The translations under genes and the position numbers were made by a program. Positions 1 through 64,000 of a stretch of DNA of 64,000 nt are shown here, piece after piece. This DNA is from Arhodomonas aquaeolei DSM 8974 (lineage in GTDB: Bacteria; Pseudomonadota; Gammaproteobacteria; Nitrococcales; Nitrococcaceae), in the NCBI RefSeq assembly GCF_000374645.1, contig NZ_KB894802.1, forward strand, positions 125,924 through 189,923, written 5' to 3'. How positions within the stretch are numbered: the stretch's first letter is position 1; every line of letters starts with the position of its first letter. Under the pieces are notes generated by a model that saw nothing but the letters and a program-made list of their open reading frames with translations, was not told the DNA's origin and searched no databases.

Positions 1-1163
1 TCACCACCCTGCGCAACCGGGTCAACGAGCTCGGCGTGGCCGAGCCGGTGATCCAGCGCCAGGGTCGCAGCCGCATCGTGGTCCAGCTCCCGGGTGTGCA
101 GGACACCGCCCGCGCCAAGGACATCCTCGGCGCCACGGCGACGCTCGAGTTCCGGCCCGTGGACATGGACAACTTCCCCTACCAGGGCGGTGCGGACGGC
201 CCGGTGCCGCCGGGCTCGGAGGTGTACCCGCGCCAGGACGGCGGCTACGTGATGCTCGAGGACAACGCCATCCTCACCGGCGAGTACATCACCGACGCGC
301 AGTCCGGGCTTGATCAGCGCACCGGCCAGCCGGAGGTGACCATCCGCCTCAACGCCGCCGGCGGCGACCTCATGACCCGGTTCTCGGCCCAGCACGTCAA
401 CGATTACATGGCGGTGCTGTTCATCGAGACCCAGACGGTGACCCAGCGCGTCAACGGCGAGGTGCAGCGTCGCCAGCAGACCGACCGCAAGGTCATCAGC
501 GTCGCCCAGATCCAGGAGCAGCTCGGCAGCCGCTTCCGGATCACCGGGCTGGGGAACCCGCGGGAGGCGCGCAACCTGGCGTTGCTGCTGCGGGCCGGCT
601 CCCTCGCCGCGCCGCTGCAGATCGTCGAGGAGCGGACCATCGGCCCGAGCCTGGGCCAGGAGAACATCGACCAGGGCCTCGCCGCCGTGGTGGTCGGCTT
701 CCTGCTCGTGGTCGCGTTCATGGCGCTTTACTACAAGGTCTTCGGCCTGATCGCCGACGTGGCGCTGCTGCTGAACCTCGTGCTCATCGTCGCCGCGTTG
801 TCGCTCCTGCAGGCCACGCTCACGCTGCCCGGCATCGCCGGCATCGTGCTGACCGTGGGTATGGCCGTGGACGCCAACGTGCTGATATTCGAGCGTGTAC
901 GCGAGGAGATACGGGCCGGGGCCTCGGCGCGGACCGCCATCGACTCCGGCTACGGCAAGGCGTTCTCGACCATCGCCGACGCGAACATCACGACGCTGAT
1001 CGCAGCGATCGTGCTCTTCGCCTTCGGTACCGGCCCGGTCAAGGGCTTCGCGGTCACCCTGTCCATCGGCATCGTGACATCGATGTTCACCGCGATCATG
1101 GGCACCCGCGGGCTGGTGAATCTCATCTACGGCGCCCGCCGCAAGGCGCGGCTCTCGATCTAG
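1..1163 (+). CDS. secD: SecD, protein translocase subunit (5' truncated by window edge)
   Basis: C-terminal part of SecD, which with SecF forms an inner-membrane complex that uses the ion gradient to pull preproteins out of SecYEG. The frame is open from base 3 ([10 protein letters not shown], typical of the first periplasmic domain), so the true start lies upstream; the GTG at 36 is internal. Visible are most of the periplasmic region and then about five membrane segments from 675 on, with the family motif [17 protein letters not shown] at 858-908. secF follows after 13 bases, so the two are one operon. Identification is secure; only the start is missing. Confidence 0.97.
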
Positions 1164-1176
1164 GGCGAGGTCCAGC

Positions 1177-2109
1177 ATGAACCTGTTCAAACGTGACACG
1201 CAGATCGACTTCCTGGGCAAGCGGCGCATCGCGTTCGTCGTCTCGCTCGTCCTGCTCCTGATCGCCGTGGGCTCGCTCGCCGTGCGCGGGCTGAACTTCG
1301 GGCTCGACTTCACCGGCGGCACGCTGGTGGAGATCGGTTACCAGAAGCCGGTGTCCCTGGACGAGGTGCGAAGCGAGATCGGGGACGCCGGGTTCACCAG
1401 CGCCGTGGTCCAGCATTTCGGCACCGCCAAGGACGTGCTCATCCGGGTGCCCCCGGAGGGGGCCACGGGGCAGCGTGTCGGTGACCGCATCCTCGCCGCC
1501 GCCCGCGGCGGCGACCGCCAGCCGGAGCTGCGGCGGGTGGAGTTCGTCGGGCCACAGGTGGGCGATCAGCTCAAGGAGCAGGGCGGACTGGCGATGCTCT
1601 ACGCGCTCGCCGGCATTCTCGCCTACGTTGCTTTCCGCTTCGAATACCGCTTCGCCCTGGGGGCGGTGGCGGCGCTGGTGCACGACGTGACCATCACCCT
1701 GGGCTTCTTCTCGGTGACGGGCGTGGAGTTCGACCTCACGGTGCTCGCCGCGTTGCTCGCGGTGATCGGTTACTCGCTCAACGACACCATAGTGGTGTTC
1801 GATCGTATCCGGGAGAACTTCGTACGCGTACGCAAGGGCACCCCGGTGGACGTGGCGAATATGTCGCTGAACCAGACCCTCTCGCGCACGTTGATGACCT
1901 CCGCGACGACGCTGCTGGTCGTCATCGCGCTGGCGGTGCTGGGCGGTGAGCTCATCCGGCCGTTCTCGGAGGCGCTGCTCGTGGGTATCGGCGTCGGGAC
2001 CTACTCCTCGATCTTCGTGGCGAGCGCCCTGGCGCTGCGCCTCGGGGTGAGCAAGGAGGACCTGATCCCGCCGGAGAAGGAGGGCGCGGACCAGGAGAAC
2101 CATCCCTGA
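1177..2109 (+). CDS. secF: SecF, protein translocase subunit
   Basis: 310-residue partner of SecD in Sec-dependent export at the inner membrane. An N-terminal membrane helix (residues 18-36) is followed by the family motif GLDFTGGT (42-49), a periplasmic domain, and five C-terminal helices containing NDTIVVFDRIREN (202-214), the counterpart of the SecD helix-4 motif. The length fits the family. The start ATG is preceded by a purine-rich stretch (GGCGAGG). The C-terminus is short and acidic. It is the last gene of the secD-secF unit and faces suhB on the other strand. Confidence 0.97.
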   Translation: MNLFKRDTQIDFLGKRRIAFVVSLVLLLIAVGSLAVRGLNFGLDFTGGTLVEIGYQKPVSLDEVRSEIGDAGFTSAVVQHFGTAKDVLIRVPPEGATGQRVGDRILAAARGGDRQPELRRVEFVGPQVGDQLKEQGGLAMLYALAGILAYVAFRFEYRFALGAVAALVHDVTITLGFFSVTGVEFDLTVLAALLAVIGYSLNDTIVVFDRIRENFVRVRKGTPVDVANMSLNQTLSRTLMTSATTLLVVIALAVLGGELIRPFSEALLVGIGVGTYSSIFVASALALRLGVSKEDLIPPEKEGADQENHP

Positions 2110-2118
2110 TCCGCGGTT

Positions 2119-2149
2119 CGCGGGGCGGCCCGGCCCGGGCGGCCCCGCG
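2119..2149. terminator. GC-rich hairpin between convergent secF and suhB
   Basis: Inverted repeat CGCGGGGC / GCCCCGCG (2119-2126 with 2142-2149) enclosing a second GC palindrome, in the 48-base gap between the two stop codons. There is no U-run on either side, so it is at best a weak bidirectional terminator. Confidence 0.35.
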
Positions 2150-2157
2150 GCGGTGTG

Positions 2158-2955
2158 CTAGCGGCGCAGCGCCTCGGTGAGATGGGGGCGGATGGTGCCG
2201 AGCAGGCTGCCGTGCAGCTTCAGGCTGCCCGCGACCACGTTGCCGCTGTCGAGATACCCGGTCTCGCCGGTGAAGTCCGTCACCAGGCCGCCGGCCTCCT
2301 GCACCATCAGCGCCCCGGCGGCGATGTCCCAGCGGCTGAGCCCCAGCTCCCAATAGCCGTCCAGCCGGCCGCAGGCCACGTAGGCGAGGTCCAGTGCGGC
2401 CGATCCGGCCCGCCGGATGTCACCGGCATGCTCCATCGCATCCGCGAACATCCCCAGGTAGGCGGGTTTGTGCTCGGGGTGACGGAAGGGAAAGCCGGTG
2501 CCGAGCAGTGCGCCGTCGATGCTGCCCCGCTCGCGCATGCGGATGCGCCGGCCCTCGAGGGTCGCGCCGCCGCCGCGGTTGGCGGTGAACAGCTCCTGGC
2601 GCACCGGGTCGTAGATCACCCCCGCCTCCAGCTGTCCGCGGTGGAGCACGGCGATGGAGACCGCGAAATGCGGGAAGCCGTGCAGGAAGTTGGTGGTGCC
2701 ATCGAGGGGGTCGATGAGCCAGACATAGTCGGCATTCGCCTCGCCGCCACCTTCCTCGCCGATGATGGCGTGGTCCGGGTAGGCGCGGCGCAGCGTGGAC
2801 ACGATCTCGCGCTCGGCCATGATGTCCACGTCGCTGACGAAGTCGTTCGCCCCCTTGCTCTCCACGCGCACGCGGTCGAGCCGGTCGAGGTTGCGGACAA
2901 TGACGTTACCGGCGCTGCGCGCGGCGCGCACAGCGATATTCACCATCGGATGCAT
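2158..2955 (-). CDS. suhB: SuhB, inositol-1-monophosphatase family / Nus-type factor
   Basis: 265-residue member of the Mg-dependent inositol monophosphatase family. In gammaproteobacteria SuhB hydrolyses inositol monophosphate in vitro and also acts with NusA/B/E in rRNA transcription antitermination. The metal-site motifs are present: IIGEEGG (64-70), IDPLDGTTN (81-89) and RWDIAAG (208-214). It is divergent from trmJ, 86 bases away, an arrangement common in gammaproteobacteria and usually followed by cysE and isc genes, as here. Which role dominates cannot be read from sequence. Confidence 0.93.
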   Translation of the reverse strand: MHPMVNIAVRAARSAGNVIVRNLDRLDRVRVESKGANDFVSDVDIMAEREIVSTLRRAYPDHAIIGEEGGGEANADYVWLIDPLDGTTNFLHGFPHFAVSIAVLHRGQLEAGVIYDPVRQELFTANRGGGATLEGRRIRMRERGSIDGALLGTGFPFRHPEHKPAYLGMFADAMEHAGDIRRAGSAALDLAYVACGRLDGYWELGLSRWDIAAGALMVQEAGGLVTDFTGETGYLDSGNVVAGSLKLHGSLLGTIRPHLTEALRR

Positions 2956-2981
2956 TGGGGATCGCCTATTCCGGCCAGCAA

Positions 2982-3011
2982 TGGACAGCCGTAAAGCGTA
3001 ACAGCAATAAT
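2982..3011 (+). promoter_or_regulatory. Candidate sigma-70 promoter for trmJ
   Basis: TGGACA, an 18-base spacer, then AATAAT, ending 30 bases before the trmJ start in the suhB/trmJ divergent gap. It is found by eye against the -35/-10 consensus and stands out in GC-rich DNA. Confidence 0.45.
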
Positions 3012-3041
3012 GCGCGCCTGTCCTGTCCGGAGCCAGCGGGG

Positions 3042-3770
3042 ATGCTCGATCACGTTCAGGTGCTGCTTGTCGGCACCACCCATCCCGGTAACGTCGGCGC
3101 CGCGGCGCGGGCGCTCAAGACCATGGGCCTCTCGCGCCTGGCGCTGGTCGCGGCCTGCGCGGTCGACGACCACGCCCGCGCCAACGCCGGCGCCGCCACG
3201 GACGTGCTGGACGCCGCGACCGTTACGGCGGATGTGGATACCGCGCTCGCCGGTGCCGGCCGGGTCTTCGGCGTCAGCGCGCGACCGCGCCGTCACGGCG
3301 TGCCCGCGCTCAGCCCCCGGGACGCGGCGGCGGAGATCGCCGGTGCGCCGGATACACCGGTGGCGGTGATGTTCGGGCGCGAGCACTCCGGGCTGACCAA
3401 CGAGGAGATCGGGCGGTGCCATCGCCTGGTCCATATCCCCGCCAATCCCGACTATGCCTCGCTCAATCTGGCCGCGGCGGTGCAGGTCGTGTGCTACGAG
3501 CTGCGCCTTGCCGCGGCAGGGGCGGCGCTGCCGACGGCGGGGGTGGACGACGCGCCGGCCTCGGCGAATCACCTCGCCGGGCTCTACGACCACCTGGCGC
3601 GGGTCATGGCGGCCAGCGGTTACGCGGCGGCGGCGGACCAGAAACACCTCATGCAGCGCCTGCGCCGGCTGTTCAACCGGGCGGTGCCGGAGCACACGGA
3701 GGTGAACATCCTTCGCGGGATCCTCGCCGCGGTGGAGCGCAGGCTCCCGCCGCCGGATGGCCGGGAATGA
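3042..3770 (+). CDS. trmJ: TrmJ, tRNA (Cm32/Um32) 2'-O-methyltransferase
   Basis: 242-residue SPOUT-class methyltransferase that uses S-adenosylmethionine to 2'-O-methylate position 32 in the anticodon loop of several tRNAs. The N-terminal NVGAAARALKTMG (17-29), the knot-region motif FGREHSGLTNEE (111-122) and YASLNLAAAVQ (138-148) are typical of TrmJ/TrmH-like enzymes. The frame is open upstream to 2955, but ATG 3042 is preferred: it begins the conserved MLDHVQVLLVGTTHPGN and follows AGCGGGG. The C-terminal helical extension is specific to TrmJ. Confidence 0.93.
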   Translation: MLDHVQVLLVGTTHPGNVGAAARALKTMGLSRLALVAACAVDDHARANAGAATDVLDAATVTADVDTALAGAGRVFGVSARPRRHGVPALSPRDAAAEIAGAPDTPVAVMFGREHSGLTNEEIGRCHRLVHIPANPDYASLNLAAAVQVVCYELRLAAAGAALPTAGVDDAPASANHLAGLYDHLARVMAASGYAAAADQKHLMQRLRRLFNRAVPEHTEVNILRGILAAVERRLPPPDGRE

Positions 3771-3830
3771 ATCCGTACCGTTATACTGCATGCATGATTG
3801 CCATGCTGCCCGGTCCCGGCCGTTTCTCGT

Positions 3831-3874
3831 GTAGCCGGCCCGGATAGCGCCCCGGCGGTGCTATCCGGGCCGGC
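3831..3874. repeat. 15-bp perfect inverted repeat with GTAG head between trmJ and cysE
   Basis: GTAG at 3831 leads into GCCGGCCCGGATAGC (3834-3848), an 11-base loop, and its exact reverse complement (3860-3874). It may be a terminator for trmJ (no U-run), a leader structure for cysE, or a REP-type element like the GTAG-headed palindromes elsewhere in the window. The choice between these is open. Confidence 0.5.
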
Positions 3875-3956
3875 GCGGGGCCCGCACGTGCCGGTGCTCC
3901 GCGTCCCGTGGGCCGCTCAACCATCCACCGGCATCGATACGGGGCCTCCCTTCATC

Positions 3957-4790
3957 ATGTTCGACCGCATCAAGCAAGATATCGCCTGCGTCTTCGACCG
4001 TGACCCGGCGGCGCGCAACGTCTTCGAGGTGCTCACCTGCTATCCCGGCGTGCACGCGCTGATCTTCCACCGCTGCAACCACTGGCTGTGGCAGCGCGGC
4101 GTGCGCTGGCTGGCACGGTTCCTCTCGCTGTTCGCCCGCTGGGTCACCGGCATCGAGATTCACCCCGGTGCCCGTATCGGCGAGCGGTTCTTCATCGATC
4201 ACGGCCTGGGTATCGTCATCGGCGAAACCGCGGAGATCGGCGACGACTGCACGCTCTACCAGGGCGTGACCCTCGGCGGGACCTCCTGGGAGAAGGGCAA
4301 ACGCCACCCGACGCTGGGCGATAACGTCATCGTCGGTGCCGGGGCGAAGATCCTCGGGCCGATCACCCTGGGCGACGGCTCCCGCGTGGGTTCCAACGCC
4401 GTGGTGGTCAAGGACGTGCCGGAGGGCGCGACGATGATCGGCGTCCCCGCGCGGGTGGCCCGGCGGCCGGAGCCCGTTACCGAGGAGGACCGCCGGCGCG
4501 AGGCGACCGCGCGGCGCATCGGTTTCGATGCCTATGGCGCCACCCGCGACATGCCCGACCCGGTGGCCAACGCCATCAACGCCATCCTGGACCATGTCCA
4601 CACCACGGACGAGCGCCTCGAGGAGATGTGCCGCGCCATGCGCAAGCTCGGCGCCGAGGTCAGCGACGAGCGTCTGCCCGAGCTTGGTGACTGCGGCATG
4701 CAGACCGGGGCCGGCGAGGAGACCGAGGAGGCCTCCGGCGAGGCGTCCGGTGCGGACGACTCGGAGAGCCCCCGCACCGGCACGCACTGA
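3957..4790 (+). CDS. cysE: CysE, serine O-acetyltransferase
   Basis: Makes O-acetylserine from serine and acetyl-CoA, the first step of cysteine synthesis. The 277-residue protein has the short helical N-terminus, then the left-handed beta-helix built of hexapeptide repeats (about 70-165), with IHPGARIG (68-75), [12 protein letters not shown] (80-91) and [12 protein letters not shown] (107-118). ATG 3957 starts the conserved [13 protein letters not shown]; the frame also runs upstream to 3798 without conservation. The last 30 or so residues are a very acidic, low-complexity tail. Its stop overlaps the iscS start (TGATG), so serine activation and sulfur extraction are co-expressed. Confidence 0.94.
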
Positions 4791-6019
4791 TGACGGATCC
4801 CGGCCCGGTCTATCTCGACTACGCGGCGACCACCCCGCTGGACCCGGCGGTTCTGGCCGCGATGCGACCGTGGCTGGAGGGGCTGGCCGGGAACCCGGCG
4901 AGTGCCCACGCGGTGGGCCGGCATGCCGCCGCCGCGGTGGCGCAGGCCCGTGCCCGGGTCGCCGGGGCCCTGGGGGCGTCGGCCGACGAGATCGTGTGGA
5001 CCTCCGGGGCGACCGAGGCCGACAACCTCGCGATCAAGGGGGCGGCGCGTCACCAGCACGCGCGCGGACGCGGTGATCATCTCGTCACCCTGGCCACCGA
5101 GCACCGCGCGGTGCTGGCGAGCTGTGAGGCCCTGGAGCGCGAGGGGTTCACGGTGACGCGGGTGCCGCCGGAGTCGGACGGCGGCGTGAGCGCCGGGGCG
5201 CTCGCCGCCGCGCTGACCGCGCGCACGGTCCTGGTGTCGGTGTCCGCGGTGAACAACGAGACCGGCGTGATCCCCGACCTGGCGGCCATCGCCGAACGGG
5301 TGAAGGGGCACGGCGCGCTGCTGCATGTCGATGCGGCCCAGGCCCTCGGCCGGGTGTCGCTGGACGTCTCCGGGCTGCCTGCCGACCTGGTCTCGCTTTC
5401 GGCCCACAAGTGCTATGGCCCCCAGGGCGTGGGGGCGCTGTATGTCCGTCGTCGCCCGCGGGTCCGGCTCATGCCGCTGCTCCATGGCGGCGGCCAGGAG
5501 GGGGGGCTGCGGCCGGGCACGGTGCCCGTGGCGCAGGTGGTCGGTATGGGGGCGGCAGTGGCGCGGTGCGTGCGCAACGCGGCCCGGGACGGCCGTCACC
5601 TGGAGGCGCTGCGGGGTCGCCTGCTTGCCGGCCTGGCCGAGATCGGCGGTGTGATCCTCAACGGGCGTCGGGATGGTTCGCCGCATATCGTCAATGTCTC
5701 GTTTCCCGGGGTGCATGGCGCCGCGCTTGCCGGCCTGCTGGACGGCCTGGCGGTCTCCGCGGGCTCGGCCTGTGCGGCGGCCGTGCCGGCGCCGTCCCAC
5801 GTGCTGCGCGCCATGGGCCGGCCGGATGCCCTGGCCCACGCCTCGCTGCGCCTCAGCCTGGGCGGGCCGACCACTGCCGGGGAGGTCGATCGGGCGGTGG
5901 CGGTGATCGGTGCTGCGGTGGGGCATCTGCGCGGCTTCTCACCGGTGTGGCAACGCCTCGCCGCCGGCGAGACGATCCAGTCGGTCTACGGGACCCGCAC
6001 TCCGTTGGTGTCGATATGA
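4790..6019 (+). CDS. iscS: IscS-type cysteine desulfurase
   Basis: 409-residue PLP enzyme of the class I NifS/IscS family, which removes sulfur from cysteine as an enzyme-bound persulfide for Fe-S cluster and thio-tRNA synthesis. Key residues are in place: H104 (ATEHRAVL), D181 (HVDAAQ), the PLP lysine K207 (SAHKCYGPQG) and the catalytic cysteine C328 (SAGSACAAAV), the same position as in E. coli IscS. The start overlaps the cysE stop by one base, and the stop overlaps the start of the IscU-like gene. No iscR lies upstream, so the usual IscR feedback is not visible here. Confidence 0.92.
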   Translation: MTDPGPVYLDYAATTPLDPAVLAAMRPWLEGLAGNPASAHAVGRHAAAAVAQARARVAGALGASADEIVWTSGATEADNLAIKGAARHQHARGRGDHLVTLATEHRAVLASCEALEREGFTVTRVPPESDGGVSAGALAAALTARTVLVSVSAVNNETGVIPDLAAIAERVKGHGALLHVDAAQALGRVSLDVSGLPADLVSLSAHKCYGPQGVGALYVRRRPRVRLMPLLHGGGQEGGLRPGTVPVAQVVGMGAAVARCVRNAARDGRHLEALRGRLLAGLAEIGGVILNGRRDGSPHIVNVSFPGVHGAALAGLLDGLAVSAGSACAAAVPAPSHVLRAMGRPDALAHASLRLSLGGPTTAGEVDRAVAVIGAAVGHLRGFSPVWQRLAAGETIQSVYGTRTPLVSI

Positions 6020-6462
6020 CGGGCTGCGGGGCGATACCGCTGGATCCCGCAGTGGCGTTGACATACGGCGGGGCCGTGGCCGCACGTTTCGCCGCCCCCG
6101 CTCATGCCGGCCGTCCCGATGGGACCGGCTGGCTCTCGGGGGAGGCCGGCCGGGTGCCGGCCGGCGTGACGGTGAGGATCTGGCTGCGCGGCGACACGGC
6201 CGGCGGTGTCACCGCCGCGCGTTTCGAGGCGTTCGGCGATCCGGCGGTGATCGCCGCCGCGGACTGGCTATGCGACGAGATCGCCGGCCGGCCGCTGACG
6301 GAACTCGGGGGGCTGACAGCCCGTCGAATCAGTGAGGCACTGGCCATTCCCGCGGCCCATATGGATGGTACGCTGGTGGTTGAAGACGCGCTCGCCGCCG
6401 CGGCCGAGCGGCTCGCGGCCATCGGCGGGCGGTCCGGCGACGACGGAGGTTGTGGCAAATGA
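6016..6462 (+). CDS. IscU/NifU-N-like protein lacking all three cluster-ligand cysteines
   Basis: 148 residues in the slot normally taken by IscU, between iscS and iscA. Large parts align with IscU: ARFEAFGDPAVIAAADW matches the IscU segment ARFKTYGCGSAIASSSLATEW, and HMDGTLVVEDAL matches the region around the third ligand. In each place where IscU has a cluster-binding cysteine (equivalents of C37, C63, C106) this protein has another residue (Ala/Pro, Asp, Gly). Its only cysteines are C4, C86 and C146, none at those positions. It therefore probably cannot hold a 2Fe-2S cluster in the usual way; a regulatory or structural partner of IscS is possible. The start ATG overlaps the iscS stop, and the gene overlaps iscA. 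Confidence 0.75.
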   Translation: MTGCGAIPLDPAVALTYGGAVAARFAAPAHAGRPDGTGWLSGEAGRVPAGVTVRIWLRGDTAGGVTAARFEAFGDPAVIAAADWLCDEIAGRPLTELGGLTARRISEALAIPAAHMDGTLVVEDALAAAAERLAAIGGRSGDDGGCGK

Positions 6463-6785
6463 GTATTCAGGTAACCGATCGCGCGGCGGCGCACATCCGC
6501 CGCTCCGTAGCGGGACGCGATGACGCCGTGGGCCTGCGGCTCGGGGTTCGCACGTCCGGCTGCTCCGGGTTCATGTACACCGTTGACTACGCCGATGCCG
6601 TCGGCGAGGACGATACCGTATTCGACGTCGGTGACGTCCGGGTCGTGGTGGACCGCAAGAGCCTGCCGTTCATCGAGGGCATGGAGGTCGACTTCGTGCG
6701 CGAGGGCCTCAACGAGCGGTTCGCGTTCCGCAATCCCAACGCTACCGCCGAGTGCGGTTGCGGCGAGAGCTTCTCCGTGGCGTGA
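6459..6785 (+). CDS. iscA: IscA, A-type iron-sulfur carrier
   Basis: 108-residue A-type carrier that passes Fe-S clusters or iron to target proteins. The three conserved cysteines are C35 (RTSGCSGFMY), C99 and C101 (CGCGESF), and the sequence is closer to IscA than to ErpA or SufA. The start ATG overlaps the preceding stop; GGAGG lies about nine bases upstream, which favours this ATG over an upstream in-frame ATG at 6450. hscB, hscA, fdx and iscX, which usually follow, are absent, and ndk comes next. Confidence 0.9.
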   Translation: MSIQVTDRAAAHIRRSVAGRDDAVGLRLGVRTSGCSGFMYTVDYADAVGEDDTVFDVGDVRVVVDRKSLPFIEGMEVDFVREGLNERFAFRNPNATAECGCGESFSVA

Positions 6786-6805
6786 GCCGGTCGCCGGGGG
6801 CTCAA

Positions 6806-6834
6806 TTGCCCGGTCCGGCGCCCCGGGTTAGACT
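6806..6834 (+). promoter_or_regulatory. Candidate sigma-70 promoter upstream of ndk
   Basis: TTGCCC, 17 bases, TAGACT, about 90 bases before ndk in the iscA-ndk gap. It could start the long ndk-rlmN-pilF-rodZ transcript. Confidence 0.45.
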
Positions 6835-6924
6835 GTTCGCCTTTAGCCGGCGCCCTCGTCCGGGGGTGCCGGCGAGCCTCGTTAACATCCTGGAATCCAC
6901 TGCGACCGAACACGGAGTAGCCGC

Positions 6925-7353
6925 ATGGCCGTTGAACGCACCCTCTCCATCGTCAAGCCCGACGCCGTGGCGAAAAACGCGATCGGCGAGATCTACAGCC
7001 GCTTCGAGAAGGCGGGTCTGCAGATCGTCGGCGCGAAGATGCTGCACCTCAGCCGCGAGCAGGCCGAGGGCTTCTACGCGGTGCACCGCGAGCGGCCGTT
7101 CTTCGACGCGCTGGTCTCGTTCATGACCTCGGGGCCGGTGATGGTGCAGGTGCTCGAGGGCGACGACGCGATCCGCAAGAACCGCGAGATCATGGGTGCG
7201 ACCAACCCGGCCGAGGCGGCCGCGGGTACCATCCGTCACGATCTCGCCGAGACCATCGACGCGAACGCCGTCCACGGTTCCGACGCGGCCGAGACGGCCA
7301 AGACCGAGATCGAGTTCTTTTTTGGCGACGATGAGCTCTGCGCCCGTAGTTGA
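6925..7353 (+). CDS. ndk: Nucleoside diphosphate kinase
   Basis: 142-residue cytoplasmic enzyme that passes phosphate from ATP to NDPs through a phosphohistidine. The active-site histidine is H117 in NAVHGSD, and [11 protein letters not shown] opens the protein as usual. Length and motifs are those of the bacterial family. A GGAG sits before the ATG. The 3' end overlaps the start of rlmN by 23 bases in another frame, so the two are probably translationally coupled. Confidence 0.97.
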
Positions 7354-8467
7354 TGCCAACCCCGGTGATGCGCCGGGTCGGGTGAACCTGCTCGACCTGG
7401 ACCGCCAGGGCCTGCAGCGGTTCTTCGCCGATCTCGGCGAGAAACCGTTTCGCGCCGTGCAGCTGCTCAAGTGGCTGCACCAGCGCCGTGTGCTCGACTT
7501 CGAGTCGATGACCGATCTCAGCAAGTCGCTGCGCGCGCAGCTGCACCGGCACGCCGAGGTCCGTCTGCCGAGCCCGGTATTCGATCAGGAGTCCCGGGAC
7601 GGCACGCGCAAGTGGGTCCTGTCGCTGGAGGGCGGCAACGCCATCGAGACGGTGTTCATCCCCGAGAACGACCGCGGCACGCTGTGCGTGTCCTCCCAGG
7701 TCGGCTGCGCGCTCGACTGCACCTTCTGCTCCACCGCCCAGCAGGGGTTCAACCGCAACCTCTCCACGGCGGAGATCATCGGCCAGGTGTGGTTCGCCCA
7801 GTCCGCGCTCGACGCCGAGGGGCGCGGCCGCCGGGTGACCAATGTGGTGCTCATGGGCATGGGCGAGCCGCTGGCGAACTACCGGAACGTGGTGCCGGCG
7901 ACCCGGCTGATGGTCGATCAGCACGCCTACGGGCTTTCCCGGCGGCGCGTGACGCTGTCCACCTCCGGGCTTGTGCCGAACCTGCGCCGGCTCGCGGGCG
8001 AGAGCGACATCAGCCTGGCGGTGTCCCTGCATGCGCCCAACGACGCCCTGCGTGACGAGATCGTGCCGGTGAACCGGCGTTATCCCCTGGCAGAGCTGCT
8101 CGACGCCTGCCGGCAGTACGTGGCGAATACGCCCCACCGCCGCATCACCTGGGAGTACGTGATGCTCGACGGCGTGAACGACAGCGACGGCCACGCCCGG
8201 GAGCTGGCGCGGTTGCTCGAGGGCATCCCCTCGAAGATCAACCTCATCCCCTTCAATCCGTTCCCCGGCGCGGCGTACGAATGCTCGCCGGCGGAGCGGA
8301 TCCAACGCTTCGCCTCGCTGCTGCAGCGCGCCGGCTACATCACCACGGTGCGCCGGACCCGGGGGGAGGATATCGACGGGGCCTGCGGCCAGCTCGTGGG
8401 CGAGGTCTCGGACCGCCTCCGCCGGCATCCCCGCTGGGGCCGTTCCGCCCCGGAGGGTGCGGCATGA
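7331..8467 (+). CDS. rlmN: RlmN, dual-specificity 23S rRNA/tRNA adenine-C2 methyltransferase
   Basis: 378-residue radical-SAM enzyme that methylates C2 of A2503 in 23S rRNA and A37 in some tRNAs. The cluster motif is C126-x3-C130-x2-C133 (GCALDCTFC). The two mechanistic cysteines are also present, C119 (TLCVSSQ) and C352 (GACGQL), matching C118 and C355 of E. coli. The frame opens upstream at 7196 inside ndk, but ATG 7331 gives the normal length. No clear ribosome binding site precedes it, consistent with coupling to ndk. The stop overlaps the pilF start. Confidence 0.94.
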
Positions 8468-9243
8468 GGGGTGTCTGGCTGGCGGTGGTGCTGGCACTCG
8501 GGCTGAGCGCCTGTGCGAACGTGCCCCAGCAGGAGCCCGCGCCGGATTCGCAGCCCAAGACCGACAGCCAGCAGGCGGCCAGCGCCAATACCCAGCTCGG
8601 CGTGCGCTACCTGCAGCAGGGCGAGCCCCGGCAGGCGTTGCGCAAGCTGCGCAAGGCGCTGCGCCAGGATCCGGACAACGCGGACGCGCACACGGTGACC
8701 GGGATCGTCTACGAGCGCCTGGACCGGCCCGAGCAGGCCGAGAAGCACTACCGGCGCGCCGTGGAGCTCGACGGTAACAACGGCACGGCGCTCAATAACT
8801 ACGGACGCTTCCTGTGTGACCGCGGCGATGTCGACCGCGGCCTGACGATGTTCGACCGCGCGGCGGACAATCCGCTCTATGACCGCGTCGCGGTGGCCCT
8901 GACCAACGCCGGCAACTGCGCGCTCAACGCTGGCCGAAAGGACGTCGGGGAGGACTACCTCCTGCGCGCCCTGGAAGCGAACAAGACCTTCCCGCCGGCC
9001 CTGCTGCGCATGGCACGCCTGCGCTACGAGCAGGGCCATTACCTCAACGCGCGCGCCTTCTACCAGCGCTACCTCGATGCCGCGCCGCAGACCGCCCAGT
9101 CCGCGTGGCTCGGCCTGCGCATCGAGCACGAGCTCGGCAACCAGGATGCGGTGGCGAGCTACCGGCTGCTGCTGAACAATCGTTTCCCCGAATCGCCGGA
9201 GACGCGCCAGATGCTGGAGTGGGAGAGCGATGGCAAGCTTTGA
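8464..9243 (+). CDS. pilF: PilF/PilW, type IV pilus biogenesis lipoprotein (pilotin)
   Basis: 259-residue outer-membrane lipoprotein made of TPR repeats; in type IV pilus systems it carries the secretin PilQ to the outer membrane and helps it multimerise. The signal peptide ends in the lipobox LSAC (C17), followed by a Gln/Ser-rich linker and TPR-like helices (about 40-240, including [20 protein letters not shown]). The position between rlmN and rodZ is the standard gammaproteobacterial one. The ATG overlaps the rlmN stop. It supports the view that the pil genes further on encode a working pilus. Confidence 0.9.
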
Positions 9244-10408
9244 TTCACCCGTGGCGGAGGCCCCTGAGGAAACCGGCGGGCATGGACCCGGCCGGCGTCT
9301 GCGCCTGGCCCGCGAGCGCCGGGAACTCGCTGTCGGCGCGGTGGCCGACGCCCTGCACCTGCACCGCCACGTGGTGGTGGCGATCGAGGAGGATCGCTAC
9401 GACGATCTGCCGCCGGTGACCTTCACCCGCGGCTATATCCGCTCCTACGCGCGGTTTCTGGAGCTGCCGGAAACCGAGATCCTCGAGGCCTTCGACCGCC
9501 TGGGCGTCCGCGACGCCTCGCCGACGTTCACGCCCCCGGGCTCCGAGAGTGGGCCGCGGCGGGGGGCAGGCCTGCCCGCCGGCACGCCCTGGCTGCTGGT
9601 CGTGCTCGTGGTGGCGGTGCTCGCCGTGGCCGGGTGGTTCTGGTTCAACGACGACGGTTTCGGTGCCCTGATCGGCCGGGACCAGCCCGAGGTCGGGGCG
9701 TCGGCGCCCGCGGCGAGCGGTACGGTCGAGCAGCAGGGCGCCAACGCGACGGAAGGCTCCGGCGGGGCCGCCTCCGGTGTTGAGGGGGACGCTGTGACGG
9801 GCACAGGGAGCAGTGCGGCCTCTGCCCCGCCGGAGGACGCCGGCGTGGCGGCATCCGGTGAGCAGACCGGCATTACCGGCGCCGGCGATACCGGGACCGG
9901 AGGCGCCGGGTCGACGGGTACCGCGCCGGAGGTCGGTGACTCGGCGGCTGCGGGTGCGCCTGAAAGCGGTACGGAATCGCCGGCGGCCGCGGATACCGGC
10001 ACGTCGTCCGGCACGGCGCGTGGTGCGTCCGCCGCGGACGCGGCGTCCGGGGTTGCCATGACCGGCGCAGACGCCGCTGTCGGGAACGGGGCTGCCGGCA
10101 CCACGGCGGCGGCCGCTGGCGAAGAGGATGGGGGAGACGGGGCCGGCCCCGCGCCGGCGGGAAGCGACCGTCTGACCTTCGAGTTTACCGGCGAGTCCTG
10201 GATGGAGGTCACCGACGCCGCCGGCGACCGTCTGCTGTTCGGGCTGGTCGGCGGCGGCGAGACCCGCACGGTGACCGGTGAGCCGCCGTTCGAGATCGTT
10301 GTCGGCGACGTCAGCGTGGTCTCGCTGAGCCACGACGGCCAGGCTGTCCCCCTCGCGGACCGCGCCAACGGACGCGTCGCCCGTTTCACCCTGGGCGAGT
10401 CGCGCTGA
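9230..10408 (+). CDS. rodZ: RodZ, cytoskeletal cell-shape protein
   Basis: 392-residue bitopic membrane protein that links MreB filaments to the peptidoglycan elongation machinery. It has a cytoplasmic helix-turn-helix domain (20-95, GRRLRLARERREL to LELPETEILEAF), one membrane helix (about 119-139) and a C-terminal periplasmic beta domain (about 314-392, LTFEFTGESWMEVTDA). Between them is a long linker (about 151-313) of Ala, Gly, Ser, Thr, Asp and Glu with no aromatic residue. The start overlaps pilF by 14 bases. ispG, which often follows, is missing and hisS comes directly after. Confidence 0.88.
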   Translation: MASFDSPVAEAPEETGGHGPGRRLRLARERRELAVGAVADALHLHRHVVVAIEEDRYDDLPPVTFTRGYIRSYARFLELPETEILEAFDRLGVRDASPTFTPPGSESGPRRGAGLPAGTPWLLVVLVVAVLAVAGWFWFNDDGFGALIGRDQPEVGASAPAASGTVEQQGANATEGSGGAASGVEGDAVTGTGSSAASAPPEDAGVAASGEQTGITGAGDTGTGGAGSTGTAPEVGDSAAAGAPESGTESPAAADTGTSSGTARGASAADAASGVAMTGADAAVGNGAAGTTAAAAGEEDGGDGAGPAPAGSDRLTFEFTGESWMEVTDAAGDRLLFGLVGGGETRTVTGEPPFEIVVGDVSVVSLSHDGQAVPLADRANGRVARFTLGESR

Positions 10409-10438
10409 CCGCCGAACCCAATCATCACGGAGAACGAC

Positions 10439-11746
<1,308 letters not shown>

Positions 11747-11747
11747 C

Positions 11748-12389
11748 GTGGCATACACCACCGAAGAGGAACAGCTTGAGGCGCTCCGGCGCTGGTGGCA
11801 CGAGAACGGCCGGGCCGTGATTGCGGGCGTGATCATCGCGGTTGCCGCGGTGGTCGGCTGGCAGCAGTGGGAGTCCTGGCAGGAGCGCAGCGCCATGGAG
11901 GCGTCGGCGCGCTACGACGCGCTCAACGAGGCGGTGGCCGAGGATCGCCCGGACGCCGTCGAGCAGGCGGTGGAGGCGCTGCGTGCAGACTCCGGCGACA
12001 GTCCCTACGCCGTTCTCGGCAGCCTGGCGGCGGCCAAGTACTTCGCCGGCCGGGGCGACCTCGAGGCGGCCCGGGCGCGGCTGGACTGGGCGCGCAACAA
12101 CGCTTCCAGCGATGCCCTGCGGCAGGTCGCGCGGCTGCGTCTCGCGGAGGTTCAGCACGCCCTCGGTGACGGCAAGGGCGCCCTGGCGACCCTCGAGCCG
12201 GTGCCGGGTGGACCGTTCGCGGCCCGTTACCAGGAGCTGCGCGGCGATATCCTCGTGGCGCTGGACCGTCACGACGACGCGATCGAGGCCTATCGTGCAG
12301 CCATGGACAGCGAGCCCGGCAGCCAGCGCAGCCAGTACGTGCGGGTGAAGCTCAATGACCTCGGTGCCGAGGTCGGGGAGGCCTCATGA
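11748..12389 (+). CDS. yfgM: YfgM, TPR-containing SecYEG-associated periplasmic chaperone protein
   Basis: 213-residue membrane-anchored protein of the YfgM/PpiD family. A short cytoplasmic N-terminus (MAYTTEEEQLEALRRWWHE) precedes one membrane helix (about 24-42, AVIAGVIIAVAAVVGWQQW) and a periplasmic TPR-like domain. In E. coli it binds PpiD beside the SecYEG exit and also affects the Rcs response. The start is GTG 11748 with GGAGGGGG upstream; the frame opens further upstream inside hisS but without conservation. It sits between hisS and bamB, the standard order. Confidence 0.9.
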   Translation: MAYTTEEEQLEALRRWWHENGRAVIAGVIIAVAAVVGWQQWESWQERSAMEASARYDALNEAVAEDRPDAVEQAVEALRADSGDSPYAVLGSLAAAKYFAGRGDLEAARARLDWARNNASSDALRQVARLRLAEVQHALGDGKGALATLEPVPGGPFAARYQELRGDILVALDRHDDAIEAYRAAMDSEPGSQRSQYVRVKLNDLGAEVGEAS

Positions 12390-13540
12390 TGTCGCGGATA
12401 GCCCGGCTTTCCCTGGCCCTCGTGCTCGGCTCGGCCCTCGTCGGTTGCGCCACGCCCGACGCCTTCGAGGCGACGGATCCGCCCGGCGGCGTGTCCGTCG
12501 CGGGCGGTCTGGAACCGGAGATGGTGTGGTCCCGCGATGTGGGCGAGGCCGGCGGTCTGCATGACCGGCTGGAGCCCGCCTACTCGGACGAGCGGATCTA
12601 TGCGGCGGGCGCCGACGGCACGGTCTACGCGTTCGATGCCGAGAACGGACGGACCGAGTGGACCCAGGACCTGGGCGCCCCCCTGTCCGGCGGACCGGCG
12701 GCCGGGCACGGCCTGGTGGTGATCGGCACGCGCAAGGGCGAGGTCATCGGCCTGTCCGCCGACGACGGCGAGGTGCTCTGGCGCTCCGGGGTCACCAGCG
12801 AGGTCCTCGCGCCGGCGGCGATCGGCGACGACGTGGTCGTGGTCCGGACCAACGACGGGCGCGTGTTCGCCCTGGAGCCGGACAGCGGTGAGCGCCGCTG
12901 GCTCTACGACCGCAACGTCCCGACCCTGACCGTGCGCGGGCACAGCGCCCCGGTGATCGCCGAGGGCGGTGCCATCGTCGGTTTCGACAACGGCCGCCTG
13001 GTGGCGCTGTCGCTGAGCGAGGGCACTCCCGTCTGGGAGGCGTCCGTGGCCGTGCCCAAGGGGCAGACCGATCTGGACCGGATGATCGACATCGACGCCG
13101 ATCCCCTCGTGGCGCGGGATGCGGCGTTCGCCGTGGCCTACCAGGGCCGTGTGGCCGGTGTGGCGCTCAAGAGCGGCCAGGTGGTCTGGGCCCGCGAGCT
13201 CTCCGGGAACGCCGGTCTGGCGCTCGCCGGGCGTCGTCTCATCGTGCCCGATACCGGGGGCCGTGTCTGGGCGCTTGATCCGTCCAACGGCGCTTCGCTG
13301 TGGCGCCAGGACGCCCTGTCCGGTGAGGCCCTCGCCGGCCCCGCGATCCAGGACGGGTACGTCGTGGTGGCGGGTGATGACGGTTACCTGAGCTGGCTGA
13401 ACGCGGACAGCGGCGAGATCCTGGCGCGGCGACATGCCGCGGATACCCGCATCACGGTCGCCCCGCTGGTCGTGGGTCACCGGCTCTATACCCTCTCCAC
13501 CGGCGGCCAGCTTCAGTCCTGGTCCCTGCCGGGCTCGTGA
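12386..13540 (+). CDS. bamB: BamB, outer-membrane protein assembly lipoprotein
   Basis: 384-residue lipoprotein of the BAM complex, which folds beta-barrel proteins into the outer membrane. A signal peptide ends in LVGC (C21), followed by an eight-bladed PQQ-type beta-propeller with repeated units such as YAFDAENGRTEWTQDLG and LDPSNGASLWRQD. Two adjacent ATGs are possible; the first overlaps the yfgM stop. The usual downstream neighbour der is not present, and a TANGO2-family gene takes its place. Confidence 0.93.
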   Translation: MMSRIARLSLALVLGSALVGCATPDAFEATDPPGGVSVAGGLEPEMVWSRDVGEAGGLHDRLEPAYSDERIYAAGADGTVYAFDAENGRTEWTQDLGAPLSGGPAAGHGLVVIGTRKGEVIGLSADDGEVLWRSGVTSEVLAPAAIGDDVVVVRTNDGRVFALEPDSGERRWLYDRNVPTLTVRGHSAPVIAEGGAIVGFDNGRLVALSLSEGTPVWEASVAVPKGQTDLDRMIDIDADPLVARDAAFAVAYQGRVAGVALKSGQVVWARELSGNAGLALAGRRLIVPDTGGRVWALDPSNGASLWRQDALSGEALAGPAIQDGYVVVAGDDGYLSWLNADSGEILARRHAADTRITVAPLVVGHRLYTLSTGGQLQSWSLPGS

Positions 13541-13550
13541 TCGCGACGGC

Positions 13551-15168
<1,618 letters not shown>

Positions 15169-15177
15169 GCCCCGATA

Positions 15178-15210
15178 ACGCGGGCGGGCTGCGTCCAGTC
15201 CCGCCCGCGT
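15178..15210. terminator. Hairpin between convergent adk and dciA
   Basis: Perfect 11-bp stem ACGCGGGCGGG / CCCGCCCGCGT (15178-15188 with 15200-15210), loop of 11 bases, placed just after the adk stop. There is no long U-run. Confidence 0.45.
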
Positions 15211-15259
15211 GCGTATTCCGGCCCGGCCCCGTGTCGTGCCGGACGTTCCGGCGGGGCGG

Positions 15260-15721
15260 CTAGTCCCCGCCCCGGCCATGACTGGCCAGCCGGCGCAGTG
15301 CGTCGGCCAGCCGTGGGTCGTCACAGCCCTCGGCGGTGGTCTCCAGCAGGCGGGCGTTCGTGCCACTCAGCCGCCGAGGCGGCGCACGACGGGTGCGCAG
15401 TCGCGGCGGCTCGACGGTGATCCGGCACGTACGGGGGCGCTGGTCGATCAGCGATGCGGCGGCCTCCAGCAGCTCCCCCTGCCGGTATCGCAGCTGGGTG
15501 GCCCAGATCGGAGAGTGTGCAACCAACGCCAGGGCATCGCGGTCCAACCCGGCGAGGCGCCACTGGCCGTGTAGCTCATCGGGCAGCACGCGCTGGAGCC
15601 GGCGTTGCCACCGGGTCGTCTCCCGGGTGCGTGCGCCGAGCCGTTCCAGCACGGTGTTGCCCCGGTGCAGGACCCCGCGCAGGACCTTCGGACGACCGTT
15701 GCCGCGCTGATCCGCCGGCAT
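15260..15721 (-). CDS. DciA-like (DUF721) protein, probable helicase loader
   Basis: 153 residues with the DUF721/DciA signature in the middle (LAGLDRDALALVAHSPIWA, then QLRYRQGELL, about 57-85). DciA proteins help load the replicative helicase DnaB in bacteria that lack DnaC. The ends are Arg-rich and not conserved. The gene is divergent from secA, 104 bases away, and a DUF721 gene next to secA is common in gammaproteobacteria. The match rests on one short domain, so helicase loading is inferred from the family. Confidence 0.75.
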   Translation of the reverse strand: MPADQRGNGRPKVLRGVLHRGNTVLERLGARTRETTRWQRRLQRVLPDELHGQWRLAGLDRDALALVAHSPIWATQLRYRQGELLEAAASLIDQRPRTCRITVEPPRLRTRRAPPRRLSGTNARLLETTAEGCDDPRLADALRRLASHGRGGD

Positions 15722-15825
15722 TAGTGACCCTGCTAATGGATGGATGAATACGCTATAGTAGCGCCCTGTCGCGAAGTGGACTACCGCTTTCAGCCCGCAC
15801 CCATGCCAGCTCGGATGACGTCCAT

Positions 15826-18555
<2,730 letters not shown>

Positions 18556-18558
18556 TCC

Positions 18559-19779
18559 GTGGCGGTCGGTAACGACGCCCTGCCGGTGCTGCACCCGGTG
18601 CCCGGCGTGCGCCTCGCCGCCGCGGCCGCCGGGGTGAGCAAGCCGAACCGGCGCGACCTCGCACTCATCGAGCTCGCACCCGGCGGCACTGCCGCCGCCG
18701 TGTTCACCGAGAACCGTTTCCGTGCGGCGCCGGTGGTGCGCGCCGAGGCGAACCTCGCGGCGATGGCGCCGCGCTATCTGCTCGTCAACACGGGCAATGC
18801 CAACGCCGGCACGGGCGAGCGCGGTCACGCGGACGCCCGGCGCTGCTGCGAGGCACTGGCGTCCCTGGTCGGCTGTGCGCCGGAGGCGGTGCTGCCGTTC
18901 TCCACCGGCGTGATCGGCGAGCCGCTGCCGGCGGGCCGCATCGAGGCGGGCCTGCCGACGCTCGTGGACGGTCTGCGCGACGATGCCTGGGCGGACGCCG
19001 CCGAGGCCATCCTCACCACCGACACGCGGCCCAAGGGGGCCAGCGAGCGCGTGGAGGTCGACGGGCAGACGGTCACCCTCACCGGCATCGCCAAGGGCTC
19101 GGGCATGATCCGGCCCAACATGGCGACCATGCTCGCGTTCCTGGCCACCGACGCGGTCATCGAACCGGCGCTTGCGCGGCGCCTGCTCGCCGATGCCGTG
19201 GCCGGCAGCTTCAACCGCATCACCGTCGACGGCGACACCTCCACCAACGACGCCTGCACCCTCGTCGCCAGCGGGGACAGTGCCGCCCGCCTCGATCCGG
19301 ACGCGGATCCCGCGGGTTACGAACGCTTCCGTGCCGCGCTCTCGCGTGTGTGCGAATCCCTGGCGCGGGCCATCGTGCGGGACGGCGAGGGGGCCACCCG
19401 CGAGATCGCGGTCACCGTGTGCGGGGCCGGGGATGGCGACGAGGCGGCCCGCGTGGCGTTCGCGGTGGCGGAATCCCCGCTGGTGAAAACCGCCGTGTTC
19501 GCGGGCGACCCGAACTGGGGCCGTATCCTCGCCGCGGTCGGCCGCGCGGGCGTGGACGACCTCGACGTCACCCGGGTACGCATCGATCTCGCGGACTACA
19601 CCATCGCCGACGGCGGTGGCCGCGTTGATGGCTACGAGGAGGCGGAGGCCGCGCGGCGCATGGCCGCGGACGAGCTGCAGATCACCATCGACCTGCGTCG
19701 CGGTGAGGCCGTGACCACGGTCTGGGGCTGCGACCTCTCCTACGAGTACGTGCGGATCAACGCCGATTACCGGTCATGA
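18559..19779 (+). CDS. argJ: ArgJ, glutamate N-acetyltransferase / amino-acid acetyltransferase
   Basis: 406-residue enzyme of the cyclic arginine pathway that moves acetyl from N-acetylornithine to glutamate; bifunctional forms also use acetyl-CoA. It is made as a precursor that cuts itself before a threonine; the site is in [12 protein letters not shown], with T190 as the predicted nucleophile. The start is GTG 18559, three bases after secA. A C-terminal segment [17 protein letters not shown] is typical. The stop overlaps the next gene by four bases. Confidence 0.94.
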
Positions 19780-20711
19780 GCCCGGCAGCGGAGACGATTC
19801 ACGTGGCCGTCGCGGCCATCCGCGGCGGTGACGGCCATGTGCTCATCTCCCGCCGGCCCGACCACCTGCACCAGGGCGGGCTGTGGGAGTTCCCCGGTGG
19901 CAAGGTGGAGCCCGGCGAAGCCGTCACCGAGGCGCTCGTCCGCGAGATCCGCGAGGAACTCGATATCACCGTCACGCCACGCCGGCCGCTGATCCGGGTG
20001 CCCTTCGATTACCCGGGCCGGCGGGTCGAGCTCGACGTCTGGCTCACGGTGCCGCAGCCGGGCGAGACGCCGAGGGCCCTCGAGGTGGCCGAGTGGCGCT
20101 GGGTCCCGTCCGCCGGGCTGAGTGCCTACCCGTTCCCGGCCGCCAACACCCCGATCGTCCGGGCGCTGACCCTGCCGGAGCGCTACGCCATCACCCCCGC
20201 GGAGGAGGACGGTGATGCGCTGCTGGCCCGCCTCGACCGGGCCCTGGCTTCCGGGCTGGCGCTCGTGCAGTGGCGGCGCGCCACGGCGGACGCGGCGCTG
20301 CTGCGAGAGGCGATCCGGCGCTGTCACGCCTCGGGCGCCCGGCTCCTGGTCAATGGCGACCCGGCGGCGGCGCGGGGGGCGGGGGCCGACGGCGTCCACC
20401 TGTCCTCGGCACGCCTGCGTTCGCTGGACGCCCGGCCGTTGCCGGCGGACATGCTGGTCGCCGCTTCCTGCCATGGCCCGGAGGAGCTCGATCTCGCCCT
20501 GGGCGCGGACGCCGACTTCGTCGTGCTCTCGCCGGTGCGCGCCACGCCGTCCCATCCGCGTGCCCATCCCCTCGGCTGGCCCCGCTTCGCGGAGTGGATC
20601 GCGGCGTTCCCGCGCCCGGTCTACGCGCTGGGGGGGATGAGCGTGGCCGACCTGCCGGACGCGCTGGCCGCCCGGGCACAGGGGATCGCCGGCATAAGAG
20701 GGCTCTGGTAG
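19776..20711 (+). CDS. Nudix hydrolase (MutT-like) fused to a ThiE/TenI-like domain
   Basis: 311 residues in two parts. Residues 1-130 are MutT-like, with the Nudix box from [10 protein letters not shown] to REIREELDI (41-64), the motif that hydrolyses 8-oxo-dGTP. Residues about 140-311 form a TIM-barrel like thiamine-phosphate synthase or TenI ([34 protein letters not shown]). This fusion is a known gammaproteobacterial form that follows secA or argJ. The first domain supports a nucleotide-pool cleaning role; the function of the second is unproved. It starts within the argJ stop. Confidence 0.88.
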
Positions 20712-20747
20712 GCGCGACGACGGCGGTCTTCCCGGCGGCGGCCGCCG

Positions 20748-20978
20748 TCAGTTGTCGGCGTCCTCGCCCTCGCCGGGGCTCCACGCGTCCAGGGACGGTT
20801 CCCCGGGGATATAGCGCTCGCCCTCTACCCACGCACCGAGATCGATGAGCCGGCAGCGCTCGCTGCAGAACGGGCGGTAAGGCGAGCGCTCGGACCACTC
20901 CACGCGGGCACCGCAGTTGGGGCATTGAACCGTGCCCGGGCCGCCGCCCCCGGGCCTGTTGGCGGTCAGATCGCGCAT
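20748..20978 (-). CDS. yacG: YacG, DNA gyrase inhibitor zinc protein
   Basis: 76-residue protein with the four-cysteine zinc motif CPNC and FCSERC, followed by the [18 protein letters not shown] segment typical of YacG. In E. coli it binds GyrB and blocks DNA binding by gyrase. The N-terminal part is short and the C-terminus very acidic. The ATG at 20978 overlaps the zapD stop by 13 bases; the same frame stays open upstream but only as a shadow of zapD. It ends the pilBCD-coaE-zapD-yacG unit. Confidence 0.88.
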
Positions 20979-21748
20979 AGCTCCAGCCGGAAGGGTACGT
21001 TCTCGTCGGTCTGTTGGGGACGCTCGGTGGCGCCGCCCTGGACCATGAAGCGCACGGTGCAGAAGTGCTTGTTCCCGCTGATCTCCGGGAAGTACGGGGC
21101 GTCCGCGGGCAGGGCGACCCGCAGCAGCTGGTACGGCGATCCCCGTTCGAGGGTCCGCTGGTAGCTGCCCCCCTCCGCCTCGAGGGTCACCGGGTCGGCA
21201 CTCTCGCGCAACAGCGAGAGGATCCGCCGGGTTGACTCGCGCAGGATACCGAAACCGTCGTACCAGCTCTCCAGGTCCTCGCGGCGCCGCTCCGGCGACC
21301 GGTTGAGCCACAGGTGATAGCCCGGCAGGTCAAACGCACAGGTCCCGCCCATGATCCCGGAGCGCTGCGCCACGGCCGCGAGGAACTCGTTGTCGCGAAC
21401 GATGGCGGGTATCCCCGGCGGCGCGGCGCGCAGGCGCTGGGCGAGGTCGCGGCACTCGTCGAGCACCGGTGCGAGCAGTGAGGGATCCACGCCCGGGCGC
21501 TTCTCCAGCGCCTCCAGCGAGGTGACCATCTGCTCGAGCTCCTTCTGGATCTCCGAGCGCAGGTCCCCGCGGGAGAGCAGGGCGACGATGTCCACCAGCG
21601 TGCCCACCGCGAGCCGACTGTGCCACTCCGTGTCCCCCGTCATCCCGAAGCGGCCCTGGTCGAAGAGGAACTCCAGGCGCAACAGGGTGCGCACCCGTTC
21701 GTTGAGCGGGTGTTCGTAGGTGATGCGCGACGAGGAGGATTCACTCAT
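20966..21748 (-). CDS. zapD: ZapD, cell-division FtsZ-bundling protein
   Basis: 260-residue cytoplasmic protein that cross-links FtsZ filaments at the division ring. [18 protein letters not shown], near the N-terminus, is the family hallmark; the C-terminal beta domain holds [12 protein letters not shown] and [15 protein letters not shown] 21748 is chosen because it lies just before the conserved region; the frame also runs upstream to 21829. The coaE-zapD-yacG order downstream of pilD is standard in gammaproteobacteria. Confidence 0.93.
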
Positions 21749-21837
21749 GGTGGACGACCCTGCAGAAACGAGTGGCCTATTGTGACGCAGCGGGCGAGCC
21801 GCGACCAACCCGTCGCCACGCGACGTCACCGCAGGGG

Positions 21838-22440
21838 TTAGCGGCCGCCGGTGGCGAGGGCGAGGTAGCGCTCGTGAAGGGCGTCGACGGCGTCACGCAG
21901 CGCCTCCGGCGGCCCGCGGTTGTCGATCACGTCGTCGGCATGGGCGAGCCGGTGCGCGCGCGATGTCTGGGCCGCGAGCGCGGCACGGGCCTGCTCGTGG
22001 GTGTGGTCGTCGCGCTCGGCGAGGCGTTCGATCTGATGCGCCTCCTCGACGTCCACCACCGCGACGCGGTCCACCCACTCGTGCCAGCCGGATTCCACCA
22101 GCAGCGGCACCACGAGGACAATATACGGTCCCGGGCTGGCCGCGATGCGCTCACGGACGGCCGCCTCGATGCGCGGGTGCAGGATGGACTCCAGGCGCCG
22201 CCGGGCAGCCTCATCGTCGAAGATGAGCGCGCGTAGGGCGCGGCGGTCGAGGCAGTGGTCCTGGGTGAGCACGTCCTTGCCGAACGCATCCACCACGGCC
22301 GTGAGGCCGTCGGAGCCGGGGCGTACAACCTCGCGGGCGACGGCGTCGGTGTCGATCACGTCGGCGCCACGTCGGGCGAACAGGCGGGCCACCGTCGACT
22401 TGCCGCTGGCGATGCCGCCGGTGAGACCGACCACGAACAC
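21838..22440 (-). CDS. coaE: CoaE, dephospho-CoA kinase
   Basis: 200-residue kinase catalysing the last step of coenzyme A synthesis. The P-loop GLTGGIASGKST lies at the N-terminus, followed by DTDAVAREVV and the dephospho-CoA-binding segment LVVPLLVESGW. The start is GTG at 22440, overlapping the pilD stop; an ATG is not available before the P-loop. The open frame continues upstream inside pilD but has no family match there. Confidence 0.93.
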   Translation of the reverse strand: MFVVGLTGGIASGKSTVARLFARRGADVIDTDAVAREVVRPGSDGLTAVVDAFGKDVLTQDHCLDRRALRALIFDDEAARRRLESILHPRIEAAVRERIAASPGPYIVLVVPLLVESGWHEWVDRVAVVDVEEAHQIERLAERDDHTHEQARAALAAQTSRAHRLAHADDVIDNRGPPEALRDAVDALHERYLALATGGR

Positions 22441-23309
22441 TAGGCGATCCCCGCGAACTGCAGGTAGGCGTCGATGAGGGCGTCGCCCCACAGCAGTGCC
22501 ACCCAGCCGGCCGCGGCGAGGTACGGCCCGAACGGGATGGGCTGGTCGCGGTGACGGCCGAGCCCCGCGATGAGCGCGATGCCCACCGCTGCGCCCACGA
22601 ACGACGAGAGGATGATGACCAGCGGCAGCATCTGCCAGCCGAGCCAGGCGCCGAGCAGGGCGAGGAGCTTGAAGTCGCCGTAGCCCATGCCTTCCTTGCC
22701 GGTGATCAGGCGGAAGGCATGATAGACCGCCCAGAGCACCAGGTAGCCGGCGGCGGCCCCGGTGATGGCCGTTGCGGGTCCCACGAACACGGGGACCAGG
22801 GCGAGCAGCAGCCCGAGCCACAGCCCGGGGAGGGTCAGGCTGTCCGGCAGGAGGAAGTGGTCCAGGTCGATGACCGTGAGCACGATCAGCCACCAGGTCA
22901 GGACCAGCCCGGCGGCGCCGGCGACGGTCCAGCCCAGCTGCCACCAGGTGACCAGCGAGAGCACCGCGGTGAGCCCTTCCACGATCGGGTAACGCGGCGA
23001 GATCCGCGCGCCGCAGTCACGGCAGCGGCCACGCAGGAGCAGCCAGCTCACGACGGGGACGTTGTCGCGGGCCCGGACCGGGCGATTGCAGGCGGGGCAG
23101 TGCGAGCCCGGGCGGATGAGGTTGAACGGCTCGCGCGCGGGCGGTGGCTCGCCGCGAAGCTCGGCGCACTGGGCCGCCCAGTCCGCCTCCAGCATCCGCG
23201 GCACGCGGACGGCGACCACGCTGAGGAAACTGCCCACCGCGAGCCCGACCAGCACTACGAGGGCCGCCTGCAGGCCGGTGTTGGCGGCCAGGAGGTCAAA
23301 GAGCGGCAT
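22440..23309 (-). CDS. pilD: PilD, prepilin peptidase / N-methyltransferase
   Basis: 289-residue inner-membrane aspartic protease that cuts the leader from prepilins after Gly and methylates the new N-terminus. The cytoplasmic domain has the four cysteines C71, C74, C96 and C99, and the two catalytic aspartates are D148 (VIDLDHFLLPD) and D212 (GMGYGDFK). About eight membrane helices are predicted. Its substrates include the six pilin-like proteins encoded at 44.8-52.3 kb. It lies six bases after pilC and overlaps coaE. Confidence 0.95.
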   Translation of the reverse strand: MPLFDLLAANTGLQAALVVLVGLAVGSFLSVVAVRVPRMLEADWAAQCAELRGEPPPAREPFNLIRPGSHCPACNRPVRARDNVPVVSWLLLRGRCRDCGARISPRYPIVEGLTAVLSLVTWWQLGWTVAGAAGLVLTWWLIVLTVIDLDHFLLPDSLTLPGLWLGLLLALVPVFVGPATAITGAAAGYLVLWAVYHAFRLITGKEGMGYGDFKLLALLGAWLGWQMLPLVIILSSFVGAAVGIALIAGLGRHRDQPIPFGPYLAAAGWVALLWGDALIDAYLQFAGIA

Positions 23310-23315
23310 GGGCGC

Positions 23316-24545
23316 TCAGATCACCTGGCCGAGCTTGAAGATGGGCAGGTACATCGCGATGACCAGCCCGCCCACGAGCACGCCCAGGATGACCATGATG
23401 AAGGGCTCCAGGAGGCTGGAGAGGCTGTCGATCGCCGCGTCCACCTCCTCCTCGTAGAACTCTGCGACCTTCGCGAGCATGCTGTCCAGCGAGCCCGCTT
23501 CCTCGCCGATGGCGATCATCTGCACCACCATGTGCGGGAATGTCTTGGACTGGTCCGCTGCCCATTGCAGCTGCTGGCCCTGGGCGACTTCCTCGCGCAT
23601 GCGCAGCACGACGTTGCCGTACACGGAGTTGCCGGTGGCACCGGCCACGGATTCGAGCGCATCCACCAGGGGCACGCCGGCGGCGAACATGGTCGAGAGG
23701 GTGCGCGCGAAGCGCGCGATCGCCGCCTTGTGCAGGATCTGGCCGATTACCGGGATGCGCAGCACTACCCGGTCCAGGAAGTGCCGGAATCTCTCCGAGC
23801 GCTTGTAGGTCTGTATCGAGGCGATCACCACCGCCACCAGGGCGGCGAGGATGAACAGCCAGTTGTCCCGGGTGAAGTTGGACAGGTCGATGACCATGCG
23901 GGTGAACGCGGGCAGGTCGGCGCCGAAGCCCCGGAACAGCGACTCGAACTGCGGCACCACGTAGATCAGCAGGATCGCGGTCACGCCGATGGCCACGCAG
24001 ACGACGGCCGCCGGGTAGAAAAGCGCCTTTCGGATCTTGCGCTTGATCGACTCGGTCTTCTCCTTGTAAGAGGCGATCTTGTCGAGGAGGGTGTCGAGCA
24101 CGCCGGCCTGCTCGCCCGCCTCGATGAGGTTGCAGACCAGCTCGTCGAAGTACATCGGGTGCTTGCGCAGCGCATCCGACAGCGGTGTGCCGGACTCGAC
24201 ATCCTCCTTGATGCCGAGCACGAGCTGCTGCATGTTCGGGTTCTCGTGCCCGCGGCCGATGATGTCCAGCGCCTGCACGATGGGCACGCCGGAGTCCAGC
24301 ATCGTCGCCATCTGGCGCATGAGCACGGCGATATCGCCGGCGCGAATGCGCTTGCGGCGCTGCCCCTCCATGAGCTCGGCGATGGAGGATTTGCGCCGGA
24401 TCCGCTGCGCGGCGATGCCTTGCTTGCGCAGCGTCGCGCGCAGGCTCGTCGCGCTCTCGGCGCGGGAGTCGCCCTTGACCTTGCGGCCGTTTCGGTCGAC
24501 CCCTTCCCAGTTGAAGCTGTTGAGCTTGAGCGCCTTGGTCGCCAT
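23316..24545 (-). CDS. pilC: PilC, type IV pilus inner-membrane platform protein
   Basis: 409-residue polytopic protein on which pilins are assembled by PilB and taken apart by PilT. It shows two GspF-type helical domains (about 75-195 and 275-400) with similar motifs (VLMRQMATMLDSGVPIVQAL and ARTLSTMFAAGVPLVDALE) and three membrane helices, ending in MYLPIFKLGQVI. The length is usual. It follows pilB after three bases. Confidence 0.95.
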   Translation of the reverse strand: MATKALKLNSFNWEGVDRNGRKVKGDSRAESATSLRATLRKQGIAAQRIRRKSSIAELMEGQRRKRIRAGDIAVLMRQMATMLDSGVPIVQALDIIGRGHENPNMQQLVLGIKEDVESGTPLSDALRKHPMYFDELVCNLIEAGEQAGVLDTLLDKIASYKEKTESIKRKIRKALFYPAAVVCVAIGVTAILLIYVVPQFESLFRGFGADLPAFTRMVIDLSNFTRDNWLFILAALVAVVIASIQTYKRSERFRHFLDRVVLRIPVIGQILHKAAIARFARTLSTMFAAGVPLVDALESVAGATGNSVYGNVVLRMREEVAQGQQLQWAADQSKTFPHMVVQMIAIGEEAGSLDSMLAKVAEFYEEEVDAAIDSLSSLLEPFIMVILGVLVGGLVIAMYLPIFKLGQVI

Positions 24546-24548
24546 GGC

Positions 24549-26273
<1,725 letters not shown>

Positions 26274-26365
26274 AGGCTGTCACCACTTGCCTGATGGAAT
26301 ACGGCGCGAAATGCCCCGGGGTTGGCCGCCCCGTCGCGCCTGTTGCCGACTCCCCTTATGGGGCG

Positions 26366-26394
26366 ACTATACCCGATCGTCCCGTCGACTGTAA
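26366..26394 (-). promoter_or_regulatory. Candidate sigma-70 promoter for pilBCD
   Basis: On the minus strand TTACAG, exactly 17 bases, TATAGT. The transcript would begin about 85 bases before the pilB ATG and include a small CCCC-ATAA-GGGG hairpin. Nothing else is seen in the 188-base gap except an 8-bp stem near 26421-26444 that could end the upstream gene. Confidence 0.6.
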
Positions 26395-26461
26395 CCAGCC
26401 CCGCCGGGGCCCTGTGCCCGTTTGCCGCAGGTTTTCGCGGCAAAATGGGAACGGGTCGGCA

Positions 26462-28300
26462 CTAATGCGTGTCCTCCTCGACCAGGTTCACGCCGGCGGC
26501 CCAGAGCGAAGCGAGCGTGCCGGCGCGGGCGACCGGGGGCGCGATAACCGCGACATCATGGGCGCGGGCGTGCCCGGTAATGGCGCGCAGGGCGGTGTCG
26601 TCGAGGACGGAGCCGTCACTGGCGAGCAGCGCCTCATGCAGCCGGATGAAGGCCAGCGGCAGCGCCGCGGCGATCTCCGCGAGGCGTGCGGCGTCCGCGA
26701 CGCCGGAGACCGCCAGTGGGTCCGGAATGTTCGCGGCGAGGGCCGGGGTGGCGATTTCGGCGGCGGCCACTTCCGGGATGACAGCCCCCTGGGCGACGCC
26801 GTGATGGTCGCAGCGCCCGCGCAGCCACCCGGGGTAGGCCGGATCGGCGAACGTGCCGACCCCGAGCGGCACGATGACCGCCGCGATATCGGCGGATGCG
26901 GCCAGCCCGTCGAGGACGCACTCCAGGACCTCGCGGTCCAGCCGCATCGCCAGCCGGGAGCCGGCGATGGCGGGACCGTAGTCCCCCGGCGGCAGGGGCG
27001 ATCCGGCCTCGTCGAGGATACGCGGGTGTACCCGGGCGAGGTGGCTCGTACCGCCGTCGAGACGCGTCAGTGCCGCGCTGCGCGTGGCCAGACGCTCGGC
27101 ATTCAAGGCGCTCTCGATGCGCCTGCGCCACTCGCCGCTGCTCCTGTGACCCCCCGGTTGGGGGAGCGGGCCGGAGGCGCTTAGAAGGCCCTCCGGATCC
27201 GACGCCGGCGTCACTCCGCGGGCATCGACCTGCGCCGATACGGTTGGCGCCGCGCCCTCGGCGGCGTCGGCGAGGCGGGCCGCGAGGTCGCCGCAGGCGC
27301 CGGCGGGGACGCCCCGTGCGAGAAACGCGAAGCGGTCGTGCCCGAGCCGGGCGAGGGGGCCCAGCGGCGGCACCGCAGTGTTCATGGCGTCGGCGGCGGT
27401 GATGATCGCCGCCTCCTCCTCGGCCGGCGTGTCGCCGTCGGTGGTGAGCGCGATGTGCAGCACGGTGGAGGGGACGCGGTCGGCCGTTGCGGTGGCCGTG
27501 GCGACCTCGGCGAGCAGGGCGTCTCCGCGCATCAGGCCGGTGGCCGGGTCGCTGTGTTCAAGCATGCAGGCGTTGGTGATCCGGCGGCGGTTGGCCTGGA
27601 TCCGACGACGGAGGAGGGGGGCGAGTACGGCCTCGTGGCCGGGCCCCAGAGCCAGGTCGACACCGGGGGGCGGGCACCGCGGCGGGTCACCGGCGTGCAG
27701 GGTCGCAAGTACCGGTGCCGTCAGCGACGGACGCTGGCGGATGGCCGGAACCAGCGTGGTCGTGAGCTCGGCGTCGACGATCACGGCGTCCGGCCGCCAT
27801 CGCTCCAGCCTCAGCAGCAGGGCGTCGTCGTCCGGCTCGAAGGTGGTGACGGCGAGGCCGTCTGTCGCAAGCGCATCCGGAATGGAGGCGGCGGTGCCGA
27901 TCAGCGCGGTCCGCCCCGGTTCCCCGGTGTCGCCCAGCCCGGCGAGGAGCCGCCGCAGCGGGCCCGGGGCGACGGGCTGTGGCACCACCGCGTCGGCCCC
28001 GGCATCGAGGGCGCGGCGATAGCTGCCGACACCCGCATCCGGGACGGCGAGGATGAGCGTGGTGGCGCCGGGGTCTCGGGTTGTCCGCCATGGTGGGCCG
28101 TCCTCGCCGGCGGGAGGGTCCACGGCCGCGACGATAACGGCCGGCGGGCGGTGGGCTACTGCGGTCCGGAGCACGGCCGCGCTGGCGAACGCGCGGGCGT
28201 GGTGGCCGTGCGCGCGCAGTGCCGCCGCGAGGTGCTGGCTGTCCGTCAGCTGCGACAGGCAGATGTAGATGGTGTCGGGCCGGTCCGTTCCCTGGTCCAT
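26462..28300 (-). CDS. FimX-like protein: degenerate receiver, GGDEF and EAL domains, no lysine
   Basis: 612 residues. Two receiver-like segments come first: about 10-125, where the usual Lys in the KP turn is Gln (VVPQPV, 106-110), and about 130-240 with DAVIVDAEL. A GGDEF-like domain follows (DPATGL at 251-256) whose active-site loop reads GHDRF (320-324) instead of GGDEF. Last is an EAL-like domain (about 415-612) in which RVH stands where EVL is expected. Both catalytic sites therefore look dead, as in FimX, which senses c-di-GMP and steers type IV pilus assembly through PilZ and PilB. The place directly upstream of pilB fits. There is no lysine in the whole protein. Domain calls are by eye; FimX-like function is inference. 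Confidence 0.65.
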   Translation of the reverse strand: MDQGTDRPDTIYICLSQLTDSQHLAAALRAHGHHARAFASAAVLRTAVAHRPPAVIVAAVDPPAGEDGPPWRTTRDPGATTLILAVPDAGVGSYRRALDAGADAVVPQPVAPGPLRRLLAGLGDTGEPGRTALIGTAASIPDALATDGLAVTTFEPDDDALLLRLERWRPDAVIVDAELTTTLVPAIRQRPSLTAPVLATLHAGDPPRCPPPGVDLALGPGHEAVLAPLLRRRIQANRRRITNACMLEHSDPATGLMRGDALLAEVATATATADRVPSTVLHIALTTDGDTPAEEEAAIITAADAMNTAVPPLGPLARLGHDRFAFLARGVPAGACGDLAARLADAAEGAAPTVSAQVDARGVTPASDPEGLLSASGPLPQPGGHRSSGEWRRRIESALNAERLATRSAALTRLDGGTSHLARVHPRILDEAGSPLPPGDYGPAIAGSRLAMRLDREVLECVLDGLAASADIAAVIVPLGVGTFADPAYPGWLRGRCDHHGVAQGAVIPEVAAAEIATPALAANIPDPLAVSGVADAARLAEIAAALPLAFIRLHEALLASDGSVLDDTALRAITGHARAHDVAVIAPPVARAGTLASLWAAGVNLVEEDTH

Positions 28301-28382
28301 GGCGGTCTCTCATGATGGCGTCCCCTGCGGGCGGGGCCCGGTGGCAATGGTGCGTCATTCCCCGTGCGCGGTCGAGCGGACC

Positions 28383-28411
28383 TTGTGTGCCGAAGGGTGC
28401 GGCGTTATGCT
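28383..28411 (+). promoter_or_regulatory. Candidate sigma-70 promoter of the copper operon
   Basis: TTGTGT, 17 bases, TATGCT. The expected transcription start near 28418 lies just before the CsoR-type operator. Confidence 0.55.
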
Positions 28412-28422
28412 CTGAGCGACAT

Positions 28423-28447
28423 ATACCCCTCCCACCGGGGGAGGGAT
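28423..28447 (+). promoter_or_regulatory. Probable CsoR operator upstream of copZ
   Basis: C-tract/G-tract inverted repeat: CCCTCCC (28427-28433) and GGGAGGG (28439-28445), flanked by ATA and AT. CsoR-family operators have this form, for example the Mycobacterium site with CCCACCCCC and GGGGTGGG. It lies between the -10 element and the copZ ribosome binding site (AGGAGG), so bound repressor would block initiation. Confidence 0.65.
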
Positions 28448-28466
28448 TGAGGCCAGGAGGTGAACG

Positions 28467-28670
28467 ATGGAGTTCCAGGTTGAGGGTATGTCCTGCGGTC
28501 ATTGCGAGAAGGCGGTTCGCGAAGCGGTCGAGGCCGTGCCCGGGGTGGAGTCGGTCACCCGGGTGGACGCGGCGAGCGGTGCCCTGGTGGTGAGCGGCGA
28601 GCCGGAGGCCGGGGCAGTGGCCGACGCTGTGCGCGAGGCCGGTTACGACGTGACGGCGCCGTCGTCATGA
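28467..28670 (+). CDS. copZ: CopZ-like copper chaperone (HMA domain)
   Basis: 67-residue single heavy-metal-associated domain that binds Cu(I) through two cysteines and hands it to CopA. The motif is MSCGHC (C10, C13); the rest follows the ferredoxin-like pattern, ending in ADAVREAGYDV. AGGAGG precedes the ATG at a good distance. It is first in the operon copZ-csoR-copA and overlaps csoR by four bases. Confidence 0.9.
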   Translation: MEFQVEGMSCGHCEKAVREAVEAVPGVESVTRVDAASGALVVSGEPEAGAVADAVREAGYDVTAPSS

Positions 28671-28963
28671 GCGAGGCCGAGACGCACTGCGGACTGCAGC
28701 TCGACGACGGGGTCCGCGAGGACGCCCGTCGCCGTCTGCTGTCCCTGCGCGGGCATGTCGATGGTATCGCCCGCATGCTCGAGCGCGACGAGATCTACTG
28801 TGTCGACGTGCTCAAGCAGATCAAGGCGGTGGAGGGCGCCCTCGGCAAGGTCGGGGATCTCGTTCTCCGCAGCCATCTGCGCAACCACGTCACCACCGCC
28901 CATGAGCGCGGCGATACCGACCGTATCGTCGAGGAGCTGATGGACGTCCTGAAGTACCGGTGA
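28667..28963 (+). CDS. csoR: CsoR/RcnR-family metal-responsive repressor
   Basis: 98-residue all-helical repressor of the DUF156 family. Metal ligands by alignment are C45 (IYCVDVLKQI), H70 and H74 (RSHLRNHV). This Cys-His-His set differs from the Cys-His-Cys of Mycobacterium CsoR but is known from the Thermus thermophilus copper CsoR; nickel/cobalt RcnR also uses Cys-His-His plus an N-terminal His. The copZ and copA neighbours and the operator before copZ argue for copper. It would be released from DNA by Cu(I). The ATG overlaps the copZ stop. Confidence 0.88.
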   Translation: MSEAETHCGLQLDDGVREDARRRLLSLRGHVDGIARMLERDEIYCVDVLKQIKAVEGALGKVGDLVLRSHLRNHVTTAHERGDTDRIVEELMDVLKYR

Positions 28964-28970
28964 GCCGACC

Positions 28971-31466
28971 ATGAGCACCACTGTCGATATCCCCGTGGAG
29001 GGGATGACCTGCGCGGGCTGTGTCTCCCGCGTCGAGAAATCCCTCGGCGGCGTCTCCGGCGTCAGCGAGGCCAGCGTGAATCTCACCACCGGTAACGCCC
29101 GGGTGGCCTTCGACGGGGACCCGGCGGTGGCGGACGCGGTTGCCGCGGTCCGGGACGCCGGCTACGACGTCGCCACCGAGGAGCGGACGTTCACCATCGA
29201 GGGCATGACGTGTGCCGGCTGCGTGCGCCGCGTGGAGCGTGCGCTCGCCGCCGTGCCGGGCGTGCTCGAGGCCAGCGTCAATCTGACCCTGGGCAACGCG
29301 CGGTTGAACGTCATCCCCCGCGCCGATCTCGACCGCGAGGTCATCGCCGCGGTGGACCGGGCGGGCTACACGGCCAGCCGCGATGCGGACGAGGGGGCGC
29401 CCTCGCAGGGAGACCGTGCCGACCCGGAGCTGACGCGGCTGAAGCGCTCGGTGGCGTTCGCGGCAGCGTTCACGGTGCCGCTGGTGATCATCGGCATGGG
29501 CAAGATGCTGCCCGGGATCGGTTCGTGGATGCAGTCGGTGATGCCCGAGCGGGCATGGATGTGGCTCGAGCTGGTGCTGGCCTCGCCCGTGCTCTTCTGG
29601 GCCGGTGCGCGGTTCTTCCGCGGCGGCGTGGCGGAGCTGCGCCATGCCGCGCCGGGCATGGACAGCCTCGTGATGCTCGGGGCCAGCGCCGCCTGGGGCT
29701 ATTCGTTCCTCGCGCTGGTGGTGCCCTGGATATTCCCCGAGGGCACGGCGCAGACCTACTTCGAGGCCGCCGGTGTGATCGTCACCCTGATCCTCGTCGG
29801 CCGGCTGCTCGAGCACGTCGCCCGCGGGCGGACCTCGGAGGCGATCCGCGGGCTGCTTGCACTGCAGACCCCCACCGCGCGGGTCCGTGACGGCGACGAT
29901 ACCCGGGAGGTCGATGTCTCCGAGGTGAGCGTGGGGGCCGAGGTGGTGGTGCGCCCCGGGGAGCGGGTGCCGCTGGACGGATCCGTGATCGAGGGTCGTT
30001 CCTGGGTGGACGAGTCCATGCTCTCCGGCGAGCCCGAGCCTGTGGCGAAGGAGGCGGGTGCCGAGCTCATGGGCGGTACCGTCAACGGCCAGGGCGGGCT
30101 GGTGATGCGGGTCAGCCGCGTCGGCGGTGACACGGTGCTCTCCCAGATCATCCGCATGGTGGAGGCCGCGCAGGCCGAGAAGCCGCCGATACAGCGTCTG
30201 GCTGACCGGATCGCGGGGGTGTTCGTGCCCCTGGTGCTGGCCGCGGCGGCGATCACCTTCGTCGTCTGGCTGGCGGCCGGGCCCGAGCCGGCGCTGTCCT
30301 ACGCCTTCGTCACCGCGGTGAGCGTGCTGCTCATCGCCTGCCCCTGCGCCATGGGACTGGCCACGCCCACGGCGATCATGGTCGGTACCGGCCGGGGGGC
30401 GCGCATGGGCGTGCTCTTCCGCCGCGGGGCGGCACTGGAGGGCCTGGCGAAGGCGGATACCGTGGTCATGGACAAGACCGGGACCCTGACCCGGGGGCGG
30501 CCGGCGGTCACCGACGTGCGCGTGCTCGCCGGCGACGAGGCGACGGTGCTTGCCCGTGTCGCCGCGGTCGAGGCCCTGAGCGAACACCCGGTGGGCGAGG
30601 CCGTCGTCGCCGCGGCCCGGGACCGCGGTCTGGAGCCGACGCGCGCCGAGGGCTTCGAGGCGGAGGCCGGCTACGGTGTGCGCGCCCGGGTGGACGGTCA
30701 CGACATCGCGGTCGGCGCCGAGCGCTACCTCGAACGCCTCGACGTGGCGGCGGGTGATGGCCGGGAAATCGCTTCGACGCTGGCGGCCCGGGGTCGCACC
30801 CCGCTCTACGTCGTCGAGGACGGTCAGCTGGTCGCGGTGCTCGGCGTGGCCGATCCGGTCAAGCCGGAGGCGGCGACCGTCGTTTCAGCGCTGCGCGAGC
30901 GCGGGCTCACGGTGGCGATGCTTACCGGTGATACCCGTACCACCGCGGAGGCCATCGCCGGGGAGCTGGGGATCGACCGGGTGGTCGCCGAGGTGCTGCC
31001 GGCGCAGAAGGCGGACGAGATCCGGCGCCTGCAGGGCGAGGGCCGGCGTGTCCTGTTCGTGGGCGACGGCATCAACGACGCCCCGGCGCTGGCCCAGGCG
31101 GATGCCGGTATTGCCGTGGGAACGGGGACGGACGTGGCCATCGAGGCCGGCGATGTGGTCCTGATGCGGGGATCGCTGGACGGGATCGTCAATGCCGTGG
31201 CGCTCTCGCGGGCGACCCGGCGGACCATCCTGATGAACTTCGCCTGGGCCTACGGCTACAACGTCGCGCTGATCCCGGTGGCTGCGGGGGTGCTCTGGCC
31301 GGTGAGCGGCTTCCTGCTCAACCCGATGCTCGCCGCGGGCGCGATGAGCCTCTCCAGTGTGCTGGTGCTCACCAACTCCCTGCGGCTGCGCCGGTTCCGT
31401 GGGCCCATGGGCCCGGGGGAGGCGGGTGAGGCGGCCGGCGGGCGTACGCCGGCCGCCGCGGCCTGA
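28971..31466 (+). CDS. copA: CopA, Cu(I)-exporting P1B-type ATPase
   Basis: 831-residue inner-membrane pump that expels Cu(I) to the periplasm. Two N-terminal metal-binding domains carry MTCAGC (C14/C17 and C81/C84). Eight membrane helices include the ion-binding ACPCAMGLATP. The actuator domain has MLSGEPEPV, the phosphorylated aspartate is in DKTGTLTRG, the nucleotide domain has SEHPVGEA, and GDGINDAPAL closes the P domain. It is last in the copZ-csoR-copA operon and converges on an HU gene whose stop codon is immediately adjacent. Confidence 0.96.
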   Translation: MSTTVDIPVEGMTCAGCVSRVEKSLGGVSGVSEASVNLTTGNARVAFDGDPAVADAVAAVRDAGYDVATEERTFTIEGMTCAGCVRRVERALAAVPGVLEASVNLTLGNARLNVIPRADLDREVIAAVDRAGYTASRDADEGAPSQGDRADPELTRLKRSVAFAAAFTVPLVIIGMGKMLPGIGSWMQSVMPERAWMWLELVLASPVLFWAGARFFRGGVAELRHAAPGMDSLVMLGASAAWGYSFLALVVPWIFPEGTAQTYFEAAGVIVTLILVGRLLEHVARGRTSEAIRGLLALQTPTARVRDGDDTREVDVSEVSVGAEVVVRPGERVPLDGSVIEGRSWVDESMLSGEPEPVAKEAGAELMGGTVNGQGGLVMRVSRVGGDTVLSQIIRMVEAAQAEKPPIQRLADRIAGVFVPLVLAAAAITFVVWLAAGPEPALSYAFVTAVSVLLIACPCAMGLATPTAIMVGTGRGARMGVLFRRGAALEGLAKADTVVMDKTGTLTRGRPAVTDVRVLAGDEATVLARVAAVEALSEHPVGEAVVAAARDRGLEPTRAEGFEAEAGYGVRARVDGHDIAVGAERYLERLDVAAGDGREIASTLAARGRTPLYVVEDGQLVAVLGVADPVKPEAATVVSALRERGLTVAMLTGDTRTTAEAIAGELGIDRVVAEVLPAQKADEIRRLQGEGRRVLFVGDGINDAPALAQADAGIAVGTGTDVAIEAGDVVLMRGSLDGIVNAVALSRATRRTILMNFAWAYGYNVALIPVAAGVLWPVSGFLLNPMLAAGAMSLSSVLVLTNSLRLRRFRGPMGPGEAGEAAGGRTPAAAA

Positions 31467-31760
31467 TCAGCCGCCGTTGACCTGATCCTTGAAACCCTTG
31501 CCGGGGCGGAAGGCGGGAACGCGGCTGGCGGCGATCCGGATGCTCTCGCCGGTCTGGGGGTTGCGCCCGGTCCGGGCCGCGCGCTCGGTCCGGGTGAAAC
31601 GCCCGAAGCCGGTAACGCTGACATCGGTGCCGTCGGCAACTGTGCCCTGAATGGTGTCGAACAGCGCGTCCACGACCTCGGCGACCGCCTTGCGAGGCAG
31701 CTCGTCACAGCGGTCACGTACGGCGTCGATGAGCTCGTTCTTGTTCATCACAGGATTCAT
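31467..31760 (-). CDS. HU-family histone-like DNA-binding protein
   Basis: 97-residue nucleoid protein of the HU/IHF family. MNKNELIDAV, the dimerising helices, GFGRFTRTERAARTGRNP and the tip AFRPGKGFKDQV are all HU-like. The start at 31760 is preferred because GAGAGG sits just upstream; a second ATG at 31748 lacks one. Its stop abuts the copA stop, so the two transcripts converge with no spacer. HU and IHF cannot be told apart with certainty from sequence alone, but it is closer to HU. Confidence 0.88.
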   Translation of the reverse strand: MNPVMNKNELIDAVRDRCDELPRKAVAEVVDALFDTIQGTVADGTDVSVTGFGRFTRTERAARTGRNPQTGESIRIAASRVPAFRPGKGFKDQVNGG

Positions 31761-31897
31761 TCGCCTCTCTCCCTTCGATTGCTGTCGGAGTCGGATCGCT
31801 CGCCACCGGGCGGCGGCAACGCAGGGTCTGTGGCGGAGTTCAGCAGACGCATTGCCGCCGTGTCCAGCGATTCCGCGACGAGTGTGACCGGGACCAC

Positions 31898-31926
31898 ATT
31901 ACAGGAGGGTTTTGGCGACGCTCCAA
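31898..31926 (-). promoter_or_regulatory. Candidate promoter for the HU gene
   Basis: Minus strand TTGGAG, 17 bases, TGTAAT, just after the tRNA-Pro terminator. This would give a leader of roughly 130 bases in which no structure or ORF was recognised. Confidence 0.35.
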
Positions 31927-31928
31927 CG

Positions 31929-31961
31929 AAAAAGGGGCCGGATCCGTCGATCCGGCCCCTT
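31929..31961 (-). terminator. Intrinsic terminator after tRNA-Pro
   Basis: Perfect 13-bp stem AAGGGGCCGGATC / GATCCGGCCCCTT (31932-31944 with 31949-31961), four-base loop, followed on the minus strand by a U-run (31929-31933). It should end the ispB-tRNA-Pro transcript. Confidence 0.85.
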
Positions 31962-31970
31962 CTCGGGGAA

Positions 31971-32047
31971 TGGTCGGGGTGACTGGATTCGAACCAGCGA
32001 CTCCTACGTCCCGAACGTAGTGCTCTACCAAGCTGAGCTACACCCCG
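31971..32047 (-). tRNA. tRNA-Pro (anticodon CGG)
   Basis: 77 nt on the minus strand. The acceptor stem CGGGGTG pairs with CACCCCG, and CCA is encoded. The D-arm contains TAGCTCAGCTTGGTAGAGCA. The anticodon stem CTACG / CGTAG encloses the loop TTCGGGA, giving anticodon CGG (reads CCG). The T-arm has GGTTCGAATCC. It begins 10 bases after the ispB stop and is followed by a strong terminator, so it may be cotranscribed with ispB. Confidence 0.96.
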
Positions 32048-32056
32048 GATTGTCTG

Positions 32057-33016
32057 CTAGTGGCGACGGTCGGCAGCGAATCGTGCCAGCTCAGCGAGGG
32101 CCTCGCGGAGCCGATCGTCCCTCGCGAAGGTGAGCGCTGCCTCTGCCTGGCGCGCCTCCTCCTCAGCGAGGCGGCGAGTATAGGCAATGGCGTCGGTGTT
32201 TGCAATGGCCTCGCAGACCGCGGTGATCCGTTCGCGCCCGCCGGCCTCGATCGCCTCGCGGATGAGTGCCCGGGTATGCTCGTCGCCGACCTCCATGGCC
32301 CGGATAAGCGGCATCGTCGGCTTGCCCTCGGCGAGGTCGTCGCCGACGTTCTTGCCGATCTCCGCGGGGTTGCCATCGTAGTCCAGGGCGTCGTCAATGA
32401 GCTGGAAGGCGGTCCCCAGGTGGCGGCCGTAGGCCGCCGCCGCGGTGTCGTCGCTGCCGGCGAACAGCGCGGCCAGGCGGCAGCCCGCCTCGAACAGGGC
32501 CGCGGTCTTGCGGTAGATGACCTCGCGGTAGCGGGCCTCGTCCACGTCGGCGTCGTGGACGTTAAGCAGCTGCAGCACCTCGCCCTCCGCGATCGTGTTG
32601 GTCGCGCGTGCGAAGGTCTCCATGGCCTCGGTGCTGCCGAGCTCCACCATCATCTGGAACGAGCGGGTGTAGAGGAAGTCGCCGACGAGCACGCTCGCCT
32701 CGTTGCCCCAGATATGGTTGGCCGTGTCCTGTCCGCGGCGCTGGTCGGAGCCGTCGACCACGTCGTCGTGGAGCAGCGTCGCGGTGTGGATGAGCTCGAC
32801 GATGGCCGCCAGCGGGATGTGGCGGTCGCCCCCGTAGCCGGCGGCGCGGGCGGTCAGCAGCACCACCATCGGGCGCAGCCGCTTGCCGCCGCTGTTGACG
32901 ATGTAGGCGCCGAGCTGGTTGATGAGCACCACGTCCGAGCGCAGGCGGTCCTGGATGGCCCGGTCGACGGCCTGCATGTCCTCGGTGACGAGTTCGCGAA
33001 TGGCGGCGAGATCCAT
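32057..33016 (-). CDS. ispB: IspB, octaprenyl diphosphate synthase (long-chain polyprenyl synthase)
   Basis: 319-residue trans-prenyltransferase that extends farnesyl diphosphate to make the side chain of ubiquinone. It has the first Asp-rich motif LLHDDVVDGSDQRRG, the second QLIDDALDYDG, and GGKRLRP for diphosphate binding. Exact chain length cannot be read safely. It is divergent from rplU with a canonical promoter on each strand, the usual gammaproteobacterial arrangement. Confidence 0.94.
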   Translation of the reverse strand: MDLAAIRELVTEDMQAVDRAIQDRLRSDVVLINQLGAYIVNSGGKRLRPMVVLLTARAAGYGGDRHIPLAAIVELIHTATLLHDDVVDGSDQRRGQDTANHIWGNEASVLVGDFLYTRSFQMMVELGSTEAMETFARATNTIAEGEVLQLLNVHDADVDEARYREVIYRKTAALFEAGCRLAALFAGSDDTAAAAYGRHLGTAFQLIDDALDYDGNPAEIGKNVGDDLAEGKPTMPLIRAMEVGDEHTRALIREAIEAGGRERITAVCEAIANTDAIAYTRRLAEEEARQAEAALTFARDDRLREALAELARFAADRRH

Positions 33017-33061
33017 TAAATGGTCCGTCCCGGGCAGCTCCTGGAGTGGTGAGTCGACCGG

Positions 33062-33090
33062 ATGCTAGAGAGGGGGGTGGGGGGTGTCAA
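33062..33090 (-). promoter_or_regulatory. Sigma-70 promoter for ispB
   Basis: Minus strand TTGACA, 17 bases, TAGCAT. The spacer is unusual, being two runs of six C (G6-T-G6 on the plus strand, 33072-33084). Confidence 0.7.
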
Positions 33091-33107
33091 GAAAACGCCC
33101 GCGGGAG

Positions 33108-33136
33108 TTGACCTCGCGCGGCGCGAAGCCTATGAT
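33108..33136 (+). promoter_or_regulatory. Sigma-70 promoter for rplU-rpmA
   Basis: TTGACC, exactly 17 bases, TATGAT, 60 bases before rplU. It is one of the best consensus matches in the window and lies back to back with the ispB promoter. Confidence 0.75.
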
Positions 33137-33195
33137 TCGCGGTCTTTAGTTTCCCAGACTGCATTAGCAGCGAACCGGATTTGGAGAACGCAGCC

Positions 33196-33507
33196 ATGTA
33201 CGCCGTGATCAAGACGGGCGGTAAGCAGTATCGCGTCAGCGAGGGCGATGTCCTCCGTGTGGAGAAGATGGAGGCCGAGGCCGGCTCCACGGTCGAGTTC
33301 GACCAGGTGCTCATGGTCGGCGGCGACGACGTGAAGGTGGGTTCTCCGCTGGTGGACGGCGGCCGTGTTTCCGCCGAGGTGGTCTCCCACGGCCGTGACC
33401 GCAAGGTCGAGGTGGTGAAGTTCAAGCGCCGCCAGGGCTACCACCGCAAGCACGGCCACCGCCAGCACTTCACCGAGGTCAAGATCACCGGCATCAACGC
33501 CGGCTGA
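33196..33507 (+). CDS. rplU: 50S ribosomal protein L21
   Basis: 103 residues; binds 23S rRNA with L20. [18 protein letters not shown] and the basic segment [20 protein letters not shown] are diagnostic. ATG 33196 follows GGAGA at good spacing; an upstream in-frame TTG at 33181 is unlikely. It is transcribed with rpmA from a strong promoter. Confidence 0.98.
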
Positions 33508-33525
33508 ATCGGAGGTTAACGAGGC

Positions 33526-33786
33526 ATGGCACATAAGAAGGCAGGCGGTAGTACCCGCAACGGTCGCGACTCGGAATCGAAGCGCCTGGGCGTGAAGCGC
33601 TTCGGTGGCGAGGCGGTGCGCGCCGGTAATATCATCGTTCGCCAGCGCGGCACGCACTTCCACGCGGGCGCCAACGTCGGCATCGGTCACGACCACACCC
33701 TGTTCGCCAAGAGCGACGGTGAGGTCGTGTTCGAGCGCAAGGGGCCGCGCAAGCGGCGCTTCGTGAGCATACGCGCGGCGAGCTGA
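33526..33786 (+). CDS. rpmA: 50S ribosomal protein L27
   Basis: 86 residues; its N-terminal tail reaches the peptidyl transferase centre. [20 protein letters not shown] is the standard N-terminus with no extra leader, so no cleavage is expected. GGAGG precedes the ATG. It is followed by a strong terminator, so obgE may depend partly on read-through or its own promoter. Confidence 0.98.
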
Positions 33787-33807
33787 TCGGCGACCGAACG
33801 CATCCCG

Positions 33808-33840
33808 AAAAGCCCCGTCGCAGGACGGGGCTTTTTTTTG
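33808..33840 (+). terminator. Intrinsic terminator after rpmA
   Basis: Perfect 9-bp stem AGCCCCGTC / GACGGGGCT (33811-33819 with 33824-33832), four-base loop, followed by eight T. It separates the ribosomal genes from obgE, only 29 bases further on. Confidence 0.92.
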
Positions 33841-33847
33841 CCGGTAA

Positions 33848-36041
<2,194 letters not shown>

Positions 36042-36080
36042 GGCGGGTGCCGGTGGGGCGTGTCCGGCGGGCAGGTGGAA

Positions 36081-36113
36081 ACGAAGACGCCGGCCAGCGG
36101 CCGGCGTCTTCGT
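36081..36113. terminator. Bidirectional hairpin between proB and rpsT
   Basis: Perfect 15-bp stem ACGAAGACGCCGGCC / GGCCGGCGTCTTCGT (36081-36095 with 36099-36113), three-base loop, between two convergent genes. There is no T-run on either strand, but stem length and position favour shared termination. Confidence 0.6.
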
Positions 36114-36134
36114 CACGATCAGGCAGGTTCCGGC

Positions 36135-36398
36135 TTAGCCGAGGGCCTTGATCTTCTTGGCCAGGCGCGCCTTGTGCCGCGCGGCCTTGTTCTTGTGGAT
36201 CACCCCTTTGGTGGCCATGCGGTCGAGGACCGGGACGGCCGTACTGTAGGCTTCCTCGGCCTTCGCCTTGTCGCCCGCCTCGATCGCCTTGATCACCTGC
36301 TTGAGCTGGGAACGCATCATCGAGCGGCGGGCCTGATTGTGGCGACGGCGCTGCTCGGTCTGACGAGCGCGCTTCTGAGCAGAGGCGATGTTAGCCAA
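36135..36398 (-). CDS. rpsT: 30S ribosomal protein S20
   Basis: 87-residue basic, Ala/Lys/Arg-rich helical protein that binds 16S r[23 protein letters not shown] is the standard N-terminus, and [20 protein letters not shown] and [20 protein letters not shown] follow. It is divergent from murJ, the usual order. Confidence 0.97.
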
Positions 36399-36439
36399 GG
36401 TCGAACTCCTGCGTGATCCTGTCCACGATAAAGTCGCGT

Positions 36440-36468
36440 ATGATGGCGCCTCGCCCGGTCGGTGTCAA
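36440..36468 (-). promoter_or_regulatory. Candidate promoter for rpsT
   Basis: Minus strand TTGACA, 17 bases, CATCAT, about 40 bases upstream of the rpsT ATG, in the gap before divergent murJ. Confidence 0.45.
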
Positions 36469-36548
36469 TCACGCGCGACGCCCGCGGCGCGCGGGCGCGC
36501 GACCGCGTACCGGGCCCGGGCATCGCAGGCGTATACGGAGACAACGGC

Positions 36549-38132
36549 ATGAAGGTAGCGGGCCTGTTCCGGGCGTTGCTGACATTCAGCTCGTGGACGC
36601 TGCTCTCGCGGGTCCTGGGGCTGGTGCGCGATATCGTCCTGGGCGTGGTCTTCGGCCCGTCGGCAGGGATGGACGCGTTCCTGGTGGCGTTCAAGATCCC
36701 GAACTTCATGCGCCGGCTCTTCGCCGAGGGGGCGTTCTCCCAGGCCTTCGTGCCGGTCCTCTCGGAGTACCACACGCAGAGCACGCCGCAGGAGGTCAGG
36801 GCGCTGGTGCGCCGGGCCTCCGGGAGCCTGGCGGTGGTGCTGTTGGCGGTGACCCTCGTGGGGATGGCGGCCTCGCCCTGGCTGGTGCGGGTGTTCGCCC
36901 CCGGCTTCGCCGGTGACCCCGAGCGCCTCGCGGCGGCAGCGGGGATGCTGCGGGTGACCTTTCCCTACCTGATGCTGATCTCGCTGACCGCGTGTGCCGG
37001 CGCGGTGCTCAACAGCCTGGGCTCGTTCGGTCCGCCTGCGTTCGCGCCGGTACTGCTCAACATCTGCCTGATCGGCGCGGCGCTGATCCTCGGCGACGTG
37101 CTCGATCCCGGGGTGGCGGTACTTGCCTGGGCGGTGGCACTCGCCGGGGCGTTGCAGCTGGCGCTGCAGCTGCCGTTCCTCGCCCGCCAGGGGTTGCTGG
37201 TGATGCCGCGGCCGGATTTCCGCGATCCCGGCGTTCGACGGGTCCTGCGGCTGATGGGGCCCACGCTGTTCGGCACCTCGGTGCAGCAAATCAACCTGCT
37301 CGTGGACACAGTGCTGGCGTCGTTCCTGATGACCGGCAGCATCAGCTGGCTGTACTGGTCCGACCGTCTGGTGGAGTTTCCGCTGGGCATCTTTGGCGTC
37401 GCCCTCGGCACGGTGATCCTGCCGCGGCTGTCTCGGGATCACACCGGCGCCGGGCCGGAGGCGTTCAACGCGACCCTCGACTGGGCCCTGCGGCTCACGC
37501 TGGTGCTCATCGTCCCGGCGACCGTGGGGCTGATGGCGCTGGCCGCGCCGATGCTGGCGACGTTGTTCCAGTACGGCGCCTTCGGGGCCCGCGATGTCCA
37601 GGCGGCGAGCTTCAGCCTGCTCACCTACGGGGTGGGGCTGTTCCCCTTCGTGCTGGTCAAGGTCCTGCTGCCCGGCTATTTCGCCCGCCAGGACACGCGC
37701 ACACCGGTGCGTTACGCGGTGGTCGCGATGGTGGTAAACGCGGTGTTCAGCATCGCCGCCGTGGCGCTGCTGTACGGCAGCGGCGTTGCCCACGCCGGGC
37801 TGGCCCTGGGTACGGCCCTGGCCGCGGGGGTGAACGCCGGACTGCTCGTGCGCGGGCTGCGCCGGCGCGGCGTCTACCGGCCGCAGGCCGGCTGGCCGCG
37901 CCTGCGCCGGCAGGTCGGTCTGGCGGTCCTGGTGATGCTCGCCGTACTCTACTGGCCGGCCCGCCAGCTCGACGCCTGGATCGCGGCGGGACCGGGGCTG
38001 CGGGTGGCCGCGCTGGCGGGCTGCATCGTGGTGGCGGCGGTGGCGTATTTTGCCGTGCTCCTCGCCCTCGGTCTGCGCCCGGCGATGCTGCGCGAGCCGC
38101 CGTCGTCGGAGGTTCGGACGCCGGCGGGGTAG
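36549..38132 (+). CDS. murJ: MurJ, lipid II flippase
   Basis: 527-residue MOP-superfamily protein with about fourteen membrane helices that flips the peptidoglycan precursor lipid II across the inner membrane. The opening segment LSRVLGLVRDIVLG, then MDAFLVAFKIPNFMRRLFAEGAFSQAFVPVL, split here only by length of citation into DAFLVAFKIPNFMRRL and FAEGAFSQAFVPVL, is diagnostic. ATG 36549 is chosen because GGAG lies eight bases upstream; the frame is open from 36462. It is followed by 853 bases without a gene, then ribF. Confidence 0.94.
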   Translation: MKVAGLFRALLTFSSWTLLSRVLGLVRDIVLGVVFGPSAGMDAFLVAFKIPNFMRRLFAEGAFSQAFVPVLSEYHTQSTPQEVRALVRRASGSLAVVLLAVTLVGMAASPWLVRVFAPGFAGDPERLAAAAGMLRVTFPYLMLISLTACAGAVLNSLGSFGPPAFAPVLLNICLIGAALILGDVLDPGVAVLAWAVALAGALQLALQLPFLARQGLLVMPRPDFRDPGVRRVLRLMGPTLFGTSVQQINLLVDTVLASFLMTGSISWLYWSDRLVEFPLGIFGVALGTVILPRLSRDHTGAGPEAFNATLDWALRLTLVLIVPATVGLMALAAPMLATLFQYGAFGARDVQAASFSLLTYGVGLFPFVLVKVLLPGYFARQDTRTPVRYAVVAMVVNAVFSIAAVALLYGSGVAHAGLALGTALAAGVNAGLLVRGLRRRGVYRPQAGWPRLRRQVGLAVLVMLAVLYWPARQLDAWIAAGPGLRVAALAGCIVVAAVAYFAVLLALGLRPAMLREPPSSEVRTPAG

Positions 38133-38211
38133 ACCGGCCGCGCCCGGCGGCGGGCCGTCTTCACGGACGGGTGCCGGTCGGGACTCCGGCTCCCGGGAGG
38201 CGGCCCGGACT

Positions 38212-38237
38212 GTCGCACGCCTGCGGCGCACGACCTA
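38212..38237 (-). repeat. GTAG-headed palindromic repeat (class C)
   Basis: On the minus strand GTAGGTCGTGCGCC, then an inverted arm ending GGCGTGCGAC. Same type as 42819-42845 and 63732-63758. Confidence 0.6.
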
Positions 38238-38242
38238 CCTGC

Positions 38243-38782
38243 GGGTTCCGGCCGGGATATACCGTGCCATCTGTAGGTCGGCTGCTCCTGGCAGCCAACA
38301 GCTTCCGGGCCCGTGTCGGAACCTGCGCATGGCCGGTCCACGGCGGGTCTGGCGGAACGTCGGCTGCCTGCGAGCAGCCGACCTACCGGCGGCAACATAC
38401 AAGGTCATGCGTGGTCGCAGGCCGTGTGCGACGTCCCCGCCGGTTCCGGCCGGGGTGCCGTGCCACCGGTAGGTTGGCTGCTCCTGGCAGCCAACAGCTT
38501 CCGGGCCCGTGTCGGAACCTGCGCATGGCCGGTCCACGGCGGGTCTGGCGGAACGTCGGCTGCCTGCGAGCAGCCGACCTACCGGCGGCAACATACAAGG
38601 TCATGCGTGGTCGCAGGCCGTGTGCGACGTCCCCGCCGGTTCCGGCCGGGATGCCGTGCCACCGGTAGGTTGGCTGCTCCTGGCAGCCAACATCTTCCGG
38701 GCCCGTGTCGGATACCTGTACATGACCGGCCCAAGGCGGGTTGGGCCGGGATCTTGGCTGTGCTCAGCAGCCAGCCCACGGG
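38243..38782. repeat. Tandem 196-bp repeat array carrying REP-like palindromes
   Basis: Copies start at the GTAG at 38273, 38469 and 38665, exactly 196 bases apart. The first two differ at two positions only; the third agrees for about 50 bases and then diverges to about 38782. Each unit holds a plus-strand class B element (GTAGGTTGGCTGCTCC...GGCAGCCAACA), an inverted copy ending in CCGACCTAC (38360-38386 in the first unit) and half a class A element (GGCCGTGTGCGAC). Open frames across it are by-products of period and GC content. No gene is seen in 38133-38985. Confidence 0.85.
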
Positions 38783-38930
38783 CCCCCTGCGGCCAGGGCC
38801 TCCACGCACGGGTCCCGGTCAGGGTGTCGGTGGCCGGACGTAACCGGCCCGCGGTGGCGGTGCGGGCCGTCGTCGGCGTTCGGCAGATACGCTGAACCGG
38901 CGTTACGCCGGGCCGGCGGCGGCCCACGAC

Positions 38931-38960
38931 TTTCACCGCGCAGTGAATCCACCGTAGAAT
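38931..38960 (+). promoter_or_regulatory. Candidate promoter for ribF-ileS-lspA-ispH
   Basis: TTTCAC, 18 bases, TAGAAT, 26 bases before the ribF ATG and after the repeat array. No FMN riboswitch-like element was recognised. Confidence 0.4.
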
Positions 38961-38985
38961 ACAGGGATTTGGGGACCGGCACGGC

Positions 38986-39954
38986 ATGGAGCTCATCCGG
39001 GGCAGCCACAATCTAGTGCACCGGCACCACGGTTGCGTCGCCACCATCGGCAATTTCGATGGCGTGCACCGTGGCCATCATGCCGTGATCGCGCGTCTGC
39101 GCGAGCGCGCGGACGCGCTCGGGCTGCCGGCGACGGTGGTGACCTTCGAGCCCCACCCGCTGGAGTTCTTCGTGCCCGAGCGTGCGCCGCCGCGTATCAC
39201 CGGGCTGCGCGACAAGCTCGCCGCGTTGCACGGCTGCGGCATCGACCGGGTCGTTTGCCTGCGCTTCGGCCGAGGCCTGGCGGATATGCCGGCGGAGGCG
39301 TTCATCGATGATCTGCTGGTGCGGCGGCTCGGCGTGCGGTTCCTGATGGTGGGCGACGACTTCCGCTTCGGCCACGGCAGGCGGGGCGGTTTCGAGATGC
39401 TGCGCACGGCGGGCGAGACGAACGGCTTCGAGGTGGAACGGATGCCGACGGTAGTCGACGGCGGCAGCCGGGTTTCGAGCACCCGGGTCCGGGAGGCGCT
39501 GGGATCGGGTGACCTCGCCACGGCGGGCCGGCTGCTCGGACGGGCCTACACCATCAGTGGCCGGGTCGCCCGCGGGGACGCGATCGGCCGGGAGCTCGGC
39601 TGGCGTACCGCGAACATCCGTTTCCGGCGTTCGCCGCCGCCGGTGCACGGCATATTTGCGGTGACCCTGGACGGTCTTGGCCGGCGGCAGGAGGGGGTGG
39701 CCAGCGTCGGCACGCGGCCCACGGTCAACGGTCGGGCCACGCTGCTGGAAACCCACCTCTTCGATTTCGACGGCGACATCTACGGCGCCCACGTCGCCGT
39801 GACCTTCCGGGCGTTCCTGCGTGGCGAGGAGCGTTTCGACACCATGGAGGCGCTGCGCGAGCAGATCGCGCGCGACGCCGACGCGGCGCGGGCCTGGTTC
39901 GCCGGGCAGCCCGACAACCCGTCATCGACACAGGATCGCAGGACGACGTCGTGA
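38986..39954 (+). CDS. ribF: RibF, bifunctional riboflavin kinase / FAD synthetase
   Basis: 322-residue enzyme making FMN and then FAD. The N-terminal nucleotidyltransferase domain carries [16 protein letters not shown] and STRVREAL (ISSTxxR-type motif); the C-terminal kinase domain has [19 protein letters not shown] and HGIFAV. The ribF-ileS-lspA-ispH order is standard. The stop overlaps the GTG start of ileS. Confidence 0.95.
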
Positions 39955-42791
39955 CCGATTACAAAGACACCCTGAATCTGCCCAAGACGGACTTCCCCAT
40001 GCGCGCCAACCTCGCCAAGCGCGAGCCCGACCGGGTGGCGCGCTGGAACGATGAGGGCCTGTACCGGCGCATCCGCGAGCAGCGCGCCGGGCGCGAGCGC
40101 TTCATCCTCCACGACGGCCCGCCCTACGCCAACGGCGAGATCCATATCGGCCACGCGGTCAACAAGATCCTCAAGGACATCATCGTCAAGGCGCGCACCC
40201 TGGACGGCTACGACGCCCCTTACGTCCCCGGGTGGGACTGCCACGGCCTGCCCATCGAGCACAAGGTCGAGCAGGACATCGGCAAGGCCGGCGAGGACGT
40301 CTCCGACGCCGACTTCCGGGCGGCCTGCCGACGCTTCGCGGAGGCGCAGGTGACCGGGCAGAAGGCGGACTTCCAGCGCCTCGGCGTGATCGGGGACTGG
40401 GACGATCCGTACCTGACCATGAACTTCCGCACCGAGGCGGACATCCTGCGCGCGCTCGGGCGCATCGTCGGCAACGGGCACCTCAAGCGCGGCTTCAAGC
40501 CCGTGCACTGGTGCACCGACTGCGGCTCGGCACTGGCGGAGGCCGAGGTCGAGTACGACGACCACGTCTCCCCGGCGATCGATGTGCGGTTCACCGCGGT
40601 GGACGGCGACGCGCTGCGCCGTGCCTGTGGCGCCGAGGGCATGGAGCCGCAGGCCGCCGCGTCGCTGGTGATCTGGACGACGACCCCGTGGACGCTGCCG
40701 GCAAACCAGGCGGTGGCCGTCCACCCGGAGCTGGATTACGTGCTGGTCTCCGCCGACCACGGCCGCGAGCTGCTTCTGCTGGCGGAGGCCCTGCACGAGA
40801 CGGCGCTGGCGCGCTACGGCATCGAGCACTACGGCATTGTCGGGCGTTGCCTGGGCCGGGACCTCGAGGGACTGGCGCTGCGTCACCCGTTCCTGGACCG
40901 GCGGGTGCCCGTGGTCGTCGGCGAGCACGTCACCACCGAGGCGGGCACGGGTGCCGTGCATACCGCGCCGGGTCATGGTGCCGATGACTTCGAGGTGGGC
41001 CAGCGCTACGACCTGCCGCTGGAGAACCCGGTTGGCGATGACGGCCGCTTCCTCCCCGGGACCGAGCGTTTCGCCGGGCTGTTCGTCTTCGATGCCAACC
41101 CGAAGATCGTCGAGACCCTGCGCGAGACCGGGACGCTGCTCAACGTCGAGCGCTACGAGCACAGCTATCCCCACTGCTGGCGGCACAAGACCCCGATCCT
41201 CTTCCGCGCCACGCCCCAGTGGTTCCTCAACCTGGAGGCCAACGGGGTGCGCGAGAAGACCCTGGAGGCCCTGCCCACGGTGCGCTGGTTCCCCGACTGG
41301 GGTGAGGGCCGCATGGCGGCGATGGTGCGCAACCGCCCGGAGTGGTGCATCTCGCGCCAGCGCAACTGGGGCGTGCCCATCGCGCTGTTCGTCGACCGCG
41401 AGACCGGTGAGCCCCACCCGCGCACCGACGAGTTCATCGAGGCGGTGGCCCAGCGCATGGAGCAGCGCGGCATCGACGCCTGGTTCGAGCTCGATCCCGC
41501 GGCGCTGCTCGGCGACGACGCCCCGCGCTACGAGAAGGTCACCGACATCCTGGACGTGTGGTTCGACTCCGGGACCACCCACGCCTCCGTGCTGGAGTCG
41601 CGCCCGGAGCTCGCCAAGCCGGCGGACCTCTACCTGGAGGGCTCCGACCAGTATCGCGGCTGGTTCCAGTCGTCGCTGCTCACCGGCATGATGCTCGACG
41701 GCCGGCCGCCCTACCGGGGGACGCTCACCCACGGCTTCACCGTGGACGAGAAGGGCTACAAGATGTCCAAGTCGCGGGGCAACGTCATCGCCCCGCAGAC
41801 GGTGATGAACAAGCTCGGTGCCGATATCCTGCGGCTCTGGGTGGGCTCCACGGACTATACCGGCGAGATCGCCGTCTCCGACGAGATCCTCAAGCGCACC
41901 GCCGACAGCTACCGGCGCATGCGCAACACCGCCCGCTTCCTTCTCGCCAATCTGGCGGGGTTCGACCCGGCCACCGACTGCGTCGAGCCGGAGCGCATGC
42001 TGGCGCTGGACCGCTGGGCGGTGGACCGGGCGCTGGAGGTCCAGCGCGAGGTGGTCGCCGCCTACGACGTCTACGACTTCCACCAGGTCACCCAGCGCGT
42101 GCACCACTTCTGCGTGCTGGACATGGGCGGCTTCTACCTCGACGTGATCAAGGACCGCCAGTACACCACCCAGAGCGACAGCCTCGCCCGGCGCTCCTGC
42201 CAGACGGCGATGTACCACATCGTCGAGGCGCTGGCGCGCTGGATCGCGCCGATCCTCTCGTTCACCGCCGACGAGCTCTGGGCCCACATCCCGGGTGAGC
42301 GGGGCGAGGGCGCGGGCGCGGGCGCGGTGTTCACGGCGGAGTGGTACGACCAGCTCGTCCCGCTGGAGGGCGAGGCCTTCGACCGCGGCTTCTGGCAGCG
42401 GGTACTGGGCCTGCGCGAGGCGGTGGCCAAGCGCATCGAGGAGCTGCGCAACGACAAGGTCCTGGGTGCCACCCTGGAGGCCGAGGTCGAGCTCTACTGC
42501 CCGGAGCCGCTGTACAGCGAGTGGCAGCAGCTCGGCGATGAGCTGCGCTTCCTGCTGATCACTTCCGCGGCGCGGGTGCACCCGGCGGAGGCCCGTCCGG
42601 AGGGCGCGATGACCGCGAGCCTCCCCGATGGTACGGAGTTCGGCGTGGTGGTCTCGGCCACCGAGCACGCCAAGTGCGTGCGCTGCTGGCACCACACGCC
42701 GGACGTGGGCCGCAACGCCGATCATCCGGAGCTGTGCGGCCGCTGCGTGGCCAACGTGGCCGGCGAGGGCGAGGAACGGCTGTATGCCTAG
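39951..42791 (+). CDS. ileS: Isoleucyl-tRNA synthetase
   Basis: 946-residue class Ia synthetase. HIGH lies in [13 protein letters not shown], the editing domain holds [13 protein letters not shown] and [11 protein letters not shown], and the KMSKS loop is [10 protein letters not shown]-terminal zinc site has CVRCW and CGRC. The start is GTG 39951 overlapping ribF. The form with a C-terminal zinc finger is the bacterial, mupirocin-sensitive type in other species. The gene is followed by 456 bases of repeats before lspA. Confidence 0.97.
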
Positions 42792-42818
42792 CCACGCGGT
42801 GGCGCCCGCCGTGTGTCC

Positions 42819-43183
42819 GTCGCACGCCTCCGGCGCACGACCTACGCGGTCCCCAGTGGTCGTCCAGCGGGTAGGTCGTGCACGGCCAAAGGCCGTGTGC
42901 GACAGCGCGGCCCTGCGGCAGGTCAGGGCGTCGCAAGTACGTCGTGCACGGCCGCAGGCCGTGTGCGAGAGCCCAACACCGCGGCAGGTCGGAATGTCGC
43001 ACGGCCCCGTCGCGCGACCTGCTTGGTCGACGGCGGATAGCGGTCGGGTAGGTCGTGCACCGCCAAAGGCCGTGTGCGACAGCCCCGCGTCGCGGCGCCT
43101 GGTCCGCGCGCGGTGCATCATCGACTCGATCCATGGTGATGCTCGCGCGGGTAGGTCGTGCACGGCCACAGGCCGTGTGCGAC
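42819..43183. repeat. Cluster of GTAG-headed REP-like palindromes between ileS and lspA
   Basis: Class A elements (GTAGGTCGTGCACGGCC, a short loop, GGCCGTGTGCGAC) on the plus strand at 42871-42903, 42937-42970 (head reads GTAC), 43048-43080 and 43151-43183, and a class C element on the minus strand at 42819-42845. The loops vary, mainly AAA, GCA or ACA, while the stems are nearly constant. They fill most of 42792-43247, where no gene is seen. Confidence 0.85.
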
Positions 43184-43247
43184 ATCGCCTCCTTCGCTGT
43201 GCCGTGCCCGCCGCGAGGCCCGCCTTGTCACACCGGGAATCCGATCC

Positions 43248-43712
43248 ATGCTGCGCTTCGGCCTGATCATCGCCGCCGTCGTCCTGGTCGCCGATCAGGC
43301 GACGAAGTACTGGGCGGCAACGGCACTGATGCCCTATCGTCCGGTGCCCGTGATGCCGTCGTTCAACCTCACGCTCTCGTTCAACACCGGTGCGGCGTTC
43401 AGCCTGCTCGCCGACGGCAGCGGCTGGCAGCGCTGGCTTTTTACCGCCCTGGCGCTGGCGGTGAGTGTCTACCTGATCTGGTGGCTGCGTGCGCTGCGGC
43501 CCGGTGAGCGGCTGGTCGCCGCGGCACTCGGCCTGGTGCTCGGGGGCGCGCTGGGCAACGTGCTGGACCGCATGGTCCACGGGTACGTCATCGATTTCCT
43601 GGACGTTTATGCCGGCAACTGGCACTGGCCGGCCTTCAACGTGGCCGACAGCGCCATCTCCGTGGGTGTGGCGATGCTGGTGATCAGTGTCGTCCTGGGC
43701 CGGCGGGTGTGA
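43248..43712 (+). CDS. lspA: LspA, lipoprotein signal peptidase
   Basis: 154-residue inner-membrane aspartic protease that cuts prolipoproteins such as PilF and BamB. Four membrane helices are seen; the two catalytic aspartates are in [15 protein letters not shown] and [12 protein letters not shown] 43248 starts the conserved segment; the frame opens upstream at 43158 within a repeat. Spacing to ispH is 65 bases, and the peptidyl-prolyl isomerase gene fkpB that often lies between them is missing. Confidence 0.95.
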
Positions 43713-43777
43713 GCCTTCTAGGCGAGGCTCCGGCGCTCGTGAGACAATCCGCCCACATACGCGAGGCGACTGCCACC

Positions 43778-44743
43778 ATGCCCGAGATACTGCTTGCCAA
43801 CCCCCGCGGCTTCTGCGCCGGCGTCGACCGGGCGATCAGCATCGTCGAGCGGGCGCTGGAGTGTTTCGGCGCCCCGATCTACGTCCGCCACGAGGTCGTG
43901 CACAATCGCACCGTTGTCGAGGATCTCCGCGGCAAGGGCGCGGTGTTCGTCGAGGAACTCGACGAGGTCCCTTCCGGTGCGACCGTCATCTTCAGTGCCC
44001 ACGGCGTTTCCCAGGCGGTGCGGGAGGAGGCGGACCGTCGCGGCCTGCGCGTGTTCGATGCGACCTGCCCACTGGTCACCAAGGTCCACATCGAGGTGCA
44101 GAAGCATGCCAGCGAAGGGCGGGAGGTGGTGCTCATCGGCCATGACGGCCATCCGGAAGTGGAGGGCACCATCGGCCAGTACGTAGGCGAGGGCGCGGAC
44201 CGCGGCGCGATCTACCTGGTGGAGACGCCCGACGACGTCGCCCGCATGGACGTCCGCAACCCGGACGAGCTCGCCTTTGTCAGCCAGACGACCCTGTCGA
44301 TGGATGATACCGGGCAGGTCATCGACGCCCTGCGCGAGCGCTTCCCGCGTATCCACGGGCCGCGCAAGGACGATATCTGCTACGCGACCCAGAACCGCCA
44401 GGATGCCGTCAAGGACCTCGCCGCGCAGGTCGACTGCATGATCGTCGTGGGCTCCCAGAACAGTTCCAATACGCGCCGGCTCAAGGAGCTCGCCGAGCGC
44501 ATGGGGGTCACCGCGTACCAGATCGACGGCCCTGACGACCTGCGCCGGGAGTGGCTTGACGGTGCCGAACGTATCGGCGTCACCGCCGGGGCGTCGGCAC
44601 CGGAGGTCCTGGTGAAGGGGGTCGTGGACCGCCTCGTCGCCTGGGGCGGCACCCGGCCGGCGGAACAGGCCGGTCACACCGAGGAGGTCGTCTTCTCCCT
44701 GCCCCGGGATCTCATGCGAGAGATCAGACGGCGGAGTGCGTAG
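43778..44743 (+). CDS. ispH: IspH, 4-hydroxy-3-methylbut-2-enyl diphosphate reductase
   Basis: 321-residue Fe-S enzyme catalysing the last step of the MEP isoprenoid pathway, giving IPP and DMAPP. The three cluster cysteines are C13 (RGFCAGV), C97 (DATCPLVTK) and C201 (ICYATQNRQ). ATG 43778 starts the conserved [16 protein letters not shown]. It feeds the isoprenoid chain made by IspB at 32-33 kb. It is the last high-GC core gene before the pilus cluster. Confidence 0.96.
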
Positions 44744-44798
44744 CCACGACTTTCGCGCCTCCGCCGCCGATTCAGCCGATGGCGCCCTCGGTCGTCGC

Positions 44799-45329
44799 TT
44801 AGCAGTCGTTCTTGTCGATATCCGATATCCGATGCGAGACGCGGGCGCGTCCAGTCGCGCTGATGACAACGGCGCGTGCATGTCCTGCGGTGGTGATGCC
44901 AGTGTCGTCACAGACGGTGAACGTGCCCATCTGCAAAGCCCCCGATGCGGTGCGGGGGTAGCCTTGGGGTATGTAGGAGAGCGATTCCGACACCATCTGG
45001 TTGCCGGTTAACCGGAAGCCGTCGCGCAGGGCGCGTGAATCGCGGAGTAACGGCTCGGTGTTATTCCGGTCCCCGCTACCGTCGCGGTCGACAAACACGA
45101 CCCAGCCGGCAGACCAGTCGGTGCCGGAGCGGCGAACCGTTATGCGCTCGCCGCGTTTGACTGCTTCGGATCGTGCAAACGCCAGTGTCGTCAGAAATCG
45201 GTTGGTCGACGAACTCAAGGCGGTGCTTCGAACAATCGTTGAGAGGGTGGGTATGGCGATCCCGAGTATGGCCGCGAGCAGGGCGACGGTAACCAGTAGC
45301 TCGATGAGCGTGAAGCCTCGTCGGTGCAT
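44799..45329 (-). CDS. GspH/FimT-family type IV minor pilin, copy 1
   Basis: 176 residues. A class III leader, MHRRG, is cut before FTLIELLVTVALLAAILG, with Glu at +5 as usual. The rest matches GspH/FimT (SSSTNRFLTTLAFARSEAVKRG near residues 35-60, and a C-terminal beta region ending KNDC). GGAGGAG precedes the ATG. It is transcribed away from a second FimT-like gene 183 bases upstream and toward ispH. It would be a priming minor pilin or a pseudopilin. Confidence 0.88.
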   Translation of the reverse strand: MHRRGFTLIELLVTVALLAAILGIAIPTLSTIVRSTALSSSTNRFLTTLAFARSEAVKRGERITVRRSGTDWSAGWVVFVDRDGSGDRNNTEPLLRDSRALRDGFRLTGNQMVSESLSYIPQGYPRTASGALQMGTFTVCDDTGITTAGHARAVVISATGRARVSHRISDIDKNDC

Positions 45330-45512
45330 GTCTGCTCCTCCATGAGCGGTTTCGAAGGACTGCGTCATTCCGTGACGAGTGATCTCGAAGGTCAGTTTTT
45401 GAGCAATGAGTGATCGTCGTTGTCTCTCGATGCTGTTCCGTTCATCGTGTGATGAGACCCACCAATCGGGCCGGGCTCGTGGAGGTCCCCGAAAGATCCT
45501 ACCGTTGTCGCC

Positions 45513-46028
45513 ATGAATAGCAAGATACGCGGATTCACGCTGATCGAATTGATGCTTACCGTGATCGTGGCTGCGATCCTGCTCTCGGTCGCGATCCCCA
45601 GCTTCCGCACGTTCATACAGAACAACCAGCTGACCACGGCGACCAATCAGTTCGTTACCGCGCTCAATCTGACGCGTAGCGAGGCCGTCAAGCGTGGTCG
45701 TTCGGTTCGTATCTCCGCCCTTTCCCCGTCGGGTAGTAACGAGTGGGGGGGAGGGTTCATGGTGTGGATCGACGAGAACGGTGATGGCACCTACGACGCG
45801 AGCGACGATCAGCAACTTCGCCGCTGGGATGCCCTGGACGGCAACATGACGGTCGACAGCAACAATGGCAGGACATTGTTCATCTATGACGGTGACGGTG
45901 TCGTCAACGCCGGAGATACGGTCGACGTCTGTGACAGTGGACGTTCGGGGGAGACCGGCCGCCGGCTTGCTATCGACGTGACGGGCCGTATTTCCATCAG
46001 CGACGATAGCTACAGTGGCTGTTCATAA
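45513..46028 (+). CDS. GspH/FimT-family type IV minor pilin, copy 2 (FimU-like)
   Basis: 171 residues. Leader MNSKIRG, then FTLIELMLTVIVAAILL with Glu +5. The core NQFVTALNLTRSEAVKRGRS matches copy 1 closely, and the C-terminal cysteine pair is typical of FimU. In the order fimU-pilV-pilW-pilX-pilY1-pilE this gene takes the FimU place. GC content is lower than in flanking core genes. The pilV gene begins at its end. Confidence 0.9.
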   Translation: MNSKIRGFTLIELMLTVIVAAILLSVAIPSFRTFIQNNQLTTATNQFVTALNLTRSEAVKRGRSVRISALSPSGSNEWGGGFMVWIDENGDGTYDASDDQQLRRWDALDGNMTVDSNNGRTLFIYDGDGVVNAGDTVDVCDSGRSGETGRRLAIDVTGRISISDDSYSGCS

Positions 46029-46032
46029 GATC

Positions 46033-46575
46033 ATGTACTCCTCATCAACAACAACCGTACGACAGTCGGGGCTCTCCATGATTGAGATCCTCGTGACCGT
46101 GCTTGTGCTCTCTATTGGCCTGCTGGGTGTTGCAGGGTTGAACCTGCAGGCGATCAAGGCGAATACCGAGGCGATGAAACGCTCGCAGGTGACTTGGCTC
46201 GTCGACTCGCTGGCCGAGCAGATGCACGCCAACAGCGACGGCGTGTACGACTACTTCAGCAGCTCCAATCCTCCAATGCCGTTGAAGGGTGGGACGAATC
46301 GGTGTGATTCCCCGCCGACGGACCACTGCAGCTCTGATGCATGCCGGGTATTCCGGGATGCACTATGGCGCGTCGCCTGCGACGCCAGTCTTGGGGCGGA
46401 GGCATCCGGGGTCGCGGCGTTGCCCGGTGGAGAGCTAAATATCGAGTGCAGCGAGGACCCTTGTGAGGAAGGGGACTCATTCGAGATAGAGGCCGTATGG
46501 CGCTATCAGGGCGGCGACGGTAGCGGTGACGGCCCCGACGACAAGAGCCGATTCGTACAGGAGGTCGTGCCGTGA
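46033..46575 (+). CDS. pilV: PilV, type IV minor pilin
   Basis: 180 residues. The prepilin site is QSG before LSMIEILVTVLVLSIG, with Glu +5. The PilV_N-like segment GLLGVAGLNLQAIKANTEA follows, and several cysteines lie in the globular part. The start is uncertain: ATG 46033 is used here; a GTG at 46015 in frame would overlap fimU. Neither has a clear ribosome binding site. PilV belongs to the priming complex at the pilus tip. Confidence 0.85.
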   Translation: MYSSSTTTVRQSGLSMIEILVTVLVLSIGLLGVAGLNLQAIKANTEAMKRSQVTWLVDSLAEQMHANSDGVYDYFSSSNPPMPLKGGTNRCDSPPTDHCSSDACRVFRDALWRVACDASLGAEASGVAALPGGELNIECSEDPCEEGDSFEIEAVWRYQGGDGSGDGPDDKSRFVQEVVP

Positions 46576-47330
46576 TGGTGATGGGCGATGAGTCGCATTC
46601 CAGGGAGCGGGGGCTGACGCTTATCGAGCTCATGATCGCGCTGGTCTTGGGGCTGATGCTCTCCGCCGGCGCGGTGCAGTTGTTTATCGCCAATAAGCAG
46701 AGCTACCGCTTGCAGGACGCTTTGGCGCGGGTACAGGAGAACGGCCGTTTTGCCATGCAGCGGCTTGGCCGTGACGTCCGCATGGCGGGTTATCACAATC
46801 CGCTCACCGCGCCCACTCCGGATGCGTTTCATACCGACGCCACCCCTTCGGATTCGAATACGGCCGATGGCGGCAGCGGCGCGAGTGATCGGGTCGCCGT
46901 AGTCCGTATGTATCCCGATGAGACAGCGGCCGACTGCCTGGGAACCAAAGCCGCAGGGGAGCGTGTCGTCAACGTGTATTCGGTTTCGGGAGGTTCGCTT
47001 GTTTGCCGCGGTATGGACCCTGAAACCGGAAGCTGGCTGGAGAGCGCACAGCCGCTCATCGATGGTGTCGATACCTTCCAGGCAGAGTACGGAATCGACA
47101 GTGATGATGACGGTAGCGTCGACAGTTACGAGGATGCGGGTGGGGTGACGGACTGGAGTCAGGTCATCACCGTAAGGCTTGCGCTACTGCTACGTACGCA
47201 GCAGGACAACCTCAGGCCCGCCAATGCGGATACCTACAACGTGCTCGGCGAGACGGTTTCCCCGGGCAGTGACGGACGGCTGCGCAGCATCTTCGAGAAC
47301 ACCATAGTCCTTAGGAACCGTTTGCCATGA
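46572..47330 (+). CDS. pilW: PilW, type IV minor pilin
   Basis: 252 residues with prepilin site RERG before LTLIELMIALVLGLMLS, Glu +5, then the PilW pattern QLFIANKQSYRLQDALARVQENGRFAMQ, here noted in parts as IANKQSYRLQ and VQENGRFAMQRLGRDVRMAG. AGGAGG lies seven bases before GTG 46572 and ten before ATG 46575; either can start the protein. An acidic loop (DSDDDGSVDSYED) may bind calcium. It overlaps pilV and pilX. Confidence 0.9.
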   Translation: MMVMGDESHSRERGLTLIELMIALVLGLMLSAGAVQLFIANKQSYRLQDALARVQENGRFAMQRLGRDVRMAGYHNPLTAPTPDAFHTDATPSDSNTADGGSGASDRVAVVRMYPDETAADCLGTKAAGERVVNVYSVSGGSLVCRGMDPETGSWLESAQPLIDGVDTFQAEYGIDSDDDGSVDSYEDAGGVTDWSQVITVRLALLLRTQQDNLRPANADTYNVLGETVSPGSDGRLRSIFENTIVLRNRLP

Positions 47331-47821
47331 CTGCGTGGAATCGGATTGCGGACCTTTCTCGAATCGGCCGGCAACGCGGTGCCGCGCTGGCGATAAGTCT
47401 GGTAATCCTGCTTGTGTTGACGTTGGTTGCCGTTACCGCGTCACAGGTCAGCCGAATGCAGGAGGCTATGTCGGGTAACGCCCAGCAGGAACGGACTATA
47501 TTCCAGACGACCTATTCGGCCATTTCGTGGGCGCTTAACAAGTTCAGCGACGATCCGTCCACACTGGCCAGCGCGATTGACAGCGACGGTACGGAAAACG
47601 TGAGCATGGATGAGTCCACCGAGGACCGGTTGGTCACGGATCGCCACCTTCAGCTGAGCACCCTGGAGGTTACGCATACCGGTCAGGGATGTCCCAGTGG
47701 CTTCAGCTGCAAGAATTTTGAGGGGCATTACTTCGACGTGGACTCGGAGGCATCGATCGCCGGTACCGGTGCTAACTCGAGTCAGACTCAGGGCATTATG
47801 CGCGTAACGCCAAAAGATTGA
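47327..47821 (+). CDS. pilX: PilX, type IV minor pilin
   Basis: 164 residues. The N-terminal segment RQRGAALAISLVILLVLTL is that of PilX; the cut would fall after G18. Position +5 is Ile, not Glu, as in GspK-type tip pilins that do not need to pair with a neighbour below. A CxxxxxC pair (CPSGFSC) may form a disulfide. The gene starts inside the pilW stop. Confidence 0.82.
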   Translation: MTAWNRIADLSRIGRQRGAALAISLVILLVLTLVAVTASQVSRMQEAMSGNAQQERTIFQTTYSAISWALNKFSDDPSTLASAIDSDGTENVSMDESTEDRLVTDRHLQLSTLEVTHTGQGCPSGFSCKNFEGHYFDVDSEASIAGTGANSSQTQGIMRVTPKD

Positions 47822-47885
47822 TGACCGTGATGTGTTTGTGCGTTTCGGTAATCGTATGTGGCTGAATAGTGAACCGGGGGTGAGG

Positions 47886-48218
47886 ATGTCAAAGACTGCA
47901 GGCGTTTTCTGGGGAGTTTTGCTTCTCGTTGTCGCGGCAGCGGCCTCGCCGGTATCGGCGGAAATCCGTAACCTTGAATCCGCCATTGAGGCGGCAAGAA
48001 TCACCATGACGAAGCAGGGGGCGGGGCGTTTTGAGGTTGAGGCCCAGGCCTGCCCGACGTGCAAGAAGCGGCGTTTCGACGTGTCCGACGATACCCAGTT
48101 CATAAACCGCGGACAGCAGTCGAGTATCGATCAGTTTCTCGCGACGCAGCCGACAACGGGAACAGTCATCTACAAATCGGATAGCGGCGAATTGACCAAG
48201 GTCCTCTGGTCGAAGTGA
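47886..48218 (+). CDS. Small secreted CxxC protein in the minor pilin operon
   Basis: 110 residues that I do not recognise. A signal peptide (residues 1-25, hydrophobic GVLLLVVAAAA, cut near VSA-E) precedes about 85 mature residues. One CxxC (C56-P-T-C59, in QACPTCKKRRFDV) is followed by a polar C-terminus. It lies between pilX and pilY1. The frame is also open upstream to a GTG at 47832; ATG 47886 gives the cleaner signal peptide. It could be a pilus accessory or redox-active periplasmic protein; this is a guess from context. Confidence 0.6.
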   Translation: MSKTAGVFWGVLLLVVAAAASPVSAEIRNLESAIEAARITMTKQGAGRFEVEAQACPTCKKRRFDVSDDTQFINRGQQSSIDQFLATQPTTGTVIYKSDSGELTKVLWSK

Positions 48219-48279
48219 GCGTCTGGACGTTGGGTGTCCGGTATCCCGATACGAGCCAGGGCTAGGAGCAACAGCAATC

Positions 48280-51200
48280 ATGAGTCATGGAAGCAGCGTC
48301 TGCCGGTGGGGCTTGGTAGCGGGGTTACTTCTGTCTTTGCTCTCGATCGCCCATGCGGACGATACCGAAATCTATGTGCCTGACGAGAGCGCATGGAAGC
48401 AGCCGAACGTGCTGTTTGTCGTCGATACCTCGGGGAGTATGAGCTCCACTGTCGAGGTGACGCCTGAAGAATATGATGCCTCACAGTCGTATGACGGGGA
48501 TTGTGACACCGGGCGAATCTACTGGTCAGAAGGAGGCGGCACGCCTTCCTGCGGCGGGAGGAACGGCGGTACGGACAACTGGATTACCGAGGACGCGTTC
48601 AAGTGTGACTCCGCTCAGGGTTCGCTGGATAGCGCTGGTCAGGCACTCGGCGTGAGGAGCGCGCAGAACAGGGAGCAGTGTTCCTGGTCCTGGTCGTGGT
48701 CCGACGGCTGGCACAGGGAATGTTCGACGAGCTGGCGGGATCTGGATGACAACTCCCATGACGCAGCAGTGGAGTGCCGTGCTGACCGTGGGACGCATGG
48801 TGCCTCCGATGGTGATGCCGCTGTGTATGCCTCGGACACCGATGGCCCTTGGTCCGAGAATGAGGACGAGGAGATCAACTGGGGTTATCGGGATGACTAT
48901 AATTTTTACACTGGAAATTATCTGAATTATCTCGATAGCGCGACGGTCGAGGAAAAAACCCGGCTGGAGGTCGTGCAGCAGATCGCCGGCGACTTGGTTG
49001 ATAGCATCAATGGTATCAATATCGGGTTGATGCGATTCGATGCGGGACACGACTGCGGTTATTGGAGCTGCAGCTACTCCGGCGGCTTCGTGGATTTGGC
49101 AATCGACGATATCGGGGATAACAGGTCGGCTTTCAAAACCAAACTCAACAGCTATTATCCGGGCGGGAACACCCCTCTCAGCGAGACCTATTGGGAGGCG
49201 GCACGGTATTTTCGCGGTGAAGGCGTAGTTTTTGGTAATGAGACGGAGCCACGCACGAGCGTTGACGAATGCAGGCAGTCCGACTCGTGGAACACTTACA
49301 AGTCGCCGATTGAGGACCCCTGTCAGAACAACTACGTCATACTGTTGACGGATGGTCTCCCTACAGACGATACCGAGGCCAATGATGCGATCCGTGATTT
49401 GACGGGGGCGTCGTGCTCGGGGAACGGCGGCTGTCTCGACGAGCTGGCGGAATACCTGTACGAAGAGGACCAGTTCGACGATTCCGATTTTGGTCGGGAT
49501 CTCAGTGATTTCGAGGAAAGCACCCAAAAAATAATTACCTATACCATCGGCTTCCGGGTTGATGATGGGCTGTTGTCTGATACAGCCAATAAGGGGGGGG
49601 GTCGTTATTACACTGTCGATACCTATGACGAGCTGAAGAGTGCGCTTACGGAGATATTCGTCGAGATAGTCTCTTCTGGGGCGACGTTCGCGTCACCGGG
49701 TGTGGCTGTCGACAATTTCAATCGCCTGCAGAACCGTAACGAACTTTACTATGCGCTGTTCGAGCCGGCCTCGACGACGCGATGGCCGGGGAACGTCAAG
49801 AAGTACCGTCTCGGGTATGACGAGGACACGGATACATTCCAGGTTGAGGATGCGAACCACACGGCGGCTGTCGATTCGTCTACCGGCTTCTTCAAGGACA
49901 ACGCCAAGAGTTACTGGAGTGAGGTCGTGGACGGCGACGATGTCCAGAAGGGCGGTGCCGCCAATCAGTATCCGGATCTCAATCCTGAAAGCCGCAATGT
50001 CTATACGTATCTCGGTGATTCGGAAAACCTGACAGCCAGCTCGAATGCGCTCGATGAGGGCAACTCCGGGATTACCAAGTCCATGATTGGCTTGGCCGAC
50101 AGTGCGTCGGATGCCGAGCGTACGGAGGTGCTCAAATGGGCGCGCGGTGTTGATGTCCTGGATAGCGACGATGACGGCAGTACCAGCGATGCATGTCAGC
50201 GAATGGGGGACCCCCTGCACGGCCAGCCCGTCCTAGTGACCTACGGCGGCAGTCAGGACAGTCCCGATATAACGCTATATGCGATTACCAATAGCGGGTA
50301 TCTGCACGCCATTGATACCAGTGATGGCTCGGAGACGTTTGCGTACGTTCCCAGCGATCTGCTCGGAAATCTCGCAACGCTCATGGATAACCCGGACGGT
50401 ACGGACAAGACCTATGGCCTCGACGGACCATTAGAGACCTATGTCGAGGAGAACGGGGACGATTCCGATCAGACCATCGAAGCCGGCGAAGGTGACAAGG
50501 CTTACGTGTTCGCCGGCATGCGGCGTGGTGGGCGCGACTTTCATGCACTGGATGTGACTGACCGCTCTGAACCTTCCCACCTCTGGACAATCACTGGTGG
50601 TAGCGGGGAGTTTTCGGAGTTGGGGCAGACTTGGTCCGCGCCGCAGACGGCGACCCTGCTCTGGACAGATGGCTCGGAGAAGGACGTGCTCATCTTCGGT
50701 GGCGGGTACGATCCTGCGCAGGATGTCGAGGGTGCTCCGGTAACGGACGGCCAGGGGCGCGCGATATACATCGTCGACATGGAAACGGGGGAGCTTCTGT
50801 GGTGGGCCGGTCCGTCTGATTCCGGGGCCGATCTTGAACTCTCCAATATGACGAACTCGATCCCGGCGGATGTGACGGTTGTCGATATCGATGCCGACGG
50901 TTACCCGGATGCCCTGTTCGCCGCTGACATGGCGGGACAGATATGGCGTCTGGACTTTACGTACAAGGACACCGATAGCGGTGAGCAGGATGGTGACCCG
51001 GGGATAGACGCGCTTGACGAGATTACCGGCGGTCGCATAGCCGATTTTGCTGGTTCGGGTGAGGCCGGCAACCGGCGATTCTATAACGCGCCGGATGTGA
51101 CCCTTATCAATAACGGCGGGGAAAACTACCTGGCTGTCTCCATCGGTTCCGGTTACAGGGCGCATCCGCTTGATACGACAATCAACGAGCGGTTCTATAT

Positions 51201-51807
51201 GCTAAAAAGCACACCGGTGTATGGGGCCCCGACGGGCAATGATGGAAACGTCGACTATACGACGGTCACCGAGAGTGATCTCTACGACGCCACCGATAAC
51301 ACCATCGGGCAGGGCAGCGACGAGGACAGCGCGGCTGCTCAGGAAACTCTGGACGAGGGTGATGGCTGGTATATCGACCTTGAGGCAGACGGTGAGAAGG
51401 TCCTCGGTACTGCCACGGTATTCAATAGCCGACTGCTGTTCACCACGTTCATCCCAAGTGATGATCCGGAAGCGGTATGCGGGACCCGTAACGGGCATTC
51501 CCGGCTCTACCTGATGGATGTCCGTGACGCCACCCCTGTGGCGAACCTTGATACCGACTCGGACGATCTCACTGATACGGACCGTTACGTCTCGCTTACG
51601 CGCGGCGGGATTGCGCCGTCACCACAGGTTCTTCTGGTACCGGGAGGTGAGAACGGTGACGGACCCATCCAGCCAGTGGTGACCGTTGGTACGGAACTCC
51701 CTCTGGAGAATTTCTGTAAGGAGGACGGAAATTGCGTGGACGGGGGGCCGCTGGGCTCGTTACCGGCGCTTTCGCGCACGTACTGGCGAGAGAACGAGAC
51801 GGAGTGA
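48280..51807 (+). CDS. pilY1: PilY1, pilus tip adhesin / mechanosensor with VWA domain
   Basis: 1175 residues. A signal peptide (1-26) precedes a von Willebrand A-like domain whose metal site DTSGS lies at 49-53 (VLFVVDTSGSMSS), with large Cys- and Trp-rich inserts. The C-terminal half is a PilY1 beta-propeller with DPAQDVEG and the calcium-loop pattern DIDADGYPDALF. TAGGAG precedes the ATG. PilY1 caps the pilus, binds surfaces and needs calcium to control retraction. GC is low in places (38% at 48901-48960), unlike the core genes. Confidence 0.92.
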   Translation: MSHGSSVCRWGLVAGLLLSLLSIAHADDTEIYVPDESAWKQPNVLFVVDTSGSMSSTVEVTPEEYDASQSYDGDCDTGRIYWSEGGGTPSCGGRNGGTDNWITEDAFKCDSAQGSLDSAGQALGVRSAQNREQCSWSWSWSDGWHRECSTSWRDLDDNSHDAAVECRADRGTHGASDGDAAVYASDTDGPWSENEDEEINWGYRDDYNFYTGNYLNYLDSATVEEKTRLEVVQQIAGDLVDSINGINIGLMRFDAGHDCGYWSCSYSGGFVDLAIDDIGDNRSAFKTKLNSYYPGGNTPLSETYWEAARYFRGEGVVFGNETEPRTSVDECRQSDSWNTYKSPIEDPCQNNYVILLTDGLPTDDTEANDAIRDLTGASCSGNGGCLDELAEYLYEEDQFDDSDFGRDLSDFEESTQKIITYTIGFRVDDGLLSDTANKGGGRYYTVDTYDELKSALTEIFVEIVSSGATFASPGVAVDNFNRLQNRNELYYALFEPASTTRWPGNVKKYRLGYDEDTDTFQVEDANHTAAVDSSTGFFKDNAKSYWSEVVDGDDVQKGGAANQYPDLNPESRNVYTYLGDSENLTASSNALDEGNSGITKSMIGLADSASDAERTEVLKWARGVDVLDSDDDGSTSDACQRMGDPLHGQPVLVTYGGSQDSPDITLYAITNSGYLHAIDTSDGSETFAYVPSDLLGNLATLMDNPDGTDKTYGLDGPLETYVEENGDDSDQTIEAGEGDKAYVFAGMRRGGRDFHALDVTDRSEPSHLWTITGGSGEFSELGQTWSAPQTATLLWTDGSEKDVLIFGGGYDPAQDVEGAPVTDGQGRAIYIVDMETGELLWWAGPSDSGADLELSNMTNSIPADVTVVDIDADGYPDALFAADMAGQIWRLDFTYKDTDSGEQDGDPGIDALDEITGGRIADFAGSGEAGNRRFYNAPDVTLINNGGENYLAVSIGSGYRAHPLDTTINERFYMLKSTPVYGAPTGNDGNVDYTTVTESDLYDATDNTIGQGSDEDSAAAQETLDEGDGWYIDLEADGEKVLGTATVFNSRLLFTTFIPSDDPEAVCGTRNGHSRLYLMDVRDATPVANLDTDSDDLTDTDRYVSLTRGGIAPSPQVLLVPGGENGDGPIQPVVTVGTELPLENFCKEDGNCVDGGPLGSLPALSRTYWRENETE

Positions 51808-51814
51808 TCAGCAC

Positions 51815-52285
51815 ATGATTATTCGCGTAACGAGGGAACGAAGCGTTGCAGGATTTACGCTGATCGAATTGATGATTGTGGTGGCGGTTCTGGCGATCAT
51901 TGCGGCGATCGCCTACCCGACCTACCAAGGCCAGGTGCAGGCCTCCCGCCGTGCGGACGGTAAGTCGATGCTGATGCAGGTTATGCACGCTGAGGAGCGC
52001 TATTACACGGAAAACTACTCTTACACCACTGATCTCGACGATAGTGGCGACGGCGGCGAGCTAGGCCTTAATGACGGAGGGGCGTCGGCGGGTAACGTGC
52101 TCTCGGACGATGAGTTCTATGAGATCAGTGCCAGCGGCTGTGGCAGTGGTATCGGCGAGTGTGTCCAGTTGACCGCATCCCGGCGGGGCGCTCAGCAGGC
52201 GGACACTGAGTGTGGCAACCTCACGATGGATTCCCTGGGCAACAGGGGCAACACGGGCTCCGCTCCCGCCGATGAGTGCTGGTGA
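51815..52285 (+). CDS. pilE: PilE-like type IV pilin
   Basis: 156 residues. A leader of 13 ends in VAG, then FTLIELMIVVAVLAIIAAIA and YPTYQGQVQASRRADGKSML, a PilE/PilA-type N-terminus with Glu +5. The C-terminal part has paired cysteines (CGSGIGEC and CGNLTMDSL...ECW). ATG 51815 is only eight bases after pilY1. In Pseudomonas the gene at this place is the minor pilin PilE. Whether it is minor or the major subunit here cannot be told; no other PilA-like gene is in the window. Confidence 0.88.
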   Translation: MIIRVTRERSVAGFTLIELMIVVAVLAIIAAIAYPTYQGQVQASRRADGKSMLMQVMHAEERYYTENYSYTTDLDDSGDGGELGLNDGGASAGNVLSDDEFYEISASGCGSGIGECVQLTASRRGAQQADTECGNLTMDSLGNRGNTGSAPADECW

Positions 52286-52295
52286 GTGTTGCACG

Positions 52296-52323
52296 TTGAC
52301 GTGTAATCGTGGGGCGATATTAG
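52296..52323 (+). promoter_or_regulatory. Candidate promoter for tRNA-Thr
   Basis: TTGACG, 16 bases, TATTAG, ending 59 bases before the tRNA. Confidence 0.4.
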
Positions 52324-52382
52324 GCCCTAGATAAGGCTGGACAGCGATCGGTGTGCGCGATAACCTTTGCTCCCGACTCAAG

Positions 52383-52458
<76 letters not shown>

Positions 52459-52551
52459 TATCTTCCGCTGACCGGGTCCTCCGGTTGGCATCGGTTCCCG
52501 CGAGTTCGTCGCCGGCCTGTTTCCATCACAGGCTGGCGGTATGCACGCCGC

Positions 52552-52579
52552 TCAAGTTCCCGGGTGAACCTGCCGCTAA
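52552..52579 (+). promoter_or_regulatory. Candidate sigma-28 promoter for the first receptor gene
   Basis: TCAAGTTC, 12 bases, GCCGCTAA. The consensus is TAAAGTTT-N11-GCCGATAA; the spacer is one longer, but the -10 octamer equals that of the flgM site in this window. It lies 38 bases before the GTG start. Confidence 0.55.
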
Positions 52580-52617
52580 AGAACGGTAAGGGTTTCACGG
52601 ACGGAAGAGGGGCGATC

Positions 52618-54258
52618 GTGTTCAGACTGCTGACGTCGAGCATCCGCAACAAGCTGCTGCTCAATACCGGCCTGGGTACCGGGCTGACCCTGGGCGCTGC
52701 GCTGTTTGCCATGGCCGTGGCCTGGCAGGGCCTGCAGACCTATCGCGGGCTGCTCGACAGCTCCCTGGTCACCCAGGCCGATATCAGCTCTCTGAATCAG
52801 GATCTGGACCGTCAGCTTCTTGCCTGGAAGGACATCATGCTTCTCGGTGCCGACCCTGCGCGTGAGAAGGCGGAGGCCCGGTTCCGCAAGCAGGGTGACT
52901 CCATCGAGGAGGACAGCAAGGCGCTGATCTCCCGTCTCGACGACATGCCAGAAGTGCGGGCCTTGCTGAAACGCTTCCGTTCCGAGTACGCGGAGATGCG
53001 CAGCGGCTACGATGAGGCGCTGCAGGTCTTCGTCGACTCCGGGTATATGCGTCTGACGGCGCGTGCGATGGTGGACGGGTTGGCCGAGCAACCGCGGCAG
53101 ACCCTGGTCGAGGTCCAGGACCGGGTGGACGAGCGGCTGCAGGGCATGGCCCAGGAGACCGCGGCGTCGACGATGCGCAACTTCATGATCACGCTCGTCC
53201 TGATCGCGATCGCGGTGCTGGTCGCGTTTGCGGTCTTCCTGTTTCTCCTGCGCCGCAGTATCACGCGCCCCGCCGGCGAGCTGGTGGAAGGGCTCCAGGC
53301 GATGGCGGCCGGGGATTTCACCCGGCCGGTGGAGCGTCATACCCAGGATGAGCTCGGGCGGGTCGCCGAGGCCGCGGAACGCCTGCGCACCGATGTCGGC
53401 GAGCTGGTTGGAGAGGTCCGCGGGGCGGTCGCCCGGCTGGGCGAGTCCGCCGAGCAGACGGCGGCACTGGCGGAGCATAATCGCACCGCGATCACGACCC
53501 AGCGCGAGGAGACCAGCCAGGTCGCCACCGCCATGAACGAGATGAACGCCACCGTGCAGGAAGTGGCCCGGAATGCGGGCGAGGCGGCCGAGTCCGCGGC
53601 GTCTGCGTCACGGGATTCCGAGAACGGGCGTGGCGTGGTGGAGACCACGGTATCCCGCATGGATCAGCTGGCCGAGCGTATCGACGAGGCGGGTACGGCG
53701 GTGGAGCAGCTCGACCAGCACAGCACGGCCATCGGCTCGGTGCTGGATGTCATCCGCGATATCGCCGAGCAGACCAATCTGCTGGCCCTCAACGCCGCCA
53801 TCGAGGCGGCCCGGGCCGGCGAGCAGGGCCGTGGTTTCGCCGTGGTCGCCGAGGAAGTGCGGGCGCTGGCGCGTCGCACCGCGGAGTCCACGGATCAGAT
53901 CCAGCGCACGATCGAGGAGCTGCAGTCGGGTAGCCGGCGGAGCGTGGAGCTGATGGGGGAGAGCCGCGGTGCCGCGGGCGAGGTCGTGGAGCAGGCCCGC
54001 GAGGCCGGGGCGGCGTTGCAGCGGATCGCCGAGGGTGTGCAGCGCATCAACGAGATGAACGACCAGATCGCCAGTGCCGCTGAAGAGCAGAGCGCGACCA
54101 CCGATGAGATGAACCGCAGTATCTCCAATATCGCCCAGGTGGCCGACGACAGTGCCGAGACCGCCGGCGAGACGACCCGCGCCAGCGAGTCGCTCCAGCG
54201 CCTGGCCGACGAGCTGGATGAGCTCGTCCGCCGTTTCCGGATCAGTGCTGCTCGATGA
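52618..54258 (+). CDS. Methyl-accepting chemotaxis protein
   Basis: 546-residue receptor. One membrane helix (about 14-36), a periplasmic helical-bundle sensor (about 37-185), a second helix (about 186-211), HAMP ([20 protein letters not shown]) and a long cytoplasmic coiled coil with the hairpin [20 protein letters not shown] that binds CheA/CheW. No CheR-binding pentapeptide at the end. The start is GTG 52618 with GGAAGAGG upstream; the frame runs back through tRNA-Thr, which cannot be coding. The ligand is unknown. It overlaps the convergent protease gene by 17 bases. Confidence 0.92.
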
Positions 54259-54949
54259 CCAGTACCCGGCCCTCGTGCCGGAGGTTTACCCGCCCGAGAA
54301 ACGACATCCCCAGTAGCGGCGTGCTCGGCGCGCCGCCGGGGAGCACCATCCCGTCGACCCCCTGGACCACCACCTCGCCGAGGCGTACCCGATCGAAGGT
54401 GACCCGCCAGCCCGTGGTGGCGCCGGAAGCGGTATTGACCCGTATGCGGGTCCCGCTTTCCTGGTAATCCAGCCCCATGCCGTCCGCCATGGCCGCGTTG
54501 ATCGCTACCATATCGGCACCGGTGTCCACCAGGAAGCGCACGGGGCGGCCATTGATGCGGCCGTTGCTCATGTAGCGCCCGCGGGTGTCCGGTGACAGCC
54601 GCATCTGGCGGGGGGTGGCGGCGGCGTATGTGCCGCCGGCACGGCTGGTGAGGCTCAGTCGACGGCGCTGGCCGTCGATACTGATGACTGCCGCCTTGGG
54701 GGTGGCGTCGATGAGGCGCACACCGCGGGGACCGGTCGTGCCCTCGGAGAGCACGACCCGGGTGCCGTCGATCTCCAGCAATGCCTTGCCGGGGAACAGG
54801 GCGCGGACCTGCACGTCCGGAGGGGCGGCTGCGGCGACGGTGCATGCCATGACGGCGGCGGCCGCCGCGGTGCGCAGCCATACCCGGAGGGTGAGCCGCG
54901 CATGCCGTGCCCGGCGGCGTCCGGATTGGATGGGTACGTGATTCAACAC
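54242..54949 (-). CDS. Retropepsin-like aspartic protease family protein (TIGR02281-like)
   Basis: 235 residues. An N-terminal Arg-rich stretch and a hydrophobic signal segment (about 27-42, cut near AAAAPP) suggest export to the periplasm. The mature part ends in a retropepsin-like domain with the single active-site motif [13 protein letters not shown] (D142-T-G-A) and a C-terminal [14 protein letters not shown]. One DTGA per chain means it would act as a dimer. Its substrate is unknown. The 3' end overlaps the receptor gene on the other strand. Confidence 0.82.
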
Positions 54950-55100
54950 CGGCGACTCCCTGTGGTGATGAGGTGTGCGTGGCGCTCCAGCCGGGGTTCA
55001 GCATACTAAGCCGGCTATTGCCATTGCCACCTCCCGAATCGTGCCGATGCCCGACCCGAGCGATCGTCCCGGCTGGCGCTGGTCTCCGGCCTTGCCCATC

Positions 55101-55595
55101 GTCGGCTGCCGGGAGCAGCCGATCTACGGGAGGTGCAGCGCTACCGGGTTTGCCGGCAGGCCCCCTTTGCGGGATGCCTGCGAAGGGGACCGGTGTTGTA
55201 GGTTGGCCGCTCCTGGCAGCCAACATCCCGTCCCCGGCTACGCCGACGGCTTGAGCGGCCTGATGACCCCGATGTGCGCGCGTGCCGCCAGCGCCGGCGG
55301 GACAAAGCCGGGATGACCGCGTCGGGGGGCGGCCATGCGCAAGCCCGTTCCCATCTGTTCCGGCGTCATCAGGAACCAGACACCCGATACCCCGCAAATC
55401 GCTTGATCCGCGAGACGGTATCTACGGAAGGGTGGACCACCGGGACTTCGTCGAAGGGGTAGATTGGCTGCTCCCGACAGCCAACATCTGTGCGGGAAGG
55501 GTGCGCACGCGGGACAGGCGCCTTGTGATTGCGGGAGGCGGACATCCACTACCCGCCGTATGAGAATGTCGGCTGCCTCCCTGCCGCCGATCTAC
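55101..55595. repeat. Four class B REP-like elements in the 54950-55707 gap
   Basis: Minus-strand copies at 55101-55127 and 55567-55595 flank plus-strand copies at 55198-55226 and 55459-55487. The plus form reads GTAGGTTGGCNGCTCC...GGCAGCCAACAT; the minus form ends CCGATCTAC. This is the element carried in the 196-bp array at 38 kb. Apart from the terminator near 55.65 kb, nothing else is seen in this 758-base gap. Confidence 0.8.
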
Positions 55596-55644
55596 GGGAT
55601 GCGTCGCGCGCTTTCGGCGCATGCCCGGTGAGATTGCCGGGCGG

Positions 55645-55679
55645 AAAAACGCCCCGGCCGGGGAAAACCGGCCGGGGCG
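55645..55679 (-). terminator. Intrinsic terminator of the second receptor gene
   Basis: Perfect 12-bp stem CGCCCCGGCCGG / CCGGCCGGGGCG (55650-55661 with 55668-55679), six-base loop, with five U following on the minus strand (55645-55649). It starts 28 bases after the stop codon. Confidence 0.88.
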
Positions 55680-55707
55680 GTCACGGGTCGTGCGGCGTGT
55701 CGGTCGG

Positions 55708-57735
55708 TTACTCGCCGCGGAAGCGGCCCACGAGCTCGCGTAGGCGGTTGCTCATGGCCGCGAGCTCCTCGCCCGCGCTCTTGAGCTGATCCATGGCGTT
55801 GACCGACTCCTCGACCACCGAGCCGACCTGCGAGACGCTCTGGTTGATGCTCTCGCTGGTGGCGGTCTGCTCCTCGGCGGCGCCGGCGATCTGCGTGTTC
55901 ATCTCGGTCATCTGGTTGATGCCCTTGCTGATGCTGCTGAACGAATCGCCGGCCTCGGCGGCCTTGTCCACGGTCTCCTGGGCGCGGCTGCGGCTGCTGT
56001 CCATGGCGGTGGCCGCGTCCTCCGCGCCGTTCTGCACCCGCTCGATGATCGACTGGATCTCGCCGGTGGACTCCTGGGTGCGCTGGGCGAGGGTGCGGAC
56101 CTCCTCGGCGACCACGGCGAAGCCGCGGCCCTGCTCGCCGGCGCGGGCCGCCTCGATGGCGGCATTGAGGGCGAGCAGGTTGGTCTGCTCCGCCACCTCG
56201 CGAATGACGTCGAGCACCGTGGAGATGTTGCCCGCCTCGTCACGCAGGGCCATGACCTTCTGCGCCGCGGACTCCACTTCCGAGGCGAGCCCGTCGATGG
56301 CCTCCACCGTGTCCTGCACGACCTTGCGGCCGCGTTCGCCCTCGTCGGAGACGGATTCCGCGCTCTTCGCCGCCTCGGCGGTGTTGCGCGCGATCTCCTG
56401 TGCCGTGGCCGCCATCTCGTTCATCGCGGTGGCGACCTGGTCGATCTCCGAGCGCTGGCGCTGGACACCCTCGTCGGTGCTCTGGGTGACCGCCGTGAGC
56501 TCCTCGGAGGCGCTCGCCAGGCTCGTGGTCTCCTGTTTGATACCGCGCACGACGCCCTGCAGTGCACCGAGGAAGCCGTTCACCGCGGCGATGAACTCAC
56601 CGACCTCGTCGTTCTTGCCGGCGTCCAGGCGGCGGGAGAGGTCCGCGTCGCCGTTCTCCATGCTGGTGAGCAGCCCGGTGATCTGCTCCTGGCCGCGCTT
56701 GATCGGGCGCACGATGCCGCGGGTGATCAGCAGCGCGAGCAGCAACCCGCCGATAACGGCCGCCGCCAGCACGCCGGAGGTCACCAGGGAGGCCTGCTGG
56801 GCACGGCCCTGGGCGCCTTTCGCCACGTCGGCGAGGTCGTCGAACGTGCTGTCCTGCAGCGCGCGGGCGGCCTTCGCCATGGACTTGCCGAGCGGGTCGA
56901 GGGTGTTGTCCCTGGCGGTCCCGATGGCATTCAGCCGGGAGGCGAGCCCCTTGGCGGTCTCGTGGTACTCCGTCAGGCCGTCGCGGGCCTGCTTGACGAG
57001 TTCCTCCTGGTGGTCGCCGAGCACGTAGGTGGACAGGCGCTCGATGCCCTTCGCCGTCTCCTCGGCGAGCTGGTTCGTTTCCTGCTTCAGGGCCGGGTCC
57101 TGGTTGTTCACGTACTGCCGGGTGGTGGCCCGGAGCTGGTTGAACAGACCGAGCGTGGACTGGGCCTGATAGGCGAGGAGGTAGTCGTTGGAGCCGGTGC
57201 CCGCCTTCGCCAGCTCCTGGAGCGGGGCATTGATGCCGGAAGCGGTATCGCCGAGCTTGGCGGCGATCTCATTGATGCCCGTCGCCGCCTGCTCGATCTT
57301 CGTTTCGAAGACCTTCTCGTAACGTCCGTGCTGTTCGGCGAGCTGGTCGACCAGGTCCTGGCGCTCGGCGTTCTCGATCAGGCCCTGGGCGCGTTTGACC
57401 GCCGCGTCGAACTCGCTGCCGAACTGGGAGAACTCCTTCGCCATCTGTGGATCCCGGGAGGCGATGTAGGCGTCCAGGCGCAGGCGCTGGCGGTACAGGG
57501 AGCTGAGCATGTCCGTGGCGACGGCGGTGTTCGGCACGAGCGTCTCGGTGACATCCGTCATCTGGGAGTCGACGCTGCGGAAACCGTTGACCGCCACCAC
57601 GCCGACGATCACGAACAGCGCCAGTATCAGCGCCGGTGCCGCCATTACCTTGGCCGTAAGGCCCATCCTGCGGTTGCGCAGGCCCTTGCGCGTTGCGCCC
57701 CTCTCGGTGGCTTCACTGCGTTTTGACTGCTTCAT
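55708..57735 (-). CDS. Methyl-accepting chemotaxis protein with large helical sensor
   Basis: 675-residue receptor. Helix one (about 30-50, [17 protein letters not shown]), a large periplasmic all-helical sensor of about 260 residues (HBM-like, by length and helix pattern), a second helix ([19 protein letters not shown]), HAMP and the signalling hairpin [23 protein letters not shown] 57735 is chosen because the sigma-28 promoter and GGGG lie upstream and the frame before it is unconserved. No C-terminal CheR-binding pentapeptide. The ligand is unknown. Confidence 0.92.
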
Positions 57736-57775
57736 TGTTGCCCCGCCGTTCCGTGAAACATAGCCTTCCCCGTTC

Positions 57776-57802
57776 GTATCGGCACGGCCGCGGGCGACTT
57801 GA
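57776..57802 (-). promoter_or_regulatory. Sigma-28 promoter of the second receptor gene
   Basis: Minus strand TCAAGTCG, exactly 11 bases, GCCGATAC; matches the consensus at seven of eight positions in the -10 octamer. It lies 41 bases before the ATG. Confidence 0.75.
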
Positions 57803-57902
57803 CCGGCGTACCGGAGCCGGTCGGGGGGAACGCCGCGCGCGCCGTGTTGTCCGCATCTGCGGGGTACCGGCGTGATTGCGCCGGATATTAGCATGACGTC
57901 AG

Positions 57903-57929
57903 TCAAGGATCGGGCTCCGGGGCCGATAC
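57903..57929 (+). promoter_or_regulatory. Sigma-28 promoter of pomA-motB
   Basis: TCAAGGAT, exactly 11 bases, GCCGATAC, 61 bases before pomA. It has the same -10 octamer as the divergent receptor promoter about 100 bases away. Confidence 0.75.
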
Positions 57930-57990
57930 CCTTGGTGAAAGCGGGGCGAAGTTCTCGCCATGCACTGGCAGCATCGGGGACACATAGCGG

Positions 57991-58758
57991 ATGGATCTGG
58001 CGACGCTGATCGGTCTAATCGGGGCGACGGGCGTGATCATGATGGCCATCGTCGTGGGTGGCGATGCGGCGATCTTTCTCAACGTCCCTTCGTTGCTGAT
58101 CGTGGTCTCCGGCGCCCTGCTCGCGACACTGATCAAGTTCCCCCTGAGTCAGTTCCTCGGGGCGTTCAAGTCGGTGGGAAGGGCGTTCAAGTATCGTAGC
58201 GACGATCCGCGCCGGCTGATCGAGCAGACCGTCGACCTCGCCCAGGTGGCGCGCAAGGAAGGGCTGCTGGCGCTGGAGAACTACGAGGTCGATAACCCGT
58301 TCCTGCAGCAGGGCGTTCAGCTGCTTGCCGATGGCCACGAGCCCGAATTCGTCAAGAAGGTGCTCGGCCAGGAGATCGACCTCAGCATCGAGCGTGCCGA
58401 GCGTGGGGAGAACGTCTTCCGTGCCCTCGGGGACGTGGCGCCGGCGATGGGCATGATCGGCACGCTGATCGGGCTCGTGCAGATGCTCTCCAATATGGAC
58501 GATCCCAAGAAGATTGGTCCGGCCATGGCCATCGCGTTGCTCACCACGCTCTACGGTGCGGTTATTGCCAACGCCATCGCCCTGCCGCTGGCCGACAAGC
58601 TCGCCGCGCGTAATACCGAGGAACGGCTCAACCGGACCCTCATCCTGGAGGGGCTGATTTCGATCCAGGAGGGCTTGAATCCGCGGGTCATCGAGGAGCT
58701 GCTCAAGACCTACCTGCCGACGAGCCAGCGCCAGGACGCCACCGACGAGGCGGCGTAG
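57991..58758 (+). CDS. pomA: PomA/MotC-type flagellar stator protein
   Basis: 255-residue membrane protein forming the ion channel of the stator with the next gene product. [24 protein letters not shown] is the PomA/MotC start, noted here by its parts [11 protein letters not shown] and [12 protein letters not shown]. Four helices are seen; the cytoplasmic loop contains [11 protein letters not shown] and [23 protein letters not shown], in which the channel-lining region begins. PomA and MotC types are sodium- and proton-driven respectively; sequence by eye does not decide which. It is followed three bases later by motB. Confidence 0.9.
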
Positions 58759-58761
58759 GCG

Positions 58762-59709
58762 ATGATCGGGGACGCGCCGACACGACGGCAGAAACGCCAG
58801 GCGATGCCGCCGGGGGCGCCGCAGTGGATGGCGACCTTCGCGGACCTGGCGACGATCCTCCTGTCCTTTTTCGTGCTGCTGCTCTCGTTCTCCGAGATGG
58901 ACGTGGAGAAGTACAAGCAGGTGGCCGGATCGATGCGCAACGCCTTCGGCGTGCAGCGCATCGAGTTCGCCTCCGACGTGCCCAAGGGAACGAGCTTCGT
59001 GCAGCAGGAGTTCGAGACCGGCCAGCCGCAGAAGACCTCCATTGACCGTTTGCGTCAGATTACCAGCTCCGCCCAGCGCCGGAACCTGACGCGGCTCGAC
59101 GAGCAACTGCCTATCCCGGTCGAGGAGCGCCAACGAGGCCTCAAGGAACAGGCACAGGCCAAGCAGAACGCCAGGGTGGAGGAAAACCTCAAACGCCTGC
59201 GGGCACTGCTCGCCGAGGAGATCAAGCAGGGGCTGGTCGAGGTCAAGCGTGCGGGCACGCGTATCATCATACGTATACGTGAGCGGGGCTCGTTCCCCAC
59301 CGGCTCGGACCGCCTCATAAAGCCGTTCAAGCCCGTGGTCGAGAAGATCGCCACGGCGCTGGGGGAGACCGCCGGCGGGGTCACTGTGGCGGGGCACACG
59401 GACAACGTGCCGATAGACAACGACCGTTTCCGCTCGAACTGGGCGCTGTCAGCGGCTCGTGCGGTGACGATGTACCATCGCCTGGTGACCGCGGCCGATC
59501 TCGATCCGAAGCGGTTCACCGTGGAGGGGCACGCCGATACCCGTCCCGTGGCGTCCAACGATACGCCCGAAGGCCGTGCACAGAACCGGCGGGTCGAGGT
59601 CATTCTCGAGCATGGTGGCAGCGGAGAGATCGAGCGCAGCATTGATGCCCTGCTCGGACTCAAGGGAGGAGGGAAGCCGGATGAGCCATCATCAACCACC
59701 GGACAGTGA
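58762..59709 (+). CDS. motB: MotB/PomB-type flagellar stator protein
   Basis: 315-residue partner of PomA. One membrane helix (about 24-44) carries the ion-binding aspartate D28 in ATFADLATILLSFFVLLLSF. A plug and linker region (about 50-175, rich in charged and Gln residues) leads to the OmpA-type peptidoglycan-binding domain with VAGHTDNVPIDNDRFRSNWA split as GHTDNVPIDND and NWALSAARA. The FFVLLLSFSEMD form is that of PomB/MotD. The stop lies after the start of the next gene, which it overlaps by 29 bases. Confidence 0.92.
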   Translation: MIGDAPTRRQKRQAMPPGAPQWMATFADLATILLSFFVLLLSFSEMDVEKYKQVAGSMRNAFGVQRIEFASDVPKGTSFVQQEFETGQPQKTSIDRLRQITSSAQRRNLTRLDEQLPIPVEERQRGLKEQAQAKQNARVEENLKRLRALLAEEIKQGLVEVKRAGTRIIIRIRERGSFPTGSDRLIKPFKPVVEKIATALGETAGGVTVAGHTDNVPIDNDRFRSNWALSAARAVTMYHRLVTAADLDPKRFTVEGHADTRPVASNDTPEGRAQNRRVEVILEHGGSGEIERSIDALLGLKGGGKPDEPSSTTGQ

Positions 59710-60271
59710 CGAACGGCGCGCGCACTTCCGTGTACCGGATACGCTGCTCCTCGACTACGAGCCAATAGACGAGGGGCAGATGGAGTCGCGCCGCGAGGAG
59801 ATGGCGGGGCGCTGGCCGAATGCCTTCATGCTGGCCAGCCGCCTGCACGAGATCCGCGAGGGGGCGACGGTGCTCCGACGCCACGCCCGCCAGGAATCCG
59901 CCGTTTTCTCCAAGCTCGTGGATACCCTGGATCAGAGCATCGACCTCCTCGCCGAGACGCTGGCCGTCCAGGCGTTCGGCAACCGGGTCGCCAAGGTGAC
60001 GGACGTCAACATCGGTGCCGGCGGGATGGATTTCATAAGCTCCGACGGCGCGCTGCCACCGGGCTCCATCCTCGATTTGCGCATGCTCTTCCATTCAACC
60101 GGTGCGGGGCTGCGTATGTTCGGCCGCGTGCGCCATTGCGACCGTGTCGCAACCGGAGGACACCGGCTCGGCATTGAGTTCGAGTTTGCCCGCGAGCACG
60201 ACCGGGAGCTGCTGGTGCATCTGATGCTGCGCCGCGAGGCCCAGCTGCTGCGTGAGGAGCGAGGAGACTGA
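59681..60271 (+). CDS. PilZ-domain protein, probable c-di-GMP receptor
   Basis: 196 residues. RRAHFRVP (12-19) gives the RxxxR half of the PilZ motif near the N-terminus, followed by a long helical region (about 30-100), then DVNIGAGGMDF (108-118), a DxSxxG-like motif with Gly for Ser or a shift by one. GGAGG precedes the ATG. It is cotranscribed with pomA and motB, so it may tie c-di-GMP to stator function. A split between the two motifs of about 90 residues is unusual for PilZ and suggests an inserted helical segment. It converges on ycgR with only three bases between stops. Confidence 0.72.
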   Translation: MSHHQPPDSDERRAHFRVPDTLLLDYEPIDEGQMESRREEMAGRWPNAFMLASRLHEIREGATVLRRHARQESAVFSKLVDTLDQSIDLLAETLAVQAFGNRVAKVTDVNIGAGGMDFISSDGALPPGSILDLRMLFHSTGAGLRMFGRVRHCDRVATGGHRLGIEFEFAREHDRELLVHLMLRREAQLLREERGD

Positions 60272-60274
60272 GCG

Positions 60275-60988
60275 TCAGGTCTTGCGCAGGAGCTCGCGCT
60301 GTAACGAGAGCACGAGGCCCTGGAGGCGGTCGCGGTCCGCGTGCGTGAAGTCCTGGAATTCGGCGCCGAAGCGGTAACGCTTTCGCTGCCGGTCGTATTC
60401 GAGGTAACGGATCTCCACCCGCGCGTCCAGCGGCTGGCTGTCGTGCAGGGCGATGTGGCAGTCGTACTGGTTATGCGGCTCGGGCTCCGGGCCCTTGATC
60501 ACGTAGGCGCCGATGCCGCCGGCGGAGAGGTCGCAGAGCTGTATATCGGTATCCGGGGCGTCCTCGCCGCCGGACAGTGTGCAGTGCTGCTGGCGGGTCA
60601 GCGGGACGGGCACGCGCACGAAGCGTCGGCGCTGATTGTAGACGATCTCCTCGGGGTAGCCGGCCACGTAGTAGTAGATGCCATCGGCCAGGCCGATCTC
60701 CTGGACAGTGACCGTGAACCGGGTGTCGACACCGAGGGTCCGGCTGACGACGCGCAGCTCGGTGCCGATCTCGATGCGGTCGTGGCCGCGTCGGGGTTTG
60801 AGCTCGTCGAGGGTCAGCCGGCGGCTCTGGGGGTCGACGTAGAGCAGCGCGCTGCGGAAGGGCGTGCCCCGTTCCGGCAGGTGGACGTCCAGAAGGTTGC
60901 GGGATTCGTGGAGGCGGCGGAGGATTCCGGTCTTCTGCCCGGGGTTGCGTATGATTTCCGGTTCCTCATAGGGCGCCGCGTTCGTCAT
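60275..60988 (-). CDS. ycgR: YcgR-like c-di-GMP flagellar brake
   Basis: 237 residues. An N-terminal YcgR domain (about 15-115) is followed by a PilZ domain with RRRFVRVP (120-127) and DLSAGGIG (153-160), both intact, so c-di-GMP binding is likely. In enterobacteria YcgR with bound c-di-GMP slows the motor by touching MotA and FliG. It is the last gene of the flgM-flgN-ycgR unit and so under sigma-28 here. Confidence 0.88.
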   Translation of the reverse strand: MTNAAPYEEPEIIRNPGQKTGILRRLHESRNLLDVHLPERGTPFRSALLYVDPQSRRLTLDELKPRRGHDRIEIGTELRVVSRTLGVDTRFTVTVQEIGLADGIYYYVAGYPEEIVYNQRRRFVRVPVPLTRQQHCTLSGGEDAPDTDIQLCDLSAGGIGAYVIKGPEPEPHNQYDCHIALHDSQPLDARVEIRYLEYDRQRKRYRFGAEFQDFTHADRDRLQGLVLSLQRELLRKT

Positions 60989-61007
60989 ACCGCTTTTTTC
61001 CCCACCG

Positions 61008-61424
61008 TCAGGCGCTGGTTCGCAGGCGCCCGGATCCGGACGCTGTTCCCCCGCCGGGACCGTAGGTCTCGCCGTCGCGCTCGCGGCCGGTCAGCAGCGC
61101 GACTTCCTCGCCGACGGTCTCGAGCACCCGCGCGATGGCAATGCCGTTGCGCTCGTTGCGGCGGTTAACGCGCGCGAGGGTATCGCGCAGCGCCTGCCAC
61201 TCGGTTTGCAGGGCCGAGTCGGCGTCCTCGCCCGGGGGGGCCGGTTCGGGGCAGGTGTCGATTGCCTCGAACAGCCGCAGCTTCTCCTGGGCGGTGGCCT
61301 CGATGGTCGCGGGATCGGCACGCGCGGTGATCTCCGCGTGCTCGCGCTCGAGCACTGCGTCGAGTTCGTCGACAAGCCCGCGGAGGGTGCGCAATCCGTC
61401 AAGCGTCAATGTGCCGTCAGCCAT
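61008..61424 (-). CDS. flgN: FlgN-like flagellar chaperone
   Basis: 138-residue helical protein with the FlgN pattern (LRGLVDELDAVLEREHAEI, then EKLRLFEAID and VNRRNERNGIAIARVL). FlgN guards the hook-junction proteins FlgK and FlgL before export. The C-terminus is a Gly/Ser-rich tail. It overlaps flgM by eight bases, the usual flgM-flgN pair. Similarity is by pattern and context; the family is weakly conserved. Confidence 0.85.
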   Translation of the reverse strand: MADGTLTLDGLRTLRGLVDELDAVLEREHAEITARADPATIEATAQEKLRLFEAIDTCPEPAPPGEDADSALQTEWQALRDTLARVNRRNERNGIAIARVLETVGEEVALLTGRERDGETYGPGGGTASGSGRLRTSA

Positions 61425-61734
61425 CGCTCAGCAGTTGCTCGAAGTCCGCGAAGCGCTGGGCGATGCGGTCCGCGTCCAGCGGGTACTCCCCTCGCGAGAT
61501 GCGATCGCGGAGATCCTGGACACGGTTGCTGTCCACTTCCGGCGTGTTATCGATAGACTCACGCACCGCCTGCAGGCGGCTGGATTCGCTGGTGCTGTCA
61601 CTCTGCGGGGCCGCGGTCGCGGCGGACGGGCGGCTGTCGGTATCCTCGTGCGAGCCGGTCCGTGCCGTGCTGTTCCTGCTACCCGTCGGGTAACTGCCGG
61701 GCGGGCGCGGGCCGTTGTCGATGGGGTTGCTCAT
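61417..61734 (-). CDS. flgM: FlgM, anti-sigma-28 factor
   Basis: 105 residues. The N-terminal half is disordered, rich in Ser, Pro, Arg and Thr; the C-terminal half has the sigma-28-binding helices (SSRLQAVRESIDNTPEVDS, then RVQDLRDRISRGEYPLDADRI in two parts RVQDLRDRIS and YPLDADRIAQRFADFE). FlgM holds FliA inactive until the hook is complete and FlgM is exported. GGAGCAGGGA lies upstream of the ATG. It is preceded by a near-perfect sigma-28 promoter, which gives the usual feedback loop. Confidence 0.92.
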   Translation of the reverse strand: MSNPIDNGPRPPGSYPTGSRNSTARTGSHEDTDSRPSAATAAPQSDSTSESSRLQAVRESIDNTPEVDSNRVQDLRDRISRGEYPLDADRIAQRFADFEQLLSDG

Positions 61735-61775
61735 GTTCCCTGCTCCTCGATTATCCAGACCTGCCTCTGCAGGAG

Positions 61776-61802
61776 TTAGCGGCCGGATTTCCGCGAACTT
61801 TA
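61776..61802 (-). promoter_or_regulatory. Sigma-28 promoter of flgM-flgN-ycgR
   Basis: Minus strand TAAAGTTC, exactly 11 bases, GCCGCTAA; fourteen of sixteen positions match the FliA consensus. It lies 41 bases before flgM. Confidence 0.85.
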
Positions 61803-61856
61803 GCAGCTCGCGGGGTGAATGTCCGTTGTCAGCGCTCAAATGTCCGTTGTCAGCGC

Positions 61857-62555
61857 TCAGTAGTTGACGCGCATGCGCCCGCGCGCGACGACCTCGCCCT
61901 CGACGACACGCTCGGAAGAGAGATTGCGGGCACGTATCCGTTCGCCTCGGGTGCCGTCCTCCAGGGCGCGCCCCTGCATGCTGACCTTCACCGGGCCGTT
62001 GCCGGCCTGGATAAGCAGGGTATCGCCGCGGCGCACGAGTGTCGGGCGGGTCAGCTGACCGGCGTCGATGACCGTACCCGGTTGCAGCGACCGCTGTGTC
62101 TGCAGCCCGATCAGGCCCTCCGGGTCGGTATAGTACTCGCCCCGGAGCCTGGTGGTGGTGCGCCGGGCCGTGCGCAGGTCTTCGGCATCGAGCCGGCTGC
62201 CGCGGGGGACGGGCCGGGCCGCGACGACGACCTCGATGCTGCGCACCACCCGGGTCGGGACGTAGACCTTCCAGGGGGAGGGACCCGGGCAGCGAACCCG
62301 GACCACGAGCCGCTCGCTGCCCTCCCGCCGGTTGGGAGCGTCGGCAGCCAGGGCCTCGCCGCAGGCCGGTAGCCGCAGGCGCTCGTCGAGCCGGTCGATT
62401 TCCACGCGCTCCAGCTGTCCGGCATCGCCGTCGAGCTCGTTGACGAAGGCCTGTACGCTCGTGCGTATCTCCGCCAGCGACTGGGTCGGGCGGGCCTGGG
62501 CCGCGGGCAGCACGCTGCCCAGCAGTATCAGTGCGACGATTGCTCGGTAGGCCAT
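61857..62555 (-). CDS. flgA: FlgA, P-ring assembly chaperone
   Basis: 232-residue periplasmic protein that helps FlgI form the flagellar P-ring. A signal peptide (1-21, AIVALILLGSVLPAAQA) precedes an N-terminal domain with two cysteines and the SAF domain (ARPVPRGSRLDAEDL, about 112-126), then the C-terminal domain VRRGDTLLIQAGNGPVKV. It is divergent from cheR, as often found in Pseudomonas-like flagellar regions, and is followed by flgM. Confidence 0.93.
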   Translation of the reverse strand: MAYRAIVALILLGSVLPAAQARPTQSLAEIRTSVQAFVNELDGDAGQLERVEIDRLDERLRLPACGEALAADAPNRREGSERLVVRVRCPGPSPWKVYVPTRVVRSIEVVVAARPVPRGSRLDAEDLRTARRTTTRLRGEYYTDPEGLIGLQTQRSLQPGTVIDAGQLTRPTLVRRGDTLLIQAGNGPVKVSMQGRALEDGTRGERIRARNLSSERVVEGEVVARGRMRVNY

Positions 62556-62592
62556 CGTGGGTCCATATCGTTCCTGTGTCCGCCCTCGTGCT

Positions 62593-62608
62593 TGCAGAAT
62601 CCGTTCCA
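62593..62608 (-). promoter_or_regulatory. Candidate sigma-54 promoter of flgA
   Basis: Minus strand TGGAACGGATTCTGCA: GG and GC are exactly ten bases apart, and six of seven positions of the -24 element TGGCACG match. It stands 38 bases before the flgA ATG. FlgA is commonly sigma-54 dependent in polar-flagellate gammaproteobacteria. Confidence 0.55.
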
Positions 62609-62614
62609 GGTGGG

Positions 62615-62641
62615 TTCAGTCCCGTGGCGGTTGGCCGATAA
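62615..62641 (+). promoter_or_regulatory. Candidate sigma-28 promoter of cheR
   Basis: TTCAGTCC, 11 bases, GCCGATAA. The -10 octamer is exact; the -35 half is weak. It begins seven bases from the sigma-54-like site of flgA, and gives cheR a leader of about 100 bases. Confidence 0.5.
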
Positions 62642-62754
62642 CCATACTGTCCGGTACATCAGTGGAGCCCTGTTCCAGGACGCTAGCGCCATCCGTTACG
62701 ATGGAGTCGCGAAATCCGGCCCTGCGGCCGGTGAAATGCCCGAGGAGGTCGCGC

Positions 62755-63600
62755 GTGGCCCTGGAGAGCCGCAAAGACAACAACACGATGGCCGCGGCGG
62801 ACTACGAGGCGTTCCGGCGCTTTCTCGAGGAGCGCTCGGGCATCATGCTCGGCGAGAACAAGCAGTATCTCGTCACCAGCCGCCTGGCGCCGTTGCTGCG
62901 TCGCCATTCCCTCGCCGACCTGGGGGCGTTGGTACAGCGGCTCCAGTCCGCGGGGGGGCAGCAGCTGCGTACCGAGGTCGTCGACGCGATGACGACCAAC
63001 GAGACGCAGTGGTTCCGCGATATCTACCCGTTCCGCATCCTCGCCGACCAGCTTTTTCCGGAGTTCGAGCGGCGTGGCAAGCGCCATATCCGGATCTGGT
63101 CGGCGGCGTGCTCGTCGGGCCAGGAGGCCTACTCGGTGAGCATGACGCTGTCGGAGTACCAGGCAAAGGGTCGGAATCTTGACGCTACAATCGTCGGTAC
63201 GGACATCTCCACGCAGATTGTCGGTCGGGCGAAGGCCGCGGAATACAGTGCCAGCGAGATCCGTCGCGGGCTGAGCGAGGAACGCCAGCGACGATATTTC
63301 GACGCCGTCGATCAGAACACGTGGCGGGTTCGCCCGGAGGTCACCCGGCGGGTGAGCTTCCGCCAGCACAACCTCCTCGAGGCCTACGGTACCCTCGGCC
63401 GGTTCGATCTCATCCTCTGCCGCAACACTCTCATCTACTTCTCCATGCCCACGCGCACGGATCTCATCCGCCGCATGGGGCAGGCCCTGGAGCCCGGCGG
63501 CTACCTCATGGTCGGGGCCTCCGAGTCCCTGCCCAGGGAGCTCACGGAATTCGAGATGGTGCGCTGCCATCCCGGCGTGGTGTACCGCCGCAAGGACTGA
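62755..63600 (+). CDS. cheR: CheR, chemotaxis protein methyltransferase
   Basis: 281-residue enzyme that methylates glutamates on chemoreceptors, using S-adenosylmethionine. The N-terminal helical domain (about 12-85; FEERSGIMLGENKQYL read as EERSGIMLGENKQYL) binds receptors; the catalytic domain has WSAACSSGQEAYS, GTDIS and LILCRNTLIYF. GTG 62755 is chosen because AGGAGG lies six bases before it; ATG 62788 is a shorter option. Neither receptor in this window ends in the pentapeptide that tethers CheR. Confidence 0.93.
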   Translation: MALESRKDNNTMAAADYEAFRRFLEERSGIMLGENKQYLVTSRLAPLLRRHSLADLGALVQRLQSAGGQQLRTEVVDAMTTNETQWFRDIYPFRILADQLFPEFERRGKRHIRIWSAACSSGQEAYSVSMTLSEYQAKGRNLDATIVGTDISTQIVGRAKAAEYSASEIRRGLSEERQRRYFDAVDQNTWRVRPEVTRRVSFRQHNLLEAYGTLGRFDLILCRNTLIYFSMPTRTDLIRRMGQALEPGGYLMVGASESLPRELTEFEMVRCHPGVVYRRKD

Positions 63601-63624
63601 TCGTTTCCGGGTTGATCCGGCCTG

Positions 63625-63971
63625 TCGCACACGGCCTGCGGCTGTGCCCGGCCCATCTGTTTCGGCCTTGACCCCTTCGGCTGGTGGTGTGAGACCTGCG
63701 TCCCGGACGCGGGATTCGGCGAGCCGGGCGGGTAGGTCGTGCGCCGAAGGCGTGCGACGTCGCGGAGGACAGGCCGTCTTCTCGCACACGGCCTGCGGCC
63801 GTGCCCGGCCCATCTGTTTCGGCCTTGACCCCTTCGGCTGGTGGTGTGAGACCTGCGTCCCGGACGCGGGATTCGGCGAGCCGGGCGGGTAGGTCGTGCG
63901 CCGAAGGCGTGCGACGTCGCGGAGGACAGGCCGTCTTCTCGCACACGGCCTGACGGCCGTGCCCGACCTAC
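63625..63971. repeat. Tandem 157-bp repeat with REP-like palindromes
   Basis: Two full units (63625-63781, 63782-63938) that differ at one position, and a partial third (63939-63971) ending in GACCTAC. Each unit starts with a class A-like arm on the minus strand (TCGCACACGGCCTG) and contains a plus-strand class C element (GTAGGTCGTGCGCC...GGCGTGCGAC at 63732-63758 and 63889-63915). No gene is seen from 63601 to the window end. Confidence 0.88.
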
Positions 63972-64000
63972 ACGTTTCGACCTGTAACCCTCCGGTGGTC

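What the first reader, a model, noticed from the sequence alone, without database searches (positions are those of the whole stretch)
38243..38782. 196-bp tandem array built on REP-like palindromes
Two units identical at 194 of 196 bases plus a diverged third indicate recent duplication of a segment that holds three palindromic elements. REP elements are known to be spread by RAYT (TnpA-REP) transposases and recognised by a GTAG or GGAG head; this array shows how larger units may grow by recombination between them.
Basis: partly seen in the sequence, partly recalled or inferred. Interest (0 to 1): 0.5.

Follow-up and report, generated by a model that had tools for sequence, protein, structure and literature searches.

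The report
Tandem array of REPIN mobile palindromes
Between two ordinary genes this bacterium carries about two and a half tandem copies of a small hairpin-forming repeat unit (a pair of REP palindromes), of a kind already known from other bacteria and probably spread by REP transposases, two of which are found elsewhere in the same genome.

Summary
Window 38244-38780, in the 853-bp murJ-ribF gap, carries two near-identical 196-bp units (up to 195 of 196) and a third, near-identical for 77 bases and then decayed. Each full unit holds a head-outward pair of GTAG-headed REP palindromes (class A) that folds into one long hairpin, i.e. a REPIN, plus a decayed palindrome of a second REP class (B). 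The genome has 61 exact class A and 115 class B sites (0 with reversed patterns) and two REP transposase (RAYT) genes, one among mainly class A REPs, one among class B. In 28 relatives the gap is at most 224 bp, and class A was found once in 29, so the insertion is particular to this lineage. Eight other REP tandem arrays with different unit lengths were found; units share REPs, mostly not linkers, so local duplication by unequal recombination is most likely (inferred). One dispersed single copy, 90% identical with its linker, shows that a whole unit was copied at a distance at least once. Tandem REPIN clusters including flanking DNA are published. New member of a known kind; copy number not confirmed by reads.

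The parts
38212..38238 (-). intact class B (short form) REP just upstream of the array
   Evidence: C3:164135-164161; folds as a 10-pair stem, z -2.61
38244..38780 (.). whole tandem array, 196-bp period, about 2.5 copies, in the murJ-ribF gap (38133-38985)
38273..38299 (+). unit 1, class A left REP (GTAG head)
38359..38386 (-). unit 1, class A right REP (GTAG head on minus strand)
38411..38432 (+). unit 1, decayed class B palindrome (third palindrome; keeps the 13-base 3' arm of the long form)
   Evidence: sequence; this part of the unit matches class B sites; weak fold of its own, z -0.60
38469..38582 (.). unit 2, complete class A REPIN: two head-outward REPs that fold into one long hairpin
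   Evidence: DNA fold -35.6 kcal/mol, z -3.96 (+ strand) and -33.9, z -4.00 (- strand); 0 of 200 shuffles as good on either strand
38469..38495 (+). unit 2, class A left REP
38555..38582 (-). unit 2, class A right REP
38607..38628 (+). unit 2, decayed class B palindrome
38665..38691 (+). unit 3, class A left REP, intact
38754..38779 (-). unit 3, decayed class A right REP (head changed, stem interrupted)
   Evidence: (2-mismatch hit at 38767-38779)

Best explanation
The array is an ordered cluster of a REPIN, the non-autonomous, hairpin-forming mobile element made of two inverted GTAG-headed REPs. A class A REPIN entered the murJ-ribF gap in this lineage, beside or together with class B REPs (the extra DNA is shown by comparison with relatives; the transposition step is inferred from published RAYT biochemistry: cleavage of single-stranded REP DNA at a CT dinucleotide, with the GTAG motif needed for activity). 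The stretch of REPIN plus about 82 bp of linker was then duplicated in tandem, most simply by unequal recombination between neighbouring REPINs (inferred). The abrupt change between units 2 and 3 suggests that the last exchange lay in a stretch around the left REP of an older, diverged pair of units (inferred). Consequences for the cell (mRNA 3' end protection, supercoiling, or none) are recalled from E. coli REP work and untested here.
For: Two inverted GTAG REPs per full unit folding as one hairpin. 61 class A sites against 0 reversed controls; 115 class B against 0. Two RAYTs, C10:42611-43105 and C3:201500-201994, 173.7 and 170.6 bits to NF047646 with cut-off 80; the first matches the solved TnpA-REP chain 4er8 at 3.8e-48; both keep H59-L-H61 and Tyr115. 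A class A REPIN tandem array begins 38 bp behind the C10 RAYT; the C3 RAYT has class B REPs on both sides and no class A REP within 6 kb on either side. The murJ-ribF gap is 853 bp here and -68 to 224 bp in 28 relatives, 26 of them at most 88 bp. Eight other REP arrays here have periods 66, 84, 101, 109, 125, 129, 157 and 350; for units of seven of these, this one and two array-like stretches, matches fall mainly on REPs and REPINs. In the C10 125-bp array, units 3 and 6 and units 4 and 7 are 100% identical while direct neighbours among units 3-7 are 95-97%, as multi-unit duplication gives.
Against: No reads and no second genome of this genus, so copy number and recency are unmeasured. The single-copy paralog at C10:64755-64945 shares the linker too (90%), and five weaker partial matches (73-78%) span the right REP, linker and class B part of the unit, so linkers are not wholly particular to the locus and local duplication is not the whole story. 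The spacer between the two REPs is 59 bp in this array, against 29-30 bp in the other four exact head-outward class A neighbours, so it is not the usual class A REPIN. The C10 RAYT also has a class B-like REP about 230 bp upstream, so the pairing of RAYT and class is not pure. RAYT activity on these REPs is untested.
Confidence: 0.85

Rival explanations
1. The tandem units were laid down by RAYT itself, for example by repeated processing of a circular or rolling intermediate that carries REPIN plus linker, rather than by host recombination.
For: PMC3733652 reports (passage) a proposed model in which complex REP arrays result from processing of circular intermediates; a large class A array lies directly beside the C10 RAYT; among 80 named loci with related RAYTs, 16 of the 76 with at least 200 bp downstream have a tandem array (period 50 or more) starting within 200 bp behind the gene, and 5 of the 79 with at least 200 bp upstream have one ending within 200 bp before it (L170, where an array overlaps the computed gene end, was not counted).
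Against: Unit lengths, and mostly linkers, differ from locus to locus, and the 125-bp array shows multi-unit copies, which host recombination gives directly. The downstream excess includes 6 Halomonas/Vreelandella loci out of 16 and shrinks to 9 against 4 loci if only arrays with a GTAG head and a stem score of 7 or more are kept (read).
Confidence: 0.2
2. A larger composite cassette (class A REPIN, class B palindrome and flanks, about 190-200 bp) is itself the mobile unit, and the array is that cassette inserted or duplicated.
For: A single copy of the whole unit, linker included, at C10:64755-64945 between convergent open frames, 90% identical; five weaker matches at 73-78% over the right REP, linker and class B part; with exact REPs masked, this array still shares 53-56 bases at 77-79% with two other REP clusters, and many other pairs of clusters share non-REP-pattern sequence.
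Against: Only one dispersed copy of the whole unit was found; the sharing is inflated by decayed REPs that were not masked, and its output was cut.
Confidence: 0.15
3. Assembly artefact: a single unit, or more units than shown, misassembled.
For: The genome is in 48 contigs; 23 of the 161 REP sites tabulated lie within 2 kb of a contig start; the C10 array holds a run of 100 N.
Against: The three copies differ from each other at several positions, so they are not simply one copy read twice; collapse of further copies remains possible.
Confidence: 0.07

Closest known systems
Ordered REPIN clusters of Pseudomonas fluorescens SBW25 (PMC3116915; passages seen)
   Different: Other REP sequences; here two REP classes and two RAYTs, a 59-bp REP-REP spacer, and a unit that also contains a decayed REP of the other class.
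GTAG REP families and clusters (PMC3733652; passages seen)
   Same: GTAG head, small palindromes, head-to-head dimers, large clusters of singletons or dimers repeated in tandem with flanking DNA of variable length; dimers made of different GTAG families known in S. maltophilia.
   Different: Classes A and B were not compared with that paper's consensus table (figure not held). An exact class A pattern gave no stretch in the named genome collection, from which the window's own genome may be left out.
BIME of Escherichia coli (recalled; also named in PMC8266576, passages seen)
   Same: Alternating REPs in mosaic, sometimes repeated, intergenic elements in a genome with a TnpA-REP.
   Different: Sequence; gyrase or IHF binding (recalled) not testable here.

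Membership tests
GTAG REP | 20-40 bp palindrome with GTAG at one end | tested here: met
   27-28 bp, GTAG head, stem score 10
GTAG REP | many copies in the genome | tested here: met
   61 class A and 115 class B exact-pattern sites, 0 for both reversed patterns
GTAG REP | mainly between genes | tested here: inconclusive
   true for this array (murJ ends 38132, ribF starts 38986) and, by open frames, for the C10 copy; not counted genome-wide
REPIN | two REPs in inverted orientation, heads outward, forming one hairpin | tested here: met
   114-nt fold of unit 2, z -3.96 and -4.00; orientations
REPIN | cognate RAYT in the genome, near REPs of the same class | tested here: met
   class A array behind the C10 RAYT (with one class B-like REP upstream), class B around the C3 RAYT
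REPIN | mobilised by the RAYT | not testable with these tools
   needs cleavage or excision assays
RAYT (TnpA-REP) | curated family model over cut-off | tested here: met
   NF047646, 173.7 and 170.6 bits against a cut-off of 80; Pfam Y1_Tnp reaches only 19.2 and 18.3 bits against a cut-off of 23
RAYT (TnpA-REP) | HUH motif and catalytic tyrosine | tested here: met
   H59-L-H61 and Y115 kept in both, read from the alignment; the E. coli mutant Y115F is named in PMC8266576; no catalysis tested
E. coli BIME-2 | binds DNA gyrase | not testable with these tools
   biochemical (recalled)

The most novel reading that the evidence does not exclude
A composite cassette made of a class A REPIN, a class B REP relic and shared flanks moves as one unit, so that two RAYT systems in one genome cooperate to build and spread hybrid elements larger than a REPIN, with tandem growth favoured beside (mainly 3' of) RAYT genes.
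Probability: 0.12. Interest if true: 0.5.

Novelty: new member of a known kind. Interest (0 to 1): 0.25.

Why it matters
It adds a genome with two related RAYTs, standing mainly among different REP classes, and with at least nine REP tandem arrays of different unit lengths. That makes a compact natural system for asking whether REP arrays grow by host recombination or by the transposase; the passages seen of PMC3116915 speak only of 'a second mechanism' for cluster formation. The array itself is ordinary for REP-rich genomes.

Tried and rejected
RAYT was sought first with Pfam PF01797 (Y1_Tnp): no match at E 0.001 in the genome; the two proteins score 19.2 and 18.3 bits, below the cut-off of 23. 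The REP-specific model NF047646 found both. A structured RNA family: at gathering thresholds Rfam gives only two tRNAs in the window. The array was sought in the plasmid and phage collections by blastn in distant mode: no match in either. A RAYT search there confirmed 481 relatives, of which the best 80 were kept, 47-59% identical, many from Gammaproteobacteria, others from cyanobacteria and other phyla. A terminator for murJ inside the array: the simple scan finds none in it, and one promoter-like site at 38932-38960 ahead of ribF (shuffles: mean 0.1); weak evidence only. I first thought of placing the crossover inside the REP hairpin from three differences in unit 1, but the C10 copy suggests that at least two of them are private to unit 1, so only a broad interval around the left REP (about 38460-38516) is offered, as inference. 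The excess of arrays downstream of RAYT genes depends too much on related Halomonas/Vreelandella loci to claim; in the same of 43 array units hold a GTAG head with a stem score of 7 or more, against 1 to 11 of 43 for seven other heads. One search used all 61 class A sites but only 100 of 115 class B sites, because the listing was cut; the output was cut too. One search left out the 109-bp array.

Full report
What is there. The array lies between murJ (36462-38132, TIGR01695, 448.8 bits) and ribF (38986-39954, NF004163, 414.9 bits), both on the + strand. TRF reports a 196-bp period, 2.5 copies and 95% matches at 38244-38741. The count of identical bases between successive 196-bp units runs from 177 to 195 of 196 over the phases 38243-38321, 194 for phases 38273-38279 and 38302-38321, with one exact run of 175 bases. 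Unit 3 follows unit 2 at 75 of 77 bases and then becomes a gapped, decayed match in which the second REP is broken.

Anatomy. A full unit holds a left class A REP (unit 2: 38469-38495, + strand) and a right class A REP (38555-38582, - strand), heads outward, 59 bp apart, followed by 82 bp of linker that contains a decayed palindrome (38607-38628) with the 3' arm of a second REP class, B. An intact class B REP stands at 38212-38238 on the - strand, ahead of the array. The 114-nt stretch from head to head in unit 2 folds as one long hairpin on either strand, -35.6 and -33.9 kcal/mol, z -3.96 and -4.00, 0 of 200 shuffles as good. This is the REPIN plan.

Genome-wide. The genome (3,957,769 bases, 48 contigs) has 61 exact class A sites and 115 exact class B sites; the patterns read backwards give 0 and 0. 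Of the 161 sites whose positions were tabulated (61 of 61 A and 100 of 115 B), 133 fall in 43 clusters of two or more within 300 bp and 28 are alone; 17 of the 71 groups hold both classes; 70 of 90 neighbour pairs are in opposite orientation. Head-outward class B pairs with exactly 23 bp between them occur 11 times in that table; the four head-outward class A neighbours outside the window array have 29-30 bp, so the 59-bp pair of this array is a variant. The whole 196-bp unit occurs once more as a single copy, C10:64755-64945, 90% identical over 190 bases including the linker, between two convergent open frames. Five weaker matches (73-78%) cover the right REP, linker and class B part only.

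Transposases. Pfam Y1_Tnp finds nothing at E 0.001, but NF047646 (REP-associated tyrosine transposase) finds two genes, 164 aa each and 62% identical, at 173.7 and 170.6 bits against a cut-off of 80. The C10 protein matches the solved TnpA-REP chain 4er8 at 3.8e-48. Both keep H59-L-H61 and Y115. A tandem array of class A REPINs starts 38 bp behind the C10 gene (3.1 and 5.6 copies of about 125 bp on the two sides of a run of 100 N); a class B-like REP lies about 230 bp ahead of that gene, so its surroundings are mainly, not purely, class A. The C3 gene is flanked on both sides by class B REPs. The nearest RAYT among the relatives' loci compared (L133, 62-65% identical) stands among GTAGGTCG-headed palindromes with other stems. 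Of 80 named loci with related RAYTs, 48 have a GTAG-headed palindrome repeated at least twice, against 0 to 10 of 80 for eleven other heads.

Lineage. In 28 of 29 relatives (one had no RibF match) murJ and ribF are neighbours with a computed gap of -68 to 224 bp, 26 of 28 at most 88 bp, against 853 bp here. The class A pattern occurs in 1 of 29 relatives, once, though 15 of 29 have a RAYT over the cut-off. The extra DNA is therefore particular to this lineage; no second genome of the genus was among the relatives offered.

Mechanism. Eight other REP tandem arrays were found, with periods 66, 84, 101, 109, 125, 129, 157 and 350; not all of the genome was scanned for arrays. Comparing one unit each of ten arrays or array-like stretches (the 109-bp one was left out), matches fall mainly on the REPs and REPINs; linkers are mostly particular to the locus, with the exceptions told above and some sharing outside exact REPs. 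In the C10 array, units 3 and 6 and units 4 and 7 are identical while direct neighbours among units 3-7 are 95-97% alike. These facts favour local duplication by unequal recombination over delivery of ready-made units. For the 196-bp array the abrupt loss of identity after base 38712, with high identity before it, fits an exchange around the left REP of an older diverged pair of units. These steps are inferred. RAYT-made arrays (a model reported in PMC3733652, passage) are not excluded. The dispersed copy at C10 shows that the larger unit has been copied at a distance at least once, by an unknown route.

Known or new. PMC3116915 (passages) describes ordered clusters in P. [quoted passage not shown] PMC3733652 (passages) describes large GTAG clusters of singletons or dimers repeated in tandem with flanking DNA, and hybrid dimers of different GTAG families. 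PMC8266576 (passages) gives the cleavage biochemistry. This array is a new member of that kind. I ran three paper searches; none was aimed at this organism, which was not named.

Limits. No reads were available, the copy number may be collapsed, and REPs lie close to many contig starts (23 of 161 tabulated sites within 2 kb). No function for the host was tested.

Noticed in passing
window 42820-43183: Class B REP array behind ileS, with a 66-bp tandem pair (131 bp, 80% matches).
   Followed up: partly
window 63625-63965: 157-bp class B REP tandem array, 2.2 copies, 98% matches.
   Followed up: partly
window 55099-55596: Cluster of decayed class A REPs, some with a GTAGAT start.
   Followed up: no
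window 61818-61859: Perfect two-copy 21-bp tandem repeat.
   Followed up: no
window 3831-3873: Hairpin with a stem score of 17 behind a GTAG, unlike classes A and B in sequence.
   Followed up: no
L062:17144-18331 (G000 C10): Tandem array of 125-bp class A REPINs directly 3' of the C10 RAYT, with a multi-unit repeat pattern and a run of 100 N inside.
   Followed up: partly
L153-L232: Among 80 named RAYT loci, tandem arrays of period 50 or more start within 200 bp downstream of the gene in 16 of 76 and end within 200 bp upstream in 5 of 79; related Halomonas/Vreelandella loci contribute 6 of the 16.
   Followed up: partly
G000 contigs C7, C17, C23 (starts): About 250-280 bp at the REP-bearing starts of these contigs are 99% identical, so longer repeats next to REPs may have broken the assembly there.
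   Followed up: no
L137:1132-1719 (G000 C4): Seven tandem copies of an 84-bp unit that carries a single class B REP, all in one orientation: single REPs can be amplified too.
   Followed up: no
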